From assembly GCF_019336435.1 (NCBI RefSeq), contig NZ_JAHWXQ010000002.1, forward strand, positions 1,054,001-1,118,000: DNA of 64,000 nt. The letters run 5' to 3'. Below, piece after piece: positions 1 to 64,000 of this stretch. This DNA comes from Pontibacter populi (GTDB lineage: Bacteria > Bacteroidota > Bacteroidia > Cytophagales > Hymenobacteraceae). Position numbers and translations under genes: made by a program. Numbering within the stretch: position 1 is the first letter of the stretch; every line of letters begins with the position of its first letter. A model generated the notes under the pieces. The model saw nothing but the letters and a program-made list of their open reading frames with translations, was not told where the DNA came from and did not search any database.

Positions 1-248
1 TCGGCTACTACAAGCGCAAACTGCGTAAACAAGTCCATTTTGCGGGCTTCCTTACGATCAAAGTATTTTTCAGGATCGTATCCCTTTATTTCACAGGCGA
101 ACTGTGTTTTAAACTTACTCGCGTCGAAGCGTGTGATAGGCGCAGCGCCACTCACGCCATTAGTAAGGCCATCCCAGTATTCTGCGACAGTACTACCAAG
201 TGGCGTGAGTGCGCCTAACCCAGTAACTACAACTCTCTTAAGCTCCAT
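1..248 (-). CDS. fabF: 3-oxoacyl-ACP synthase II, N-terminal part (cut by window edge)
   Basis: This is the first 82 codons of a beta-ketoacyl-ACP synthase II, the condensing enzyme that elongates acyl chains on acyl carrier protein. The start ATG is at 248 and the gene runs out of the window to the left. The visible N-terminus reads MELKRVVVTGLGALTPLGST, the standard thiolase-fold opening of FabF, followed by an ITRFD segment and DRKEARKMD, both typical of the family. The catalytic Cys-His-His lie outside the window. It lies 57 bp downstream of acpP on the same strand, so the two are very likely one transcript, as is usual in Bacteroidota. Confidence 0.95.
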   Translation of the reverse strand, partial: MELKRVVVTGLGALTPLGSTVAEYWDGLTNGVSGAAPITRFDASKFKTQFACEIKGYDPEKYFDRKEARKMDLFTQFALVVA

Positions 249-305
249 AAGCTGTTACCAGAGGATAGATAGTATAAAAAATTCTTATAATAAAAACAGA
301 AGGTA

Positions 306-542
306 TTATTTAGCGTGCTCTTCCAGGTAGCTTACAGCCTGACCTACAGTGGCAATGTTCTCTGCCTGATCATCTGGAATAGATACGTTGAACTCTTTCT
401 CGAATTCCATGATAAGTTCTACTGTATCCAATGAGTCTGCGCCAAGGTCATTTGTGAAGCTAGCCTCAGGAGTAACCTCTGACTCTTCCACGCCAAGCTT
501 ATCGATAATGATAGCTTTTACTTTTTCTGCGATTTCTGACAT
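306..542 (-). CDS. acpP: Acyl carrier protein
   Basis: This 78-residue acidic protein carries the growing acyl chain in fatty-acid synthesis. The phosphopantetheine attachment motif GADSLD is present with the modified serine at residue 37, and length and charge are those of a housekeeping ACP. It is followed on the same strand by fabF. A TTTG/TAnnTTTG-like promoter lies 30-60 bp upstream. No CTATAG motif is present inside the gene, in line with the other highly expressed genes here. Confidence 0.98.
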
Positions 543-570
543 TTTTCTTATAGTTTATTAAAACACTGTG

Positions 571-602
571 CAAAGAAATATAAATAGACAGACAATGTCA
601 AA
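571..602 (-). promoter_or_regulatory. Candidate Bacteroidota-type promoter for acpP-fabF
   Basis: Read on the minus strand, TTTG (602-599) is followed after 20 bases by TTTCTTTG (578-571), close to the known Bacteroidota consensus TTTG-N19-TAnnTTTG. The first base pair of the -7 box is TT rather than TA. It lies about 30 bp before the acpP start, which fits the usual short leader. Confidence 0.4.
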
Positions 603-695
603 AAAAATTACTCTATTCGTGTTATTTCAAAAGATTTGACGTCTGACTGCCGATTTACAAAGTTCATTCTTAAATTGAGGCGCCAAAGTAATTAC

Positions 696-1124
696 ATGAA
701 AACTTTTTACCTCGATAATGAATACGAATACGATTTTGACCTCTATGGGTTAGTTTCGTCGGGGAAAGACTATACCATGGCATGGTGGCTGAACAAACTT
801 TTTGAGATGCGCCTGACCAGGCAAAAAGATTTATGTTTTACTTTACCGGGTCGCGAACAACTTCTGATCTCTAACTATGAATTCGTTACTGAGCATAGTG
901 TTATCCGGTTGTTGCGCAATAAAGCCTTAGGCACAAGCACGCTGCGCAAGCCATACCTCCTGCCAGATATAAAGGAATATGATTATGTGCTGCAAATAAC
1001 GGGGTCGATGCCGAAACGATACGCACAAAGCCTGTTAAACACACTATTACTGATACCGTTGGTAGAGTATGTAAAACAATTCGACCCGGTATCACTTAAG
1101 TTTAAAGAGAATCTGATTTTTTAA
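696..1124 (+). CDS. IPExxxVDY family protein
   Basis: This 142-residue protein matches a small Bacteroidota family of unknown function named for its C-terminal IPExxxVDY-type motif; here the tail reads LLIPLVEYVKQFDP and ends in the typical LIF. The ATG at 696 is preferred over an in-frame TTG at 636 because the conserved KTFYLDNEYEYDFDL segment begins there. It is divergent from acpP and ends 2 bp before pyk, so it is probably co-transcribed with pyruvate kinase; a link between this family and pyk is common in the phylum as far as I recall. No enzymatic residues are evident. Confidence 0.75.
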   Translation: MKTFYLDNEYEYDFDLYGLVSSGKDYTMAWWLNKLFEMRLTRQKDLCFTLPGREQLLISNYEFVTEHSVIRLLRNKALGTSTLRKPYLLPDIKEYDYVLQITGSMPKRYAQSLLNTLLLIPLVEYVKQFDPVSLKFKENLIF

Positions 1125-1126
1125 AT

Positions 1127-2554
1127 ATGAATATTACGTTTAACAAAACTAAAGTACTTGCTACCGTTGGTCCTGCTTCCAACACGTTTGAGCGCTTATT
1201 GGCGCTGGTGCAAGAAGGTGTAGATGCTTTCAGGCTGAACTTTTCACATGGAGAGCATTCAGAACATTTAGAAGTTATCAAACATGTGCGTGAGATCAAC
1301 CGCCAGTTTAATACAACCGTCTGCCTGGTACAGGACCTTCAGGGACCTAAGATCAGAATCGGGGAAGTAGAGAACGGTGGTGTTGAGATAAAGCAGGGAC
1401 AGGAGGTTATTCTGCGTTGCGACGGTTCCGTAAGCACAACAGACCACCTGGCCACCAACTATACCCAGCTGGCTAAAGACGTTAAAGCAGGCGATGCCAT
1501 CTTATTAGACGATGGTAAGCTGGAGCTGAAAGTATTACATACCGATGGCAACCTGGAAGTACGTTGCGAAGTAATTTATGGCGGCGTGGTTAAACCCCGT
1601 AAAGGCATTAACCTGCCTGATACCAGCGTATCTGCCCCTTCCCTTACCGAAAAAGATTTACGCGACCTGCATTTTGGTCTTGATAATGATATTGAATGGG
1701 TAGCCCTTTCTTTTGTGAGATCTGTAAAAGATATACACGAGATAAAGCGTATTATTGAAGAGCGTGGCAAAGACACCCGCGTTATTGCCAAAATAGAAAA
1801 GCCGGAAGCCATCAAAAACATTGATGAGATAATTGAGGCAACTGACGCCATCATGGTAGCCCGTGGCGACCTTGGGGTTGAAGTTGGCATGGAGCAGGTT
1901 CCTATGATCCAGAAGATGGTAGTAGAGAAAAGTAACCGTGCTGCCAGACCAGTTATTATTGCTACGCAGATGATGGAAAGCATGATCGTGAATCCGCGCC
2001 CTACACGTGCCGAGACCAACGATATTGCCAACGCCGTGATAGACGGAGCCGACTGCCTGATGTTAAGTGCCGAGACTGCTGTAGGTGCTTACCCTATTGA
2101 GACTATCCGAAGCATGGCCCTTACTATCCGGACTGTAGAAACGCACGCCGATATCTTTAACAAGAACTATGTGCTTAACCCGCACTCTCCGCACTTCTGC
2201 AACGATAGCCTGGTAGCCAATGCCTGTAACCTTGCCCGCGACACAAATGCACGTGCTATTATAGGTATGACCAAATCAGGGTACACAGCTTTCCAGTTGG
2301 CGAAGTACAGACCTAAGTCAGATATCTTTATTTTCACGGAGAACCACAGACTGCTAAATACCTTAAATCTTGTTTGGGGTGTTAGGGGCTTCTACTACGA
2401 CAAGTTTGAGTCTACGGATGCCACGATAGCTGATATCAAAGAAACGCTCTTAGAGACCGGTCATATTGAGAAAGGCGATGTGTTTATTAATACAGCCAGT
2501 ATGCCGATTAACGAACAGAAGCGAACCAACATGATTAAGCTGAGCATAGCATAA
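1127..2554 (+). CDS. pyk: Pyruvate kinase
   Basis: This 475-residue enzyme converts phosphoenolpyruvate and ADP to pyruvate and ATP, the last step of glycolysis. The N-terminal KTKVLATVGPAS strand, the LNFSHG loop, the catalytic-lysine segment AKIEKPEAI, the metal-binding VARGDLGVEV motif and the ATQMMESM segment are all present in order, with a B domain between. The C-terminal domain holds the MTKSGYTA phosphate-binding loop typical of allosteric enzymes. It follows the IPExxxVDY gene with a 2-bp gap and ends at a strong hairpin terminator. No CTATAG motif occurs in it. Confidence 0.97.
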   Translation: MNITFNKTKVLATVGPASNTFERLLALVQEGVDAFRLNFSHGEHSEHLEVIKHVREINRQFNTTVCLVQDLQGPKIRIGEVENGGVEIKQGQEVILRCDGSVSTTDHLATNYTQLAKDVKAGDAILLDDGKLELKVLHTDGNLEVRCEVIYGGVVKPRKGINLPDTSVSAPSLTEKDLRDLHFGLDNDIEWVALSFVRSVKDIHEIKRIIEERGKDTRVIAKIEKPEAIKNIDEIIEATDAIMVARGDLGVEVGMEQVPMIQKMVVEKSNRAARPVIIATQMMESMIVNPRPTRAETNDIANAVIDGADCLMLSAETAVGAYPIETIRSMALTIRTVETHADIFNKNYVLNPHSPHFCNDSLVANACNLARDTNARAIIGMTKSGYTAFQLAKYRPKSDIFIFTENHRLLNTLNLVWGVRGFYYDKFESTDATIADIKETLLETGHIEKGDVFINTASMPINEQKRTNMIKLSIA

Positions 2555-2567
2555 GGTCAGCAACTAT

Positions 2568-2605
2568 AAAAAAGCGCCGGCAATTGATTTTGCCGGCGCT
2601 TTTTT
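2568..2605 (+). terminator. Rho-independent terminator of pyk
   Basis: AAAAGCGCCGGCAA (ending at 2583) pairs with TTGCCGGCGCTTTTTT (2590-2605) around a 6-base loop. The A-run on the left makes it potentially bidirectional. Confidence 0.85.
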
Positions 2606-2783
2606 ATACCTTCTAATTTCACGGTAGTTAAGTGAGTTGGTAGTTTCTAACTGATCCGCAACTACACAACCATAGCCTGACTACAAACTATAGTTGTAAA
2701 TCAGGTAACTATAGATTTAACCTTATGGCTTCCTGATGCTATAGTTTACCGATCTACTTATTGATTATAGTTTATTACAAACA

Positions 2784-2813
2784 CAAAAAGCCTTGCGCGC
2801 ATGCACAAGGCTT
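2784..2813 (-). terminator. Terminator of rpsT
   Basis: AAAAAGCCTTG pairs with CAAGGCTT around a GC-rich loop. On the minus strand the stem is followed by a T-run, placing it 25 bp after the rpsT stop. The stretch 2620-2825 between the two terminators has four CTATAG cores and one full AACTATAGTT (2686). Confidence 0.8.
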
Positions 2814-2837
2814 CTGATACTATAGTTCCGACAAAAA

Positions 2838-3095
2838 TTAAGCTGCCAGTGTGTTCACAAACTTAGCCAGTTTAGACTTGTTGTGAGCTGCTTTGTTTTT
2901 GTGGATGATGTTTTTCTTAGCCAGACGGTCAATCATTGAAGAAACTGTTTTGTACAGCTCTTGCGCTTCGGCATGCTCAGTCGTGTTTTTCAATTTCTTG
3001 ATAAAAGTACGAGTAGTTTTCGCCTGATATCTGTTACGAAGACGTTTAGCGTTATTCGCTCTGATTCTCTTTAATGCCGACTTATGGTTAGCCAT
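2838..3095 (-). CDS. rpsT: 30S ribosomal protein S20
   Basis: This 85-residue, strongly basic protein binds 16S rRNA in the small subunit. The N-terminus MANHKSALKRIRANNAKRLR and the later KNIIHKNKAAHNKSKLAK segment are diagnostic of S20. It is a single-gene unit with its own promoter region and terminator. Confidence 0.98.
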   Translation of the reverse strand: MANHKSALKRIRANNAKRLRNRYQAKTTRTFIKKLKNTTEHAEAQELYKTVSSMIDRLAKKNIIHKNKAAHNKSKLAKFVNTLAA

Positions 3096-3144
3096 GTTAT
3101 TTTATACTGTTAAATATATTGTTCCGTATCTTGTAATGAGTTTG

Positions 3145-3176
3145 CAAAGGTAAAAGCTTTGCCGGTAATTTCCAAA
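3145..3176 (-). promoter_or_regulatory. Candidate promoter for rpsT
   Basis: On the minus strand TTTG (3176-3173) precedes TACCTTTG (3152-3145) by 20 bases, a near-perfect Bacteroidota promoter 50 bp before the rpsT start. A second TACCTTTG stands at 3233-3226 without an obvious -33 box. Both -7 boxes are part of a repeated TTTGCAAAGGTAA word. Confidence 0.6.
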
Positions 3177-3313
3177 AATAGCTCCTGATAAAATATTTTA
3201 CAGGGCCTCTTTCTTCAAATCTTTGCAAAGGTAATGTTTCTGATGCTAATCCTGCAATATTATCTTCGCTTATATTCTGTAATATCCATAAAAACCATCA
3301 GGTAGTTTAAAAC

Positions 3314-3349
3314 AAAAGCCGCTGCAACCATAGGCTGCAGCGGCTTTTT
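3314..3349 (-). terminator. Terminator of the 3370-3822 lipoprotein gene
   Basis: AAAAGCCGCTGCA pairs perfectly with TGCAGCGGCTTTT around an 8-10 base loop; on the minus strand it ends in a T-run 20 bp after the stop codon. Confidence 0.85.
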
Positions 3350-3369
3350 GCTTCTATAACTAATTACAA

Positions 3370-3822
3370 TTAGTTTTTATCACGCTTTACATTAACATCT
3401 ACATCAATGTCGTCTATCTTACCTAAACGCTTCTGAACTTTATTTTCAAACTCGTTCCAGTCGGCTTTGGTTTCTTCCCACTCACGGCGGGTTTCATCAT
3501 TCCATGTAGACGATTCTGCTTCAAATTCAGCTTCTTTACGGTTATATTCCGAACGCATTTCACGATACTCGTCTGCTGTTACAGTTTCAGCTTTTCCGGT
3601 ATTGGTTTTTACCCAACCTGAGAACTCGTCATATTCCTGATTCGCCTCAGCACCGGCATCGTTCAGCTCAGCATTTGCTTCAGCGTTCTCTTCGCTAAGT
3701 TCTGTTTGTGCCTCATCCACCTCAGCATTTGTTTCATTCTGGGTGTCCGGGCTACAGGCAAATGTGAATAAACCAATAGCTAATGCAAATCCTATAGTTC
3801 TGAATTTCGATACAATTTTCAT
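3370..3822 (-). CDS. Acidic coiled-coil lipoprotein of unknown function
   Basis: I do not recognise this 150-residue protein. Its N-terminus has a basic start, a hydrophobic stretch and a lipobox-like TFAC, so it is probably lipidated at Cys23 and held in the periplasm or outer membrane. The rest is rich in Glu, Asn and Ala (residues 25-70), with a heptad-like pattern and a second charged helix around 85-135 rich in Trp and Glu. There are no cysteines beyond Cys23. It is a monocistronic gene with its own terminator. It could be a small stress or envelope-spacing lipoprotein; no function is assigned. Confidence 0.7.
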   Translation of the reverse strand: MKIVSKFRTIGFALAIGLFTFACSPDTQNETNAEVDEAQTELSEENAEANAELNDAGAEANQEYDEFSGWVKTNTGKAETVTADEYREMRSEYNRKEAEFEAESSTWNDETRREWEETKADWNEFENKVQKRLGKIDDIDVDVNVKRDKN

Positions 3823-4284
3823 AGTCGTGTTTTTTGATTATGAGGTGTTGTACGTAATAAAACAGATATTGATATATAATAGAAGAGATTTGTAACGAAA
3901 ACGCTGTCTCAGATCGTTTTTGTACTTATCCGTTCTGATACATTTCACACAGTTCTCCTGGCCAAAACCATTATTGAATAACGGCCTCCTACCCATCAGC
4001 GTTCAGGAACTGGAATCATATGCTTGCCGCATTTGCAGCAGGCTACTTGCTTCTAACTATGGCTCTACTTTCAACTGCTACTGGGTATCACTTTAATGCA
4101 TCATCTCTTCAATTTTTATAAACTTCAGAGCCTTATTTGTTGTTCTATATAACACCACACATACATTGTCTGCAGCGCTTCATCAAACTATAAAAAAGAT
4201 CTAAATTTGCGATGTGATGCAAGCATAACAATCCGCCAGAACTCGTATACTATATTATAGTGTACTTCCCTTAATTTTACCGCT
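3823..4284. other. 462-bp gap between divergent genes
   Basis: No coding sequence or RNA is recognisable. A TAAATTTG (4202-4209) fits the -7 box for the plus-strand hydrolase 75 bp downstream, without a clear -33 box. The rest is AT-rich sequence with no repeat from the families seen elsewhere in the window. Confidence 0.4.
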
Positions 4285-5250
4285 ATGCCTATTTTATCTT
4301 CTACCTACAAAGCACCTTTCTACCTTTTTAACGGGCACCTGCAAACCATAATCCCTAGTTTGTTCAGGCAAGTAGAAGGCATCACGTACACGCGTGAACG
4401 CATTGCTACGCCTGACCTTGATTTTATTGATGTAGACTGGTCGCAGGTTGGTTCTGATAGCTTGGTTGTGCTGTCGCATGGGCTGGAAGGAGACAGCAGC
4501 AGACCTTATATACTGGGGATGGTGCGGGTATTTAACGAACGTGGCCTAGACGCACTTGCCTGGAACTACCGTAGTTGCAGTGGCGAGCCCAACAAACTGC
4601 TTCGCTCCTACCACCTTGGCGCATCCGACGACCTGCAGTTTGTGATAGAACATGCTCTTAATTCTGGCAACTATAACACCATACACCTGATCGGTTTTAG
4701 TGCCGGAGGTAACATTACATTGAAGTACCTGGGAGAAGACCCCGCCCAGGTTCCGGCTGAAGTTAAGCGCGCTGTGGTATTTTCTGTTCCTGTAGATTTA
4801 AAGGCTTCTGCCCAAACAATTTCAAAGGTTTACACGCAGCGGTTTCTGAAAACCTTAGGAGCAAAGCTGGAGCAGAAACGCCAACTATTCCCCGACGAGG
4901 TCGACTTAACCGATTATAGTATTTTCTGGTCTTTTCCGGAGTTCGACAACCGGTATACTGCGCCGCTGCATGGCTTTAAAAATGCCGATGATTATTATGC
5001 CCGCGTAAGCTCCAAGCAATTTTTAAAAAACATAAAACAGCCTACCTTGCTGGTAAATGCCAAGAACGATCCGTTTTTGAGTGCAGACTGTTACCCATTT
5101 GAAGAGGCGAAAGCCAACCCTTACTTTTATTTTGAAGTACCCGAAACCGGAGGACACGTAGGCTTCGCCAAAGATTTCAGAAAAGACATTTATTATTCTG
5201 AAGCGAGAGCTGTGAAGTTTTTATTAGATGATGCAAGATGCTGTTTATAG
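4285..5250 (+). CDS. YheT-type alpha/beta hydrolase
   Basis: This 321-residue protein belongs to the YheT/COG0429 group of alpha/beta-fold hydrolases, probably esterases of unknown substrate. The opening PFYLFNGHLQTIIPSLFR is the family signature; the oxyanion segment SHGLEGD follows near residues 64-70, the nucleophile elbow is GFSAGG with Ser139, and the likely Asp and His are in NAKNDPF (about 264) and GGHVGF (about 292). There is no signal peptide, so it acts in the cytoplasm. The stop codon TAG is part of a TTATAGT word. It stands alone between two long gaps. Confidence 0.88.
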   Translation: MPILSSTYKAPFYLFNGHLQTIIPSLFRQVEGITYTRERIATPDLDFIDVDWSQVGSDSLVVLSHGLEGDSSRPYILGMVRVFNERGLDALAWNYRSCSGEPNKLLRSYHLGASDDLQFVIEHALNSGNYNTIHLIGFSAGGNITLKYLGEDPAQVPAEVKRAVVFSVPVDLKASAQTISKVYTQRFLKTLGAKLEQKRQLFPDEVDLTDYSIFWSFPEFDNRYTAPLHGFKNADDYYARVSSKQFLKNIKQPTLLVNAKNDPFLSADCYPFEEAKANPYFYFEVPETGGHVGFAKDFRKDIYYSEARAVKFLLDDARCCL

Positions 5251-6044
5251 TATAACAGCCTTAGTGTTTTTCACTTAAGTTGAAAGTTCTCATTCTTTTC
5301 AGAACGTCTCTTCTGTCATTTCTGCGGCAGGAGGAATCTGAGAGCTATCGTTCCCCTCTTGTCATCCCAATTTTTATCCGGAAATCTTAATAGCCCTATA
5401 GTTAGCGATCATACCAACTTGAAAAAGATGCAAAGTATTGCGTCTCTACATATACTGTGCGGCTCTGCAGGCACAGGTAAATCCGTCACGCTCATTGACG
5501 GCAACTATAGAACTATAGTTTAGAAATTGGTAAAGACAGAATTGTCCCCTTGAGGGGACTATAGGGGTGTTAATAAGCTAACTATAGAACTGTAACCTAA
5601 ACTATAACTATAGCAGAAATTCCCCTCTCGGGAGGGGCAGGGGTGGGTTGAAACCGTAACTATAGAATAATACCTCTAATTATAGCTAAGGCCTTATTTC
5701 TACCAAGATCCTTTCAGGATGACAGAGGGAGAAGTAGCCAACAGAGCTCCCGCCTTAGACTACTGAGAAGCGATTTTGAAGGTAACGAGCGTAGCTCTGA
5801 GGGGTTAGGGCGGTTGGACTACGGCAACTATAGAACATTAACTCCAACTATAGCATAAGCCCCAATCCTGAAAATCCTTTAATCCTGTAAATCCTGATTC
5901 AGACAAACCATGTCCCTCTCGGGCCAGTTGAGTTACAAACTCAACACCATAGTAAGACACGGGTTACAAACCCGCGCCAGCGGAAATGGGTAAATTACGC
6001 CAACTATAGAATTATAATTTAAGCTACACCAAAGGCAGTAAAAT
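5251..6044. repeat. Repeat nest: mosaic of small dispersed repeats
   Basis: No gene is visible in 794 bp. The stretch instead holds about ten CTATAG cores (one exact AACTATAGTT at 5511), a decayed AGAGACGCAA/TTGCGTCTCT palindrome (5425-5450), G-rich fragments such as CCTTGAGGGG (about 5552) and CTCTCGGGAGGGG (about 5625), an AATCCTG...CAGACAA element (5864-5906), and two hairpins with a constant TTACAAA centre (5927-5945, 5960-5974). Several of these recur elsewhere in the window. A role as terminator or 3' processing zone for the flanking convergent genes is possible but unproven. Confidence 0.7.
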
Positions 6045-6683
6045 CTACTTCAACGGTACATACACCACCTTCTTCGTTTCGAAGAACTCTTCTGTAAAGT
6101 AATCGCTGAGGTTAAATTGCTTGGTTATTAAACCCGATTCTGCAATCTCTTCTTCCAGGTCGCCGCCTTTTAAATAGTACAGGCCTTCAATAGGCGAGCC
6201 GGTTTTCTTAAAACTGTTCATGACCCATGGCCAGAAATTAGCTAAACGGGTAACGGCACGGCTAACTACAAAATCAAACTTGGCGTGTACCTGCTCGGCT
6301 CTTACATGCTCGGCAGTAATATTCTGCAAATGCAGCTCACGGGCAATTTCCTGCACCACGTGTATCTTTTTGCCTATCGAATCAACCAAGTGGAATTTCA
6401 CATCCGGGAACATAATAGCTAGTGGCAAGCCCGGCAAACCACCTCCTGTACCTACATCCAGCACCGTCGTTTGCGCCGGAAACTGAACCACTTTGGCTAT
6501 ACCCAGTGAATGCAGAATATGGTGCACCCCGATCTGGTCCATGTCTTTGCGCGAGATCACATTTATCTTCTGGTTCCACTCCTCATATAGTTCGCCCATG
6601 CGCTCATACTTCTGTAGCTGGTCTTCAGTAAGCTCTGGAAAGTAACCGGATAGTAAGGTGCGGATAGCAGTAGAATGAGGCAT
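6045..6683 (-). CDS. rsmG: 16S rRNA (guanine527-N7)-methyltransferase
   Basis: RsmG methylates G527 of 16S rRNA with S-adenosylmethionine. The 212-residue protein shows the GidB pattern: an N-terminal YEEWNQKINVISRKD segment (residues 33-47), the SAM-binding LDVGTGGGLPGLPLAI (about 75-90), VDSIGKK (acidic ribose-binding residue plus the family lysines) and VSRAV. Length is normal. It is preceded on the same strand by a small membrane protein gene, with an AGTTAGAAAGTT-type AT-rich repeat in the 38-bp spacer. Confidence 0.95.
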   Translation of the reverse strand: MPHSTAIRTLLSGYFPELTEDQLQKYERMGELYEEWNQKINVISRKDMDQIGVHHILHSLGIAKVVQFPAQTTVLDVGTGGGLPGLPLAIMFPDVKFHLVDSIGKKIHVVQEIARELHLQNITAEHVRAEQVHAKFDFVVSRAVTRLANFWPWVMNSFKKTGSPIEGLYYLKGGDLEEEIAESGLITKQFNLSDYFTEEFFETKKVVYVPLK

Positions 6684-6721
6684 ATGTATAGATAGAAAGT
6701 TAAAAGTTGAGAGTTTAAGAG

Positions 6722-6943
6722 TTAGTTGGTGGTATAGTAAAGCATAATAGCCACCAGCCCAACTATAACTACTACGGCCAGTGCCATAAATACATCGAAC
6801 AACAGCATAAGGCCGACGTTGCGGTACTGGCCCTCGTACTTTATAGTTAGTTCGTGCGCTATTTTTGCTTTGTTACGAAAACGCAATTGCAGGTAAAATT
6901 TACCTGTTTGCGAAAGTAAAGCATCTGTTAAGGAATGGCGCAT
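6722..6943 (-). CDS. Small single-pass membrane protein, unknown
   Basis: This 73-residue protein has a basic, amphipathic first half (residues 1-40) and one clear transmembrane segment, LMLLFDVFMALAVVVIVGLV, near residues 45-66, ending just inside the C-terminus. It is not a family I recognise. It is 38 bp upstream of rsmG on the same strand and may share its transcript. The coding case rests on the clean membrane segment and its position. Confidence 0.55.
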   Translation of the reverse strand: MRHSLTDALLSQTGKFYLQLRFRNKAKIAHELTIKYEGQYRNVGLMLLFDVFMALAVVVIVGLVAIMLYYTTN

Positions 6944-7047
6944 TGCTATAGTTCACTACCAATAATGTAAAGCTTCTGTACTCAGAAACCGGAGCCCGGA
7001 AGCGCTGCAAAAATATAAAATAAGTACGGTATCAGCACTAAAAGTAT

Positions 7048-7083
7048 AAAGCCCCTGCTGCACTAAGGCAACCGGGGCTTTTA
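7048..7083 (-). terminator. Terminator of the sigma factor transcript
   Basis: AAAGCCCC (7048-7055) pairs with GGGGCTTT (7074-7081). On the minus strand it lies about 90 bp beyond the stop of the sigma factor gene and is followed by T-rich sequence. Confidence 0.6.
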
Positions 7084-7116
7084 ACGTAATCAATATTTTA
7101 TAATTCAATGGTCTGA

Positions 7117-7172
7117 TGGCTGCATTGTTAATTGGTTAAAATCAACAATCAAACAATTCAACCATTTAACAA
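7117..7172. repeat. AACAATT-type AT-rich inverted repeat
   Basis: TTGTTAATTGGTT is mirrored by AACCATTTAACAATTAA across a spacer that itself reads ATCAACAATCAAACAATTC. The same vocabulary recurs at 27594-27636, 28353-28479 and 34905-34970. It abuts the stop codon of the sigma factor gene. Confidence 0.6.
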
Positions 7173-7781
7173 TTAAATAAGGTGTTTTTTGTTTTTCACC
7201 ATGTCATAGAGCAACTCGCGGGCGCGGTGCAGTTGCGCTTTTACGGTACCAAGCGGGGCGTTTAGCTCAGTGGCTATTTCTTCGTAGCTCAGCTCGTTAA
7301 AGTAACGCAGTGTTACCAGGCGCTGGTATTTCTCTGGCAACTTGGCCACCACGTACTGCATGATCTCAATCTTCTGATTTTTGATCGCTTCTTCCTGTGG
7401 GTTCAGGTTCTTGTCTTTAAAGTCTATGGTTATCTCGTCGCCGTTATCAATTTTAATGGCTGAGTCGATGCTCATGGTCTTGATCCTGTTCTTACGGATA
7501 AAGTCGATGCAGTTGTTTGTCGCGATGCGGAACAGCCAGGTACTGAAAGCATACTCCGGGTTAAACTTGTGCAGGTTTCTGAATGCCTTGGCAAAAGCCT
7601 CAATCGTCAGATCTTCGGCGTCGTCGGCGTTACGCACCATTTTGAGTACCACGTGGTACACCGGCTTTTTATAGATACTCATCAGCTCAGCATACGCTTT
7701 CTCGTCGTTGTCTTCAACGGCGGCCTGTATCAGCTTGAAATCGTGTTTAGCTTTCGCTGAGAATTGTTTATTTACTTCCAT
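7173..7781 (-). CDS. ECF-type RNA polymerase sigma factor
   Basis: This 202-residue protein has sigma region 2 (DAEDLTIEAFAKAFRNL then STWLFRIATNNCIDFIR, residues about 52-97) and region 4 (LPEKYQRLVTLRYFNELSYEEIA with the helix-turn-helix GTVKAQLHRARELL, about 147-192). The linker between them is longer than in minimal ECF factors and acidic. No anti-sigma gene is next to it. Its start overlaps the 3' end of the upstream glycosyltransferase gene by 10 bp, so the two are translationally close and probably one operon. It resembles widely conserved single-copy Bacteroidota SigW-like factors, but the regulon cannot be read here. Confidence 0.9.
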   Translation of the reverse strand: MEVNKQFSAKAKHDFKLIQAAVEDNDEKAYAELMSIYKKPVYHVVLKMVRNADDAEDLTIEAFAKAFRNLHKFNPEYAFSTWLFRIATNNCIDFIRKNRIKTMSIDSAIKIDNGDEITIDFKDKNLNPQEEAIKNQKIEIMQYVVAKLPEKYQRLVTLRYFNELSYEEIATELNAPLGTVKAQLHRARELLYDMVKNKKHLI

Positions 7782-8875
7782 CTGATTCGTTTATACAATA
7801 GTACAGATATACCAAGGAACAGGTAATTAAAAAAGTACACGATATCGAGTACCGGCAATAAAAACAAGGAGAGCTTGTCGTTTAGTCTGCGAGCTACTGA
7901 TGCATACGCGGAGAACATAACTATGTGCCGCAAACCGACTATAGCGGCTAATATAGCTAAATGACTATTTATGACAAGAAGAATGATAGCTAATACGTAA
8001 AAAAAGATGTTAGAGATTACGAATGCGCCAATTTTTCTTTTATCATTTGCTTTGTATTGCTTTCCTGCAGACAAATGCCTTCTTTTCTGAGTGGTCCATT
8101 CCCGAAACGTCTTTTTGGGAATACTACAGGTCTGAGCCTCTTTGTCTATAACAATATTTACTTTGCTATTGTTGACGGCATCTCTAACAAATAGGTCATC
8201 GTCGCCGCCAGTTGTTTTGATATGAGAGGCAAACCCTTTGTTCCTAAAGAAACACGTTTTTGTATAAGATAAGTTTCTACCTACCCCCATATACGCGTGT
8301 CCCTTGTTTGCCTGAGACAAATACTGGATTGCGGTCAGTAATGTTTCATATCTGATAAGATGATTCAAAAATCCTTTTAATTGTGCATACGGAGAGTAGC
8401 CAAGTACCAAATCAGCACCCGTTACATAGCCACTTTGCATCTTCTCTATCCATTTAGTACTATATGGACGGCAGTCAGCGTCTGTGAAAAGCATGTGCTC
8501 ATACTTAGCGGCCCTAATGCCTAAGGCAAGCGCATATTTTTTTGAATTAAGATATTCCGGGGTCTTTTTTACGGTTACTACCTTAAAATTCGGGAACTGC
8601 TTTTCCAGTTCGTACAGGTAAAATTCGGTATCATCATCGGATCGATCGTTTACCACCAGTATTTCAAATTCAGGGTACTCCTGATCGAGCAGCATAGGAA
8701 GTAACTCGAATAAGTTGTCCTGCTCGTTATGTGCGGCAACTATAACCGATACCGGAACATGCTGCGTTATGGCAGGGTCCTGGTGGCGGCTAAGCGGGAA
8801 AAAGTAAACGAAGGCAAAATATAACTGCACCAGCACACAAATGCTAAGCAGCGCTAAAAGTATAATTGGAATCAA
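7772..8875 (-). CDS. Membrane-bound family 2 glycosyltransferase
   Basis: This 367-residue protein has an N-terminal membrane anchor (residues 3-26), a GT-A domain with VIVAAHNEQDNL (44-55), VVNDRSDDDT (74-83) and the metal-binding TDAD (131-134), an acceptor GGDDD segment and a QKRRH motif equivalent to the QxxRW of processive enzymes, followed by two or three C-terminal membrane helices. It probably transfers a sugar from a nucleotide donor to a lipid or polysaccharide at the inner membrane. The substrate is unknown. It is followed with a 10-bp overlap by the ECF sigma gene. Confidence 0.87.
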   Translation of the reverse strand: MIPIILLALLSICVLVQLYFAFVYFFPLSRHQDPAITQHVPVSVIVAAHNEQDNLFELLPMLLDQEYPEFEILVVNDRSDDDTEFYLYELEKQFPNFKVVTVKKTPEYLNSKKYALALGIRAAKYEHMLFTDADCRPYSTKWIEKMQSGYVTGADLVLGYSPYAQLKGFLNHLIRYETLLTAIQYLSQANKGHAYMGVGRNLSYTKTCFFRNKGFASHIKTTGGDDDLFVRDAVNNSKVNIVIDKEAQTCSIPKKTFREWTTQKRRHLSAGKQYKANDKRKIGAFVISNIFFYVLAIILLVINSHLAILAAIVGLRHIVMFSAYASVARRLNDKLSLFLLPVLDIVYFFNYLFLGISVLLYKRIRWK

Positions 8876-9165
8876 GGTAAGTAAATGTTTATTTCAGATT
8901 TCCTGATCGTTTAATGTACAATAAATAAAATTGTCTTACTTCTGTTGCCATTGCCTGCGCACAACTATAAGCCATTTTACAATTATATCTCAAAAATAGC
9001 TATTCTGCGGGCATTTCCGAATGCTGTTTGTAATTAATAAATCTTTAAGGATTGTACTGCTCCTATTCGTATCTTTGCGCCTTATTTCTGTAAAACACAA
9101 TAATCTGCTGGTGAGCAACTATAACCGGCGGGCGTTCCTTCAAAAAAGGATCATTCAGGTACAAT

Positions 9166-10296
9166 ATGCAATTTTCGTTAGTAGCAACAGATAAACAATC
9201 AAAGGCGCGTGCAGGTGTGGTGCAAACCGACCACGGTGCCATTGAAACACCTATTTTTATGCCCGTTGGTACGGCGGGCACTGTAAAAGCCGTACATCAG
9301 CGCGAGTTGAAAGAAGACATAAAAGCTGAAATTATTCTTGGCAATACATACCATTTATACCTGCGCCCGGGCTTAAACGTGCTGGAGCAGGCAGGTGGCT
9401 TACATAAATTTAACGGCTGGGACCGACCAATACTTACCGATAGCGGTGGCTACCAGGTTTTCTCGTTAGCTGGTACACGCAAGATAAAGGAAGAAGGCGT
9501 TAAGTTTAAATCACATCTGGATGGCTCTTCCCTTGATTTTACGCCTGAGAATGTGATGGATACGCAGCGCATTATCGGAGCTGACATTATTATGGCTTTT
9601 GATGAGTGTACGCCCTACCCTTGCGATTACACTTACGCTAAAAACTCGATGGAGCGTACGCACCGCTGGTTGCAGCGCTGTGTAGACCGTTTCGACAGTA
9701 CCGAACCAAAGTATGGGTATTCGCAAACACTGTTCCCTATAGTACAGGGAAGCACTTATAAAGATCTGCGTGTAAAGTCAGCGGAAACTATAGCCAGCTT
9801 TGGTCGCGAAGGCAATGCCATTGGCGGTTTATCAGTAGGTGAGCCGGCTGAGATGATGTACGAGATGACCGAGGTGGTGTGCGATATACTTCCAAAAGAC
9901 AAGCCGCGTTACCTGATGGGCGTAGGCACACCGGCTAACATTTTAGAGAATATTGCGCTGGGCGTAGATATGTTTGACTGCGTGCTTCCAACCCGTAATG
10001 CACGTAACGGTATGCTGTTTACCACGCAGGGCATTGTTAATATTCGTAACAAAAAATGGGCCGACGACTATAGCCCGATTGATGCGGAACTGGGCGGATA
10101 TGTAAGTACGTTTTACACCAAGGCTTATTTACGCCACCTGGTACACAGCAGCGAGTACCTGGGCGGGCAAATTGCCAGCGTGCATAACCTTACCTTCTAT
10201 TTATGGTTGGTAAAGCAGGCCCGCGAGCAAATTATAAACGGCACTTTCCGGGATTGGAAAGACGTAATGGTTAAAAAATTAATGACACGTTTATAG
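9166..10296 (+). CDS. tgt: tRNA-guanine transglycosylase (queuine tRNA-ribosyltransferase)
   Basis: Tgt exchanges guanine 34 of GUN anticodon tRNAs for preQ1, a step in queuosine synthesis. The 376-residue protein has the general-base region TDSGGYQVFSL (Asp92), FDEC (Asp146), IGGLSVGE and the nucleophile segment FDCVLPTRNARNG (Asp271). The usual zinc site CxCxxC-x25-H is altered: at 306-318 there are no cysteines, only the distal His340 of SVHNL remains. A TATCTTTG -7 box lies at 9070-9077, 90 bp upstream. The stop TAG is in a TTATAGTT word. Confidence 0.95.
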   Translation: MQFSLVATDKQSKARAGVVQTDHGAIETPIFMPVGTAGTVKAVHQRELKEDIKAEIILGNTYHLYLRPGLNVLEQAGGLHKFNGWDRPILTDSGGYQVFSLAGTRKIKEEGVKFKSHLDGSSLDFTPENVMDTQRIIGADIIMAFDECTPYPCDYTYAKNSMERTHRWLQRCVDRFDSTEPKYGYSQTLFPIVQGSTYKDLRVKSAETIASFGREGNAIGGLSVGEPAEMMYEMTEVVCDILPKDKPRYLMGVGTPANILENIALGVDMFDCVLPTRNARNGMLFTTQGIVNIRNKKWADDYSPIDAELGGYVSTFYTKAYLRHLVHSSEYLGGQIASVHNLTFYLWLVKQAREQIINGTFRDWKDVMVKKLMTRL

Positions 10297-10434
10297 TTAG
10301 AAAGTTTGGAAGTTAGAAAGTTAAAAAGTGAATTAAAGATGTGTGAGTAGAGTTTACACGATAACTTTTCAACTTTCTAATTTTCTAACTAAAATAACTT
10401 TCTAACTTTCTAACCTTTTAACTTTCTAACTTTT
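10295..10434. repeat. AACTTTCT-type inverted repeat in front of lptG
   Basis: The left arm (10295-10329) is built of GTTAGAAAGTT words; the right arm (10363-10434) repeats AACTTTCTAAC at least four times on the plus strand, so the two can fold into a long AT-rich hairpin. The repeat runs right up to the TTG start codon of the next gene, whose first codon is its last word. Related tracts occur at 6690-6720, 19550-19629 and 62609-62675. Confidence 0.7.
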
Positions 10435-11509
10435 GAAGATTCTCGACTGGTACATACTGAAGAAGTTCCTCACCACGTTTGTGTTCGCGGTACTGATACT
10501 CGTATCCATTATCCTGGTAATCGACTTTACTGAGAAGAACGATGACTTTATACAGGAGAAGGTGCCGTTAGCTGAGATCATCTTTGATTACTACATCAAC
10601 CTGATTCCGTTTTACGCCAACATGCTGAGCCCAATAACAGTGTTTATTGCAACTGTTTTCGTGACGGCAAAACTGGCTTCGCATACCGAGATTGTGGCTA
10701 TGCTGAGTAGCGGCATCAGTTTCAGAAGATTGCTGGTACCTTATGTTGTGGGAGCTACGCTTATCGGCGTTTCTATCTTCGGACTCATCGGGTGGGTAAT
10801 ACCAAATGCTAATAAAAAGAGTGTGGCCTTCCAGGTAAAGTATGTAAAAAGCCCTTATACCTACGATAGCCGCAACATCCACATCAAAATAGCGCCAGAT
10901 GCTTATGTGTACATGGAGAGCTATAACAACAATGCGCATATAGGCTACAACTTTGCCCTGGAGCAGATTGTCGGCACAACCCTCAAAAGCAAGATCACAT
11001 CAAACAGTGTAACCTGGGACCAGGACGCCGGCAAATGGCACATGGACTACTATACACTACGCACGTTTGATGGCGAAAAAGAGACGATCTATAAAGGCCA
11101 GGACCTGGACACTACGCTGAACATGCAGCCTAAGGATTTTGAAAGTACCTACAAACTGGAGCAAACCCTTACCCTGCCTGAGCTTAATAACCTGATCGCG
11201 GAAAAGAAAATGCGTGGGGCCGATGACCTGGAAGTGTACCTCGTTGAAAAATATGAGCGCTTTAGTTACCCGTTTGCTATTATTATCCTTACTGTTATCG
11301 GGGTTATAGTTAGTGCCCGTAAAGCCCGCGGCGGTGTAGGAGTTCAGATCGCTCTTGGATTCTTCCTGGCTTTCGTTTTTATAGTCTTTGTGATCACCAG
11401 CCGCAGCCTGGCACAGGTGGGAGATATTCCGCCGCAGATTGCTGCCTGGATACCGACGACCGTTTTTACGGGGATCGGATTTTTACTTTACCGTTTTATA
11501 CCACGCTAA
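10433..11509 (+). CDS. LptF/LptG family permease (YjgP/YjgQ)
   Basis: This 358-residue inner-membrane protein is a YjgP/YjgQ permease, the transmembrane part of the Lpt machine that extracts lipopolysaccharide and passes it to the periplasmic bridge. The opening KILDWYILKKFLTTFVFAV is typical, with three N-terminal membrane segments, a soluble periplasmic domain (about 120-265) and three C-terminal segments ending in a IPTTVFTGIGFLLYRF helix. The start is a TTG at 10433 embedded in an AT-rich repeat; no in-frame ATG gives the conserved N-terminus. The next gene starts in its stop codon (TAATG). Whether it is LptF or LptG cannot be decided. Confidence 0.88.
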   Translation: MKILDWYILKKFLTTFVFAVLILVSIILVIDFTEKNDDFIQEKVPLAEIIFDYYINLIPFYANMLSPITVFIATVFVTAKLASHTEIVAMLSSGISFRRLLVPYVVGATLIGVSIFGLIGWVIPNANKKSVAFQVKYVKSPYTYDSRNIHIKIAPDAYVYMESYNNNAHIGYNFALEQIVGTTLKSKITSNSVTWDQDAGKWHMDYYTLRTFDGEKETIYKGQDLDTTLNMQPKDFESTYKLEQTLTLPELNNLIAEKKMRGADDLEVYLVEKYERFSYPFAIIILTVIGVIVSARKARGGVGVQIALGFFLAFVFIVFVITSRSLAQVGDIPPQIAAWIPTTVFTGIGFLLYRFIPR

Positions 11510-12450
11510 TGCCTCGCTTAAGAGATTTTATTGAACTGCACTTTGTTATTTTACTGTGGGGTTTCACAGCTATACTTGGCAAACTTATAACTATACCGGC
11601 TGTAGAACTGGTTGCCATTCGCACACTTATTACCGCTTTAGCACTCGCACTCATCATCTATAAAACAAAAGCCGCTTTCTGGCTTGGCCGGTCTATAGGT
11701 TTAAAAATGCTGGGTGTCGGTTTCCTGATTGCTGCACACTGGATTCTGTTCTTTGCGGCCGCCCGGGTGGCTTCTGTTTCGATATGCCTGATTGGTATGG
11801 CAACCTGCAGCCTCTGGACCTCCTTCCTGGAGCCGTTATTTACCAAGAAGAAGATAAAGCCTTACGAGGTATTTTTAGCTTTACTGATCATCTTCGGCCT
11901 CTACATTATCTTCCGTAACGAAACGGATTTTAACAGTGTGCTGGGTATTACTATGGCCATCGGGTCGGCGTTGCTGGCATCTATCTTTACTATCATAAAT
12001 GCTAACCTGGTAAAAAAGATACCGTCCACAACTATAACCTGCTACGAGATGGGCGGGGCTTTCCTGGGTACTATCCTATTCTTCCCGATTTATATCTTGT
12101 ACTTTGCGGAAGGCAACCAGCTGAACTTTAGCATGGTTCCGATGGATTGGGTGTATATGGCAGTGCTTATACTGGCTTGTACGGTGTATGCCTATACGGC
12201 AGGTGTACGATTAATGCAACGTATTTCTGCCTTCACCATGAACCTGACTGTGAACCTGGAACCTGTTTACGGCATTATCCTGGCTATTTTTATTTTTAAT
12301 GAGGGCAGCCAGCTCTCTTCAGAATTTTATGTGGGGGCAAGTATTATTCTGATAAGCGTATTTATTTACCCGGTCATAAATACTGTGGCTGAGCGTCGCA
12401 AAAAACTACAAAAGGCCTTTCCAGACGAGCCAATTCTTCGGAAAGATTAA
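11509..12450 (+). CDS. EamA/DMT family transporter
   Basis: This 313-residue protein has ten predicted membrane helices in two EamA repeats; the family exports metabolites or amino acids. HFVILLWGFTAILGKLI begins the first repeat and the EPVYGIILAIFIFNE segment near the end is the conserved EamA tail. Its start overlaps the lptG stop by one base, so translation is coupled. The last 45 bp overlap the 3' end of ispE on the opposite strand. The substrate is unknown. Confidence 0.85.
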   Translation: MPRLRDFIELHFVILLWGFTAILGKLITIPAVELVAIRTLITALALALIIYKTKAAFWLGRSIGLKMLGVGFLIAAHWILFFAAARVASVSICLIGMATCSLWTSFLEPLFTKKKIKPYEVFLALLIIFGLYIIFRNETDFNSVLGITMAIGSALLASIFTIINANLVKKIPSTTITCYEMGGAFLGTILFFPIYILYFAEGNQLNFSMVPMDWVYMAVLILACTVYAYTAGVRLMQRISAFTMNLTVNLEPVYGIILAIFIFNEGSQLSSEFYVGASIILISVFIYPVINTVAERRKKLQKAFPDEPILRKD

Positions 12451-13215
12451 GTTTGCCGGGGCATCACCTTTAAATATACCATACACAGCAGAGCCCGAGC
12501 CCGTCATGGAGGCGTAGACGGCTCCTGCTTCGTACAGGTTCTCTTTCAGGGCTGCCAGCTCTGGGTACTTCGGGAAAAGTGATTTCTCAAAATCATTGTG
12601 CATGATGTCTTTCCATAGTTTGATATCCTGTTTCAGGATCATCTCTATAGTGCAGCTCGGCTTCTCCGGGGTAACGCCGGCATAGGCTTCGGCGGTTGTG
12701 ATATGAATGTCCGGATACACTACCACACAACTATAGCCGCTCAGATCAAGGATAGCCGGCATAAAAACATCTCCCCGCTCTACGGCTATTACCGGCTTAT
12801 TCTCTATAAAGAAGGCACAGTCGCTACCAAGCTGGCAGGCATAGTTCTGAAGTTGTTCTATAGTTAGATTAAGGTCGAAAAGCTTGTTGAGGATGCGCAG
12901 CACGAAGGCGGCGTCAGCCGAACCGCCACCCAGTCCCGCTCCCATCGGAATAACTTTGTGTAAATGCATGTGTACCGGTGGTAGGTTGTGGGCTTTCTCA
13001 AGTAGCTTGTAAGCTTTCAGGCAAAGGTTGGATTCGGTGTCTCCGGGCACAGGCAGGCCACTCATGGTAAATGTATTCTGCGCCGCCGGTAAAACCTCGA
13101 GGGCATCGCACCACTGTACCGGGTAAAAGCAAGACTCCAGGTTATGAAACCCATCAGGCCGTTTTTCGATGATCTGTAAACCTAAATTTATTTTTGCGTT
13201 CGGGAAATCAAGCAT
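12406..13215 (-). CDS. ispE: 4-diphosphocytidyl-2-C-methyl-D-erythritol kinase
   Basis: IspE phosphorylates CDP-methylerythritol with ATP in the non-mevalonate isoprenoid pathway. The 269-residue GHMP kinase shows the N-terminal PNAKINLGLQI (residues 5-15), the ATP loop PMGAGLGGGSADAAFVL near 90-106, and the C-terminal MTGSGSAVYGIF glycine motif. The gene is convergent with the EamA gene and they overlap by 45 bp, both C-termini being intact. Confidence 0.95.
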   Translation of the reverse strand: MLDFPNAKINLGLQIIEKRPDGFHNLESCFYPVQWCDALEVLPAAQNTFTMSGLPVPGDTESNLCLKAYKLLEKAHNLPPVHMHLHKVIPMGAGLGGGSADAAFVLRILNKLFDLNLTIEQLQNYACQLGSDCAFFIENKPVIAVERGDVFMPAILDLSGYSCVVVYPDIHITTAEAYAGVTPEKPSCTIEMILKQDIKLWKDIMHNDFEKSLFPKYPELAALKENLYEAGAVYASMTGSGSAVYGIFKGDAPANLIFPKNWLVWKGLL

Positions 13216-13554
13216 CTCTGTAAGTAAAATTACTGCAAGTAAGCAAATAACGGGGATTGTAGGCAGTTGTTGGGCTTCGTTTTAACTAATCCATGCAAAT
13301 ATTAAAACATATAGATAAAGCCAAACATACTGAAATATAAATACGTAATGTTTAGCTGCGTGGGTATCCTACACTTAACTGCATCTCAGAATTACCATTT
13401 CAACACTGTTGATTTCGGTTAGAGCTTACTGTAAATTAAGGTAAACTTGTCGGGATATCATGAATGCTTTCTTTACTTTCTGCCGGCAAAATTCCGGTAT
13501 GTTCTTCAAAAGATTTTCGCTTACTTGTATAGCACTAAACTGCCCTTTACCCAG
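13216..13554. other. 338-bp gap between divergent genes
   Basis: No gene is supported. The final 108 bp are open in frame with the aminotransferase from a TTG at 13447 but code for a hydrophobic stretch unlike the family N-terminus, so I treat it as leader. The sequence is AT-rich and free of the repeat families. Confidence 0.35.
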
Positions 13555-14691
13555 ATGACACAACTAAATTACAGACCAGGACGCATTTTTTTGTCGGTGC
13601 CCCACATGGGCGGACATGAGCGCAACTATGTGCAGAAAGCGCTGGAAGATAACTGGGTAACAACGGTAGGCCCCAACATACCAGGGTTTGAGCACGATAT
13701 CTGCCAGCATACCAACGCACAGCATGCTGTGGCAGTAAGCTCCGGCACGGCAGCCTTACATCTGGGGCTCCGGGTGTTAGGCGTACAGCCCGGCGACGAA
13801 GTGATCTGCTCTACTTTTACCTTTATAGCTTCTGCTAATCCCATTTTGTACGTGGGCGCCACTCCTGTTTTTGTAGATAGCGAACCGGAAACCTGGAACA
13901 TGAGCCCGGAGCTGCTGGACCAGGCGATAAGTGCCGGCATAGCGCGTGGTAAAAAGCCTGCCTGCATTCTGGTGGTGCATATCTACGGTATGCCTGCCAA
14001 AATGAAAGAGATAATGGAAGTAGCAAACCGTTATGAGATTCCGGTGCTGGAAGATGCGGCCGAAGCGCTGGGCTCAAGGTACAGCGGTCACCAGGTAGGA
14101 ACGTTTGGCAGGATCGGTGTTTTCTCTTTTAACGGGAATAAGATTATTACAACCTCAGGTGGTGGTGCGCTAATAACGGCTGATGAAGAACTGGCAAAAC
14201 AGGCTGTATTCCTGGCAAACCAGGCCAAAGAACCTGCGCCTTATTACCTGCACACACAAATGGGTTACAATTATATGCTCAGTAACATAAATGCAGGTAT
14301 TGGCCGCGGGCAGTTAGAGGTACTCGAAAAACGCGTGAAGCAGCGCCGCGAGATCTATAGTTACTATAGAGACCAGCTGAGCGAAGTAGAAGGCCTGGAG
14401 TTTGTGCCTGAACCGAAATTCTGTTTTGCCAACCGCTGGTTAACTACTATACTTTTACCAGAAGGCTTTAAACCGGAACAGGTACTCCAGGAACTGGAGC
14501 ATGAGAATATAGAAACCAGGCTACTCTTAAAACCGATGCACCAGCAACCCCTTTTTGCAGACTGTACTTACTTTGGCAACGGCACCAGCGATCAGCTTTT
14601 TGAGCGTGGCTTAAGCCTGCCAAGCAGCAGTAGCCTTACCGAAGAAGAACTAAATAAAGTAATAAGGGCCCTGAAGCAGATTCTGCTATAG
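13555..14691 (+). CDS. DegT/DnrJ/EryC1-type aminotransferase
   Basis: This PLP-dependent enzyme belongs to the sugar aminotransferase family (PglE/FdtB group), which aminates keto-sugars for surface glycans. The 378-residue form beginning at the ATG at 13555 opens with RIFLSVPHMGGHERNYV, the family start. Visible motifs are NWVTTVGPNIPGFE, VSSGTAALHL, the phosphate/PLP segment LEDAAEALGSRYSG and the Schiff-base lysine in FSFNGNKIITTSGGG. It is convergent with the next gene with a 16-bp gap that contains two TATAGTT words; its own stop is CTA-TAG from the palindrome core. The neighbourhood has no other sugar genes, so the substrate is open. Confidence 0.9.
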   Translation: MTQLNYRPGRIFLSVPHMGGHERNYVQKALEDNWVTTVGPNIPGFEHDICQHTNAQHAVAVSSGTAALHLGLRVLGVQPGDEVICSTFTFIASANPILYVGATPVFVDSEPETWNMSPELLDQAISAGIARGKKPACILVVHIYGMPAKMKEIMEVANRYEIPVLEDAAEALGSRYSGHQVGTFGRIGVFSFNGNKIITTSGGGALITADEELAKQAVFLANQAKEPAPYYLHTQMGYNYMLSNINAGIGRGQLEVLEKRVKQRREIYSYYRDQLSEVEGLEFVPEPKFCFANRWLTTILLPEGFKPEQVLQELEHENIETRLLLKPMHQQPLFADCTYFGNGTSDQLFERGLSLPSSSSLTEEELNKVIRALKQILL

Positions 14692-14707
14692 TTTATAGTT
14701 ACGAAAA

Positions 14708-15838
14708 CTATACGTTAGCCAAGCCTCTTACAAGATCAGCCAGCAGCTCTTCATCTTCTTCTATACCCACCGATAAGCGGATAACACCGGCTGTAATACC
14801 TATTTTTTGCTGTTGCGCAGCCGTTAACGAACGATGTGAGGTACCTAACGGATAAGAGATAGAAGAGCTTACCCCTGCCAGCGAAGGCGCAAACGGGATG
14901 TGATCCAAACCATGCATAAACCGGTTCACCGCTTCTTTATCATCTTTTATTCGGAAACTCAGCATGCCGCCATACAGCCCGCTTCCCTGCTCTTTTGCCA
15001 GCTGATGTTGTGGGTGCTTGCGCAAACCCGGATACCAAACCTGTTCCACTTTTGGATGACCTTGCAGAAACTCAGCTATAGTTTGCGCATTGCAGCAATG
15101 CTGCTTCATGCGCAGGCGCAGGGTTTTAAGGCCGCGGGCTGCCAGCCAGCTTTCAAAGGGGCTCAGGTTAAGTCCATAGGTTAGCATCACTTTCTGTACC
15201 CGCTGCAAGTCTTGCTCCTCCTTACAAATAACCACACCTGCTGTTACATCGCTGTGCCCCGACAGGTACTTGGTGACACTATGGATTACGATATCTGCGC
15301 CCAGGCCTAAGGGCTTGGTAACTATAGGCGTCGCAAACGTATTATCGATCACCAGCTTTATGTTGTGTTTTTGTGTTTCAGTGACAAGGCGTCTGATATC
15401 AAATACCACCAGCAGCGGGTTACTCATCGTTTCGGCCAGGAACAGGCGTGTATTGGGCTTCACCAAGGCATCAAAACTATACGTTTCCTCCGATGGCACA
15501 TACGTCACCTCAATCCCGATCCTGCTCAGTTCCTGTGTAAGTAACGCCGACGAGCCACCATAAATTTCTTCTGCGCACAACACATGGTCGCCGGCTTTGC
15601 AAACGGCTAGTATCGCCGCCAGAATAGCCGACATTCCGGATGAAGTAACGATAGCGCCTACGCCATTTTCCAGTTTATTTACTTCGCTTGCCAGTTCATC
15701 CGAATTCGGATTAGCGTAACGGGAATACATATAGCGCTGCCCCGGCTGTTCAAAGTATAGTTCGAGCTCGTTCAGGTCATCGAACGTAAAAACGGAGGTC
15801 TGAAAAATTGGGGTAGATTTTGGCGAGATTATAGGCAT
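14708..15838 (-). CDS. Cys/Met metabolism PLP enzyme (cystathionine gamma-synthase/lyase type)
   Basis: This 376-residue protein is a trans-sulfuration family PLP enzyme. It has YMYSRYANPN (residues about 36-45, Tyr of the active site), VTSSGMSAI, EEIYGGS, VIDNTFATP and the PLP lysine in SVTKYLSGHSDVTAGV. The sequence does not let me choose between cystathionine gamma-synthase, gamma-lyase and methionine gamma-lyase; the ends match short-form family members. It stands alone on the minus strand. Confidence 0.85.
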   Translation of the reverse strand: MPIISPKSTPIFQTSVFTFDDLNELELYFEQPGQRYMYSRYANPNSDELASEVNKLENGVGAIVTSSGMSAILAAILAVCKAGDHVLCAEEIYGGSSALLTQELSRIGIEVTYVPSEETYSFDALVKPNTRLFLAETMSNPLLVVFDIRRLVTETQKHNIKLVIDNTFATPIVTKPLGLGADIVIHSVTKYLSGHSDVTAGVVICKEEQDLQRVQKVMLTYGLNLSPFESWLAARGLKTLRLRMKQHCCNAQTIAEFLQGHPKVEQVWYPGLRKHPQHQLAKEQGSGLYGGMLSFRIKDDKEAVNRFMHGLDHIPFAPSLAGVSSSISYPLGTSHRSLTAAQQQKIGITAGVIRLSVGIEEDEELLADLVRGLANV

Positions 15839-15983
15839 AAAGCGGGATTTAAGGCTAAAAATAAGCAGTAATTCTTATATTGCAAAGTACGTATGCCCTT
15901 TCTGAAACCTGTTAGCGCTTTACATGTTTAAGTTTCTGTTACTATTAAATATTCCGCTCTACCCTATCATTAATGTAGTACCT

Positions 15984-17492
15984 ATGGATATATCAGTAGA
16001 ATTAATACTTTTCAGCATTTCCGTTCTTTTCTTTCTGAGCATTATGGCTGGTAAAGCCGGCTATAAATTCGGTGTTCCGGCGTTGCTGTTATTTCTATCG
16101 GTAGGTATGCTTTTTGGCAGCGATGGTTTCGGGGTTGAGTTTGAGAACATACAATTAGCCCAGACAATAGGTACTGTTGCCCTCTGTATCATTCTGTTTT
16201 CAGGTGGTATGGACACTAAAATTTCTGAAATAAGGCCGGTGATGTTACCGGGAATAGTACTTGCTACTATAGGTGTATTACTAACAGCGCTGTTAACTGG
16301 TCTGCTAAGCTGGTGGATACTGGGCGAAACCATAGAAGCAGCAGGTATAGGGCTCGCTACTGCACTTTTGCTGGCTGCTACCATGTCCTCTACCGATTCA
16401 GCTTCGGTGTTCTCTATTCTGCGATCCAAAGGCCTGCACCTTAAAAATAACCTGCGCCCTCTGCTGGAGCTCGAAAGTGGTAGTAACGACCCGATGGCCT
16501 ACATCCTTACCATTACCCTGATCGAGATCATAAAAATGGAGGCGGCACCCAATTACCTGGCCGCAACCGGCATGCTTTTAATGCAGCTCACAATAGGGTT
16601 GGTTGCAGGTTATGCGCTGGGTAAATTAGCCGTAAAAGTAATTAACCGGGTACAGATCGATAACAGCTCCTTATATCCAATCCTGGTTTTCACGTTCTGT
16701 ATCTTTATTTTTTCAGCCACTTACTTTTTAAAGGGCAACGGTTACCTGGCGGTATACATAGGTGGCCTGGTTATAGGCAATTCCAAATTTGTGCACAAGC
16801 GCTCTTCGCTTAACTTTTTTGATGGCATGGCCTGGATGAGCCAGCTGCTTATGTTCTTAACGCTTGGCTTACTGGTTAATCCCCGCGAACTTGTTCCGAT
16901 CATAATCCCAGGCTTAATTATCAGTTTCATGATGATCTTTATCACGCGCCCGCTCAGTGTATTTTTATGTACGTTGCCTTTCCGTAAAATGACAATGAAG
17001 GACAGAACTTTTGTGTCATGGGTTGGGCTTAGAGGCGCTGTTCCGATCATTTTTGCCATTCTTCCGTTAGCTGCGGATGTGCCCCATGCGCGGCTCATTT
17101 TTAACATCGTATTCTTCTGTACGCTGGTATCGCTGGTAGTGCAGGGTACGTCGCTTTCTAAAATGGCCACCTGGCTAGGGTTGAGCGAACAACCAAATAC
17201 CCTTAAAGAACTGGAAGACTTTGATGTAGAGTTCTCAGATGAGATTAAGTCTGTGATGACTGAGTTAAATATTACGGAGCATGCACTGAGATCCGGCAAT
17301 AAACTCATGAACCTGCCTTTGCCCGAAAAAACACTGGTTGTAATGGTTAAGCGTAATGGCAAGTATTTTGTACCGGGCGGAAAAACAGAATTAACCCCTG
17401 ACGACAAGCTCCTGATCATTACAGATGACCACGAAGCACTGAAAGAAACAATGAAAAACCTGGGGCTTGCAGATAAACCGGCTTCCAGTTAG
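15984..17492 (+). CDS. Potassium/proton antiporter (NhaP2/CvrA type)
   Basis: This protein has 12-13 membrane helices of the CPA1 family followed by a C-terminal TrkA-C (RCK-C) domain, the arrangement of NhaP2/CvrA, which exchange K+ or Na+ for protons. Conserved spots are LLFLSVGMLFGSDGFG, the TDSASVFSILRSK segment, LELESGSNDPMAYILT and VSWVGLRGAVPIIFA. The C-terminal 90 residues (LNITEHALRSGNKLMNLPLP to ALKETMK) match TrkA-C. Start at 15984 gives 502 residues; an upstream in-frame ATG at 15924 would add 20 hydrophobic residues and is less like the family. Confidence 0.88.
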   Translation: MDISVELILFSISVLFFLSIMAGKAGYKFGVPALLLFLSVGMLFGSDGFGVEFENIQLAQTIGTVALCIILFSGGMDTKISEIRPVMLPGIVLATIGVLLTALLTGLLSWWILGETIEAAGIGLATALLLAATMSSTDSASVFSILRSKGLHLKNNLRPLLELESGSNDPMAYILTITLIEIIKMEAAPNYLAATGMLLMQLTIGLVAGYALGKLAVKVINRVQIDNSSLYPILVFTFCIFIFSATYFLKGNGYLAVYIGGLVIGNSKFVHKRSSLNFFDGMAWMSQLLMFLTLGLLVNPRELVPIIIPGLIISFMMIFITRPLSVFLCTLPFRKMTMKDRTFVSWVGLRGAVPIIFAILPLAADVPHARLIFNIVFFCTLVSLVVQGTSLSKMATWLGLSEQPNTLKELEDFDVEFSDEIKSVMTELNITEHALRSGNKLMNLPLPEKTLVVMVKRNGKYFVPGGKTELTPDDKLLIITDDHEALKETMKNLGLADKPASS

Positions 17493-17606
17493 TAGCGCTC
17501 ATAGTTCAAATTATAGTTATTTTTAAGCACAACTATAGTTTGAATTATACCTGACCTTTTAAACTATAGCACAAGCAAACTGTTCCTTTTTGCGTATTCA
17601 AAAGCT

Positions 17607-18668
17607 ATGAGTATGTCAGCTAAATCAGCAGAAAAAGCACCCGGCTACGTAACACTTACCATCAGCAGCATTAGCGAAGAAGTTGCAGGCGTCAAGGTCT
17701 TCACTTTTGATGAAACGATTCCTTATAAAGCAGGGCAATACCTTACGTTGCTGCACCATGGCCCACATGGCGACATCAGACGTTCTTACTCCATTACCTC
17801 ATCTCCGGTATTAGAGGAGCCGCTTGCCATTGGTGTAAAACGCATAGAGAACGGTTTTTATTCCCGTCAGTTGGTAGACCAAGCCCAGGTAGGTGATAAG
17901 CTCCTGACAAGCGGGGCCGGTGGGTTATTTACCTTACCTGATGATATCCTGAACTATAAGCAGATCTTCTTCCTGGCTGCGGGTAGCGGTATTACACCAA
18001 TCTATTCGTTGGTAAAAACTGCACTGCATGCTCACCCACATCTTTCTGTCGTATTATTCTACAGCAACAGATCTTCGCAACAAACTATATTTTTGCAGCC
18101 TCTCAGGGAGCTGGCTGCCACTTTTCCTGGCCGGTTATACATTGAGTTCATCTTCAGCAATACGCCGGACTTGGGCAAAGCCCGCCTGCATAAAGATTAC
18201 CTGAATAAGCTCCTGGACCAATTGGTAGTTGCTCCACCCCAGCACCTGTTATTTTACCTGTGCGGTCCGCTCAATTATATGCGCCTGAGCTCTTTTGCCT
18301 TGCGTCAGTATGGTTTTTCTGCAAACCAGATCCGGAAAGAAGTTTTTAATGTAGATAAAACACCTTTACCCAAACTTGTTCCGCCAGACACGCGGGCACA
18401 CCACGTTACACTACATGTTAAGGGCAAGACTGCCCACATAGAATGTAAATACCCAAACAACATCTTATCAGGTGCCCGGGAAGCCGGCATTGTATTGCCT
18501 TATAGTTGTGAAACCGGTAAGTGCGGCAGTTGCCTGGCCAGAATAATAAAAGGCAAGGTATGGATGGCTTATAACGAAGTGCTCACGGAACGTGACCTGC
18601 AAAAAGGGTTAACCCTAACCTGCGTCGGATATCCGGTAGATGGCGATGTAGAACTGGAAATACTATAG
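17607..18668 (+). CDS. Flavin reductase with C-terminal 2Fe-2S ferredoxin domain
   Basis: This 353-residue electron-transfer protein has an FAD-binding barrel with RRSYSITSSP (about 71-80), an NAD(P) domain with FLAAGSGITPIYSL (about 121-134) and YLCGPLNYM, and a C-terminal plant-type ferredoxin domain with PYSCETGKCGSCLARI plus a distal LTCVG, giving the four cysteine ligands. The architecture is that of PaaE, HmpX-like and hydroxylase reductases. No oxygenase lies nearby; the partner is unknown. The stop is CTA-TAG from the palindrome core. The next plus-strand gene is a rhodanese 118 bp on. Confidence 0.87.
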   Translation: MSMSAKSAEKAPGYVTLTISSISEEVAGVKVFTFDETIPYKAGQYLTLLHHGPHGDIRRSYSITSSPVLEEPLAIGVKRIENGFYSRQLVDQAQVGDKLLTSGAGGLFTLPDDILNYKQIFFLAAGSGITPIYSLVKTALHAHPHLSVVLFYSNRSSQQTIFLQPLRELAATFPGRLYIEFIFSNTPDLGKARLHKDYLNKLLDQLVVAPPQHLLFYLCGPLNYMRLSSFALRQYGFSANQIRKEVFNVDKTPLPKLVPPDTRAHHVTLHVKGKTAHIECKYPNNILSGAREAGIVLPYSCETGKCGSCLARIIKGKVWMAYNEVLTERDLQKGLTLTCVGYPVDGDVELEIL

Positions 18669-18786
18669 TTGGTACCATAAGTTTTAGTTTCCCGTTTAAT
18701 GAGCAGATGCTTACCCGGTTTGATCAACCGCTGAAGTAGTAGCATCTATTTACGCGCAAAACCTCAAACTATAACTCTGTAAAACT

Positions 18787-19167
18787 ATGGCAAAGTCTGC
18801 AACTGATTTAGTGAAAGAAGCTAAACAAAACATTGAAAACCTGACACCTGACCAGGTACACGAAGAATTAAAGAATGGCAATGCAACACTCATCGATATC
18901 CGAGAGAGTGAAGAACTGACCCAGAACGGTAAAATTGCAGGTTCAGTGCACTCACCGCGCGGCATGATCGAATTTCACGCAGATGAGACCTTGCCCTATC
19001 ATAAACCGGAATTTGACAAGAACAAGCGCCTGATCCTGCATTGCGCTTCTGGCGGTCGTTCTGCCTTGGCAACATCTACTTTAAAGCAAATGGGTTACAA
19101 AAACGTAGCCCACCTGGATGGCGGATATAAAGCCTGGAAAGAAGGCGGTTACCCTGTTACAGAATAA
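18787..19167 (+). CDS. Single-domain rhodanese
   Basis: This 126-residue cytoplasmic protein is a rhodanese-like sulfurtransferase. The N-terminal CH2A-type LIDIRESEEL, the SPRGMIEF segment and the active loop CASGGRS with Cys86 are present, followed by DGGYKAWKEGGYP, the family tail. It probably carries persulfide sulfur; the acceptor is not visible. The gene ends at a strong hairpin shared with the convergent atp operon. Confidence 0.9.
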   Translation: MAKSATDLVKEAKQNIENLTPDQVHEELKNGNATLIDIRESEELTQNGKIAGSVHSPRGMIEFHADETLPYHKPEFDKNKRLILHCASGGRSALATSTLKQMGYKNVAHLDGGYKAWKEGGYPVTE

Positions 19168-19239
19168 ATATGGCCTTTGTTTGGTTAGCTATAGTTTGGC
19201 ATCTAGTAAACTGTAGCTAACCAACAATCTTTAAAACAA

Positions 19240-19276
19240 AAAACGCCTTCTGCTCATTAAGAACAGAAGGCGTTTT
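19240..19276. terminator. Bidirectional terminator between rhodanese and atpC
   Basis: AAAACGCCTTCTG (19240-19252) pairs perfectly with CAGAAGGCGTTTT (19264-19276) across an 11-base loop, with A- and T-runs on both sides. Confidence 0.88.
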
Positions 19277-19296
19277 GCTATTGTAAATAGATATCG

Positions 19297-19542
19297 TTAC
19301 TCGATCACAGATTCGGCAAGTACAATGATCTTATTGTTCAGTACTTCTACCACACCGCCATCCACGGTAAAGAACTCCTGTCCTTTTTTGGTAGTTACCC
19401 GGATTCTGCCTCTTTCCATGGTGCTGATAAGGGGAGCGTGCAGGTTCAGAACTTCGAAAGAGCCATTAGCTCCCGGAAATTGGGCTGCATCTACCTCACC
19501 GGCAAAAACCTTTTTATCTGGTGTGATTATCTCTAAATACAT
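19297..19542 (-). CDS. atpC: ATP synthase epsilon subunit
   Basis: This 81-residue protein is the N-terminal beta-sandwich of the F1 epsilon subunit, which links the rotor and beta subunits. MYLEIITPDKKVFAGEVDA and the FEVLNLHAPLISTME segment are typical. It lacks the C-terminal helical hairpin of longer epsilon subunits, the usual short form in Bacteroidota. It follows atpD by 96 bp on the same strand, with an inverted repeat between them; the rest of the ATP synthase genes are elsewhere. Confidence 0.95.
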   Translation of the reverse strand: MYLEIITPDKKVFAGEVDAAQFPGANGSFEVLNLHAPLISTMERGRIRVTTKKGQEFFTVDGGVVEVLNNKIIVLAESVIE

Positions 19543-19549
19543 TTTTTTT

Positions 19550-19629
19550 AGTTAAGAGTTTAGAGTTAAAAGTTTAAAGTCAAAATTAGGGTTTACCCAC
19601 TCTTAACTATAAACTCTTAACTCTTAACT
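19550..19629. repeat. 18-bp AT-rich inverted repeat between atpD and atpC
   Basis: AGTTAAGAGTTTAGAGTT (19550-19567) is matched, with one mismatch, by the reverse complement at 19612-19629, leaving a loop of 44 bases. It lies entirely within the atpD-atpC spacer. The words are of the AACTTTCT/AACTCTTA family found before lptG. Confidence 0.7.
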
Positions 19630-19638
19630 AATTCAAAC

Positions 19639-21165
<1,527 letters not shown>

Positions 21166-21277
21166 CTATTAAAACGGAGCTATTTCAGGGTGCAAAACTA
21201 ATGCATAAATCTCTTAAAACCATATAACACACCAAAAACTTTTAACTAATTCAGTATCAAACTATAGTTAAAACAAA

Positions 21278-21321
21278 ACACAGCTCCCCGGCAACCTCCT
21301 TTTGGTACCGGGGAGCTGTGT
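21278..21321 (-). terminator. Terminator of the 21341-21841 gene
   Basis: ACACAGCTCCCCGG (21278-21291) pairs perfectly with CCGGGGAGCTGTGT (21308-21321). An exact AACTATAGTT (21260-21269) stands next to it on the downstream side. Confidence 0.8.
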
Positions 21322-21340
21322 AAAAAATGGTCTGGTTCTG

Positions 21341-21841
21341 TTACTGATCGATGCGTAGCACCCATTTGCCGGGATCATTAATCACAAACCGAACTTCGCG
21401 GTCGTACACAACAGAGCCCATCTTATTAACTGATCTGTATTTTATGTAGCCTTCAAAAGGGAGTGAATAGTTATCGAATCCCTGGAAGTTACTTAAAGCT
21501 GTATTGCTACCGCTGCTGCCGAGCATCTGCAAATCTTCGAGGTTGCGCACCGGCATGCCTCCATCCATCACAACAACTTCTATATGGTTTCCCTCCACCC
21601 CTTTTTTGGTTAGCATTACGCGTTGCACATTGCGCTTCAGTAATACTTTCGAGGATTTGGTCTCTACTTTTTTCGCAGGTTTCTTTTTCTTCTTTTCTGA
21701 TTTAGAGGCATGCAGCAGTGTATCCTGTGCCTGTACAGAAAGCCCGCCATCAGATGCAGCTTGAGCACTGTAGTTTATAGTTGCCGAACCTGCTCCTGCA
21801 CCAAACAGCAGCAAAAAAGAGAGGATGTAGATAAAGCTCAT
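21341..21841 (-). CDS. Exported protein of unknown function
   Basis: This 166-residue protein has an N-terminal signal sequence (FIYILSFLLLFGAGAGSA, residues 3-20), a lysine-rich linker at about 49-68 (KSEKKKKKPAKKVE) and a beta-rich C-terminal half of about 90 residues (VQRVMLTKKG to WVLRIDQ) suggestive of a small periplasmic domain. I do not recognise the family. It has its own terminator and sits alone; the next gene on the strand is 82 bp upstream. Confidence 0.7.
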   Translation of the reverse strand: MSFIYILSFLLLFGAGAGSATINYSAQAASDGGLSVQAQDTLLHASKSEKKKKKPAKKVETKSSKVLLKRNVQRVMLTKKGVEGNHIEVVVMDGGMPVRNLEDLQMLGSSGSNTALSNFQGFDNYSLPFEGYIKYRSVNKMGSVVYDREVRFVINDPGKWVLRIDQ

Positions 21842-21922
21842 AATGGTAGAATTTGCTTTGGAAATTTATAACTATAAATATAAAATTTCTATGTGCAATT
21901 ACCAATAGTTTTGCTTCATTTC

Positions 21923-22153
21923 TTAAAGCTGCTTTAAAAGCTCAATCTGGTCGTCGTTAAGCAGGATGTACCTGTTGTTAAACGGGTTGGCATAAAACTT
22001 CTCAGCTATCACATACTCACCTGACTTAAGCTTATGTATATTATAGCTAAACAGGCTGTTAGAGCGCTCTATAACCAATTCTGTTGTATTAAGATCCAGT
22101 TCACGGCCACAGGTAGTCGTGATAAGCTCGCGGTTAGATGTTGTAGTTGGCAT
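21923..22153 (-). CDS. Small hypothetical protein
   Basis: The reading frame gives a 76-residue protein from the ATG at 22153; a longer start at 22210 adds a Ser/Thr/Pro stretch and is less likely. The sequence is mixed alpha/beta with a single Cys (TTCGREL) and a C-terminal DDQIELLKQL helix. I have no family for it. The coding evidence is moderate: good composition, a position between two same-strand and divergent genes, and no overlap with other genes. Confidence 0.55.
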   Translation of the reverse strand: MPTTTSNRELITTTCGRELDLNTTELVIERSNSLFSYNIHKLKSGEYVIAEKFYANPFNNRYILLNDDQIELLKQL

Positions 22154-22368
22154 AATGATAAAAGGATAAGGGAGTTCCTTCTTTACGGAACTGCTAGCAG
22201 TTGGTGACACTTAAATTAAATTAATCCGGATTTTTTTGACGTCAACTATAGTTCAGCCCCGAACCAGCTATAGTTCATAAAGGGCAAACTATAAAATACT
22301 TGAATCTGCTGTGCTCTTAAAGTATAAGTTCCTACTTTTGCTATTCCGTTACTAAAGCCAGACAAAAC

Positions 22369-24585
22369 GTGGAAAATCAACTGACAACAGTAGAAACTGC
22401 CCAGAAGCTTGGTCTTCTGGAGGAAGAATTTGAAAAGATAAAACAGATTCTGGGACGCACGCCCAATTTTACCGAGTTAAGTATCTTCTCCGTAATGTGG
22501 TCGGAGCACTGCTCTTACAAGAACTCAATCGTTTGGCTGAAAACCCTGCCAAAAGACTCACCACGCATGCTGGCCAAAGCCGGCGAAGAAAATGCAGGCC
22601 TTGTTGATATCGGCGACGGGTATGCCTGCAGCTTCAAGATCGAATCACATAACCACCCATCTGCCATCGAACCTTACCAGGGTGCCGCAACCGGTGTGGG
22701 TGGTATCAACAGAGATATTTTTACAATGGGTGCCCGCCCTATCGCGCAGCTTAACTCGCTTCGCTTCGGCAACCCAAGATCAGAGAAAACGCAGCGTTTG
22801 TTACGTGGTGTAGTAAAAGGCATCGGCGATTATGGCAATGCTTTTGGTATTCCTACGGTAGGCGGTGAGCTTTTCTTTGATGAGTGCTACAACATAAACC
22901 CACTTGTAAATGCCTTCTCGGCAGGTATCGTTAAAGTAGGCGAAACCGCTTCGGCAACCTCTTACGGCGTAGGCAACCCGGTATTTATAGTCGGCTCGGC
23001 CACAGGTAAAGATGGTATACATGGTGCAGCCTTCGCATCAAAAGATATTACCGAAGATTCTGCCAAAGACCTCCCATCAGTTCAGGTTGGTGACCCGTTC
23101 CAGGAGAAACTATTATTGGAAGCTACGCTGGAGATCATTCAGTCGGGCCACGTAATTGGTATGCAAGATATGGGGGCAGCCGGCATAACCTGTTCTACTT
23201 CTGAGATGAGCGCTAAAGGCGAGCATGGCATGGATATCTGGTTAGATAAGGTGCCAACCCGCCAGGCTAACATGGTTCCGTTCGAGATTCTGCTTTCGGA
23301 GAGCCAGGAGCGCATGCTTATAGTTATGAAAAAAGGCTATGAGCAAACTATAAAAGATATCTGCGATAAGTGGGATCTGTACTGCGAGCAGATAGGTGTT
23401 GTTACCGAAGGCGGTCAGCTGCGCTATTACCAGAACGGTAAATTAGTAGCCGAAGTGCCTGCTAACGACCTTGTGTTAGGTGGTGGCGCTCCGGTTTATC
23501 ATAGAGAATATAGAGAGCCAGCTTATTTTGCTGAATCCAAGAAGTTCAACATCGACCAGGTAGCAGAGCCAGAGGATTACCAGGCTGTAGCCGAGTTTTT
23601 AGCTACGCACCCGAACATCGCGTCCAAGCGCTGGGTTTACCGCCAGTACGATTCTATGGTTGGTACGGCAACTGTTACAACCAATGCTCCATCGGATGCA
23701 GCTATAGTTAAAGTAAAAGGTACGGATAAATCGATTGCGGTAACCGTAGATTGCAACAGCCGCTACGTGTATGCCGACCCGGAGAAAGGAACAGCCATTG
23801 CGGTAGCCGAAGCTGCCCGTAACATAGTTTGCTCTGGCGCTGAGCCGGTAGCTATTACCAACTGCCTTAACTTTGGCAACCCTTACGTACCGGAAGTTTA
23901 CTGGCACTTTGTAGGCGCTATTAAAGGTATGGGCAAAGCCTGTACTGCTCTTGGTACGCCGGTAACGGGTGGTAACGTAAGTTTCTACAACCAGTCATCT
24001 GACGAAGGCCCTGTGTTCCCGACGCCAACTATAGGCATGCTGGGCATACTGGAAGATAAGAACAACAAAATGACGCTGGCTTTCCAGAATGCCGGTGACA
24101 TTATATATATGATAGGCGATGCGCAGAACGACATCGCTTCTTCGGAGTACCTGTATTCGTACCACAACGTTAAGTTATCGCCTGCTCCTTATTTTGAAAT
24201 GGATGCGGAACTGAAGCTACAGGAAACTATAAAAGAGGTGATCGAGCAAAAGCTTATTAAGTCGGCGCACGATGTGGCAGATGGTGGTTTATACATCACC
24301 TTATTGGAGTCTGCAATGCCGAATGAACTGGGCTTTGATATCGAAACAGATAAAAATTTCAGAAAAGATGCATTTTTATTTGGCGAGAGTCAGAGCCGCG
24401 TTGTTGTTTCTGTTTCGCCGGAACAGCAGGTTGCTTTTGAGCAGATGCTGAAAAATAAAGGCATGAATGTCACGGAATTAGGTGTTGTAACAGCCCACGA
24501 CTGCCACATTGATGGTAAGCTTTACCATGGAATTACGGTGGCCAAAAAGCACTACGAAACAGCGCTGGAGCAGATTTTAGACTAA
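22369..24585 (+). CDS. purL: Phosphoribosylformylglycinamidine synthase subunit PurL
   Basis: This 738-residue protein is the small, PurS/PurQ-dependent form of FGAM synthase, which converts FGAR to FGAM in purine synthesis using ammonia from PurQ. The catalytic-His region [13 protein letters not shown], the ATP segment [27 protein letters not shown] and the C-terminal repeated half (DVADGGLYI) are present. Start codon is GTG at 22369 with no ATG giving the conserved N-terminus; a TACTTTTG -7 box stands at 22333-22340. The gene carries two CTATAG cores. purS and purQ are not in the window. Confidence 0.96.
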
Positions 24586-24612
24586 AATTTTAGATTTTTT
24601 TTGAAGCAAATG

Positions 24613-24643
24613 TTTGCAGTTTAAAATCGTCTGTCTATCTTTG
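24613..24643 (+). promoter_or_regulatory. Promoter of tRNA-Gln
   Basis: TTTG (24613-24616), a 19-base spacer and TATCTTTG (24636-24643) match the Bacteroidota housekeeping consensus exactly. The tRNA begins 50 bp downstream, leaving a short 5' leader. Confidence 0.8.
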
Positions 24644-24692
24644 CATCACTGAACGACGAAGGGGCTTCCACCCTGAAATCTAGTAGGTACTC

Positions 24693-24765
24693 TGTCCGAT
24701 GGTGTAACTGGCAACACGTCTGATTTTGGTTCAGAAGAGTCCAGGTTCGAAACCTGGTCGGACAA
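24693..24765 (+). tRNA. tRNA-Gln (anticodon TTG)
   Basis: A 7-bp acceptor stem (TGTCCGA with TCGGACA at 24758-24764), an anticodon stem TCTGA/TCAGA (24719-24723, 24731-24735) around the loop TTTTGGT, and a T arm CCAGGTTCGAAACCTGG are all present. The loop places TTG at the anticodon (24726-24728), reading CAA (and CAG by wobble). CCA is not encoded. A terminator follows after 4 bp. Confidence 0.95.
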
Positions 24766-24768
24766 CTT

Positions 24769-24802
24769 AAAAAGCCCTTAGATCTGATCTAAGGGCTTTT
24801 TT
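24769..24802 (+). terminator. Terminator of tRNA-Gln
   Basis: AAAAAGCCCTTAGATC (24769-24784) pairs with GATCTAAGGGCTTTTTT (24786-24802) with a 1-2 base loop. Confidence 0.88.
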
Positions 24803-24921
24803 GTTTTAAGCTGCTTTTGCTTCCTTCACCTATACCAATCTTTGCTTAAAGAAAGTGCCGTACTTCGCAACTGAATTTTGTCGCAAAGCACGGCGCTTCT
24901 TAGAAATTGAGTAATTCTTTT

Positions 24922-26196
24922 TTAAAACAAACTATAGCCTAACATTAAAGATACCGAGTTAACAAATTTAATTTCCCAATAATCCGCGGCAACAGCAGTT
25001 TTATTGAGATGGTAATCGGCTTCTAAACTAAATTTTTTGTACTTATATCCTACCCCCAAAATGGCGCTCGGTATCTGAAAATGTTTTTCCTTCCGAAAGT
25101 CAAGCCCTTGCCCCATGTTAAATCCTAGCGTACCATCATAGGTATTTGAATTGTTAAGCAGGAAATTAAACACACCTGCAGCATGAATAGTTACACTCGA
25201 GTTCTCTGTTGAGATAGCAGCATATTTTATACCTAAAGGTATTGCTATGTGATCGTAATCTACACTGAGTGTCCCTTTGCTTATGAATTCGTATCCACCT
25301 TGAAGCCGCATAGTATAACTAAAGTCAGATTTATATTTGAATTGCTGAAATGTAGGTTCAATAAAAGCGTACCATTTCCCATTATTAAAAGTGAAGTTAT
25401 ATTCTGCTTCTAAACTAACTAATGGCGACACAGTCATATCATGCGTGTAACTCTTATATATTTTACCACCGGTAGTATGCACCTTTTGAGTTGTTTCCAG
25501 CGCTGAAATGTTTGCACCTCCTGTTACGGCAAGCCCGAAATTGCCTTTCTTTTTCCGTGAAGTGTAATCAGTATAGTTACCTCCCGAACATTCATTAAAT
25601 TTATTAAATAGGCTTACAAGGTGTTTTTGCTGATAATATAAGTCATCAAAATCATTCCCTGAAATAGATGCACAAGTAAGATAGTAGCGCAGCTGATGCT
25701 TATAGCTTTCGTTTTCTCCTAGCTGACCTGCATTGCTATATCTTTTATAAACAAGTTGCTTCACTTCAGAGTCATCCATTTTAAAGAAATTCCTGTTTAA
25801 GCCACCTCTCTCGAAGTAAGTATACAGTGTTGCCCTACCTTCTACTAACACCCGCAGAAAAAGTGTTTCCTCTTTAAAATCCGGCTCTCGCGAAGAACTA
25901 AGGTTATCTACATCATTGCTTGATCTGTCAATGTTAACTGTAAAGCGCTGATATTTATGAATAGTATTAAAAATTTCGAATTCCTTTATTTGAGATAATC
26001 CACCTATTTCAATAGCACCATCTGTTGTCAGTTTATATTCTATCTGGAAAGGATTTACCTTTCTATCGTAATTCCTTATCAAACAATCGGTACGCTTACC
26101 TTCATTGTCAATAAAATAGCCCATTTCGAAATTTCCCTGAGCTGAAACGCTAAAAGTAAAGCTCCAAAAGAGTAAAATAAGTAATGTTTTGTTCAT
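24922..26196 (-). CDS. Secreted outer-membrane beta-barrel protein of unknown function
   Basis: This 424-residue protein has a signal peptide (MNKTLLILLFWSFTFSVSAQ, cleavage after SAQ or at A19) and two parts: an N-terminal region of about 190 residues with YKLTTDGAIEIGGLSQIKEF, which looks like a small beta domain, then from about 200 a run of alternating polar/aromatic strands ending in the C-terminal phenylalanine that outer-membrane barrels need for assembly. The barrel resembles porin-like PorT-family proteins, but I have no orthologue. It is transcribed opposite to prs from a 320-bp AT-rich gap. Confidence 0.7.
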   Translation of the reverse strand: MNKTLLILLFWSFTFSVSAQGNFEMGYFIDNEGKRTDCLIRNYDRKVNPFQIEYKLTTDGAIEIGGLSQIKEFEIFNTIHKYQRFTVNIDRSSNDVDNLSSSREPDFKEETLFLRVLVEGRATLYTYFERGGLNRNFFKMDDSEVKQLVYKRYSNAGQLGENESYKHQLRYYLTCASISGNDFDDLYYQQKHLVSLFNKFNECSGGNYTDYTSRKKKGNFGLAVTGGANISALETTQKVHTTGGKIYKSYTHDMTVSPLVSLEAEYNFTFNNGKWYAFIEPTFQQFKYKSDFSYTMRLQGGYEFISKGTLSVDYDHIAIPLGIKYAAISTENSSVTIHAAGVFNFLLNNSNTYDGTLGFNMGQGLDFRKEKHFQIPSAILGVGYKYKKFSLEADYHLNKTAVAADYWEIKFVNSVSLMLGYSLF

Positions 26197-26516
26197 CCTG
26201 ATAAGATCATTAATTTGATTTATGCGAATCCGATTAGAGTTTTAAGTGCTTGTTTCACCACACAAACTTGTTTCTAAAATCATTAGAATCTGAGACAAGT
26301 GATAGTTAGGGAGAAGCCTGTAATATACAATATAGAAGTATAACTATTATTAAATAAATATATTAAGTTAATGAATATCCATTTACATACCATTGTTAAT
26401 GAGAGCATTTATTGATATTTAATCTATAAAAATACTCCTTAGCTATACAAGTTATTTCGTAGCTTTGCAGGCATAATAAACTTAACCTAACCCCTTCATT
26501 TAGCATTAAGAAAACT
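26197..26516. promoter_or_regulatory. 320-bp AT-rich intergenic region between divergent genes
   Basis: It contains no gene. A TAGCTTTG (26460-26467) is the likely -7 box for prs, whose start is 50 bp on. The centre (26330-26450) is about 80% A+T and lacks the repeat families. Confidence 0.45.
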
Positions 26517-27446
26517 ATGCCCCTGGTAAAGATCTTCTCCGGTTCCGCCTCCCGCTACTTAGCTGAAAAAATTGCTGCCGCTTACGGCACGCATTTAGGC
26601 GACTTAACCATTTCCCGTTTCAGTGATGGCGAAATTGGTGTACACTACAACGAGTCTGTGCGCGGTGCCGAAGTATTTATAGTGCTTTCTACTTTTCCGC
26701 CTGCCGATAACCTGATGGAACTGATGTTGCTGGTAGACGCTGCCAAGCGCGCATCGGCTCATAAGGTGATTGTGGTTATGCCTTACTATGGCTATGCCCG
26801 CCAGGACAGAAAAGACAAGCCTCGCGTTTCGATCGGTGCCAAAGTGCTGGCAAATGCCGTGCAGGCTTGTGGCGCTGACCGCCTGATGACCTGCGACCTG
26901 CATGCAGGCCAGATCCAGGGTTTCTTTGATATCCCGGTTGATCATCTGGATGGATCGGCCATATTTGTGCCTTACCTGCGCAGCCTGAACCTGGGTTCAA
27001 GCCTTATTTTCGCTTCTCCTGACGTAGGCGGTGTGGTAAGAACAAGAGCGTTTGCTAAGAACTTCGGAGCAGAAATGGTTGTGTGCGATAAACACAGGGT
27101 TCGCGCAAACGAGATTGCCTCGATGCAGGTGATTGGTAATGTGGAAGGCCTGGATGTGGTATTGGTAGATGACATGGTTGACACTGCCGGAACTATAACC
27201 AAAGCAGCTGAGCTCCTGAAAGAAAAAGGTGCTAAGTCAGTTCGTGCCATTGCTACACACCCTGTACTTTCTGGCCCGGCTTATGAGCGTATCGAAAATT
27301 CTGTACTGGAAGAACTGGTAGTTTCTGATACCATTCCGTTAAAGCAGGAGTCTTCTAAAATAAAAGTGCTTACGTTCTCTGAGCTGTTTGCACGTGCCAT
27401 CAACAACGTAGTAACGCACGAGTCTATCAGCTCGCTGTTTATATAA
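26517..27446 (+). CDS. prs: Ribose-phosphate pyrophosphokinase
   Basis: Prs makes phosphoribosyl pyrophosphate from ribose-5-phosphate and ATP, feeding purine, pyrimidine, His and Trp synthesis. The 309-residue protein has FSGSASRYLAEKIA, RFSDGE, the PYYGYARQDRK segment, the CDLHAGQIQGFF motif and the PRPP-binding VVLVDDMVDTAGTIT. It is monocistronic, with a long terminator behind it. No CTATAG core is present. Confidence 0.97.
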   Translation: MPLVKIFSGSASRYLAEKIAAAYGTHLGDLTISRFSDGEIGVHYNESVRGAEVFIVLSTFPPADNLMELMLLVDAAKRASAHKVIVVMPYYGYARQDRKDKPRVSIGAKVLANAVQACGADRLMTCDLHAGQIQGFFDIPVDHLDGSAIFVPYLRSLNLGSSLIFASPDVGGVVRTRAFAKNFGAEMVVCDKHRVRANEIASMQVIGNVEGLDVVLVDDMVDTAGTITKAAELLKEKGAKSVRAIATHPVLSGPAYERIENSVLEELVVSDTIPLKQESSKIKVLTFSELFARAINNVVTHESISSLFI

Positions 27447-27458
27447 TCTTACATTGTT

Positions 27459-27521
27459 AAAAGGCCAAATGGCTGAATTGTTGAATCTCATTTTCAACGG
27501 TTCAGCCATTTGGCCTTTTTA
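27459..27521 (+). terminator. Long terminator hairpin of prs
   Basis: A 19-bp perfect stem (AAAAGGCCAAATGGCTGAA at 27459-27477 with its complement at 27501-27519) encloses a GTTGAA/TTCAAC inner stem. The loop uses the AATTGTTGAAT words found in neighbouring AT-rich repeats. Confidence 0.88.
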
Positions 27522-27679
27522 GCTTTTATGAGTGCAAATAAAAGATAGCCTGCGAAACGGTTTATGAATTTGATTTATAGTTGGTTAGACGTTTAGAGAA
27601 AAAACAATCAACATTTTAACAATCAGCAATTAAAAACCCCTACCTTTGTGGCTCGAAAAATTTTAACAAATTCATTTTT

Positions 27680-28270
27680 ATGAAAACTTTAGAGATTATA
27701 GGGTTTAAAAGAGCAAATCTCGGCAAATCGCAGACGAAAGAGCTGCGTAACGAGTCTTATGTACCAGGTGTATTATATGGCGGCGCTGAGCAAGTACATT
27801 TCTACGCACCAGCTATCCTGTTCAGAGACTTAGTTTATTCTCCGGAAGTATACGAAGTAGACCTGAATATTGAAGGCACACACTACAGAGCTGTGATGCA
27901 GGACGTACAGTTCCACCCGGTTAACGAAATGCTTTTACACGTTGACTTTCTTGAGCTTCAGGAAGACAAGCCTGTGAAAATGGAAATTCCGGTTAAAATG
28001 GTAGGTACATCTCCAGGTGTAATCGTTGGTGGTAAGCTGGTAACTAAGCTGCGTAAGCTTAAAGTTAAGGCTCTTCCTGCTAACCTTCCGGATTATATCG
28101 AAGTTGATATCTCTGACCTTGAATTAGGTAAGTCTATCAAAGTTGGTAAGATCAACACTGGTGGTAACTTCGAAATTCTTACTAACGCGTTAGCTCCGGT
28201 TGCAACAGTAACTATTCCACGTGCGCTTAAGAGTGCTCAGATGGAAGAAGCTCGCGGTGGCAAAAAATAA
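27680..28270 (+). CDS. rplY: 50S ribosomal protein L25/general stress protein Ctc
   Basis: This 196-residue protein is the long (two-domain) L25, which binds 5S rRNA. The N-terminal L25 domain includes NESYVPGVLYGG, and the C-terminal TL5 domain begins near 95 at KPVKMEIPVKMVGTSPGVI. A TACCTTTG -7 box is at 27641-27648. It has its own terminator. No CTATAG motif occurs in it. Confidence 0.96.
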   Translation: MKTLEIIGFKRANLGKSQTKELRNESYVPGVLYGGAEQVHFYAPAILFRDLVYSPEVYEVDLNIEGTHYRAVMQDVQFHPVNEMLLHVDFLELQEDKPVKMEIPVKMVGTSPGVIVGGKLVTKLRKLKVKALPANLPDYIEVDISDLELGKSIKVGKINTGGNFEILTNALAPVATVTIPRALKSAQMEEARGGKK

Positions 28271-28294
28271 GCAGCAAACGCTACTTTATAGTAC

Positions 28295-28331
28295 AAGATC
28301 CTGTTCCGCTGCAAGCGGGGCAGGATTTTTT
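28295..28331 (+). terminator. Terminator of rplY
   Basis: GATCCTGTTCCGC pairs with GCGGGGCAGGATT allowing two G-U pairs, and is followed by T-rich sequence. Confidence 0.75.
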
Positions 28332-28352
28332 GTTTCTGCTTAAAGGTTATTT

Positions 28353-28479
28353 TTAATTGCTGATTGTTGAATTGTTAATTGTTAAACTATAGTTTGCTGT
28401 AGCAAAACTATAGGCACAGACAGTCGCAATTTTGATAATAATCCATTAAACAATCAACAATTCAACAATCAGCAATTAA
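28353..28479. repeat. 127-bp nested inverted repeat before pth
   Basis: The 33-base left arm 28353-28385 is almost perfectly mirrored by 28446-28479, with one mismatch and one single-base indel; both arms consist of AACAATT-type words. Inside the loop, CTATAGTTTGC (28388-28398) and GCAAAACTATAG (28403-28414) can form a second stem, with an exact AACTATAGTT at 28385-28394. The outer arm ends 4 bp before the GTG start of pth. Confidence 0.8.
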
Positions 28480-28483
28480 CTTC

Positions 28484-29128
28484 GTGAGCAATTCTACAAT
28501 TAAGACTATAAAACAATGGCTGGGTTTTTCACCTGAAACTCCTGCCGTACCCGAAGATACAAGCATGAAATACCTTATAGTTGGCCTTGGAAACATTGGA
28601 CCTGAATACGCTGAAACGCGCCACAACATCGGCTTTATGGTGCTCGATTATCTGGCTAAAAAACACGAAGCAAAGTTCGATGTAAGCCGCCACGCATTTG
28701 TAACCGAAATTAAAGTAAAAGGCCGCACCTACGTACTGGTAAAACCTACTACCTACATGAACCTGAGTGGCAAAGCGGTTAGTCATTGGCTGAACTCCCT
28801 AAAACTTACACCAGAGCAAATGCTGGTCATTACGGATGATATCGCGTTACCTTTCGGTACACTGCGCATCCGTATGAAAGGAAGCGCTGGCGGGCATAAC
28901 GGCTTAAAACACATCGAGCAGACGCTTGGGAATAACAACTACCCACGCCTTCGCTTTGGTGTTGGCGATGCTTTTCATAAAGGCAAACAGGTAGATTATG
29001 TGCTGAGCAACTTCAGTAACGACGAACAGGCCGAGCTGCAGACATTGATCGAAAAATCAGCAGATGCGGTTATCTCTTTCGGAACGATCGGGCTGGAACG
29101 TACCATGAACCAGTTCAACACGAAGTAA
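28484..29128 (+). CDS. pth: Peptidyl-tRNA hydrolase
   Basis: Pth releases peptides from drop-off peptidyl-tRNA. The core VGLGNIGPEYAETRHNIGF with catalytic His is at residues 33-51 and the DDIALPFGTLRI, GSAGGHNGLKHIE motifs follow. From the GTG at 28484 the protein has 214 residues, with a 27-residue N-terminal extension (about 187 from the internal ATG at 28565, the usual length). I recall similar extensions in relatives, so I keep the GTG, but either start is possible. It follows the 127-bp inverted repeat. Confidence 0.93.
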   Translation: MSNSTIKTIKQWLGFSPETPAVPEDTSMKYLIVGLGNIGPEYAETRHNIGFMVLDYLAKKHEAKFDVSRHAFVTEIKVKGRTYVLVKPTTYMNLSGKAVSHWLNSLKLTPEQMLVITDDIALPFGTLRIRMKGSAGGHNGLKHIEQTLGNNNYPRLRFGVGDAFHKGKQVDYVLSNFSNDEQAELQTLIEKSADAVISFGTIGLERTMNQFNTK

Positions 29129-29145
29129 GCTACTATAGATTTAGA

Positions 29146-30222
29146 ATGACGGTACAGCAGGTAAAACAAGCGCCAGGCAGAGTAACCTCCCTTGACTATG
29201 TTCGGGGGCTGGCTGCTTTTGGCATTTTGTTGTACCACTTCCAAAGTTGGACTCTGGGCCACATGGAGGCAGAGAGTTTCTGGGGCCGTATTGGCTTGTA
29301 TGGGGTAGCTATCTTTTATGTGCTGAGCGGCCTGACCCTGTACCATGTGTACGAAGCACGCCTGCAGCCCAAAAAAGCATCACTCACAGACTTTTACCTG
29401 AAGCGTATTTTCAGACTGTTTCCGCTGCTCTGGCTTATCATGCCGGTGTACTTATTTATAGATCCCACGCTCCGCGACTGGGACCGTATCTTACTCAACT
29501 TTACCGGTTTGTTTGGTTTTGTAAGCTGGGATAAGCCGATTGGTGTAGGTGTGTGGTCTATTGGCAATGAGCTGGTATTTTACCTTTTCTTCCCCTTGTT
29601 CCTGTTTGCTGCCAGATTTAGCCGATTGGCTTTTGCTATAGTTTGCCTGCTTATAGTTGGGCTGGGCGCTTATTTTGCTTTCTATAGTATAAACGATGCT
29701 GTTCCGCTTGCTAAACAGTGGCGCGATTATGTAAACCCCTTTAACCAGATCTTCCTGTTTCTGGGTGGTGTGGCCATTGGTTATTTCACAAAGTACAAAG
29801 CTTTACCTGCTTTACCGTTAATCGGGTTATTGCTGGCTGGTATAGTTGTATTTATAGTTTCTCCAGCTTCCGGGAACACCGTAACGCTGGTAACTGACTG
29901 GAATCGTTTTATATTTTCTGGTACCTGCCTGGCGGTTTGTTTTGCTATGTACAAGCTGCCAGTTACGTTTCCGAAGGTATTGCATGTGCCTTTACATACG
30001 TTAGGCGAGATCAGTTATGCATTATACCTGCTGCACCCGCTGGTGTATAACGTGGTAAAGTTTGTAGCCAGGCAGTTACACTTCTCTCCGTGGGTCACTA
30101 TTATTGTGGCTATAGTTGTTACAGTTATTGCCAGCCTACTGGTATACCGTTTTTATGAACAGCGTTTTATTAAACTGGGCCAGAAAGTGAGCAAAACTAT
30201 AACAGCAAGGCTGGAAACGTAA
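29146..30222 (+). CDS. Acyltransferase 3 family membrane protein
   Basis: This 358-residue protein has about ten membrane helices and the AT3 opening SLDYVRGLAAFGILLYHF with the conserved Arg and His. SFWGRIGLYGVAIFYVLSGL and the ARFVPLLW-like RIFRLFPLLW segments follow. Such enzymes move acetyl or other acyl groups to cell-surface sugars, from the cytoplasm. It begins 17 bp after pth and may be co-transcribed. No glycan gene cluster is adjacent, so the target is unknown. Confidence 0.87.
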   Translation: MTVQQVKQAPGRVTSLDYVRGLAAFGILLYHFQSWTLGHMEAESFWGRIGLYGVAIFYVLSGLTLYHVYEARLQPKKASLTDFYLKRIFRLFPLLWLIMPVYLFIDPTLRDWDRILLNFTGLFGFVSWDKPIGVGVWSIGNELVFYLFFPLFLFAARFSRLAFAIVCLLIVGLGAYFAFYSINDAVPLAKQWRDYVNPFNQIFLFLGGVAIGYFTKYKALPALPLIGLLLAGIVVFIVSPASGNTVTLVTDWNRFIFSGTCLAVCFAMYKLPVTFPKVLHVPLHTLGEISYALYLLHPLVYNVVKFVARQLHFSPWVTIIVAIVVTVIASLLVYRFYEQRFIKLGQKVSKTITARLET

Positions 30223-30351
30223 GCAGCTGCCAACGCATCAACTATAGTTTACCGATGTTGTAAGCTTACTCCCACAGCGCTTCCGCATTTACTGTTCCTG
30301 ATATTGTAGCTTCTTTTTACATTTTGCATTAGCACACCTTTCTCCTAACCT

Positions 30352-31617
30352 ATGAAACGCGTACTCCAACTATACCGCAACGCATTTGGCGGGCTTTCCC
30401 GGCAAACCTGGATGATGTCGGTGGTGATGCTGATAAACCGGAGTGGTGCCATGGTTATACCTTTCCTGGGTGTGTACCTCAGTACTGAACTTAACTATAG
30501 TTTAAAAGAGACCGGCGCCATTTTGAGCATCTACGGGTTGGGTGCTATGTGCGGCGCTTTCCTGGGCGGATGGCTAACCGATAAAATCGGGCATTTTAAA
30601 GTGCAGCTCGTAAGCCTTGTGCTAGGCGGAAGCCTATACTTTCTACTGCTTAACTTAAGGCAATTCGAATACATGGCAGCAGGCGTATTCATCCTGAGCC
30701 TGGTAAATGATATGCTTCGTCCTGCAAACGCCGCTTCTATTGCTTTTTATGCCAGACCTGAAAACATTACCCGTGCCTTTTCTCTGAATAGGATGGCCAT
30801 AAACCTGGGCTTTTCCATTGGTCCGGCTGTTGGTGGTTTAGTGGCTGCGCTTTCTTACAAATGGCTTTTTATTGCTGATGGCGTTACCTGTGTGGCGGCC
30901 GGCATTTTCTTTTTTGTATACTTCAGAGCACAGCAAGGGCACCGGCCTGTTAAGAAGGCAGAGTCCAACACTTCTGCTACTGCTCCCGTTGTTCAGTCGC
31001 CTTACCGCGATAAGTGGTTCATACTTTTTGTGATCTTGTGCAGTCTATTTGCCATGATCTTCTTTCAGTTATTTGCCACCCTGCCCCTATACTATAAACA
31101 GGTACATGCGCTATCCGAAGCAAGAATTGGTTTGCTGATGGCCCTGAACGGGATGATTGTTTTCCTGCTGGAGATGATCGTGGTGTATTTGCTGGGCGAA
31201 CAGGCAAAAAAATCTGTGCTGGTGGCGAGCGGACTTTTAATGCTTGGGTTCTCGTTTGTGTTGCTCAATCTATCCCCAGGGGTCAGTGTGCTTTTTGTAT
31301 CCATGTTGCTGTTGAGTATTTCCGAGATTCTGGCGATGCCATTTATGTCCACTATAACCGTGGATCGCTCTAACAATGATAACCGTGGTGCTTATATGGG
31401 GCTTTATACTATTTCGTATGCAGCTGCGCACGTGCTGGCTCCTTTCCTCGGCACTACTATTATAGCAGCACATGGTTTTGCTATGCTTTGGTGGGCTTGC
31501 GCCGGATTGGCTATAGTTGCAGCGGTTGGTTTATATTTAGTTATACATCAGATGGAAAAGCAACGATTTGCAAAACAAGCTATACTTGCCGATTCAGAAA
31601 CTATAGTTGTCAGTTAG
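30352..31617 (+). CDS. MFS transporter
   Basis: This 421-residue protein has 12 membrane helices with the motif A-like GAFLGGWLTDKIGHFK between helices 2 and 3, a central loop at about 195-220 and a second six-helix half. It resembles the drug/metabolite exporter branch, but the substrate is not readable. Two exact AACTATAGTT decamers (30493, 31599) lie in this gene, among the few found inside coding sequence. It ends at a terminator whose loop is the same decamer. Confidence 0.85.
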   Translation: MKRVLQLYRNAFGGLSRQTWMMSVVMLINRSGAMVIPFLGVYLSTELNYSLKETGAILSIYGLGAMCGAFLGGWLTDKIGHFKVQLVSLVLGGSLYFLLLNLRQFEYMAAGVFILSLVNDMLRPANAASIAFYARPENITRAFSLNRMAINLGFSIGPAVGGLVAALSYKWLFIADGVTCVAAGIFFFVYFRAQQGHRPVKKAESNTSATAPVVQSPYRDKWFILFVILCSLFAMIFFQLFATLPLYYKQVHALSEARIGLLMALNGMIVFLLEMIVVYLLGEQAKKSVLVASGLLMLGFSFVLLNLSPGVSVLFVSMLLLSISEILAMPFMSTITVDRSNNDNRGAYMGLYTISYAAAHVLAPFLGTTIIAAHGFAMLWWACAGLAIVAAVGLYLVIHQMEKQRFAKQAILADSETIVVS

Positions 31618-31646
31618 AGCCACTATAACCGGCGCCTTTACATAAA

Positions 31647-31680
31647 AAAGCCCCGCAACTATAGTTAGCTGCGGGGCTTT
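31647..31680. terminator. Terminator with AACTATAGTT in its loop
   Basis: AAAGCCCCGCA (31647-31657) pairs with TGCGGGGCTTT (31670-31680); the loop contains AACTATAGTT (31657-31666). It serves MFS (+) and metG (-), which converge here. Confidence 0.85.
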
Positions 31681-31701
31681 CCTTTTCAATCAAACTATAG
31701 T

Positions 31702-33744
31702 TTACGATACCGTACCACCATTCTTTACAGCAACACTTGGCTGCACAAAAGCCAGCGAACCATCGGCATTTTCTGCCATCAGGATCATACCCTGGCTGGT
31801 AATGCCTTTGATATCGCGCGGTGCCAGGTTTACTAAAATACTTACCTGCTGGCCAACAATTTCGTCCGGGTTAAAGAACTCAGCTATACCACTTACTACC
31901 GTGCGCTGATCGATACCAGTATCTATCGTCAGCTTCAGAAGCTTTTTGGTTTTGGCAACTTTCTCAGCGGCAAGTATAGTTCCGATACGGATATCCATTT
32001 TAGAGAATTCTTCGAACGAGATGTTCTCTTTAGCTGGCTCCGTTACTGAATTAGCAATCTCATTGGCTTTTTTAGTGTCCAGTAACTTCTGCACCTGCGC
32101 TTCTACAGCAGTATCTTCTACCCTCTCGAATAACAAAGCTGGTGTACCGATAACGTGGCCATCTTTCAGCAGATCAGCAGCACCGGCATCAGCCCACATG
32201 CCTGCTTCCATGTTCAGCATAGCACGTAATTTAGCGGCAGAGTCCGGCAGGAAGGGCTCCATCAGAATTGCTAGACTCGCAGATATCTGCAGCGCGATAT
32301 TCATGATGGTTTTTACGCGCTCTTCATCTGTTTTTATCAGCTTCCAGGGCTCTGTATCGGCCAGGTATTTGTTGCCTAAACGGGCCAGGTTCATCAGCTC
32401 TCCTAATCCATCCCTGAATTTGTAGCGCTCTAGGTGTGCAGCAATTACCATTGGCATTCCATTCAGATCCTCCAGCACTACCTTATCATAGTCTGTAAGC
32501 TCGTTACGGGTAGGCACGGCACCGTTATAATACTTTTGGGTAAGCACTACTGCTCGGTTTATAAAGTTGCCCAGAATAGCCAGGAGTTCGTTGTTGTTGC
32601 GGGCCTGGTAATCTTTCCAGGTAAAGTCGTTGTCTTTTGTTTCCGGGGCATTGGCGCACAGGGCATAACGCAGCACATCACCTTTGCCTTTAAAATCTTC
32701 CAGGTACTCGTGCAACCACACCGCCCAGTTACGCGACGTCGAGATCTTATCGCCTTCCAGGTTCAGGAACTCGTTGGCAGGTACATTATCAGGCAAAATA
32801 TAATCACCATGCGCCTTTAGCATGCTTGGGAAAATGATGCAGTGGAATACGATGTTGTCCTTGCCAATGAAGTGCACCAGTTTCGTTTCTTCATCTTTCC
32901 AGTATTTCTCCCAGTCCGGAGTTAAGGCTTTAGTAGCCGAGATATAACCGATTGGTGCATCAAACCATACATACAGTACTTTGCCCTCGCCGCCCGGTAC
33001 AGGAACCGGCACGCCCCAGTCCAGGTCGCGGGTTACAGCACGTGGCTGCAGTCCCTGGTCTATCCAGGATTTGCATTGGCCATACACGTTTGGTTTCCAG
33101 TCGCCTTTATGGCCTTCTACTATCCATTCGCGCAACCATGGCTCATACTCGTTCAGTGGCAGATACCAGTGCTTTGTTTCGCGCATTACCGGCACGGCAC
33201 CGCTCAGTGTACTTTTTGGGTTGATAAGGTCAGTGGCATTCAGGGAAGTACCGCAGCTTTCGCACTGGTCGCCGTAGGCATTCTCGTTTCCGCACTTAGG
33301 GCAGGTACCAACTATATAACGGTCCGCCAAAAATTGCTGCGCTTTCTCGTCGTAGTATTGCTGGGTAGTCTGCTCTAAAAACTTGCCGTCATTGTATAGT
33401 TTCAGGAAGAAATCGGAAGCTGTTTCGTGGTGTATTTTTGAGGAAGTACGGTCATAGATATCAAACGAGATATTGAAATCTGCGAACGATTGCTTGATCA
33501 GCTCATGGTATTTATCTACAGCCTGTTGCGGCGTAATACCTTCTTTTTTAGCGCGAATCGTGATCGGAACACCGTGCTCATCAGAACCACAGATAAATTT
33601 AACGTCGCGGTTTTGCAGGCGCAGGTAGCGCACATAAATATCAGCCGGCAGGTATACCCCAGCCAAATGACCGATGTGCACCGGGCCGTTGGCATAAGGC
33701 AAAGCTGCCGTTACAGTATAGCGTTTGGGAGTAGTTGTTGTCAT
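31702..33744 (-). CDS. metG: Methionyl-tRNA synthetase
   Basis: MetRS charges tRNA-Met. The 680-residue protein has the HIGH-type [16 protein letters not shown] (residues 14-29), a zinc knuckle [17 protein letters not shown], the KMSKS-equivalent [11 protein letters not shown], and a C-terminal tRNA-binding domain (from about 575, [16 protein letters not shown]) ending in [13 protein letters not shown]. It has no CTATAG core. A TATATTTG -7 box at 33769-33762 may drive it. It converges with the MFS gene over a shared terminator. Confidence 0.97.
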
Positions 33745-33886
33745 TTTTCTTCTTAAAAAAGCAAATATACGAATAGCAGACTGATTGCACCTTGCTATAC
33801 TTTCATCAAACTATAAAAACAGGAAAGTATAGTTACCTGGAACACCATCTTCCGTAAACGGAACATCACCTACTGTATACTTTAAC

Positions 33887-34102
33887 ATGAAGCAGAAAGA
33901 TAATGCCCATACCAAAAAAGGCGATAAAGACAGCCTTGGAGAAAAAAGCGAGAAGAAAGACATCAGTAAAAACCCGGCCCCGATAGACGCTGATCGCGAG
34001 TCAGAGACCACCCCTTCTGACCATGAAGTGTATGTGGACCTGGAACCGGATGAACTACATTTAGGCGACGTAGACCAGGAGCCGGAAGATGTAAGCAAAT
34101 AA
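33887..34102 (+). CDS. Small acidic hydrophilic protein
   Basis: This 71-residue protein has a Lys-rich first half (KQKDNAHTKKGDKDSLGEKS) and an acidic, Pro-containing second half (VYVDLEPDELHLGDVDQEPE). It is probably unstructured. I know no family. The reading frame is followed by a strong terminator, which supports transcription. On the other strand the same span is open but passes through that terminator stem, so I reject it. Confidence 0.5.
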   Translation: MKQKDNAHTKKGDKDSLGEKSEKKDISKNPAPIDADRESETTPSDHEVYVDLEPDELHLGDVDQEPEDVSK

Positions 34103-34111
34103 CTTATTTCT

Positions 34112-34171
34112 AAACTATAAAAGAGCGGGCGCAGCATTTTTCTGAATGCTGCGCCCGCTCTTTTATAGTTT
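34112..34171. terminator. 27-bp perfect-stem bidirectional terminator
   Basis: Bases 34112-34138 and 34145-34171 are exact reverse complements across a 6-base loop, with A/T ends that include TATAGTTT/AAACTATA. The stop codon of the minus-strand lipoprotein gene at 34170 overlaps the stem by two bases. Confidence 0.92.
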
Positions 34172-34493
34172 AGTTTCCGCCTTTTCTGCGGTTTACCGGT
34201 CTTGGTGTATGTCTGGTGGTATCTACCGGGGCGTTTGGCAATTGTTCAGGTCTTACCTCGGGGGGCTTCATGGCCGGGTCATTCCTCCCCGACTCCTCAA
34301 TGTTGCGTTTCCGGTTTATCTCGCTCGACTGTTCATCCATCCGGTCACGCAGACCTGCACCGGCATCTCCCCTGTAACGCACACGTTGGTTCCGCTCAAC
34401 TCCCGGGGCACCTTCCTCTCCTTCTGATAACGACGTGCAGGATACCAGCCCCAGCACGCTTAACCCAACTATAGCTGTTATATACTTTTTCAT
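34170..34493 (-). CDS. Small lipoprotein, proline/arginine-rich
   Basis: The 107-residue protein starts at the ATG at 34493; an upstream start adds a 13-residue stretch lacking signal features. MKKYITAIVGLSVLGLVSC is a lipoprotein signal peptide with lipidation at Cys19. The remainder is disordered, charged (RNQRVRYRGDAG, RDRMDEQSSE) and ends in Pro/Arg-rich sequence. No family is known to me. Its stop codon touches the terminator stem. Confidence 0.7.
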   Translation of the reverse strand: MKKYITAIVGLSVLGLVSCTSLSEGEEGAPGVERNQRVRYRGDAGAGLRDRMDEQSSEINRKRNIEESGRNDPAMKPPEVRPEQLPNAPVDTTRHTPRPVNRRKGGN

Positions 34494-34599
34494 AGTTTGC
34501 CGCTTTAAATAAAGTACGCAACTATAGATCACGCACTTACAATAAAGTATACGGCAGCAAAGTACAATTTAACAGGATTATAACAGGTTTATAGTTGGA

Positions 34600-34860
34600 T
34601 TACTTTTCTGTTAATGATCTGTAGCCGATCTGGGTCAGCATTAGTCCGTCCGGGGCGGGGTTTACGTAAGCGAGTTTTGCTAAATGTTGTTCTGCCTCTT
34701 TCTGCACGTCTTTATATTTCGGGTATTTTTCCTGCAGTATCGGGTAGAGGTCCTGGTAGCGCAATACCTCGCCTTCTACAATATTCTGTGCATTAAAGGC
34801 ATCCATTATGATCTGCGAAAGGTTCTCTATATTCTCTGCTTCTGAATGTAGCTCTGTCAT
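34600..34860 (-). CDS. Small hypothetical protein
   Basis: This 86-residue soluble protein is helical with an N-terminal acidic segment, a middle YQDLYPILQEKYPKYKDV and a C-terminal DGLMLTQIGYRSLTEK, reminiscent of small winged-helix or PaaX-like folds but without clear similarity. It sits alone on the minus strand, starting next to TATAGTT words. The even composition suggests a real gene. Confidence 0.55.
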   Translation of the reverse strand: MTELHSEAENIENLSQIIMDAFNAQNIVEGEVLRYQDLYPILQEKYPKYKDVQKEAEQHLAKLAYVNPAPDGLMLTQIGYRSLTEK

Positions 34861-34974
34861 AGTTTTTATAGTTTATAGTTCAGGATAAAAGGTACGGCAG
34901 GCTTGGTTAATTGTTGGATTGCCTGAACGCTGAATGGCTTACTTGTTAAATTGTTAATTGGTAACACGACGTAC

Positions 34975-35020
34975 AAATCCTGTTGACCCTTACATCCTGC
35001 AAATCCTGGTTCTGACAAAA
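34975..35020. repeat. AATCCTG...CAGACAA dispersed element, copy B
   Basis: The words AAATCCTG, ACATCCTGCAAATCCTGG and TCTGACAAAA occur in the order found at 5864-5906 and 62867-62910. It is fused directly to the following hairpin. Confidence 0.65.
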
Positions 35021-35052
35021 AAAGAGACGCAAGGGGTTGCGTCTCTTTTTTC
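35017..35052 (-). terminator. Terminator of msrB, also a copy of the AGAGACGCAA palindrome
   Basis: AAAAGAGACGCAA pairs with TTGCGTCTCTTTT across 4 bases, with A/T tails. The same AGAGACGCAA/TTGCGTCTCT word is at 5425-5450 and 62676-62700. Confidence 0.8.
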
Positions 35053-35099
35053 TTGCTAATTCCATTAACCTCTGTTAATCTACTTTCAGATACCAGTCC

Positions 35100-35651
35100 T
35101 TACTTCTTCGCTACAAAATCTAAAGCAGCGGAGTTCAGGCAATAGCGCAGGCCGGTTGGTTTAGGACCATCATCAAACACATGGCCCAGGTGGCCGCCAC
35201 AACGTGCACAAAGTACTTCGGTGCGCACCATGCCGTCTGTTCTGTCTTTTACCTCTCTTATTCTATAATTGGCAATTGGTTTCCAGAAGCTTGGCCAGCC
35301 GGTACCGGAGTCGAATTTGGTTTCGGAACTGAAAACGGGGTTATGGCAGGCGGCGCAATAGTAAATCCCTTTTGCTTTATTGGCGTTGTACTTATTTTTA
35401 AAAGCGGGTTCTGTTCCTTTCTGGCGCAGCACATAAAATTGCTCCGGAGTCAGTATCTTTTTCCATTCGGCTTCGGTTTTCTGTATCGTGTCGCGCTGGG
35501 TTTGCTGGTTCAGTTTTTCGGTTTGAGCCTCCGATAAAGGTGCATCGCCGGTGGTGGCAGTAGTAAAAGCGGCAGTTTCGGGTTGCTCTGCCTGGTTGCA
35601 GCCAAATAAATTCAGCATGGCAACTATAGCTATAAAATGAAGTGTGCTCAT
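35100..35651 (-). CDS. msrB: Lipoprotein peptide-methionine (R)-S-oxide reductase
   Basis: MsrB reduces methionine-R-sulfoxide. From the ATG at 35651 the protein has 183 residues with a lipoprotein signal ([18 protein letters not shown], lipidation at Cys18), so it is secreted to the periplasm. The MsrB domain (from about 60) shows YYCAACHNP and the zinc [10 protein letters not shown], and the catalytic cysteine in [12 protein letters not shown] near the end. Repair of oxidised envelope proteins is the obvious role. It ends at a repeat-derived terminator. Confidence 0.93.
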
Positions 35652-35861
35652 AGTTGGTTTACGATTAAAAGTGTGTTTTGCTTTACCTGATGCAATAATT
35701 GTGCAATAAATGAACAAACTTCAGGTACCTTATGTTTGCCCCTTAATCAGTGTCAATACCTGATCCTGAAGAAAATAATAAAAACATAACCTCTTTATTT
35801 CGAGCCGGCTACTAAATTATCAAGGCTTTTTAGTAATTTTGCACCTCGAAAAATCAATTCA

Positions 35862-37673
35862 ATGCAGAACATTCGTAATATCGCGATCATCGCACACGTA
35901 GACCACGGCAAGACAACGCTTGTGGACAAGATCATTCACGCTTCAAAGCTTTTCGCAGAGCACCAGCACTTTGATGACCTTTTACTGGACAACAACGACC
36001 TGGAGCGCGAGCGTGGTATCACGATCGTATCTAAGAACGTGTCGGTTCGCTATAAAGGTGTTAAGATCAACGTTATAGACACGCCTGGTCACGCCGACTT
36101 TGGTGGTGAGGTAGAGCGTGTACTTAAAATGGCCGATGGTGTACTACTTTTAGTAGATGCTTTTGAAGGTGCCATGCCACAGACACGTTTCGTATTAGGT
36201 AAAGCTATCCAGCTGGGTCTTAAGCCGATTGTGGTGGTAAACAAAGTAGACAAAGAAAACTGCCGTCCTGATGAAGTGCACGAGCAGGTATTCGACCTGA
36301 TGTTTAACCTGGATGCTACAGAAGACCAGCTTGACTTTACAACGCTGTATGGTTCTTCAAAGCAGGGCTGGATGAGCACAGACTGGACTCAGCCTACTGA
36401 CAACATCACTCCTTTGCTGGATGCTATCATTGATGTGATTCCTGCTGCTCCGTTCCGTGAAGGTACGCCGCAGATGCAGATCACGTCACTTGATTATTCT
36501 TCTTTCGTAGGTCGTATCGCTATCGGTCGTGTGCACCGTGGTACACTTACTGAAGGTATGCCGATCAACTTGATGAAAGCAGATGGTTCTATCAAAAAAG
36601 GTCGTATCAAAGAACTTCAGGTATTTGAAGGCCTTGGCAGAAAATCAGTTCAGGAAGTATCAGCTGGCGAAATTTGCGCTGTAACTGGTATTGAAGGCTT
36701 TGATATTGGCGATACAATCGCTGATGCAGAGAACCCGGAAGCACTGGCACGTATCTCTATCGACGAGCCTACGATGAACATGTTGTTCACGATCAACAAC
36801 TCTCCTTTCTTCGGTAAAGAAGGTAAATTCGTAACATCACGTCACCTTCGTGAGCGTTTGTTCAAAGAAACTGAAAAGAACCTGGCACTACGCGTAAAGG
36901 AAACTGACCGTGAAGATTCATTCCTGGTATTTGGTCGTGGTATCCTGCACTTGTCTGTACTTATCGAAACGATGCGCCGCGAAGGTTATGAGCTTCAGGT
37001 AGGTCAGCCACAGGTAATCTATAAAGAAATTGACGGTGTTCGTTGCGAGCCTATCGAGCAATTGGTAGTTGACGTTCCGGAAGAAACAGCCGGTAAAGTG
37101 ATCGAGCTGGTATCGATGCGTAAAGGTGAACTGAACATAATGGAGCCTAAGGGAGACCTGCAGCACCTGGAGTTCACGATTCCTTCACGTGGTCTGATCG
37201 GTCTGCGTAACAACGTACTGACTGCTACTGCTGGTGAAGCTATCATGAACCACCGTTTCCTGGCCTACGAGCCATATAAAGGAACAATCCCTGGTCGTAA
37301 CAACGGTTCTATCATCTCTATGGAGACTGGTCCTGGTACTGCTTACTCAATTGATAAACTGCAGGACAGAGGAGTATTCTTCGTTGATCCGGGTGTGGAG
37401 GTATACATGGGCCAGGTTATTGGTGAGCACAACCGCCAGAACGACATCACGGTGAACATCCAGAAAGGTAAGAAGCTGACCAACATGCGTGCTTCCGGTT
37501 CTGATGACAACGCCAAGATCGCTCCTGCTAAAAACTTCTCGCTGGAAGAAGCCATGGAATACATCCAGAAGGATGAGTACCTGGAAGTAACGCCTAAGAG
37601 CCTGCGCATGCGTAAGATCTACTTAGACGAGAACGAGCGTAACCGTATGGGCAAGAAAGAAGAAGTAGCATAA
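35862..37673 (+). CDS. typA: Ribosome-associated GTPase TypA/BipA
   Basis: TypA is a translational GTPase acting in ribosome assembly and stress. The 603-residue protein has AHVDHGKTTL (G1, about 11-20), RERGITI (G2), DTPGHADFGGE (G3) and NKVDKENCRPDEV (G4), then EF-G-like domains and the C-terminal BipA domain with GSDDNAKIAPAKNFSLEEA. The gene is monocistronic with a TAATTTTG -7 candidate at 35834-35841 and a terminator behind. No CTATAG core in 1.8 kb. Confidence 0.97.
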   Translation: MQNIRNIAIIAHVDHGKTTLVDKIIHASKLFAEHQHFDDLLLDNNDLERERGITIVSKNVSVRYKGVKINVIDTPGHADFGGEVERVLKMADGVLLLVDAFEGAMPQTRFVLGKAIQLGLKPIVVVNKVDKENCRPDEVHEQVFDLMFNLDATEDQLDFTTLYGSSKQGWMSTDWTQPTDNITPLLDAIIDVIPAAPFREGTPQMQITSLDYSSFVGRIAIGRVHRGTLTEGMPINLMKADGSIKKGRIKELQVFEGLGRKSVQEVSAGEICAVTGIEGFDIGDTIADAENPEALARISIDEPTMNMLFTINNSPFFGKEGKFVTSRHLRERLFKETEKNLALRVKETDREDSFLVFGRGILHLSVLIETMRREGYELQVGQPQVIYKEIDGVRCEPIEQLVVDVPEETAGKVIELVSMRKGELNIMEPKGDLQHLEFTIPSRGLIGLRNNVLTATAGEAIMNHRFLAYEPYKGTIPGRNNGSIISMETGPGTAYSIDKLQDRGVFFVDPGVEVYMGQVIGEHNRQNDITVNIQKGKKLTNMRASGSDDNAKIAPAKNFSLEEAMEYIQKDEYLEVTPKSLRMRKIYLDENERNRMGKKEEVA

Positions 37674-37694
37674 GCTGCCTCAACTATAAACTAT

Positions 37695-37736
37695 AAAATC
37701 CCCGGTCAGGTAATTCTGGCCGGGGATTTTTGTTTT
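37695..37736 (+). terminator. Terminator of typA
   Basis: AAAATCCCCGG (37695-37705) pairs with CCGGGGATTTT (37720-37730), then TTGTTTT. Confidence 0.88.
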
Positions 37737-37898
37737 ACTGGCTATTGCTCCCAGCCATAGTTAGTTATTCCTCTTACCCTTCCCAACTCTACTTTCACAG
37801 GACTGTAGCCGGCCCTCCACGAATTATCACAGCACAATTATTTACTGGTATAGTTCTAAACTATAAATTTGCATTTTCTATAACCTATCTATCTCACT

Positions 37899-39107
37899 AT
37901 GAAAAAGTTATTTCTTTCTTTTGCCGGCATCGGTATGCTGGCCCTGTTTTCGTTGCCTGCTCATGCACAATTCGATATCGGCAACAAGATCAAAAACAAA
38001 GTAAACCAGAAAATTGATCAGAAGATTGATAAAGGTGTTGATGATGCCGTAGATGGTAAAAAGAAGGTAGCCGGTAACAAGGCAGCCAAAGGCGAAGCAG
38101 CCAGCGATGGCAGTGGTGCAGCCGCCGAAACAGAACCAGGTAAAGTAAAAGCCTGGACCAAGTATGATTTCGTACCTGGTAACAAAGTTATTTTTTCTGA
38201 TAACCTGGCAGCCGAGGAAGTAGGCGAATTTCCGTCGCGCTGGGATTTGAATGAAGGGAATGCTGAAGTTGCTGTGCTGGGTAAAGAAAAAGCTATAAAC
38301 CTGCTTAGCTATGGCACCAGCGTGCAGCCTCTTATGACTAAAGCAGAATACCTGCCCGCAACTTTTACCGTTGAGTTTGACATCTTTTTCGACTCCGACA
38401 ACCCCAACGTCGCGTACGAAATTTACCTTGTCCCTGAATCCCATAACTACGACGAAGCCAAATACGGTGATTTCCTGGACCCGATCTCGATCAGGGCTAA
38501 CGGTGTTCGGTTTAAGGACTTTGGCTCAGAATCGGAAGAATTGAAAGCGCAGGAAATAAAGAACCAGTGGCGCCATGTGGCCATTGCGTTTAACAAGCGC
38601 AGCATGAAGGTATACCTCGATAACCAGCGCCTGATAAATATACCAAATGTAAAAGGCACCCCTACTGCCCTGCGCATCGAAATAGATAAACGCATTGAAG
38701 CCAACACTATGGTAAAGAATGTGCTGGTAGCGGAAGGCGGCAAAAAACTATACGACCAGGTAATGGCAGATGGTAAAATAGTAACCTACGGAATTAAGTT
38801 TGATGTGAATCAGGCAACTATACGCCCGGAATCTGCGGGCACGCTGGCCGACATAGCCAAACTGATGGAAGAGCAGCCAACCCTTAAATTTACGGTAGAA
38901 GGCCATACTGACAGCGACGGCGATGACAAAACAAACCTGAAACTAAGTCAGCAGCGGGCCGAAGCAGTAAAAACCCACTTAGTAGCTCAGGGCATTAAAG
39001 CTGACCGACTGGAAGCTAAAGGCATGGGAGAAACCAAGCCAATTGATAAGAACAGTACCCCGGAAGCCAAAGCCAATAACCGCCGTGTAGAGTTTGTGAA
39101 GCGCTAA
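37899..39107 (+). CDS. OmpA-family protein with LamG-like and charged linker regions
   Basis: This 402-residue protein has a signal peptide (MKKLFLSFAGIGMLALFSLP, cleaved after AHA), a Lys/Asp-rich segment of short repeats (IGNKIKNKVNQKIDQKIDKG, about 27-46), a beta-rich central domain (about 90-285, FTVEFDIFFDSDNPNVAYEI, WRHVAIAFNKRSMKVYLD) that looks like a concanavalin/LamG fold, and a C-terminal OmpA domain with FDVNQATIRPES, VEGHTDSDGDD and NNRRVEFVKR. The OmpA domain should bind peptidoglycan, holding the protein at the cell wall. The ligand of the middle domain is unknown. It ends in a 19-bp perfect terminator. Confidence 0.8.
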   Translation: MKKLFLSFAGIGMLALFSLPAHAQFDIGNKIKNKVNQKIDQKIDKGVDDAVDGKKKVAGNKAAKGEAASDGSGAAAETEPGKVKAWTKYDFVPGNKVIFSDNLAAEEVGEFPSRWDLNEGNAEVAVLGKEKAINLLSYGTSVQPLMTKAEYLPATFTVEFDIFFDSDNPNVAYEIYLVPESHNYDEAKYGDFLDPISIRANGVRFKDFGSESEELKAQEIKNQWRHVAIAFNKRSMKVYLDNQRLINIPNVKGTPTALRIEIDKRIEANTMVKNVLVAEGGKKLYDQVMADGKIVTYGIKFDVNQATIRPESAGTLADIAKLMEEQPTLKFTVEGHTDSDGDDKTNLKLSQQRAEAVKTHLVAQGIKADRLEAKGMGETKPIDKNSTPEAKANNRRVEFVKR

Positions 39108-39124
39108 ACTATAGTTAACCATCA

Positions 39125-39172
39125 TAAATGCCTGACGCCTGCAACTATAAAAGTGCAGGCGTCAGGCATTTA
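39125..39172 (+). terminator. Terminator with 19-bp perfect stem
   Basis: TAAATGCCTGACGCCTGCA (39125-39143) pairs exactly with 39154-39172; the loop is ACTATAAAAG, a half palindrome. The flanking 39107-39404 gap holds three exact AACTATAGTT (39107, 39285, 39327) and several near copies and no gene. Confidence 0.88.
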
Positions 39173-39404
39173 TTAGCTATCCGGGAACAGGCCTATAGTT
39201 ATGCAGGTATAGTTTGGATTACCTGAACTGCAAGTACACTCAACTAATGCAGCCTCAAAACTATAATTAGCTGCCGGAATCACCAACTATAGTTGCCCTT
39301 CCCTACTAATAAACTGCCATTCGCTAAACTATAGTTTGCCTCCGCCCGAAAACATTATATCTCATTTACGTTAGATAGTGTCAGGATTATATTCTTGATA
39401 ACCT

Positions 39405-40997
39405 ATGAAACTGATATACCTGCAGGCACTGCTTGTATTGTTACTTACAACTATAACCGGCTGCGCCCGGAAGAATTTTTACGCTGAAACACCCGTTACC
39501 GACCCTGCTGTTTATAAGCAACTGCACCAAAACCCGGATGCTTTTGATAGTGTTACTGTGCAGGCTGGCAAACATTATAAACGTGGCGCCCTGCACAGGC
39601 TGTTCTGGGGAACACATTACCGCCCCGTCTGGACAACTCCTGTCACCCTGCCCCTTTTCGATAAGACTAAAATAAAGGGTGGCCTTAAATTTGAAAAACT
39701 GGGTGGCGGTTTCCAGACAACCAGCATGACGCTTACCGACAGTTCTGGCTTTTCGTATGCGCTCCGCTCCATTGATAAAGACCCTGTAAGCGTGGTGCCG
39801 GGCATATGGCACAAAACGTTCGTGGCCAATATTCTCCGCGACCAGACTTCAGCCATAAATCCTTATGGTGCGTTGGTTGTAGCTCCACTAGCCGAGGCTG
39901 CCGGCATACCGCACTCCACGCCTACTTATTATTACGTGCGCCCCGACGACGACACTTTTGGCGAACATAATGCGCGCTTCAGTGATAATGTATTTATGCT
40001 GGAGGAGAAATACGACGGCAAAGATGCTATTACACCCGCTCTTGGAGATGCTGTGGATTTAGTTGGCTCTGAAGTTGTGCTGAACAAGCGTTTTGAGGAA
40101 GACGACCATTTTATAGACCAGCAAACCTTTGCCAAAGCCCGCCTGCTAGACCTGCTCCTAAACGACTGGGACCGCCACGAAGGGCAATGGGACTGGGCCG
40201 AATATAAAAAGGGGAGCAATACTATTTACAAACCTATCCCTAAAGACCGCGATAATGTTTTCTACCGTTTCCAGGACGGTATTATTCCCTGGATATTCAG
40301 CCGCAACTGGGCAATCCGTAAGTTTGAGTCTTTTGATGATGAGTTTAACGACGTGTATGCCCTTACGATGAACTCTGAGTTCCTGGATGAGCGTGCCCTG
40401 GCCCAGGTAACGCGTCAGCAGTTCGATTCGGTAGCTGTTGAGCTGCAAAAGGTACTTACCGATGAGGTGATAGAAAATGCTGTAAAACAATTTCCGGCTC
40501 CCATCTATAAACTGGAAGGCGAAACAACCTCCCGAAAGCTCCGTAACCGCCGCGATAAACTGCGCGAAGCTGCCGCTGAATTTTATGAGATACTTGCCAA
40601 AGAGCCATTTGTAGTTGGTACCGACGAAGAAGACAAATTTAAAGTAAAACGCCTGAACAACGACGAGACGCTGGTAACTGTAACCCGCAAATCAGATGAT
40701 GTGGTTACTTTCAGACGCACTTTTTTACGCAACGAAACCAAAGAGATAAAACTATTTGGCCTCGCCGACGACGATGAATTTGAAATAGAAGGTGAAGTAG
40801 AGAGAGGCATTAAGGTAATTATAGTTGGCGGCCGCGGCGAAGATGAGATAAAAGACAAATCAAAAGTAAAACGTGGTGGCAAAAAGACCTGGGTATACGA
40901 TACCAGCCGCGGCACAGAAATAGAAGCCGGCCCCGAAACGAAAGACAAAACCACCCGCGACATCAGAGTCCACGCCTTTGACCGCGAAGGATTTTGA
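39405..40997 (+). CDS. Lipoprotein with possible atypical kinase-like fold (copy 1)
   Basis: This 530-residue protein has a lipobox TITGC with Cys20, so it is an envelope lipoprotein. Its N-terminal part carries HYKRGALHRLFWGTHYRPVW (57-76), then YALRSIDKDP (118-127), LLNDWDRHEGQW (251-262) and PKDRDNVFY (279-287). The order Lys...DxDRHxxxW...DxDN resembles the lysine, catalytic loop and metal aspartate of Fam20/CotH/PI-kinase-like folds; this is inference from motif order. The C-terminal 100 residues are beta-rich with one GGRGEDEIK, an RTX-like nonapeptide. From memory, the domain also occurs in long Bacteroidota proteins next to metallophosphatase and barrel domains. It is the first of a tandem pair, 16 bp before its paralogue. 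Confidence 0.7.
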   Translation: MKLIYLQALLVLLLTTITGCARKNFYAETPVTDPAVYKQLHQNPDAFDSVTVQAGKHYKRGALHRLFWGTHYRPVWTTPVTLPLFDKTKIKGGLKFEKLGGGFQTTSMTLTDSSGFSYALRSIDKDPVSVVPGIWHKTFVANILRDQTSAINPYGALVVAPLAEAAGIPHSTPTYYYVRPDDDTFGEHNARFSDNVFMLEEKYDGKDAITPALGDAVDLVGSEVVLNKRFEEDDHFIDQQTFAKARLLDLLLNDWDRHEGQWDWAEYKKGSNTIYKPIPKDRDNVFYRFQDGIIPWIFSRNWAIRKFESFDDEFNDVYALTMNSEFLDERALAQVTRQQFDSVAVELQKVLTDEVIENAVKQFPAPIYKLEGETTSRKLRNRRDKLREAAAEFYEILAKEPFVVGTDEEDKFKVKRLNNDETLVTVTRKSDDVVTFRRTFLRNETKEIKLFGLADDDEFEIEGEVERGIKVIIVGGRGEDEIKDKSKVKRGGKKTWVYDTSRGTEIEAGPETKDKTTRDIRVHAFDREGF

Positions 40998-41013
40998 TTT
41001 AAAGTAAACTATA

Positions 41014-42642
41014 ATGCCCTTGTTACAGATACAGTATATCCCTAAAGTAGTATCCTTACTAATTATTTTGTTAGTAATGGCCGGTTGTCAACGCTATCCG
41101 CATTCGGTTCGGCAGGTTGCACAAGCTCCTGCAGACGCAGCACTGGTAACCAACTATACCGACAGCACGATAACCTTACCCGCCGGAGCACACTATAAGC
41201 GCGGCGCGCTGCACACCCTGTTGTACGGAAGGCATTACCGCAATGCCTGGTACACCCCCGTTAACATTAGGGTACTGGACATAAGTACCGCCCATGGAGG
41301 CTTGCAGCCACTTAAAATGGGCGGCAGCCGGCAAACCGTAAGCCTGCGCATGCAAACCAAAGACAGTACCGAGTATGTATTACGATCTATAGATAAGGAA
41401 CCCGCCGGGGCCTTGTCGCCGAGGTGGCAGAAGAGCTACGTTGCTAACATTGCCCGCGATGCCACCAGCGCTACGCTCCCATACGCCGCCCTTGTTCTAC
41501 CGGGCATGGCAGCAGCCGTGGGTATTTACCACACCGACCCGGAACTGGTTTACATTCCGCACGATCCTCAGCTGGGCGAGTACCTGGATGAGATGGGTGG
41601 AACTATAGTTTTAATGGAACGAAGGCCGGATGGCAAGCAGAAGGATAACCCCAGGATGGGAAATGCTGAGAAGGTAAAAAGCACCCGGTCTATGCTAACC
41701 GAACGTCTCTCTGATAACGACACCAAAATAGACGCCCGTAATTACCTCCGTGCCCGCTTGTTTGATATGCTGATAGGTGACTGGAGCCGGCATGAAGACA
41801 ACTGGCGCTGGGCTGAACTGGAACCAACGGATGACGCATACACCTATCGGCCTGTGCCCCGCGACCGCGACAATGTGTTCTATAAGCTGCACGATGCGCC
41901 CATTCCCTGGCTCACGCACATATTAAAATTCAAGCCGCACTTCAGAACATACCGTAAGCGTGTTGGCAACCTCGAGAAACTGAACTATAACGCGCGTCAC
42001 CTGGATGCTCTCATTCTTTCAGAACTAAGTCAGCAGGATTGGATTGAAATTGCCGACAGCGTAAAAACAGCCTTAGCTGACCAGGTTATCGAAAGCTCGT
42101 TCAGAAAGATGCCGGACACGATCTATAGTTTAACAGCTGAACCTATCATTGAAAAACTAAAAGTCCGAAGGGATAACGTAAAAGAGATAGCTAAGGACTA
42201 CTATAGCATACTGGCTAAAGACGCTCTTATAGTTGGCAGCGATAAGCACGAACGCTTTATAGTTAAGGTGCTTAATAAAAACGAAGTACAGGTGCAGGTG
42301 TATAAAACCAATAAGGACGAAGAAGTAAAGCGGCTTTTATTTGAGAGAACATTTAACGCCAGGCAAACCAAAAACATTATTCTTTACGGTCTCGATGGCA
42401 AGGATCATTTTGTGCTGGAGGGAGATGCGGACCCGGAAATAACTATCAGCATCTGGGGTGGCGAAGGCGAAGATACTTATACAGCTGAAAGCAAAAAGAA
42501 AAGCAACCGCATTTTCATAAACGACAGCACCTATGGCAACAACTATAAAGCCGGAGACAGGGCCAGAGTAAAGCACAACGATAACCTACGCGCCAAGGAC
42601 TTTACAGGAGCAGGCTTTTTACTACACTTCTACCTCGATTAA
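41014..42642 (+). CDS. Lipoprotein with possible atypical kinase-like fold (copy 2)
   Basis: This 542-residue lipoprotein (lipobox VMAGC, Cys25) is a paralogue of the preceding gene. It keeps HYKRGALHTLLYGRHYRNAW (60-79), YVLRSIDKEP (121-130), DWSRHEDNW (256-264) and PRDRDNVFY (282-290), and the beta-rich tail with GGEGEDTYT. In the loop the Asp-Arg-His of copy 1 is Ser-Arg-His (residue 258), while the aspartate two residues earlier is kept. If the kinase idea is right this change may weaken or end catalysis. An exact AACTATAGTT lies in the coding sequence (41601). It ends at a terminator shared with the minus-strand gene. Confidence 0.7.
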   Translation: MPLLQIQYIPKVVSLLIILLVMAGCQRYPHSVRQVAQAPADAALVTNYTDSTITLPAGAHYKRGALHTLLYGRHYRNAWYTPVNIRVLDISTAHGGLQPLKMGGSRQTVSLRMQTKDSTEYVLRSIDKEPAGALSPRWQKSYVANIARDATSATLPYAALVLPGMAAAVGIYHTDPELVYIPHDPQLGEYLDEMGGTIVLMERRPDGKQKDNPRMGNAEKVKSTRSMLTERLSDNDTKIDARNYLRARLFDMLIGDWSRHEDNWRWAELEPTDDAYTYRPVPRDRDNVFYKLHDAPIPWLTHILKFKPHFRTYRKRVGNLEKLNYNARHLDALILSELSQQDWIEIADSVKTALADQVIESSFRKMPDTIYSLTAEPIIEKLKVRRDNVKEIAKDYYSILAKDALIVGSDKHERFIVKVLNKNEVQVQVYKTNKDEEVKRLLFERTFNARQTKNIILYGLDGKDHFVLEGDADPEITISIWGGEGEDTYTAESKKKSNRIFINDSTYGNNYKAGDRARVKHNDNLRAKDFTGAGFLLHFYLD

Positions 42643-42670
42643 CCCGACAACTATAGTTCGCAAAAATGCA

Positions 42671-42704
42671 AAGCGGGCAGCACCTTTCCAGGTGCTGCCC
42701 GCTT
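42671..42704. terminator. Bidirectional terminator
   Basis: AAGCGGGCAGCACCT (42671-42685) pairs exactly with AGGTGCTGCCCGCTT (42690-42704). It lies between two convergent genes. Confidence 0.88.
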
Positions 42705-42729
42705 ATGTTATAGGTTAAGCTATGTTAGT

Positions 42730-43278
42730 TTAACGATCTTTCTTGTTTGTATCCTGGCCACTATCGCTGCCGCTACGGTTGTTTTGGTCCTTAGCGTTTT
42801 GTGCGCCCTGGCCCTGCTGCTGGCTCGATGTAGCACCACTGCCCTTCATACCGGTGTCGGTAGCGCCTTGGCGGTTAGCCTGATTCGGATCGTTCTGATT
42901 CTGGCCTTGTCCGCTACGCTGCTGACTACCTTGCTGGCCACTCATGCCTGAGCTCTGGCTGCCGCTCATTCCGGAACTTTGGCTGCCTTGCTGACCGCTC
43001 ATACTCGAACCCTGGCTGCCCTGTTGGCCACTCATGCCCGAACGCTGGCTTCCTTGGGATTGTTGGCCGCTGTTCTGACCCTGCATACTTCCGGATTGCT
43101 GGCTACCCTGTGGCTGGTTCTGAGAACCTTGCTGCTGGCCTCTGTTCTGGCCCTGGCTACCTTGCTGCTGACTTCCTTGCGGTTGCTGGCTTCCGCCCTG
43201 CTGATTTTTGTTTGATTGCTGATCTTTTTCAGATCTCTTATTTCCTTCCTGTCCCTGGTTTTTTTCCTGGTCTTTCAT
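42730..43278 (-). CDS. Low-complexity Gly/Ser/Gln-rich protein
   Basis: This 182-residue protein is almost all Gln, Gly, Ser and Asn with no hydrophobic core, built of degenerate repeats such as SGMSGQQGSQ (residues about 78-118) and QGSQQ. The N-terminus MKDQEKNQGQEGNKRSEKDQ and the C-terminus are charged. It has no signal peptide, so it is cytosolic and disordered. Its composition fits the hydrophilin idea (high Gly, strongly hydrophilic), which is associated with water-loss stress; it could also be a phase-separating scaffold. No known family is claimed. Its convergent partner is the kinase-like lipoprotein. Confidence 0.7.
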   Translation of the reverse strand: MKDQEKNQGQEGNKRSEKDQQSNKNQQGGSQQPQGSQQQGSQGQNRGQQQGSQNQPQGSQQSGSMQGQNSGQQSQGSQRSGMSGQQGSQGSSMSGQQGSQSSGMSGSQSSGMSGQQGSQQRSGQGQNQNDPNQANRQGATDTGMKGSGATSSQQQGQGAQNAKDQNNRSGSDSGQDTNKKDR

Positions 43279-43381
43279 AGCTTGTATAATTAAAGTACTT
43301 AAAAAAATTAATGCCGGCTTTGTGCCTGCTTAACTTAATTAAATACGTTCCCGAGCTATTTTAGTCTGAATCGGAAGAGAA

Positions 43382-44137
43382 TTACAGGTTTTTGTTTACC
43401 ACCGTAGCAGATGCCTGTGCAGCCGGAAGTATCATTACCTCGGCCAGGTTTACATGTGGAGGGCGGCTAACTATAAAAGCGATCAGGTCAGCGATGTCGT
43501 CTGCCTTAAGCGGCTGATAGCCCTGGTAAACACCAGCGGCACGCTCCTTATCTCCCTTAAATCTTACTTCCGAAAACTCGGTCTCTACCAGGCCCGGGTT
43601 AACTTCCGAAACTTTGATACCTGTAGTTATAAGATCGATGCGCATAGCTTTTGAGAGCGCATCTACAGCGAATTTAGAGGCACAGTACACATTACCATTG
43701 GCATAAACTTCCTTACCGGCAATAGACCCGATATTGATTATATGTCCGCGGCCCTGTTTCTGCATAAACGGGATCACTGCATGGCTCACATATAGCAAAC
43801 CTTTCACGTTAATGTCCAGCATGGCATCCCAGTCTTCCAGGCTGCCTTCCTGTATCGGAGACAGCCCGTGGGCGTTACCCGCATTATTAACCAGCACGTC
43901 TATCTGTTGCCATTCTTCCGGCAACGAGGCAATAGCAAATTGTACGGCTTCTTTGTTCCGCACATCAAACAGCAAAGGCAATACAGTGGTTACGCCTTCC
44001 AGTTCCTGCTGCAGTTCTTCGAGGCGCTCTTTACGGCGGCCTGTTACAATAAGTTGGTATCCTTGTTTTGCCAGTGCAATAGCTGTAGCGCGGCCTATTC
44101 CGGAAGTAGCTCCGGTTACTAGTGCTATTTTAAACAT
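43382..44137 (-). CDS. Short-chain dehydrogenase/reductase (YdfG type)
   Basis: This 251-residue Rossmann-fold oxidoreductase shows TGATSGIGRATAIALAKQG (8-26), NNAG, and the catalytic YCASK with a Ser two strands before (NIGSIAGK). RRKERLEELQ after the first strand suggests NADP preference, as in YdfG. Substrate is unknown; the family commonly handles small alcohols and hydroxy acids. It ends 5 bp from porT on the same strand, so is probably cotranscribed. Confidence 0.88.
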   Translation of the reverse strand: MFKIALVTGATSGIGRATAIALAKQGYQLIVTGRRKERLEELQQELEGVTTVLPLLFDVRNKEAVQFAIASLPEEWQQIDVLVNNAGNAHGLSPIQEGSLEDWDAMLDINVKGLLYVSHAVIPFMQKQGRGHIINIGSIAGKEVYANGNVYCASKFAVDALSKAMRIDLITTGIKVSEVNPGLVETEFSEVRFKGDKERAAGVYQGYQPLKADDIADLIAFIVSRPPHVNLAEVMILPAAQASATVVNKNL

Positions 44138-44142
44138 CAGTC

Positions 44143-44916
44143 TTATTCAAAGAAAAGGATGAGTGAAATATTATGGTTTGTCTGCTTTTGCAGCAGATGA
44201 CTATACTGGCTTTGTGTGAGCTTGTGCTGGTTTATTAAACCATGCGAAAAACGTATTTCCGGCGCAAACTTAAAGAACGGGTAAAACATATCTACCCCAA
44301 ATCCATATTCAAGGGCCAGGTCAAATTTCTCTACAGCAAGGCCCTGATCCGGGTTTTCGTCGCTTTTGCCACTGCCCAGGTCTATGCCCGGCTTAATGCC
44401 ACCCACCAGGTACATGCGCGCGTTGGTACGGCGCTTTGCTTTATACTTCAGCAGTAGCGGCAGCTCTACCATTGTTGAGCTTATCACTTTATCCACTGTC
44501 TGAATTTCGCCGGTCTCCTGGGGCATATTCGTAAACTCGATCTTACGGCTGTAAAATCCTACCCCGGGCACAAAACGCACATCGAGGTTATCGGCAATAC
44601 GCACATTAAGCACCAGACCAGTATAAAAACCAGGACTGAACTTGGCATTTACATTGGTAGTACCTTCACCGCCGGATGGGTCTGCCGCCAGTTGATCGGC
44701 GTACTCCTGCGAGTGGTCTATTACATAGCGGGTAAGTGGTGCCGACAGGTAAAACCCGTAGTGGATTAACTTCTGATCATAGTCAGCTTTATTAAGTGTG
44801 TTCAACTTTTTCTGGGCCTGCAGTACCGGAGCACTTAATAGCAATGCCAGTAAAGTAAACAGTGTTATTTTCGTCCGGTGTAAATGGAGCTTATGCCAAA
44901 TGTGAGTGAATGCCAT
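44143..44916 (-). CDS. porT: PorT/SprT-like outer-membrane protein (type IX secretion)
   Basis: This 257-residue protein has a signal peptide with a basic n-region ([20 protein letters not shown], cleavage near QAQ) and an eight-strand barrel-like sequence ending in SLILFFE. It matches the PorT (SprT) proteins of the type IX secretion/gliding system in length and in the conserved [11 protein letters not shown] segment. Its start overlaps the last 52 bp of ubiE; this linkage is known in Bacteroidota. Other T9SS genes are not in the window except the PorE-like gene. Confidence 0.75.
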
Positions 44917-45587
44917 TTTGTAGATTTAAAACCAACCTTTTCATAGATGTTAAGAAATGCCTGCCCGTCCGGGAAAGCCTGCACTGACTCGGGCAGGTAC
45001 GTGTATGCAGCATTATCCTTTGAAACGAACTTACCTATCATTGGTAGTATATTCCGAGAATAAAAATGGTACAATTGTTTCATCGGGAAGCTGCGCGGAT
45101 TTGAAAACTCCAGCACCACGGCCATGCCGCCCGGTTTTAGTACACGGTACATCTCTGCCAGCCCTTTCTCCAGGTTCTCGAAGTTGCGCACCCCAAAGGC
45201 TACGGTAATTGCATCAAAGGAGTTATCCTCGAAAGGCAGATTTTCCGAATCGCCATACAGTAACTCTATTTTGCTGGTCAGCCCTTTTTTAGCCAGTTTC
45301 TCACGCCCCACAGCCAGCATCCCTTCCGATATATCCACGCCGGTAATTTTATCAGGGTTCAGGCGCAATGTCTCTATCGCGAAATCTGCGGTTCCGGTGG
45401 CAATATCCAGTACTTGTTTTGGTTTGATCGGGGCCAGCAGGCTTACTGCTTTCTTGCGCCAGATAATATCGATGCCAGCACTCAGGAAGTGATTCAGGAA
45501 ATCGTATTTGCCGGCAATATTGTTAAACATAGTTGCCACCTGCGATTTCTTATCGCCGTTCTGGTCTTTATAAGGTACTACTGCCAT
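44865..45587 (-). CDS. ubiE: Demethylmenaquinone methyltransferase
   Basis: UbiE/MenG methylates demethylmenaquinone, the last step of menaquinone synthesis. The 240-residue form from the ATG at 45587 has [20 protein letters not shown], the SAM motif [14 protein letters not shown], and [21 protein letters not shown] longer start at 45614 would place coding sequence on the -7 box TATTTTTG (45619-45612 on the minus strand), so 45587 is preferred. Its 3' end overlaps the start of porT by 52 bp. Confidence 0.95.
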
Positions 45588-45650
45588 AGTTGCAATTAAA
45601 AAGTATACAGGCAAAAATACGCCACCTAGAATTATAATACACGGTTTATT

Positions 45651-45684
45651 AAAAAAAACAGGCCGGGCAAATACCCGGCCTGTT
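45651..45684 (-). terminator. Terminator of the PorE-like gene
   Basis: AACAGGCCGGG (45657-45667) pairs exactly with CCCGGCCTGTT (45674-45684); an eight-base A-run on the left makes a T-run on the minus strand. An exact AACTATAGTT (45721) adjoins the stop codon. Confidence 0.9.
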
Positions 45685-45729
45685 CTGTTATAGTTTGCTG
45701 ATAGCCTTTAAAGCTCTCTGAACTATAGT

Positions 45730-47679
45730 TTATTGGTTTGCTTTATCTGCTCTTTCCAGCACTCTGAACTCAGTTCTTCTGTTCAGCTGCATGTTTTCTG
45801 AAGATGTGTTTGGTACTGCAGGTTTGCGTTCGCCGTAGCTAACTGTTACCAGGCGTCTTTCAGATATGCCTTTGCTCTTCAGGTACTCGTAAGCTGCAAC
45901 CGCACGGTTCTCACCTAGTGTCATGTTATACTCGTCGCTTGCACGTGAGTCGCAATGGCCTTCGATGCTGATGTTAACCAGTGGATTCGCTTTCATATAA
46001 GCTACAACTCTATCCAGTTCACTTACTGACTCAGGACGCAGGTTGTACTCATCCGTATCGAAGTAGATAGGCTTAACAGCCAGTACGCCCGCACGGGTAG
46101 CAGTGGTATCTACGTAATCAATGTAGAAGTTCCGAACTATAGTTGTCGTATCGTTCAGCGACATAGGCACTTCCAGCTCTTCCGTTGTGATCTGCTTGCC
46201 ATCTTTAGCTACCTGTATCTGGAAATTACGGCCAGACAGAATATCAACCTGGTAGTAACCTGAATCAGGGCGGGTAACATCGCGGTAAGAGATCGGACGC
46301 TTATCAGCTGACTGGCCATTAAAGATCAGTTCCACACCTGGTATTGCCAGGCTGTCTACTTTAGAGAATACCTGACCCTGCACACGTACGTTGCGGATAT
46401 AGTTTATGGTATAAATGTCTTTCTCGCCGTAACCGCCAATTCTGTAAGACGACAGGTAAGCATAGCTGCCATCCGGGCTAAGTCTGTAGTAGGTATCATC
46501 ATCCGGCGTGTTTACCGGTGAACCCATGTTAACCGGCTTTGCCCATCTTCTTGCAACTGAATCATATTTAGAAGCAAAGATATCGTAACCACCCATGGTG
46601 TTGTGTCCTGTTGAGGCAAAGTACAACGTACCGTTGTCTGCAAAGTAAGGGCTGTCATCATCAAAAGGTGTGTTTATAGTGCTTCCGATGCTCTTTGGAG
46701 CTGCCCAGCTGCCATCTGCATTACGTTTTGATACATAAATATCAAGATCGCCGAACTCAGAGTAAGCGCTTGTGGAGAAGAATAAAGTCTGACCATCTTT
46801 TGTGATGAACGCATCAGACTCATAATGCTTGGTGTTAATGTTAGAACCGATGCTTTTCGGCTCGCCCCATGTTCCGTCTGCCTGACGCTCCGCAACCATA
46901 ATATCACCGTTGTTATCAGCACGGTAAAGCAACAGCTTGGTGTCGTTGTCAAATAACTGGATAGAGGCATCGTGGCTTGGGCTATTCAGGGCACCTGCTA
47001 CACGCTTGGTTGGCGACCATTCATCTTCCCCTATTCTGGTAGATTCGAAAATGTCTTCGTAGTATTCGCCATCGCGTGCTGGTGTACCACCTGTTGCCTC
47101 AGAACTACGCGAGGTATAAAGCAGGTAGTTGTCATCAGAAGAGATCACAGGGCTGTGCTCAGAATAAGCTGAGTTAACAACACCTCCCAGGTTCTTCACG
47201 AATATATCTTTCGGGTTAGCTACTTCGCGTTTCGCGTTGTTTGCATGCTGAATCAGCATGGCCAGTTCTTCACGTCGCTCTTCATCACGACGGCGTAACT
47301 CCTTCTGGGCAGCCTTAAAGTGCTCGATCGCGCTATCAAAACGATAGTTGATGTGGTCGGCACGGCCTAACCAGTATTCCAGGTCACGGTCTACGTTTGG
47401 CTTGATCTTCTGAGCGCGGTACAGGTAATCGGCAGCCTTTTCTTTATCAAAGGTCATATAGCTGATACCGGCATAATACAACGCTTTCGCATTGTTAGGA
47501 TCGTTGGCCAGTACCTGCTCATAAAAAGGAGCGGCAGCACGGTAATTTTCTTTTGCGAAGAGCTTGTTTCCACTGCGAATCAGCTTTCTGTTGCTTTGTG
47601 CAGATGCTGTAAAAGCTATCAGACACAACAGGGCTAACAGCAAAGAAAATCGTGAAAACGATTTGGCTAATTGATTCAT
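45730..47679 (-). CDS. PorE-like protein: TPR, PD40 propeller, CRD and OmpA domains
   Basis: This 649-residue exported protein (signal peptide ending TASAQ at residue 28) has a TPR region (about 35-130), several PD40/WD40-like repeats of the type DGEYYEDIF, DTKLLLYRADNNGD, GGYDIFASKYD (about 160-425), a carboxypeptidase-regulatory-like beta domain beginning near RVQGQVFSKVDS (about 430-500) and a C-terminal OmpA domain (FDTDEYNLRPES, EGHCDSRASDEYN). This domain order is that of PorE, a T9SS outer-membrane component in Porphyromonas gingivalis. The name is by architecture only. Paralogue next door lacks OmpA. Confidence 0.75.
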   Translation of the reverse strand: MNQLAKSFSRFSLLLALLCLIAFTASAQSNRKLIRSGNKLFAKENYRAAAPFYEQVLANDPNNAKALYYAGISYMTFDKEKAADYLYRAQKIKPNVDRDLEYWLGRADHINYRFDSAIEHFKAAQKELRRRDEERREELAMLIQHANNAKREVANPKDIFVKNLGGVVNSAYSEHSPVISSDDNYLLYTSRSSEATGGTPARDGEYYEDIFESTRIGEDEWSPTKRVAGALNSPSHDASIQLFDNDTKLLLYRADNNGDIMVAERQADGTWGEPKSIGSNINTKHYESDAFITKDGQTLFFSTSAYSEFGDLDIYVSKRNADGSWAAPKSIGSTINTPFDDDSPYFADNGTLYFASTGHNTMGGYDIFASKYDSVARRWAKPVNMGSPVNTPDDDTYYRLSPDGSYAYLSSYRIGGYGEKDIYTINYIRNVRVQGQVFSKVDSLAIPGVELIFNGQSADKRPISYRDVTRPDSGYYQVDILSGRNFQIQVAKDGKQITTEELEVPMSLNDTTTIVRNFYIDYVDTTATRAGVLAVKPIYFDTDEYNLRPESVSELDRVVAYMKANPLVNISIEGHCDSRASDEYNMTLGENRAVAAYEYLKSKGISERRLVTVSYGERKPAVPNTSSENMQLNRRTEFRVLERADKANQ

Positions 47680-48061
47680 GTTGTAAAGGTTTGTTATATT
47701 ATTTTCTAGGTTTGACTGAGTGTAAGATTTTAAGCATAAATGGCATTTCTGCCCATTATTTTAGCGTCTATACGAGCAATATTAAAATTGGTATATGTTA
47801 GTATATAATTATTTTATCCATTTCCGGCAGATACAGTTTTTATGTATAGCCCGTGTTGCAGCGTATTTACTATAGTTCACGTTTTCCCACAATTCCGCAC
47901 CCAAACTATAATATTCCCAATAAACAATTGAATAAAGGCAAATATATAAAAAATATGGTATTTATATATGTTCAGGTTTTGTTTTATAATTAAACAAGAA
48001 AAAACTGCCATGCTCTTATACAAGGCAGGCAGTTAAATGTTCTTACTTTAAAGCTGTATAG
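47680..48061. other. 382-bp gap with a weak minus-strand terminator
   Basis: Between the two same-strand propeller genes. ACTGCC (48004-48009) and GGCAGT (48028-48033) form a modest hairpin with T-rich minus-strand tail (48000-48036), probably the terminator for the 48062 gene. A CAAATATA (47939-47946) could be the minus -7 box of the PorE-like gene. One CTATAG core at about 47872. No coding sequence. Confidence 0.45.
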
Positions 48062-49324
48062 TTACTTACTGAGCAGCACTATCTGGTAAATATCCAGTGA
48101 TCCCATCCCTCCCGGCCTGTCAGATGAGAAATAAGCAGAAGTTCGGTTGCGGTCCAGGGTAAAGTAAAGGTCGTCGTGCGGTGAATTGATCGGGAAACCC
48201 AGGTTCTGAACAGGCTGCCAGGCACCATCGCGCATCTCAGACTTAAAAATATCGAAGCCACCCATGGTGTTATGGCCGCGGGAGCTAAAGTATAAGGTCT
48301 TTGTTTTGGCATCGACAAAAGCTGCATCTTCGTCGTGGGCAGTATTAATATTTGCGCCAAGGTTAATAGCCGCGCTCCAGCTACCATCCGGGAACTTCTG
48401 ACTCACATACAGATCAAGTCCGCCAAAGCCACCGGGCCTGTCGCTTGCAAAAAAAGCAAATTCTCCACCCTCAGTTATATGTACTGATGTTTCGTTTGCT
48501 AGCTGGCTTAAAGGTATTGGAAGTGGTTTCGGGTTCACCCACGCGCCTTTGGCCTGGTCAAAGCTTCGCAGCCCTTCAGCAGATGCGTAGGTGTAAAGCA
48601 GGTTACCATTAGGCGATATCGTTACAATGGCTTGTCCATGCTTGGTATTATCTGATTTCAGGTATTCTTTAGATCGCTGCCATGCACCACCTGACCTCCT
48701 GGAAACTTTGATCAGTTCCGGTCCTTCAGGCGCATCGTGCACGGTAAAAAGCAGCGTAGAGTCATTATCAGTAAGCACAGGCACATACTCTACTTCTTTT
48801 GAGTTTACAGCTGCTCCAAGGTTTACCACCTGCGCTACCGATGGCTGCACCATCAGCGCCTGTCCGGCATTGCACTCATCAATACGCTTGCGAATTACTT
48901 CTACATAGTTCCAGTCTGCCCGACCGGTGCTGTATATCTCCTGCTGGTAATATTTTTTTGCTTCCTCAAACTCATAGTTCTGATGTAGCGCCTCTGCCAG
49001 GTTCACGATCACCTTTTCCCCAAATTTAGGATCTATGTCGTATACTTTTTGCAGACTTAGTTTCGCCTTGCGCGGATCGCGAAGCTCCAGCTGACTGATT
49101 CCCAGCCGGTACAGGGCCATGACATTATTAGGATCCTTCTCCAGTGCTTTCTGATACCACTCGGCAGCTTCGGCAAAGTCTGCCTTTGCATACGCTTTGT
49201 CGGCCTTACGCATGTTGGCATCAGCTGCATCCGTATCGGGCATACGCATGCCAGCGCAAACTATAGCCACCAGTAAAAGTAGGCTGCATAAACCTTTAGC
49301 GGACCAAAATTTATACTGTTTCAT
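48062..49324 (-). CDS. TPR and PD40-propeller protein, shorter PorE-like paralogue
   Basis: Starting at the ATG at 49324 the protein has 420 residues, a signal-anchor-like N-terminus (SLLLLVAIVCAGMRM), TPR motifs (about 35-130: AEAAEWYQKALEKDPNNVMA) and a run of PD40 repeats ending DRPGGMGSLDIYQIVLLSK. Several repeats match those of the PorE-like protein (SSRGHNTMGGFDIF), so the two share ancestry, but this one has neither the CRD nor OmpA domain. A longer form beginning at 49387 is possible. Function unknown; peptidoglycan or protein scaffolding is a guess. Confidence 0.75.
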   Translation of the reverse strand: MKQYKFWSAKGLCSLLLLVAIVCAGMRMPDTDAADANMRKADKAYAKADFAEAAEWYQKALEKDPNNVMALYRLGISQLELRDPRKAKLSLQKVYDIDPKFGEKVIVNLAEALHQNYEFEEAKKYYQQEIYSTGRADWNYVEVIRKRIDECNAGQALMVQPSVAQVVNLGAAVNSKEVEYVPVLTDNDSTLLFTVHDAPEGPELIKVSRRSGGAWQRSKEYLKSDNTKHGQAIVTISPNGNLLYTYASAEGLRSFDQAKGAWVNPKPLPIPLSQLANETSVHITEGGEFAFFASDRPGGFGGLDLYVSQKFPDGSWSAAINLGANINTAHDEDAAFVDAKTKTLYFSSRGHNTMGGFDIFKSEMRDGAWQPVQNLGFPINSPHDDLYFTLDRNRTSAYFSSDRPGGMGSLDIYQIVLLSK

Positions 49325-49509
49325 TTTTTTAGGCGTTATACCAGGCAAGTGTGACCAGTAAAGAGGCATATTCTTCATGTTTGGCAAATAAAACGTACCT
49401 TTGTAAGTACTTAAGTTCTGACTTCAGATGCTTAAGTTAACAATTTTATACATTTTCAAACCCCTATATTACAAATATCCGGGGATCGTACCAAATCAGA
49501 AGAAGCAGC

Positions 49510-50118
49510 ATGGTTATAAAAGAAGCAAAATTTTTGATGAGCAATACCCGCGTGGAGGAATGTCCGGCACCAGACAAGCCTGAATATGCCTTTATTGGCC
49601 GCTCTAATGTGGGTAAGTCATCGCTTATCAATATGCTTACAGAACAGAAAGGGCTTGCTAAAACTTCTTCATCGCCTGGCAAAACCCAGCTTATTAACCA
49701 CTTCCTTATTAATGATACCTGGTACCTGGTGGATTTGCCCGGTTACGGATATGCTAAAGTAAGCAAGGGGTCCCGCGACGATTGGCGCAAGATGATAAAC
49801 TATTACTTTCAGAAGCGCGAAAACCTGACCTGCATCTTTGTACTGATCGACTCGCGTCATGAGCCGATGAAGACAGACATGGATTTTATTAATCATTTAG
49901 GGCAGGTTGGTGTGCCTTTTGTGATCGTTTTTACGAAAGCTGATAAACAGTCTTCTGTTAAGACGGACTCAACTATAGCCGCTTACAAGCGTACATTGCT
50001 GCAAACATGGGATGAGCTGCCGCGCATTTTTGTAACTTCATCTGAGAAAAGAACGGGACGCGACGAACTGCTGGCCTTTATAGATGAAGTAAATGCACAG
50101 GTGCAGACCCAGCAATAG
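49510..50118 (+). CDS. engB: Ribosome biogenesis GTPase EngB (YsxC/YihA)
   Basis: EngB is needed for late 50S subunit assembly. The 202-residue GTPase shows FIGRSNVGKSSLI (G1, 29-41), DLPGYGYAKV (G3) and FTKADK (G4). It is a single-domain Era-type GTPase. A TACCTTTG -7 box is at 49396-49403, 107 bp upstream. Genes 3' follow at short spacing. Confidence 0.96.
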   Translation: MVIKEAKFLMSNTRVEECPAPDKPEYAFIGRSNVGKSSLINMLTEQKGLAKTSSSPGKTQLINHFLINDTWYLVDLPGYGYAKVSKGSRDDWRKMINYYFQKRENLTCIFVLIDSRHEPMKTDMDFINHLGQVGVPFVIVFTKADKQSSVKTDSTIAAYKRTLLQTWDELPRIFVTSSEKRTGRDELLAFIDEVNAQVQTQQ

Positions 50119-50153
50119 TCCCGCTTGAGTTTAATTTTAAATCAAATTCCCTT

Positions 50154-50558
50154 ATGAAAACTAAAATCTCATTATTGTTTCTTTTATTTGCCTTTATGGC
50201 AGTAACGGCTTCGGCCCAGACAGCTACAACCACAGACGAGAAAACAGAAAAGCCTGCTTACTGGATACCTGATAATGTGCTGCCTGCAGCGGAACACTAC
50301 AAAGGTGGTAAAGAAGGCATGTATGCGTTCATCAGCAAAGAAATGCAGTATCCGGCGCTGGCTAAACGTAACCGTGTTATGGGCGAGGCAATCATCGGCT
50401 TTACGATCAATGAAGATGGCTCTACGTCTGGGTTTAAGGTATTACGTAACCCGGGTGCCGGCACTGGCGAAGAAGCGTTACGTGTAGCCAGACAACTTAA
50501 ATTTAATGCCCCGGGCTATGCCCTTAATGTTAGTATACCTATTCAGTTTAAACTATAA
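50154..50558 (+). CDS. Exported TonB C-terminal-domain protein
   Basis: This 134-residue protein has a signal peptide (MKTKISLLFLLFAFMAVTASAQ) followed by a single TonB C-terminal domain (YPALAKRNRVMGEAIIGFTI, GFKVLRNPGAGTGEEALRV, LKFNAPGYALNVSIPIQFKL). It lacks the membrane helix and Pro-rich spacer of a true TonB, so it is not coupled to ExbB/D directly. Such proteins are common in Bacteroidota; one guess is a periplasmic competitor or adaptor for receptors. It may be cotranscribed with engB and the next gene. Confidence 0.8.
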   Translation: MKTKISLLFLLFAFMAVTASAQTATTTDEKTEKPAYWIPDNVLPAAEHYKGGKEGMYAFISKEMQYPALAKRNRVMGEAIIGFTINEDGSTSGFKVLRNPGAGTGEEALRVARQLKFNAPGYALNVSIPIQFKL

Positions 50559-50576
50559 TAAAAGTTTTTATTCTCT

Positions 50577-51092
50577 ATGCCTATTGATCTAAGACAAGTT
50601 GCAGCCATTTCCGGCATGAACGGCCTGTACCGTGTGGTAGCTCCTACACGTACCGGTGTTATCGTTGAGTCTTTATCTGACAAGCCGCAGCGTATGGTTG
50701 CTCAGGCACGCCAGCGTATGTCGTTACTGGATGAGATCTCTATCTATACTACTGATGAAGAAACAACCGTGCCACTGGCTGAGGTGTTCGACCGCATCAA
50801 CGAAAAGTATGGCGATGACCTGCCACTGAGCGAAAAACCAGCGGACCATGAGTACAAGGCCTTTATGGAACAAATACTGCCTGACTTTGACGAAGAGCGT
50901 GTTTACCTTTCGGACATGAAGAAGCTGGCTACTTGGTACAGAATAGTGAAACAGCACATCGGTTTTACTGCACCGGAAAAAGAGGAGAAAGCGGCAGAGA
51001 AAAAAGCTGAAAAGAAAGCTCCGAAAGCCAAAGCAACAGAAGAAAAACCTGAAGCGGCAGAAGAGAAAAAGACCAAAAAGAAAAAAGAGTAA
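50577..51092 (+). CDS. DUF5606 domain protein
   Basis: This 171-residue protein has the DUF5606 opening PIDLRQVAAISGMNGLYRVV and a central helical part, then a Lys/Glu/Ala-rich tail (about 135-171) that is probably disordered. The domain is found almost only in Bacteroidota and is of unknown function; the early residues resemble a small SH3-like barrel. It follows the TonB-domain gene by 18 bp and ends at a terminator. Confidence 0.85.
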   Translation: MPIDLRQVAAISGMNGLYRVVAPTRTGVIVESLSDKPQRMVAQARQRMSLLDEISIYTTDEETTVPLAEVFDRINEKYGDDLPLSEKPADHEYKAFMEQILPDFDEERVYLSDMKKLATWYRIVKQHIGFTAPEKEEKAAEKKAEKKAPKAKATEEKPEAAEEKKTKKKKE

Positions 51093-51100
51093 CTATATAA

Positions 51101-51132
51101 AAAGGCCTTCTGCAAAAGAAGGCCTTTTTTGT
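51101..51132 (+). terminator. Terminator of the engB-DUF5606 unit
   Basis: AAAAAGGCCTT pairs with AAGGCCTTTTTT; 9-base loop. Confidence 0.85.
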
Positions 51133-51153
51133 TTCTGTACTATAGTTTAAGAA

Positions 51154-51465
51154 ATGGAATACGCAGCAGTAATACTTTCGGGCGCCACACAGCAATTACA
51201 AAAACTGTTCAATACAGATGATCTGCAACAAACACACAGCATGGCTGAGCTCCAGCATAAAGTAGCCCTGGCCGTGCAGCAACTGTTACAGACTGACCTG
51301 AACCGCCTCCTGAATATTCTTTACCGCATAGATGTAGACGAACACCAGGTAAAACAGGCCATGCTGCTCCCCTCCGAACCTGAAGTGGCAGACCGTATAG
51401 CCCATTTAATAATAAAGCGGGAACTGCAAAAGGCGCAGACCCGCTTTATATATCGTTCTAATTAA
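51154..51465 (+). CDS. Small hypothetical protein
   Basis: This 103-residue protein is helical and soluble (LSGATQQLQKLFNTDDLQQ, VALAVQQLLQTDLNRLLNIL, EPEVADRIAHLIIKRELQKA). I recall similar small proteins near fbp in relatives, without any function. It is expressed between two terminators and converges with fbp. Confidence is from composition and position. Confidence 0.6.
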   Translation: MEYAAVILSGATQQLQKLFNTDDLQQTHSMAELQHKVALAVQQLLQTDLNRLLNILYRIDVDEHQVKQAMLLPSEPEVADRIAHLIIKRELQKAQTRFIYRSN

Positions 51466-51475
51466 AAGCTATAGT

Positions 51476-52483
51476 TTAAACAGCTGCTACTTCGCTTTTA
51501 ATAAACTCTTCTACTTTATCAACCATCTCCGGGGAGCCTATTACCAACGGGCAACGCTGGTGTAATTCGGTTGGCTCAATTTCCAGAATACGGCGGCTGC
51601 CATTGGTCGCTTTACCGCCAGCCTGCTCTACTATATAAGCCAGCGCGTTGCACTCATACATCAGGCGAAGTTTACCATTTGGTGCCTTTGCTGTTGACGG
51701 GTAAATATATACACCACCCTTCAGTAGGTTTCTATGGAAATCGGCTACAAGCGAACCGATGTAACGCGCAGAATAATTGTTCTCTTTGCAATAGTTCAGG
51801 TACTGCTTAATGCTTTCCGGGAAGCTGTTCACGCTGCCTTCGTTGCAGGAATAAACATTACCGTTCGCCGGTGTTTTAATATCCGGGTGCGACAGGAAAA
51901 ACTCACCAAGCGACGGATCGTAGGTGAAACCGTTTACACCGTGCCCAGTTGTGTATACCAGCATCGTAGACGAACCATAGATAATATAGCCCGCCGCCAC
52001 CTGCTGTGTTCCCATCTGCAGGCAATCTTCCATAGTTCCATCGCAGCCAGTTTCTGACTTTCTTCTGTAAATAGAGAAGATTGTTCCGATAGATACGTTC
52101 ACATCAATGTTAGACGAACCATCCAAAGGATCTATGGCTACAATGTACTTGCCTTTCTTATTGCCTGTATGTATAGCCTCATCTTCTTCCTCAGAGATGA
52201 TCGTGCATACTTCACCACCGTTTCGGAGCGCCCTGATGAAGCGGATATTGGCAATCACGTCCAGTTTTTGTTGCTCCTCTCCCTGCACGTTCTGTTGACC
52301 GTAAGCTCCGGTCACATCAAGCAGGCCTGCGCGGTTAATTTCGCGGTTCACGATTTTACCTGCCAGCGCAATATCTCGCAGTAATTGAGAAAGTTCTCCT
52401 GTTGCAAACGGAAAAGCTTCCTGTTTTCTCATAATAAACCTGTCAAGGGTAGTACCTACAGGTATAGCAAGATTGAAATTCAT
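51476..52483 (-). CDS. fbp: Fructose-1,6-bisphosphatase, class I
   Basis: FBPase hydrolyses fructose-1,6-bisphosphate to fructose-6-phosphate in gluconeogenesis. The 335-residue protein has the metal site [25 protein letters not shown] and the substrate region [25 protein letters not shown]. It is class I type, normal length. A -7 box TATTTTTG is at 52524-52517 (minus). It converges with the small gene before. Confidence 0.97.
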
Positions 52484-52583
52484 AAGAGCAGATGGTTTGA
52501 TCTAAATATAGTAGTACAAAAATATCATTTTTTGATTCATAAACGAAGGCTACCTATTTTTACGTGTTATTATCCCTGAAGGA

Positions 52584-53843
52584 ATGAAAATATACAAGTT
52601 TGGTGGTGCATCCGTTAAAAGTGCCGACGCTTTCCGGAACCTTGCGCAAATAGTGCAGAACCATGGTAGTAAAAGCAAGCTGCTTATTGTTGTGTCGGCT
52701 ATGGGCAAAACTACCAATGCATTGGAGCAGGTTTTTGACCAGGCCTTTCATAACAAAGATTATAACAACACGTTGCAGCAGAGCCGTGATTACCATTTTG
52801 AGGTAGTGCAGGCATTGTTCCCGGACGAAAGTCACCCTGTATACGAAGAGTTGGAGCACCTGTTCTCTAAATTAAACGATACGTTGCAAACCCTTAACCG
52901 TCAGGCTGGTTACGACCAACTATACGACCAGACCGTAAGCTTCGGCGAACTAATGGCCTCTGTTATACTACACCACTTTTTGCAGCTCCAGCAGTTTACG
53001 AATACCTGGATAGACAGCCGTAAGTACATACAGACCGATACTACCTGGCGCGAAGCCAAAATAGACTGGAACTGGACCGAACGACTGATAAAGCGCGACC
53101 TGCCCACTATACTCGAACAGCAACTTATAGTTACACAAGGGTTTTTAGGGGGCACCAACAATGGCCAGACTACTACGCTTGGCCGCGAAGGCTCTGATTT
53201 TAGCGGCGCCATTTTTGCCTATTGCCTGCACGCTGAAGCCATGTATATCTGGAAAGATGTGGATGGCCTGCTGAATGCGGACCCTAAATATTTTACTGAA
53301 ACGGTTCGCTATCCCGAAATATCGTATCAGGAAACGGTGGAAATGGCTTATTACGGTGCCTCAGTTATTCACCCTAAAACTATAAAGCCGCTCGCCAATC
53401 GCTTAATTCCGCTTTACGTAAAGTCCTTCCTGAACCCAGCCGGCGAAGGCACCAAAATATGCGACTGCCGTTACCAGAAACTGGCTCCTGCATATATTAT
53501 TAAGGAGAACCAGTGCCTTATCTCCTTCAGTGTTAAAGATTTTACATTTATCTCTGAGAAGAACTTAGGGACTATCTTCAATGCCCTCTCAGAGCTACGC
53601 CTCAAAATAAACCTGATGCAGAATTCTGCTATCTCCTTCTCAGTGTGTACCGACTGCCATGAGCAGCGCCTGGAGAAACTTTTGCAAACCCTACAGGATG
53701 AGTTTATTATACACTATAACACAGGGCTTACACTATATACTATAAAAAACTACGACACCAACAGCATTAACAAAACTATAGATGGCAAGCAGGTGCTTCT
53801 GGAACAGCGGACGCGCACTACATTTCAATTTGTTAGTAAATAA
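52584..53843 (+). CDS. Aspartate kinase
   Basis: This 419-residue enzyme phosphorylates aspartate, the first step to lysine, threonine and methionine. It has KFGGASV (5-11; Thr of the usual KFGGTSV replaced by Ala), the VSAMGKTT segment, GREGSDFSGA (about 195-205) and WKDVDGLLNADPK, then a C-terminal ACT-type regulatory region. Monofunctional, with no homoserine dehydrogenase domain. Feedback specificity is not readable from the sequence. Confidence 0.9.
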   Translation: MKIYKFGGASVKSADAFRNLAQIVQNHGSKSKLLIVVSAMGKTTNALEQVFDQAFHNKDYNNTLQQSRDYHFEVVQALFPDESHPVYEELEHLFSKLNDTLQTLNRQAGYDQLYDQTVSFGELMASVILHHFLQLQQFTNTWIDSRKYIQTDTTWREAKIDWNWTERLIKRDLPTILEQQLIVTQGFLGGTNNGQTTTLGREGSDFSGAIFAYCLHAEAMYIWKDVDGLLNADPKYFTETVRYPEISYQETVEMAYYGASVIHPKTIKPLANRLIPLYVKSFLNPAGEGTKICDCRYQKLAPAYIIKENQCLISFSVKDFTFISEKNLGTIFNALSELRLKINLMQNSAISFSVCTDCHEQRLEKLLQTLQDEFIIHYNTGLTLYTIKNYDTNSINKTIDGKQVLLEQRTRTTFQFVSK

Positions 53844-53995
53844 AGTATATATTTCACGCAACAAATAGTATATATTTTATGTAGGTTATGTATATTTGCA
53901 CATTGTGTAGCAAAAGTTCCTGATTAATTACAGTTTCTAAATATTAGAATCTGCGTATATAAGAACTGTCGCTCCTACTAAATATTACGGCTCCT

Positions 53996-54223
53996 ATGCA
54001 ACCTGTTGAGAAAGTAAATAAGTTATTTGTCGTAAAGTTATGCTTACTGTGTGGGTTGTTATACCTGGGTTATGTTATGGAGGTACCACAGTTGGTAAAC
54101 CCAGCAAAGGCCCGGCCTGTGGAGCATTATGCTTTCCCGGCTAATGACTATGAGCCAAAACAGATAAAGAAACTTTACTATCGCATAGTAACAAACCCTG
54201 AGCCTCAAGAGATCGCCATCTAA
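53996..54223 (+). CDS. Small membrane-anchored protein, unknown
   Basis: This 75-residue protein has one short hydrophobic segment (FVVKLCLLCGLLYLGYVM, about 11-28) and a polar C-terminal half (EHYAFPANDYEPKQIKKLYY). It is not a known family. A terminator 7 bp after its stop supports a real transcript. It may be a signal-anchored or secreted small protein. Confidence 0.5.
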   Translation: MQPVEKVNKLFVVKLCLLCGLLYLGYVMEVPQLVNPAKARPVEHYAFPANDYEPKQIKKLYYRIVTNPEPQEIAI

Positions 54224-54230
54224 AAATATA

Positions 54231-54256
54231 AGCCTGCTACGAAGCAGGCTTTTTTT
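54231..54256 (+). terminator. Terminator of the small membrane gene
   Basis: AGCCTGCT pairs with AGCAGGCT around ACGA, followed by a seven-base T-run (54250-54256). Confidence 0.85.
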
Positions 54257-54314
54257 ATGTGCTTGCCACAAAAAGCTTTAAATTAGCCTGCACATTAACT
54301 CTGAAATTTTAACT

Positions 54315-55088
54315 ATGGAATTTATACTTGTTACATCACAGGCACAGCCGAACGTTGCCCTTATCCAATTAAACAGACCTAAAGAACTGAACGCGCTTAA
54401 CCTGCAGTTGATGGGGGAATTGCGCGATGCCCTAAAACAGCTAGACGAGGATGAGAACGTGCGGGCTATAGTTATAACCGGTAACGAACGTGCTTTTGCT
54501 GCTGGCGCCGATATTAAACAAATGGCTGGCAAAACGGCTATCGACATGCTCAACATCGATCAGTTCTCTACCTGGGACCAGATCCGAAAGACTAAAAAAC
54601 CAATTATAGCTGCTGTGTCCGGATTTGCATTGGGTGGCGGTTGCGAACTGGCTATGACCTGCGACATGATCATCGCCTCTGAAACAGCCATGTTTGGCCA
54701 GCCTGAAATTAAAATCGGGGTAATGCCGGGCGCAGGCGGAACACAACGCTTAACCAAAGCTATCGGTAAAGCAAAAGCCATGGAAATGGTATTGACCGGT
54801 AAGTTTATGCCCGCCGAAGAAGCTGAAAAGCAAGGCCTGATCAATCGCGTAGTGCCTGTAGAACTATACCTGGAAGAAGCTTTTAAACTGGCCGGAGAAA
54901 TTGCCCAGATGTCTCCGGTAGCTATAAAGCTGGCGAAGGAATCTGTAAACCGTGCTTTTGAAACGCAGTTGGATGAAGGTTTACATTTTGAGCGTAAGAA
55001 CTTCTATCTATGCTTTGCCTCTGAAGACCAGACCGAAGGCATGAATGCCTTTGTCGAAAAACGCAGACCGGAATTTAAAGGAAAATAG
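54315..55088 (+). CDS. Enoyl-CoA hydratase/isomerase family protein
   Basis: This 257-residue crotonase-fold enzyme has AAGADIKQMAGK (about 61-72), GFALGGGCELAMTCDMI (oxyanion and dimer helix) and QPEIKIGVMPGAGGTQRL with the catalytic Glu. It is close to the short-chain enoyl-CoA hydratases of fatty-acid or amino-acid breakdown. No other beta-oxidation gene lies nearby, so I give no symbol. Confidence 0.9.
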   Translation: MEFILVTSQAQPNVALIQLNRPKELNALNLQLMGELRDALKQLDEDENVRAIVITGNERAFAAGADIKQMAGKTAIDMLNIDQFSTWDQIRKTKKPIIAAVSGFALGGGCELAMTCDMIIASETAMFGQPEIKIGVMPGAGGTQRLTKAIGKAKAMEMVLTGKFMPAEEAEKQGLINRVVPVELYLEEAFKLAGEIAQMSPVAIKLAKESVNRAFETQLDEGLHFERKNFYLCFASEDQTEGMNAFVEKRRPEFKGK

Positions 55089-55118
55089 GTTATAGGTTAG
55101 GAGTTAGAAGGTCATTCA

Positions 55119-55148
55119 ACCCCTCCTCGTCTTAGGAGGGGTGTTTTT
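55119..55148 (+). terminator. Terminator of the enoyl-CoA hydratase gene
   Basis: ACCCCTCCT (55119-55127) pairs with AGGAGGGGT (55134-55142), then GTTTTT. Confidence 0.7.
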
Positions 55149-55327
55149 ACTTACCACTTTGAACTGTATTGCACTTCACTACCTGTTCTTGCTAAAGTTA
55201 GCTTTTATTTCATCCAGTACCGCCCTCTATTGCTGGAAGACATCTTTCAAATGCGAATGAACTTGATACTTAATTCTTTCAATCTTTAAGTGCGGTCAAG
55301 GTCTGCTAATTCTACACCTGTCCCGCT

Positions 55328-55747
55328 TCAGTCTTTTAAAACGTTGTAGTTAATCCACTCTACGGCTTCCAATTTATGATAAAAGAACTTCATCTCTGGA
55401 CCATAGACACTTTCAGGAGTTGCTGTTGGTATTGCTGCTCCTGGGCTTAATACATTGGCTATAAACCGAATACCCGAGTTACCCCCCGCTTTTTTAATCC
55501 AATCAGACTTTATTATATCAGTCAAGAACTCGGTGGAAGCATCAAAGAAATCCTGTACATCGATTATAACGGCGCGGCAATCATGCCTTCCAAGTATTTC
55601 ACGTATTCCATCCTCCACATCTTTTATACTTTCTCCGGTGGCTGTGCCTTTCCAGATAATCGATAGTGCTTTGTTGTTTTCCAGGTACCTGATTGTGCAG
55701 TAACGCCGGCCCAGGCTATTCTTATAATGTATAAAATTCTGCTCCAT
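55328..55747 (-). CDS. STAS/SEC14-like domain protein, hypothetical
   Basis: The 139-residue form begins at the ATG at 55747. A longer start at 55846 (172 residues) would translate a copy of the CGGATTNNNAATCCG hairpin repeat (55811-55825), so I prefer 55747. The pattern (RYLENNKALSIIWKGTATG..VIIDVQDFFDASTEFLTDI) is that of a STAS-related small domain: beta1, helix, a DxxD-like loop, beta strand, helix. No catalytic residues. The role is unknown. The gene stands alone on the minus strand. Confidence 0.5.
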   Translation of the reverse strand: MEQNFIHYKNSLGRRYCTIRYLENNKALSIIWKGTATGESIKDVEDGIREILGRHDCRAVIIDVQDFFDASTEFLTDIIKSDWIKKAGGNSGIRFIANVLSPGAAIPTATPESVYGPEMKFFYHKLEAVEWINYNVLKD

Positions 55748-55810
55748 TGGCTGTATTGGTTTTACTTTACAGGTGTATACGGATTGCAGGGGTGTACCTG
55801 ACTGCTCTTT

Positions 55811-55825
55811 CGGATTTGTAATCCG
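55811..55825. repeat. Constant-loop hairpin repeat, copy in 5' region
   Basis: CGGATT (55811-55816) pairs with AATCCG (55820-55825) across TGT; with CTGCTCTTT before it, it matches the hairpin at 62744-62767. Confidence 0.55.
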
Positions 55826-55847
55826 CAGTTGAAATGTTTCGCTCATA

Positions 55848-56226
55848 TTAAGCAGGCGTATTGTAAGTCCAAAACAGAATTTGTTATACTTCGGCTACAC
55901 TATCCTGCCCTTGTAGGTGTTACCACTAACAAGTCATACTTCGCTAGCTTTAAAGTGTACAGTATAGCCAACATCTATGTCGTTTCTTCACCGCTTCCAT
56001 GCGTAGCCATTGGCTATGCTATCGCTCAATTTATTTTATAGTTAAGAAAATTTACTCCAGACTCTTTAGCTCCTACATTCACAAACTATAAATAATTTTC
56101 TAACTTCATTTAACCCTCTAAGTTCCCTTGTCTACTAACATCTTTCTGAGCTTTACTTTTATATTTTAACTATAGTCCTTACCTTTGCAGCATAAATTCC
56201 TAGTTAGGAAAAATTCTTATTTAGAA
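55848..56226. promoter_or_regulatory. Region before perR with a candidate promoter
   Basis: No gene is supported. TACCTTTG (56180-56187), a 19-base spacer, and TTTT (56157-56160, in place of TTTG) make a plausible promoter for perR-prx. A CTATAG lies in the spacer. The TTG at 56185 lies inside the -7 box, so translation must begin later, at 56227. Confidence 0.5.
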
Positions 56227-56700
56227 ATGCAGCAACTTACACGGCAGGAACTACACAAACATATTGCAGCTTCGGGCTTAAAGGCCACAAGTCAGCGCAT
56301 GGTGGTGTACGAAGCTATAGTTGCGCTGCACGGCCACCATCCTACCGCCGAAGAAGTGTATCAACATCTTAAACCGGCAAACCCCAGCATCTCCTTAGGC
56401 ACTGTTTACAAAACCTTAGACACCTTTGCAGAGGCTGAATTAGTACGTCGCGTACTGACGGAAGAAGGCGGTAAGCGATACGACACCAACACCACTACGC
56501 ATAGTCACATTTACTGCAGCAATACCCGCGAAATCATCGATTTTGATGACCCGGAGCTTGAAATTGTGTTGCGTGATTTCTTTAGCAAGCGGCAGGTAGA
56601 GAACTTTGAGATCAAGAGTTTTGCAGTGCAGCTGACAGGCAAGAAGGTGGAGCCGGATAAACAAATCAGCATTTCGGGAGTTAGTAACCAGAATCTTTAA
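56227..56700 (+). CDS. perR: Fur/PerR-family peroxide-type regulator
   Basis: This 157-residue winged-helix repressor has the Fur/PerR DNA-binding part (LKATSQRMVVYEAIVALHGH, GTVYKTLDTFAEAELVRRV) and the metal-sensor HSHIYC. It lacks both CxxC zinc motifs: after HSHIYC comes SNTR, with no second cysteine and none at the C-terminus. The peroxiredoxin starting 20 bp on suggests control of oxidative stress. Name by context; it could be another Fur. Confidence 0.8.
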   Translation: MQQLTRQELHKHIAASGLKATSQRMVVYEAIVALHGHHPTAEEVYQHLKPANPSISLGTVYKTLDTFAEAELVRRVLTEEGGKRYDTNTTTHSHIYCSNTREIIDFDDPELEIVLRDFFSKRQVENFEIKSFAVQLTGKKVEPDKQISISGVSNQNL

Positions 56701-56719
56701 AACTAAATAAATATATAAA

Positions 56720-57349
56720 ATGGCAGTATTAGTAGGTAAAAAAGCACCTTCGTTTAAAGCAATGGCCGTAGAGAATGGCGAGTTTGTAGAAAACTTCTCT
56801 CTTGACCAATATATCGGCAAAAAGCACGTGATCTTCTTCTTTTATCCAATGGACTTCACGTTTGTTTGCCCAACTGAGATCATTGCCTTCCAGGACAGAA
56901 TGGAAGAATTTGAGCGTAAGAACGTAGCTGTAGTTGGTTGCTCAACTGATACACACTTCTCTCACTTTGCATGGTTAAGTACTCCGCGCGACCAGGGTGG
57001 TATTGCAGATGTTAACTATCCGTTAGTAGCTGATGCGGCTAAAACTATTTCTCAGAACTACGACGTATTGGCTGGCCACTACGAGTACAACGAAGATGGT
57101 GAAGTAGAATTTGTTGGCGAACCGGTTGCTTACCGTGGCTTGTTCCTGATCGACAAAGAAGGTGTGGTTCGTCACCAGGTAGTGAACGATCTTCCACTTG
57201 GCCGTTCTATCGACGAGGCACTGCGTATGGTAGATGCCCTGCAGTATTTCGAAGAGAAAGGCGAAGTTTGCCCGGCAAACTGGTCTGAAGGTAAAGAAGC
57301 GATGCAGGCAACGAAAGAAGGTGTATCTAACTACCTTGCAAAGCACTAA
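56720..57349 (+). CDS. 2-Cys peroxiredoxin (Prx1/AhpC type)
   Basis: This 209-residue peroxiredoxin reduces H2O2 and organic peroxides through Cys50 (FYPMDFTFVCPTE) with a resolving Cys184 (GEVCPANW), the typical 2-Cys arrangement. It follows perR by 20 bp and shares the transcript. The tail KEGVSNYLAKH is longer than AhpC. Strong coding pattern, no CTATAG core. Confidence 0.95.
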   Translation: MAVLVGKKAPSFKAMAVENGEFVENFSLDQYIGKKHVIFFFYPMDFTFVCPTEIIAFQDRMEEFERKNVAVVGCSTDTHFSHFAWLSTPRDQGGIADVNYPLVADAAKTISQNYDVLAGHYEYNEDGEVEFVGEPVAYRGLFLIDKEGVVRHQVVNDLPLGRSIDEALRMVDALQYFEEKGEVCPANWSEGKEAMQATKEGVSNYLAKH

Positions 57350-57373
57350 GCTTTAAAAGTAACTTATTGATAA

Positions 57374-57405
57374 AAAAATCCCCGGCAGCCTTGCCGGGGA
57401 TTTTT
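57374..57405 (+). terminator. Terminator of perR-prx
   Basis: AAAAATCCCCGGC (57374-57386) pairs with GCCGGGGATTTTT (57393-57405). Confidence 0.88.
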
Positions 57406-57428
57406 GTTTTTATAGTCTATAGTTGGAC

Positions 57429-58340
57429 TTACTGCTTCATCCACAAAGCGCCGTTCTTGGAAGCATACTTTCCAATCTTGCCTTCAGCGTGCAGCTCCAT
57501 CAAATATTCTTCTGCCTCACTAGTTTTCATACCCGATAGCACCGAAAACTCTTTAGTGGTAAGCGTGCTATAGTTGGCAAAAAGCGAAGTGTAGCCAGTT
57601 TCATAAACCTGTTTTTTCGCTTCCGGGTGCAGCTGCAACAATGCCTGCTCGTACTGCTCGTAAGGTCTTGAGCCATAAACCAGCAAGCGGTTATCCTTTT
57701 CGTCGGCCACAAAAATGGTTGGGAATCCTCTTACGCCCAGCTGGCGAGCCAACGTCAGGTCTTGCTGAAACAGCTCTACGGCTTTTCCTTCGAAGTCAGT
57801 TTTTAACTGCGCTACATCCAGGCCGGTTTGCTCTGCGGCAAGTGCCAGGTTATCCCAGCGGGCAATGTTTTTCTTCTCCAGGAAGATCATCTCTTTTATT
57901 CTTCTCAGGAATTTCACGGCTTTTTCCTCGCCTTGCAGTTGGGCCGCTTTAAAGGCTATAGATGGCGGATAAGAAGATGGTAGTGGATCTTCTAGCCACA
58001 GGTCACCATCTATTGGCATTTCGTAATGCGCGCCGGCTTCTTCCCAGTGCTGGGCTACGCTGGCAGGTCCGTTCACATCGCGGCCACCATAAGCTTCCCA
58101 GCTCGGCAGCAGGCCACCCATGCGGTACTCTATTTCAAAATATGGTCCGTACTCCAGTGCCAGTTTCTTTAGTTGCGGGTCGATGCCCCAGCACGAAGAA
58201 CAGATTGGGTCGGTAAAGTATAATAGTTTGATTGGTTTACGGTCTGCTGCAATGTTGGTAGCCTCTGTGGTTGCCTGTGTTCCCGGAATTTCGCAAATAC
58301 CGGTTTCTATATCGCAATGCATTTGTGGTTTCGTCTCCAT
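57429..58340 (-). CDS. DsbA-family thioredoxin-fold protein (YjbH/FrnE-like)
   Basis: The 303-residue protein from the ATG at 58340 has the thioredoxin CxxC as ICSSCWG (Cys47, Cys50), GGLLPSWEAYGG and GVRGFPTIFVAD. The pattern LYFTDPICSSCWGIDPQLKK is that of YjbH/SpxH and FrnE disulfide proteins. Two more cysteines lie near the N-terminus (C9, C16). The C-terminal 70 residues (KEFSVLSGMKTSEAEEYLME) look like an added small helical domain. It is divergent from an HxlR regulator. Confidence 0.85.
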   Translation of the reverse strand: METKPQMHCDIETGICEIPGTQATTEATNIAADRKPIKLLYFTDPICSSCWGIDPQLKKLALEYGPYFEIEYRMGGLLPSWEAYGGRDVNGPASVAQHWEEAGAHYEMPIDGDLWLEDPLPSSYPPSIAFKAAQLQGEEKAVKFLRRIKEMIFLEKKNIARWDNLALAAEQTGLDVAQLKTDFEGKAVELFQQDLTLARQLGVRGFPTIFVADEKDNRLLVYGSRPYEQYEQALLQLHPEAKKQVYETGYTSLFANYSTLTTKEFSVLSGMKTSEAEEYLMELHAEGKIGKYASKNGALWMKQ

Positions 58341-58462
58341 GGTTTTATCTTTCGTTAAACTTTGTAAATAGTAACCTGTTACCTTAGTAGCCAACAGGCT
58401 TTAAGAAATTACTTTTACAAAGGTCGGGCTATATTTCAGAAGAGTCAATTAGTCAAAAAAAC

Positions 58463-58777
58463 ATGACTACCAATAATTTACCACAAGGCGAGGCGAGCTG
58501 CCCCGCCGAGAACATATTAAAGCAATTATCCGGAAAGTGGAAGCCGCAGATTTACAGGCTGGCGCTGGATGGACCGTTACGCTTCAATAGTTTACTACGC
58601 CAGTTGCAGGGCTCTAACAAACAATCGGTGGCTACGGCGCTAAAAGAGATGGAAGAAGCAGATATTTTGGTGAAGACGGTGGTGCAGGAAAAACCACTCC
58701 ACATTGAGTATACTTTATCGGAGAGAGGACTGGCAATGGTGTCGGTTTTTAAAAGTATGGAAGGCTTTCTGAACTGA
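58463..58777 (+). CDS. HxlR-family transcriptional regulator
   Basis: This 104-residue winged-helix protein matches HxlR: CPAENILKQLSGKWKPQIYR, LRFNSLLRQLQGSNKQSVATALKEMEE, YTLSERG. Cys13 lies where family members such as HypR carry a redox-active cysteine. It is transcribed divergently from the DsbA-like gene across a 122-bp gap, so it probably regulates it. Target inferred from position. Confidence 0.9.
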   Translation: MTTNNLPQGEASCPAENILKQLSGKWKPQIYRLALDGPLRFNSLLRQLQGSNKQSVATALKEMEEADILVKTVVQEKPLHIEYTLSERGLAMVSVFKSMEGFLN

Positions 58778-58779
58778 TC

Positions 58780-59151
58780 TTACACCAGCTTTACCAGCCA
58801 CAGCCCGATGAAAGTAGCCAGTAACCCGAGCAGTACGCTTGCCAACACATAAACTATAGCCGGGCCATACTGACCGCCTTGCAGCAGACCTATCGTTTCT
58901 CCGGAAAAGGCCGAGAAAGTAGTAAAGCCACCCAACACACCAGTTACCAAAAACAAACGCCATTCGTCTGATATACTACCTTTGGCAAAAAAACCAAAAA
59001 CTACCCCGATCAGAAAACAGCCCACTATATTTACTACCAGCGTACCAACCGGAAAATGGGTCAGGCTTTTTGTTTGTATAAGCTGCGATAACAGGTAACG
59101 CCCCACGCCACCTATAAAACTGCCTGCCCCAATTGCCAGTATTATCTTCAT
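58780..59151 (-). CDS. crcB: Fluoride exporter CrcB/FluC
   Basis: This 123-residue protein has four membrane helices and the FluC motifs GGVGRYLLS, GTLVVNIVGCFLIG and TGVLGGFTTFSAFSGET. It forms the dimeric fluoride channel of the inner membrane. No fluoride riboswitch is visible upstream. It overlaps nothing and is convergent with hxlR with a 2-bp gap. Confidence 0.95.
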   Translation of the reverse strand: MKIILAIGAGSFIGGVGRYLLSQLIQTKSLTHFPVGTLVVNIVGCFLIGVVFGFFAKGSISDEWRLFLVTGVLGGFTTFSAFSGETIGLLQGGQYGPAIVYVLASVLLGLLATFIGLWLVKLV

Positions 59152-59172
59152 ACTAAACTATAGTTCAGTTTA

Positions 59173-59601
59173 TTACTTCTGTTCGTAATCGTAGTTCACC
59201 ATCCAGTTAATACCGAATTTGTCGGTAAACATGCCAAACAGCGCACCCCAGAAAGTTTTGTTCAACGGCATGGTTACGTTGCCACCTTCTGACAAACCAT
59301 CGAATAAACGCTTTGCTTCGTCTTCGTTATCGGCGTTGATAGAGATAGAAAAGTTGTTGCCCATTACAGTTGCGTGTCCGAACGCATCAGAAGAGTCGCT
59401 GCCCATCAAGGTGGTTTCTTTGCTGATCGGCAAGGAAATGTGCATGATCTTGTCGCCTTCTGATTCCTGGATCGGGTTTTCGGATGGCATGTCTTTAAAA
59501 CGGCCTACGTATGGGAAATCGCCGCCAAAAACAGATCTGTAAAAGTTGAAAGCTTCTTCGCAGGTGCCTGCAAATGTCAGGTAAGGGCTGATTGATGCCA
59601 T
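59173..59601 (-). CDS. VOC/PhnB-like protein
   Basis: This 142-residue protein is a PhnB-type vicinal-oxygen-chelate domain: SPYLTFAGTCEEAFNFYRSVFGG opens it, and MFTDKFGINWMVNYD closes it. Members bind small substrates and metal but often have no known reaction. It lies 22 bp upstream of crcB on the same strand. Confidence 0.85.
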   Translation of the reverse strand: MASISPYLTFAGTCEEAFNFYRSVFGGDFPYVGRFKDMPSENPIQESEGDKIMHISLPISKETTLMGSDSSDAFGHATVMGNNFSISINADNEDEAKRLFDGLSEGGNVTMPLNKTFWGALFGMFTDKFGINWMVNYDYEQK

Positions 59602-59693
59602 GTTACAGTTATAAGGTTAGGTTATAGTTGTGTTTGTTTACTACTTCCAAATATAGAACATTTAAAATCTATCCCAACCAGGTAAACTATAGT

Positions 59694-60323
59694 TCATTTG
59701 CCTTTTTTATACGGTACGACCTCTCCTTTTTTCACCAACCAGGCCTTGTCTGCTTCATCCAGAATATCTTCCTTATCATCAGAGTAGGCTTCTATAATTT
59801 TATACTTTTTGCCTTTGAAATGCTTGTCCAAACGGGCTATCTTTTCTTCGTCTTTGCAAGCCTTGCCATCTACCAAATAGGTATTGTCTGTATAGTTAGC
59901 CTTCGTCCCAAAAAAACCATCAATCTTATAAAGCTCAAACAAGGGTTCCACGTATATCTCGAGTCCCCCAGTAGCGCAGAATACCTGAACTCCCTGCTCT
60001 TTCAATTTATCCAGGCGGGCTTTTATTTCCTGGTTAAAATTATCCGGATACTCTTTCTCCCAGAACTCTTTGGCGTAGGCTTTTACCTGCTTCGGCGGCA
60101 TGTTATCCAGGTAATTAAAGAAGTTTTCCTTAAACTCGGTCTGCCTGATCTGGTGCATTTTAAGCAGCGCTTTATAGTAGAGCATCTGAAAATAGTAGGC
60201 TAACTTATGCGGCTTTTTAGTGCTGATAAACTTGAAGAACTCGTCTTTGGAGCTCTTGTTATAAAAAGTCTTGTTCAGGTCAAAAACTGCTATTTTTATC
60301 TCCTTTTCGCTGCTATCTGCCAT
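59694..60323 (-). CDS. HAD-superfamily phosphatase (subfamily IB) with DLNKT motif
   Basis: The 209-residue protein starts at the ATG at 60323. The HAD motif I is FDLNKTFYN (Asp15, then Asn17 instead of the second Asp of DxDxT), motif II CATGG, and motif III YSDDKEDILDEADKAW. The DxD to DxN change affects the residue that usually acts as general acid/base, so catalysis may differ; other Bacteroidota members seem to share the Asn, from memory. It is a cytosolic phosphatase-like protein of unknown substrate. Confidence 0.8.
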   Translation of the reverse strand: MADSSEKEIKIAVFDLNKTFYNKSSKDEFFKFISTKKPHKLAYYFQMLYYKALLKMHQIRQTEFKENFFNYLDNMPPKQVKAYAKEFWEKEYPDNFNQEIKARLDKLKEQGVQVFCATGGLEIYVEPLFELYKIDGFFGTKANYTDNTYLVDGKACKDEEKIARLDKHFKGKKYKIIEAYSDDKEDILDEADKAWLVKKGEVVPYKKGK

Positions 60324-60438
60324 AGTGGGTTCACTGTTTAGGTAAAGGTAGTACGCAACTATAGTTAGCCGAGATAAGGCTGTACCCAACTAATACCGCC
60401 TAAACCGCTATATTTGCACCAAACCTGTAACACCTGTT

Positions 60439-61683
60439 TTGAAACTACTCTACGATATCGGCCTGAAAGCTTACAACGGACTACTGACCGTGGCTGCTCC
60501 TTTTAACCAGAAGGCAAAGCTGATGCTGCAGGGCCGCGAAAACCAGTTTGAGAAGCTGGAGCAGGCTTTTGCGGGCAACACAGCGCCGGTAGTATGGTTT
60601 CATTGTGCGTCGCTGGGCGAGTTTGAACAGGGACGCCCGGTTATAGAAGCGTTTAAAGCCGAGTTTCCGGAGTACAAAGTGATGCTTACCTTCTTCTCTC
60701 CTTCCGGGTACGAGGTGCGCAAAAACTATAGCGGAGCCGATTACATCTATTACTTGCCGCTGGATAGCGCTGCCAATGCCCGCAAATATATAGCTATAGT
60801 TCAGCCAAAGCTGGCAGTGTTTGTGAAGTACGAGTTCTGGCATTATTACCTGCAGGAGCTGGAGCAGCGACACATTCCGATACTTTCTATTTCGGCAATT
60901 TTCCGGCCGGAGCAGGTTTTCTTTAAGCCTTACGGGGAGTTTAACCGCAACATGCTGCGCCGTTTTACACACATCTATACCCAGAACCAAACATCGCTGG
61001 AGCTGCTGCAAACTATAGGCATAACCAACGCAACTATAGCCGGCGATACGCGCTTCGACAGGGTACTGCAGACAGCCGCCACTATAAAACCGATTCCGTT
61101 GGTAGATGCATTTACGAATGGTAGCGAGGTGTTTATGGTAGGCAGTAGCTGGCCCGCTGATATTGAGGTGCTTTTACCGCTTATCCAGAAGTATAAGTCA
61201 ACCATAAAATTTATTATTGCGCCGCACGAGATACACGAAAGTGGCATTACAACACTGATACAAACTATAGGCGATGGAGCAGTACGGTTCTCACAGGCTG
61301 ATGCGGCAACTATAGCCAACTATAAAGTGCTGGTGATCGATAATATCGGCATGCTGTCGGCGCTCTATAGTTATGGCACTTATGCATTTATAGGCGGGGC
61401 ATTTGGCAAAGGCTTACATAATACCTTAGAAGCTGCCGTGTTTGGGCTGCCGCTGTTTTTCGGACCAAAGTATAGCAAGTTTCAGGAAGCGGTGGATCTG
61501 GTAAAGCTGGGCTGTGCCTTGCCTGTAAATAATTTCGATAAGCTGCTTGCTGCTTTTGAAAAAGTACATACCACACACGGAGCGCGCCAAACTATAACCG
61601 ACACCGAAAAACAATACGTACAAGAGCAGGCAGGTGCCACTACACAAATTATGGCCGACATACAGCGCCTGTTAAAAAGATAA
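60439..61683 (+). CDS. kdtA: 3-deoxy-D-manno-octulosonic acid transferase
   Basis: KdtA/WaaA adds Kdo to lipid A at the inner membrane. The 414-residue protein has an N-terminal membrane-anchor-like helix, the HCASLGEFEQGRPVI segment, KYEFWHYYL, SAIFRPEQ and GDTRFDRV, and a C-terminal GxFGKGLHNTLEAAVFGLP. The start codon is TTG at 60439; no ATG fits. It carries seven CTATAG cores, the most in any one gene here, read in more than one frame (TI, NYS, LYS). It is followed 1 bp on by rsgA. Confidence 0.93.
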   Translation: MKLLYDIGLKAYNGLLTVAAPFNQKAKLMLQGRENQFEKLEQAFAGNTAPVVWFHCASLGEFEQGRPVIEAFKAEFPEYKVMLTFFSPSGYEVRKNYSGADYIYYLPLDSAANARKYIAIVQPKLAVFVKYEFWHYYLQELEQRHIPILSISAIFRPEQVFFKPYGEFNRNMLRRFTHIYTQNQTSLELLQTIGITNATIAGDTRFDRVLQTAATIKPIPLVDAFTNGSEVFMVGSSWPADIEVLLPLIQKYKSTIKFIIAPHEIHESGITTLIQTIGDGAVRFSQADAATIANYKVLVIDNIGMLSALYSYGTYAFIGGAFGKGLHNTLEAAVFGLPLFFGPKYSKFQEAVDLVKLGCALPVNNFDKLLAAFEKVHTTHGARQTITDTEKQYVQEQAGATTQIMADIQRLLKR

Positions 61684-61684
61684 A

Positions 61685-62608
61685 ATGAAAGGAGTTGTAG
61701 TAAAATCGACGGGATCGTGGTATTTAGTTCGGGATGCAGAAGGCAAGCTGCACCGTGCGCGTTTGCGCGGCAAATTCAAGCTGAAAGGCATGAAGGTTAG
61801 CAACCCGCTGGCCGTTGGCGACCGCGTAGAGTTTGACGTGGAAACAACAGGCGAAGACACTGCCGTGATCCATAAAATAGAAGACCGCGAAAACTACATC
61901 ATCCGCCAGAGCACGCATAAAACCGCTTTCTCGCATATCATAGCTGCCAACTTAGACCAGGCCTTGCTTATAGTTACGCTCGTTTCGCCACGCACGTCCT
62001 TTGGTTTTATAGACCGCTTTCTGGTTACTGCCGAAGCCTACGACATCCCGACAATACTTGTCTTTAACAAGACCGATTTGTATGATGAAGAAATGCGCGA
62101 TTACCAGCGCCAGATCAGTCACATGTACCAGCAGATCGGCTACAAAAGCATCACTGTTTCAGCAAAAAGCAATGAAGGATTAGATGAGATGAACGAACTG
62201 CTGCATGACAAGACAACGTTACTTTCCGGCCATTCCGGTGTTGGTAAATCCACGCTCATCAATATTATAGTTCCGGATTTGGAGTTGAAGACCTCTGAGA
62301 TCTCTGACTTCTCGGATAAAGGCGTACACACCACCACCTTTGCCGAGATGTTTGAAGTGGACGATAACACTTACATTATAGACACGCCCGGCATTAAAGA
62401 GCTCGGTATAGTTGATATCCCGAAAAACCAGTTGGGCCACTTTTTCCCGGAGATGCGTGAGCGCCTGAACCAATGCCGCTTCAACAACTGCACCCACTTT
62501 AACGAACCCGGCTGCGCCGTAGTAGAGGCCGTCCGCCACAACGAAATTTCCCTTACCCGCTACGAAAGCTACCTGAGCATGCTGATGGGAGACGATAACA
62601 GGAAGTAA
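61685..62608 (+). CDS. rsgA: Ribosome small-subunit-dependent GTPase A
   Basis: RsgA releases assembly factors in 30S maturation. The 307-residue protein has an OB domain (residues 1-60), a circularly permuted GTPase with NKTD (128-131), GHSGVGKST (182-190), DTPGIKELG, and a zinc site with CRFNNCTHFNEPGCAV. It follows kdtA with one base between, so the two are translated together. Confidence 0.96.
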   Translation: MKGVVVKSTGSWYLVRDAEGKLHRARLRGKFKLKGMKVSNPLAVGDRVEFDVETTGEDTAVIHKIEDRENYIIRQSTHKTAFSHIIAANLDQALLIVTLVSPRTSFGFIDRFLVTAEAYDIPTILVFNKTDLYDEEMRDYQRQISHMYQQIGYKSITVSAKSNEGLDEMNELLHDKTTLLSGHSGVGKSTLINIIVPDLELKTSEISDFSDKGVHTTTFAEMFEVDDNTYIIDTPGIKELGIVDIPKNQLGHFFPEMRERLNQCRFNNCTHFNEPGCAVVEAVRHNEISLTRYESYLSMLMGDDNRK

Positions 62609-62675
62609 GAGTTTGGGAGTTAGAGAGTTTAGGAGTTAAAAAGTTTGGAAGTTAGAAGGTTAGAAAGTTAAAGAG
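62609..62675. repeat. AACTTTCT-type AT-rich repeat after rsgA
   Basis: GTTAGAGAGTTTAGGAGTT and GAAGTTAGAAGGTTAGAAAG style words follow each other without a stem. The same vocabulary precedes lptG and lies in the atpD-atpC spacer. Confidence 0.6.
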
Positions 62676-62700
62676 TGTAGAGACGCAATATTTTGCGTCT
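62676..62700. repeat. AGAGACGCAA/TTGCGTCT palindrome, copy C
   Basis: TGTAGAGACGCAA (62676-62688) is mirrored by TTGCGTCT (62693-62700). The same palindrome is at 5425-5450 (decayed) and 35017-35052 (as a terminator). Confidence 0.7.
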
Positions 62701-62743
62701 TGTTTCTAGTTGCACGGACCTGAACTATTATGCTCTCCTTGCT

Positions 62744-62854
62744 CTTTCGGATTTCCTGATCCGAAAGCCATCTGCCTGGGATTTCTTAATCCCATATTCT
62801 TTTAACGCGGATTAGGAAATCCGCTTCAGGTTTTGTTCCGGATTAGGAAATCCG
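62744..62854. repeat. Four short hairpins with changing stems
   Basis: Four hairpins in 111 bp: CTTTCGGAT..ATCCGAAAG (62744-62767), TGGGATT..AATCCCA (62777-62794), GCGGATT..AATCCGC (62807-62824), CGGATT..AATCCG (62839-62854). Loops are TTCCTG, TCTT and AGGA twice. Stems differ but stay paired; the inner ATT/AAT is constant. Confidence 0.75.
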
Positions 62855-62866
62855 AAACAGCAAATT

Positions 62867-62910
62867 AAATCCTGCAAATCCTTTCATCCTGTAAATCCCG
62901 AATCAGACAA
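62867..62910. repeat. AATCCTG...CAGACAA element, copy C
   Basis: AAATCCTGCAAATCC, CATCCTGTAAATCCCG and AATCAGACAA occur in order, as at 5864-5906 and 34975-35020. Confidence 0.65.
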
Positions 62911-62969
62911 CTTAACCATCAACCACACAATGCGTTAGCAGTTTATACCGCAACTATAAAACTATAGCT

Positions 62970-63671
62970 ATGAAACTGGACAACGCAAATATTCTGATAA
63001 CCGGCGGCACTTTGGGCATCGGTCATGCCACCGCCGATCTCCTGATAAAACACGGAGCCAATGTAGCCATCACAGGCCGCGACGAGAAAAGAACGCATAA
63101 AGCTGCCCGCTCACTTGGCGCATTTCCTATAGTTGCCGATGTGGCTGATCCCGGCGATGTGAAGCATACCTTTACCGCTTTCCTGAATGAGTTTGGCCAC
63201 CTGGATGCCCTGATCAATAATGCCGGTATCGGGATTTACAAACCACTGGAGGAGCTAACGATAGCAGATTTTGAGCAGGTGTATCGCGTAAATGTTTTCG
63301 GGGCAGCTATGATGGCAGCAGCAGCGGCCAGGATCTTTAAGAAGCAGAACTATGGCAATATCATCAACATCGGCTCTACGGCTGCTACAAAAGGTAGTGA
63401 AGGCGGCTCTGTTTATGCATCCTCAAAAGCAGCGCTACGCAGCATGACCCAAAGCTGGCAGGCAGAATTACGGAAACATAATGTGCGGGTAATGCTGATA
63501 AACCCCAGCGAGGTAACCACCGCTTTTGGAAGAGAAGACCGGGAAGAGCGCCATGCACAACCCAATAAACTGCACGGACAGGAAATTGCCTGGGCTATTA
63601 AAAGTGCTTTGGAAATGGATAACCGGGGCTTTATTCCGGAGCTGGCCGTATGGGCAACCAATCCGTTTTAA
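62970..63671 (+). CDS. Short-chain dehydrogenase/reductase
   Basis: This 233-residue oxidoreductase shows ITGGTLGIGHATADLL (10-25), NNAGIG, NIGSTAATKG, catalytic YASSK and the NPSEVTT region. GRDEKRT after strand 2 suggests NADP. Substrate unknown. The gene converges with a fasciclin gene with zero bases between their stops, and both stops lie in a TAACTATAG sequence. Confidence 0.88.
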   Translation: MKLDNANILITGGTLGIGHATADLLIKHGANVAITGRDEKRTHKAARSLGAFPIVADVADPGDVKHTFTAFLNEFGHLDALINNAGIGIYKPLEELTIADFEQVYRVNVFGAAMMAAAAARIFKKQNYGNIINIGSTAATKGSEGGSVYASSKAALRSMTQSWQAELRKHNVRVMLINPSEVTTAFGREDREERHAQPNKLHGQEIAWAIKSALEMDNRGFIPELAVWATNPF

Positions 63672-64000
63672 CTATAGCTTTTCTTTTGGCCTTGAGAGCA
63701 GCAACTTATCTATTACATGAATTACGCCATTGCTGCTTTGTATATCTGCGCGCTGCACTTCGGCTCCGTTAATTACGATCCTACTATCCTGCTTTATTAC
63801 TTCCAGTTCCCCTTTACCCATCGTGTTTATGCGTGAGCCATGTTGCAGCGTATGCGTATCCAGTTTACCGGCTACAATATGGTTATTCAGAATACGCACC
63901 AGGCGATGCTTGTTTTCTGGCTTCAGCAGGTTAGTTAAGGTATCGGTGTGTAGTGCCCGGAAGGCATCGTTAGAAGGGATAAAAAATGTATATGGCCCGG
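63672..64000 (-). CDS. Fasciclin-domain protein, C-terminal part (cut by window edge)
   Basis: The last 109 codons of a FAS1 domain protein; the gene continues to the right. The final segment shows FIPSNDAFRAL, ILNNHIVAGKL, and VIHVIDKLLL, the H1, YH-region and H2 motifs of a fasciclin domain, typically an extracellular adhesion fold. The N-terminus is not in the window. The stop TAG is CTA-TAG of the palindrome core. Confidence 0.88.
   Translation of the reverse strand, partial: GPYTFFIPSNDAFRALHTDTLTNLLKPENKHRLVRILNNHIVAGKLDTHTLQHGSRINTMGKGELEVIKQDSRIVINGAEVQRADIQSSNGVIHVIDKLLLSRPKEKL

Follow-up and report, generated by a model that had tools for sequence, protein, structure and literature searches.

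An inverted repeat ahead of pth in Pontibacter populi probably belongs to a class of intergenic inverted heptamer arrays

Results

The rplY-pth intergenic region

The DNA analyzed, here called the window, is a 64,000-nucleotide stretch of the Pontibacter populi genome (contig NZ_JAHWXQ010000002.1) in which rplY is followed on the same strand by the essential gene pth (Table 1). The spacer between the two genes contains the intrinsic terminator of rplY and then a long inverted repeat. Since the terminator precedes the element, the inverted repeat is distinct from it; a stem with a CAGGATTT-type end was present in all 50 of the 50 Pontibacter rplY-pth spacers compared. Further upstream, a 27-nt, 93% inverted repeat with a AAAAGGCC...GGCCTTTT stem directly after prs (27459–27519) is an ordinary strong terminator. 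Rfam searches at gathering thresholds gave a tRNA as the sole match in the window and none on the pth element. A single array copy lies ahead of rplY, close to TACCTTTG at 27641–27648, the putative rplY -7 box by the promoter consensus.

Table 1. Features of the rplY-pth region and of two further gaps with inverted arrays (positions in the window)
Feature	Positions	Strand	Basis or remark
Single copy of CAATNAA-like array	27602–27633	+	7 bp ahead of the rplY -7 box
rplY, ribosomal protein L25/TL5	27680–28270	+	PF01386, PF14693
rplY intrinsic terminator, stem and T run	28298–28331	+	Sequence; apart from the inverted arrays
Left arm, on the stop-codon side; array of degenerate 7-mers	28353–28386	-	Words C/A-rich on the minus strand
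Inner hairpin of AACTATAG motifs	28387–28413 (about 28387–28397 / 28402–28413)		Centroid folds
Right arm, on the start-codon side; array of degenerate 7-mers	28446–28479	+	C/A-rich, almost G-free
pth, peptidyl-tRNA hydrolase	28484–29128	+	Pfam PF01195; GTG start
Inverted array of AGTTAGAA words, period 8, tgt-lptG gap	10297–10429		Arms 10297–10329 / 10397–10429
Inverted array of GTTAAGA words, period 7, atpD-atpC gap	19548–19631		Arms 19548–19580 / 19599–19631

The two arms of the pth element are 34 nt each, are spaced 59 nt apart and are complementary at 32 of 34 positions (94%) in an ungapped alignment. An earlier, sequence-only reading of this DNA had reported 33-nt arms with one mismatch and one indel, which is the same object in another alignment. 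It had also described a second inverted pair inside the loop, which we recovered in centroid folds and which is built of AACTATAG motifs, and a right arm ending four bases ahead of the pth start, which proved correct (28479 and 28484, the latter an in-frame GTG). RNA folding of the repeat, proposed there as a check, gave a z of -6.7 and DNA folding one of -10.9, and in neither case was any of 200 shuffles as stable; shuffled controls preserved dinucleotides. When gaps longer than 450 nt were trimmed to 450 nt, the pth repeat was the top inverted repeat among the window's 44 intergenic gaps of at least 60 nt (score 29; 0/30 shuffles). Its arms are heptamer-periodic (period 7, 0.67).

The AACTATAG motif itself has 100 occurrences in the window where 2.5 would be expected, an approximately 40-fold over-representation (for example at 28385–28394 and 28406–28413), and 1207 times in 800 kb of the P. 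populi genome. A sample of 170 kb drawn from 49 other Pontibacter genomes contained it only 20 times, all within 7 genomes, and from this distribution we regard it as an iterated motif of the HIP1 kind that is restricted to one sub-clade.

The first codons of pth (S-N-S-T-I) are themselves array words. With start codons assigned by reading frame and gene borders taken from our own ORF calls (at least 70 aa, greedy), 28 genomes combined array words with a TTG or GTG start of pth and 16 had ATG and no array; the exceptions numbered 4 and 2. On this comparison, the array ahead of pth has extended into the gene. Promoter boxes of the form TAnnTTTG were counted in 10 of the 50 rplY-pth spacers where 6.3 were expected, and a promoter within the loop was rejected as a general rule; TACCTTTG does lie between the arms in three genomes (L112, L125, L128).

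The arms as a dispersed repeat

Allowing at most one mismatch, the 16-mer AACAATCAGCAATTAA has 37 copies in the P. populi genome and the reversed pattern has none. A BLAST search with the 127-bp element returned many arm-length matches in the genome, the non-self matches being 24–62 nt long, and these can be read as loose arrays of CAATNAA-like 7-mers, either single or in pairs. The query was matched in full only at its own locus, and BLAST found no second complete arm-loop-arm element in the genome. Across Pontibacter, copies of AACAATCARCAATTAA (at most one mismatch) numbered 0 to 85 per genome, with 55 in P. populi, and the reversed controls 0 to 40, highest in G029 and G008. The number of CAATT-word copies in a genome was not significantly related to use of the word at pth (Mann-Whitney p 0.12), and five of the six genomes with at most one copy had another word there (Fisher p 0.01, uncorrected for kinship). 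An AGTT-word pattern, which was overly strict, matched 3 times in P. populi against 0 for its control.

Two other repeats were noted in the window. Dispersed degenerate arrays of 8-9-bp words (AATCCTGNA) are found at 5864–5906, 34976–35018 and 62868–62910, and a TGTAGAGACGCAATATTTTGCGTCTC-like repeat has copies on opposite strands at 5422–5450 and 62676–62704.

The same architecture in other intergenic gaps

Two other gaps in the window hold inverted arrays of different words (Table 1), and their flanking genes, named from the translations, are presumably tgt and lptG in one case and atpD and atpC in the other. The tgt-lptG element reaches from the stop codon of tgt almost to the TTG start of lptG, and the minus-strand gap between atpD and atpC is filled by its inverted array. 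In 864 kb of the P. populi genome, 21 of 447 gaps of 40–420 nt (about 5%) contained an inverted pair with periodic arms, and these comprised 17 of 271 co-oriented, 2 of 75 convergent and 2 of 101 divergent gaps. This excess in co-oriented gaps falls short of significance (17/271 versus 4/176; Fisher p 0.066). Two of the 21 pairs resemble GC-rich terminators (window 27447–27679 and L237 11762) and were excluded from the polarity count only. In 14 of 15 co-oriented pairs of P. populi the start-side arm lies 1–29 nt from the start codon, and in the remaining one 72 nt.

Conservation of architecture and turnover of words

Following the terminator, the rplY-pth spacers of 34 of the 50 Pontibacter genomes, P. 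populi included, hold an inverted pair at p ≤ 0.05, meaning that the best pair was exceeded by at most 5 of 100 shuffles, and in 29 of the 50 it was beaten by at most 1 of 100; related genomes are non-independent in these counts as in those below. No significant pair was present in the other 16. The earlier reading had named the lack of any such structure in relatives as the observation that would speak against it; the structure is there in the 34 spacers, in other sequence, most genomes having CAATT-like words and the others TAGAT, AAGACAC or a mixture. Orthologous arrays also lie upstream of rplY in many Pontibacter genomes, where an inverted pair was beaten by at most 5 of 100 shuffles in 25 of 50 and by at most 1 of 100 in 21 of 50.

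The atpD-atpC and tgt-lptG gaps were each compared in 30 of the 50 genomes. All 30 atpD-atpC gaps contained a significant inverted pair with periodic arms, made of GTTAAGA words in 17, GTTCTGA in 6, CAGTTA in 4 and GTTACGA in 3. At tgt-lptG a significant pair was found in 19 of 30; both word sets were present in 20 spacers, the start-side set only in 4 and the stop-side set only in none, a distribution suggestive of a primary role for the start-side array. In genome G026 (contig 3, 214116–214733) there are matches at exactly 40-bp spacing, which we read as the start-side tgt-lptG words in one long tandem array.

Where the two genes were adjacent outside the genus, periodic pairs at atpD-atpC were found in 7 of 28 further Cytophagales and in 1 of 27 further Bacteroidia, counts in which 8 and 20 spacers, respectively, fell outside 30–420 nt and were entered unscored as having none; most of the other Bacteroidia gaps are shorter than 30 nt. 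Loci L277 and L322, in which no atpD was found, were left out. Given this rarity, the pair is not required by that operon. Its retention in all 30 Pontibacter genomes examined suggests some selection. The atpD-atpC spacer of a distant Bacteroidia genome (L302) carries a long direct-only array of TTAGATGG words with no inverted partner, and arrays can therefore occur unpaired.

Similarity between the arms

At pth, left arms match the right arms of their own genome better than those of other genomes (p 5e-5; 20,000 permutations). The own right arm beat the mean of the others in 36 of 50 genomes and ranked first in only 3 of 50. Own-arm pairing was likewise preferred at atpD-atpC and tgt-lptG (p 1e-4 each; 10,000 permutations). 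The right arm is common to P. populi and G028, the closest relative compared (score 29). For the left arm of P. populi the score was 29 with the right arm of the same genome, 23.5 with the array ahead of rplY and 16 with the G028 left region. On the left side the two genomes are identical for 18 bases, after which the new arm of P. populi follows. Because the left regions of G009, G015, G045 and G007 are, like that of G028, different from the P. populi left arm (scores 13 to 18 for these four), the perfect hairpin is read as derived. It looks recent, probably having arisen in P. populi by copying, with loss in G028 as a less likely alternative. Homogenization of inverted repeats by template switching is documented (PMC8604942), and we infer that template switching keeps the arms complementary.

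Mispairs within the stems

A stem selected as RNA should tolerate G-U and avoid A-C mispairs on the mRNA strand. In unique stems we counted 16 G-U and 32 A-C mispairs at pth (33 stems), 13 and 22 in the region ahead of rplY, 33 and 26 at atpD-atpC and 14 and 15 at tgt-lptG, which sum to 76 G-U and 95 A-C over the four loci. Terminator stems of rplY from the same genomes gave 80 G-U and 0 A-C, a control inflated by shared descent. In P. populi the other stems of co-oriented gaps, mostly terminator-like, gave 20 and 9, and the periodic stems of such gaps 17 and 9. The RNA reading is disfavored at pth by the comparison with the other co-oriented stems (16/32 versus 20/9; Fisher p 0.004), the mispairs there being unlike those of a selected RNA. 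The mixed bias may leave room for an RNA role at other loci.

Polarity of the arms and the pth leader

In 14 of 15 co-oriented pairs of P. populi the stop-side arm has more G than C and the start-side arm more C than G, and none is reversed. Across the Pontibacter genomes compared, this polarity was seen against its reverse in 30 versus 2 spacers at pth, 20 versus 0 upstream of rplY, 26 versus 1 at atpD-atpC and 20 versus 0 at tgt-lptG, the rest being undecided. Gaps free of arrays lean the same way (68 versus 18, of 212), arrays exceeding them only at p 0.07, and the polarity is thus due in part to G-poor leaders being preferred in general.

Folded alone, the right arm with the pth start region reached -0.4 kcal/mol and all 200 shuffles folded better; without the left arm it is, by this model, a fully open leader. 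Initiation regions of Bacteroidetes have been described as A-rich, tuned by secondary structure and without Shine-Dalgarno sites (PMC6847099), and an open start-side arm fits initiation of this kind. If both arms are transcribed, the predicted hairpin would bury this otherwise unstructured leader, with a possible effect on translation of pth.

Discussion

The pth hairpin is unlikely to be a switch dedicated to pth, since its arms are copies of a dispersed repeat, the same design stands before other genes, the left arm looks recent and G-U pairs are not favored at this locus. With moderate confidence we explain it as one member of a class of self-homogenizing intergenic inverted arrays, whose effects on translation would be incidental or secondary.

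According to the sequence-only reading, the hairpin is an mRNA element specific to pth that masks or exposes the start region on a signal. The strong fold, the right arm that is fully open once the left is removed, its place four bases from the start codon and the inverted pair found there in many relatives are all in keeping with this. However, unrelated genes have the same architecture, the arm sequence is a genome-wide repeat, the left arm looks recent, A-C exceeds G-U at pth, no Rfam family matches at gathering thresholds and the TAnnTTTG count (10/50 versus 6.3 expected) raises doubt over whether both arms are cotranscribed with pth, and we consider such an element quite improbable. What stands of the proposed control of the ribosome site is that the predicted fold could bury an open leader; nothing marks the element as dedicated to pth. 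A structured mRNA regulator of the riboswitch kind was rejected, as there was no match to an RNA family and the mispairs at pth (16 G-U, 32 A-C) lack the expected wobble tolerance. The hairpin might instead be one of many selected as RNA for a general intercistronic role (operon insulator, mRNA stabilizer or translational coupling) from any complementary words. Arms near stop and start codons (start-side distance 1–29 nt in 14 of 15 P. populi pairs), pairs in all 30 Pontibacter atpD-atpC gaps examined, the lean to co-oriented gaps and the G-U excess of the P. populi sample (17 versus 9) would suit this role. It nevertheless seems unlikely, as periodic arms at atpD-atpC are found in only 1 of 27 wider Bacteroidia and 7 of 28 Cytophagales outside Pontibacter, some convergent (2/75) and divergent (2/101) gaps hold pairs as well, a proper terminator already stands ahead of the pth element and no wobble bias appears over the four loci (76 G-U, 95 A-C).

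Mobile elements and DNA-level sites find still less favor. A REPIN or MITE, in which two inverted repeats form a short element mobilized by a transposase, would account for a dispersed intergenic repeat present as two inverted copies, a feature of REPINs and RAYT-associated REPs that the pth element does show, as well as for the single copies, and Y1 transposase (PF01797) genes are present at 3 loci of the P. populi genome. All three are flanked by other, GC-rich palindromes and none, by eye, by arrays, while arms plus loop were matched nowhere else (non-self matches 24 to 62 nt) and some tgt-lptG spacers have a right array but no left one, so that the arms were not gained as a unit; this origin is highly improbable. 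REPIN and RAYT-associated REP were rejected for the missing repeat-flanked cognate Y1 transposase and, on reading the arms, the missing palindromic core, and MITE because arms plus interior never recur elsewhere in the genome. As each lacks at least one tested defining feature, the pth element is filed under intergenic short-period repeats. The TTTCGGATTTCCTAATCCGAAA-type inverted repeat at window 62739–62863 differs from the heptamer arrays in that its palindromes also flank a Y1 transposase gene in locus L169, and it has the look of a REP/RAYT element. The least probable reading is a site acting as DNA (a cruciform, a protein-binding array or an invertible segment), even though the DNA fold is strong (z -10.9), pairs occur in convergent and divergent gaps and pth has no wobble bias. 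The words vary between loci and between species, which does not fit a single binding protein, and a polarity relative to genes is unexpected for the cruciform suggested earlier, although the DNA could form one.

The nearest published description that we found is the work of MacGregor (2015, PMC4679880) on heptamer direct repeats (TAACTGA and others) in Beggiatoaceae, Cyanobacteria and five Bacteroidetes. These are, like ours, 7-bp words in intergenic DNA, often just upstream of start codons, and what that source reports of them, no pattern of gene function and some copies before ribosomal protein genes, is also reminiscent of the arrays here. The period of 7 is common to both, and the P. populi arrays are likewise intergenic and beside start codons; the pth arrays consist of other words and are not exact TAACTGA direct repeats. 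MacGregor's repeats are exact, direct and of one word, with only one indirect set reported in the BOGUAY genome, whereas ours are degenerate arrays of many words in inverted pairs with polarity to the genes. REP/REPIN elements with TnpA-REP (RAYT), for which a Bacteroidetes subclass 2.6 is described (PMC6006769), are similar in their dispersed intergenic inverted pairs and single copies; the arrays here differ from that account in having no GC-rich palindromic core, in standing beside none of the 3 Y1 genes and in arms gained separately. Template-switched inverted repeats (PMC8604942) share identical arms, differing flanks and one arm rewritten from the other, and concern short repeats in yeast genes, whereas here the process is proposed for bacterial intergenic heptamer arrays. 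The start-side arm resembles the leaders without Shine-Dalgarno sites of Bacteroidetes (PMC6847099) in being A-rich, G-poor and unstructured, but it is derived from a repeat and has a complementary partner, and repeat arrays do not appear in the available portion of that description. We found no description of paired inverted heptamer arrays in the open-license PMC literature, which is weak evidence of novelty.

In the class that we propose, each arm would be a run of degenerate 7-8-bp words, one on the stop side and an inverted one near the next start. Slippage and ectopic copying may spread and renew short-period arrays, leaving a small set of words in each genome, and copying between arms at the DNA level, for example by template switching during replication, would then maintain complementarity, as the comparison of arms points to. 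The words would turn over while the inverted architecture stays. The polarity itself is observed; its cause may be a constraint on the transcript side that fixes the C-rich, G-poor arm toward the start codon, where it would provide an open leader in a phylum that initiates without Shine-Dalgarno sites. Arms that are cotranscribed could fold, hide the leader and perhaps lower translation of pth, as a by-product or a late use. Growth of an array over a start codon would account for the shift of pth from ATG to TTG or GTG with array-coded first residues.

More tentatively, and with rather less than even confidence, we suggest that these arrays form a self-renewing intergenic class of the Cytophagales in which words turn over, inverted architecture, placement at gene ends and polarity persist, and start codons can be overgrown. 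If this is true, structure is kept without sequence through copying between arms, and many "regulatory hairpins" called in this group would be one repeat class with many words, which would change the reading of intergenic RNA structure there. The arrays would offer a natural test of whether long-term complementarity of inverted repeats reflects RNA selection or DNA copying, and would be repeats that re-make the start codons of the essential gene pth.
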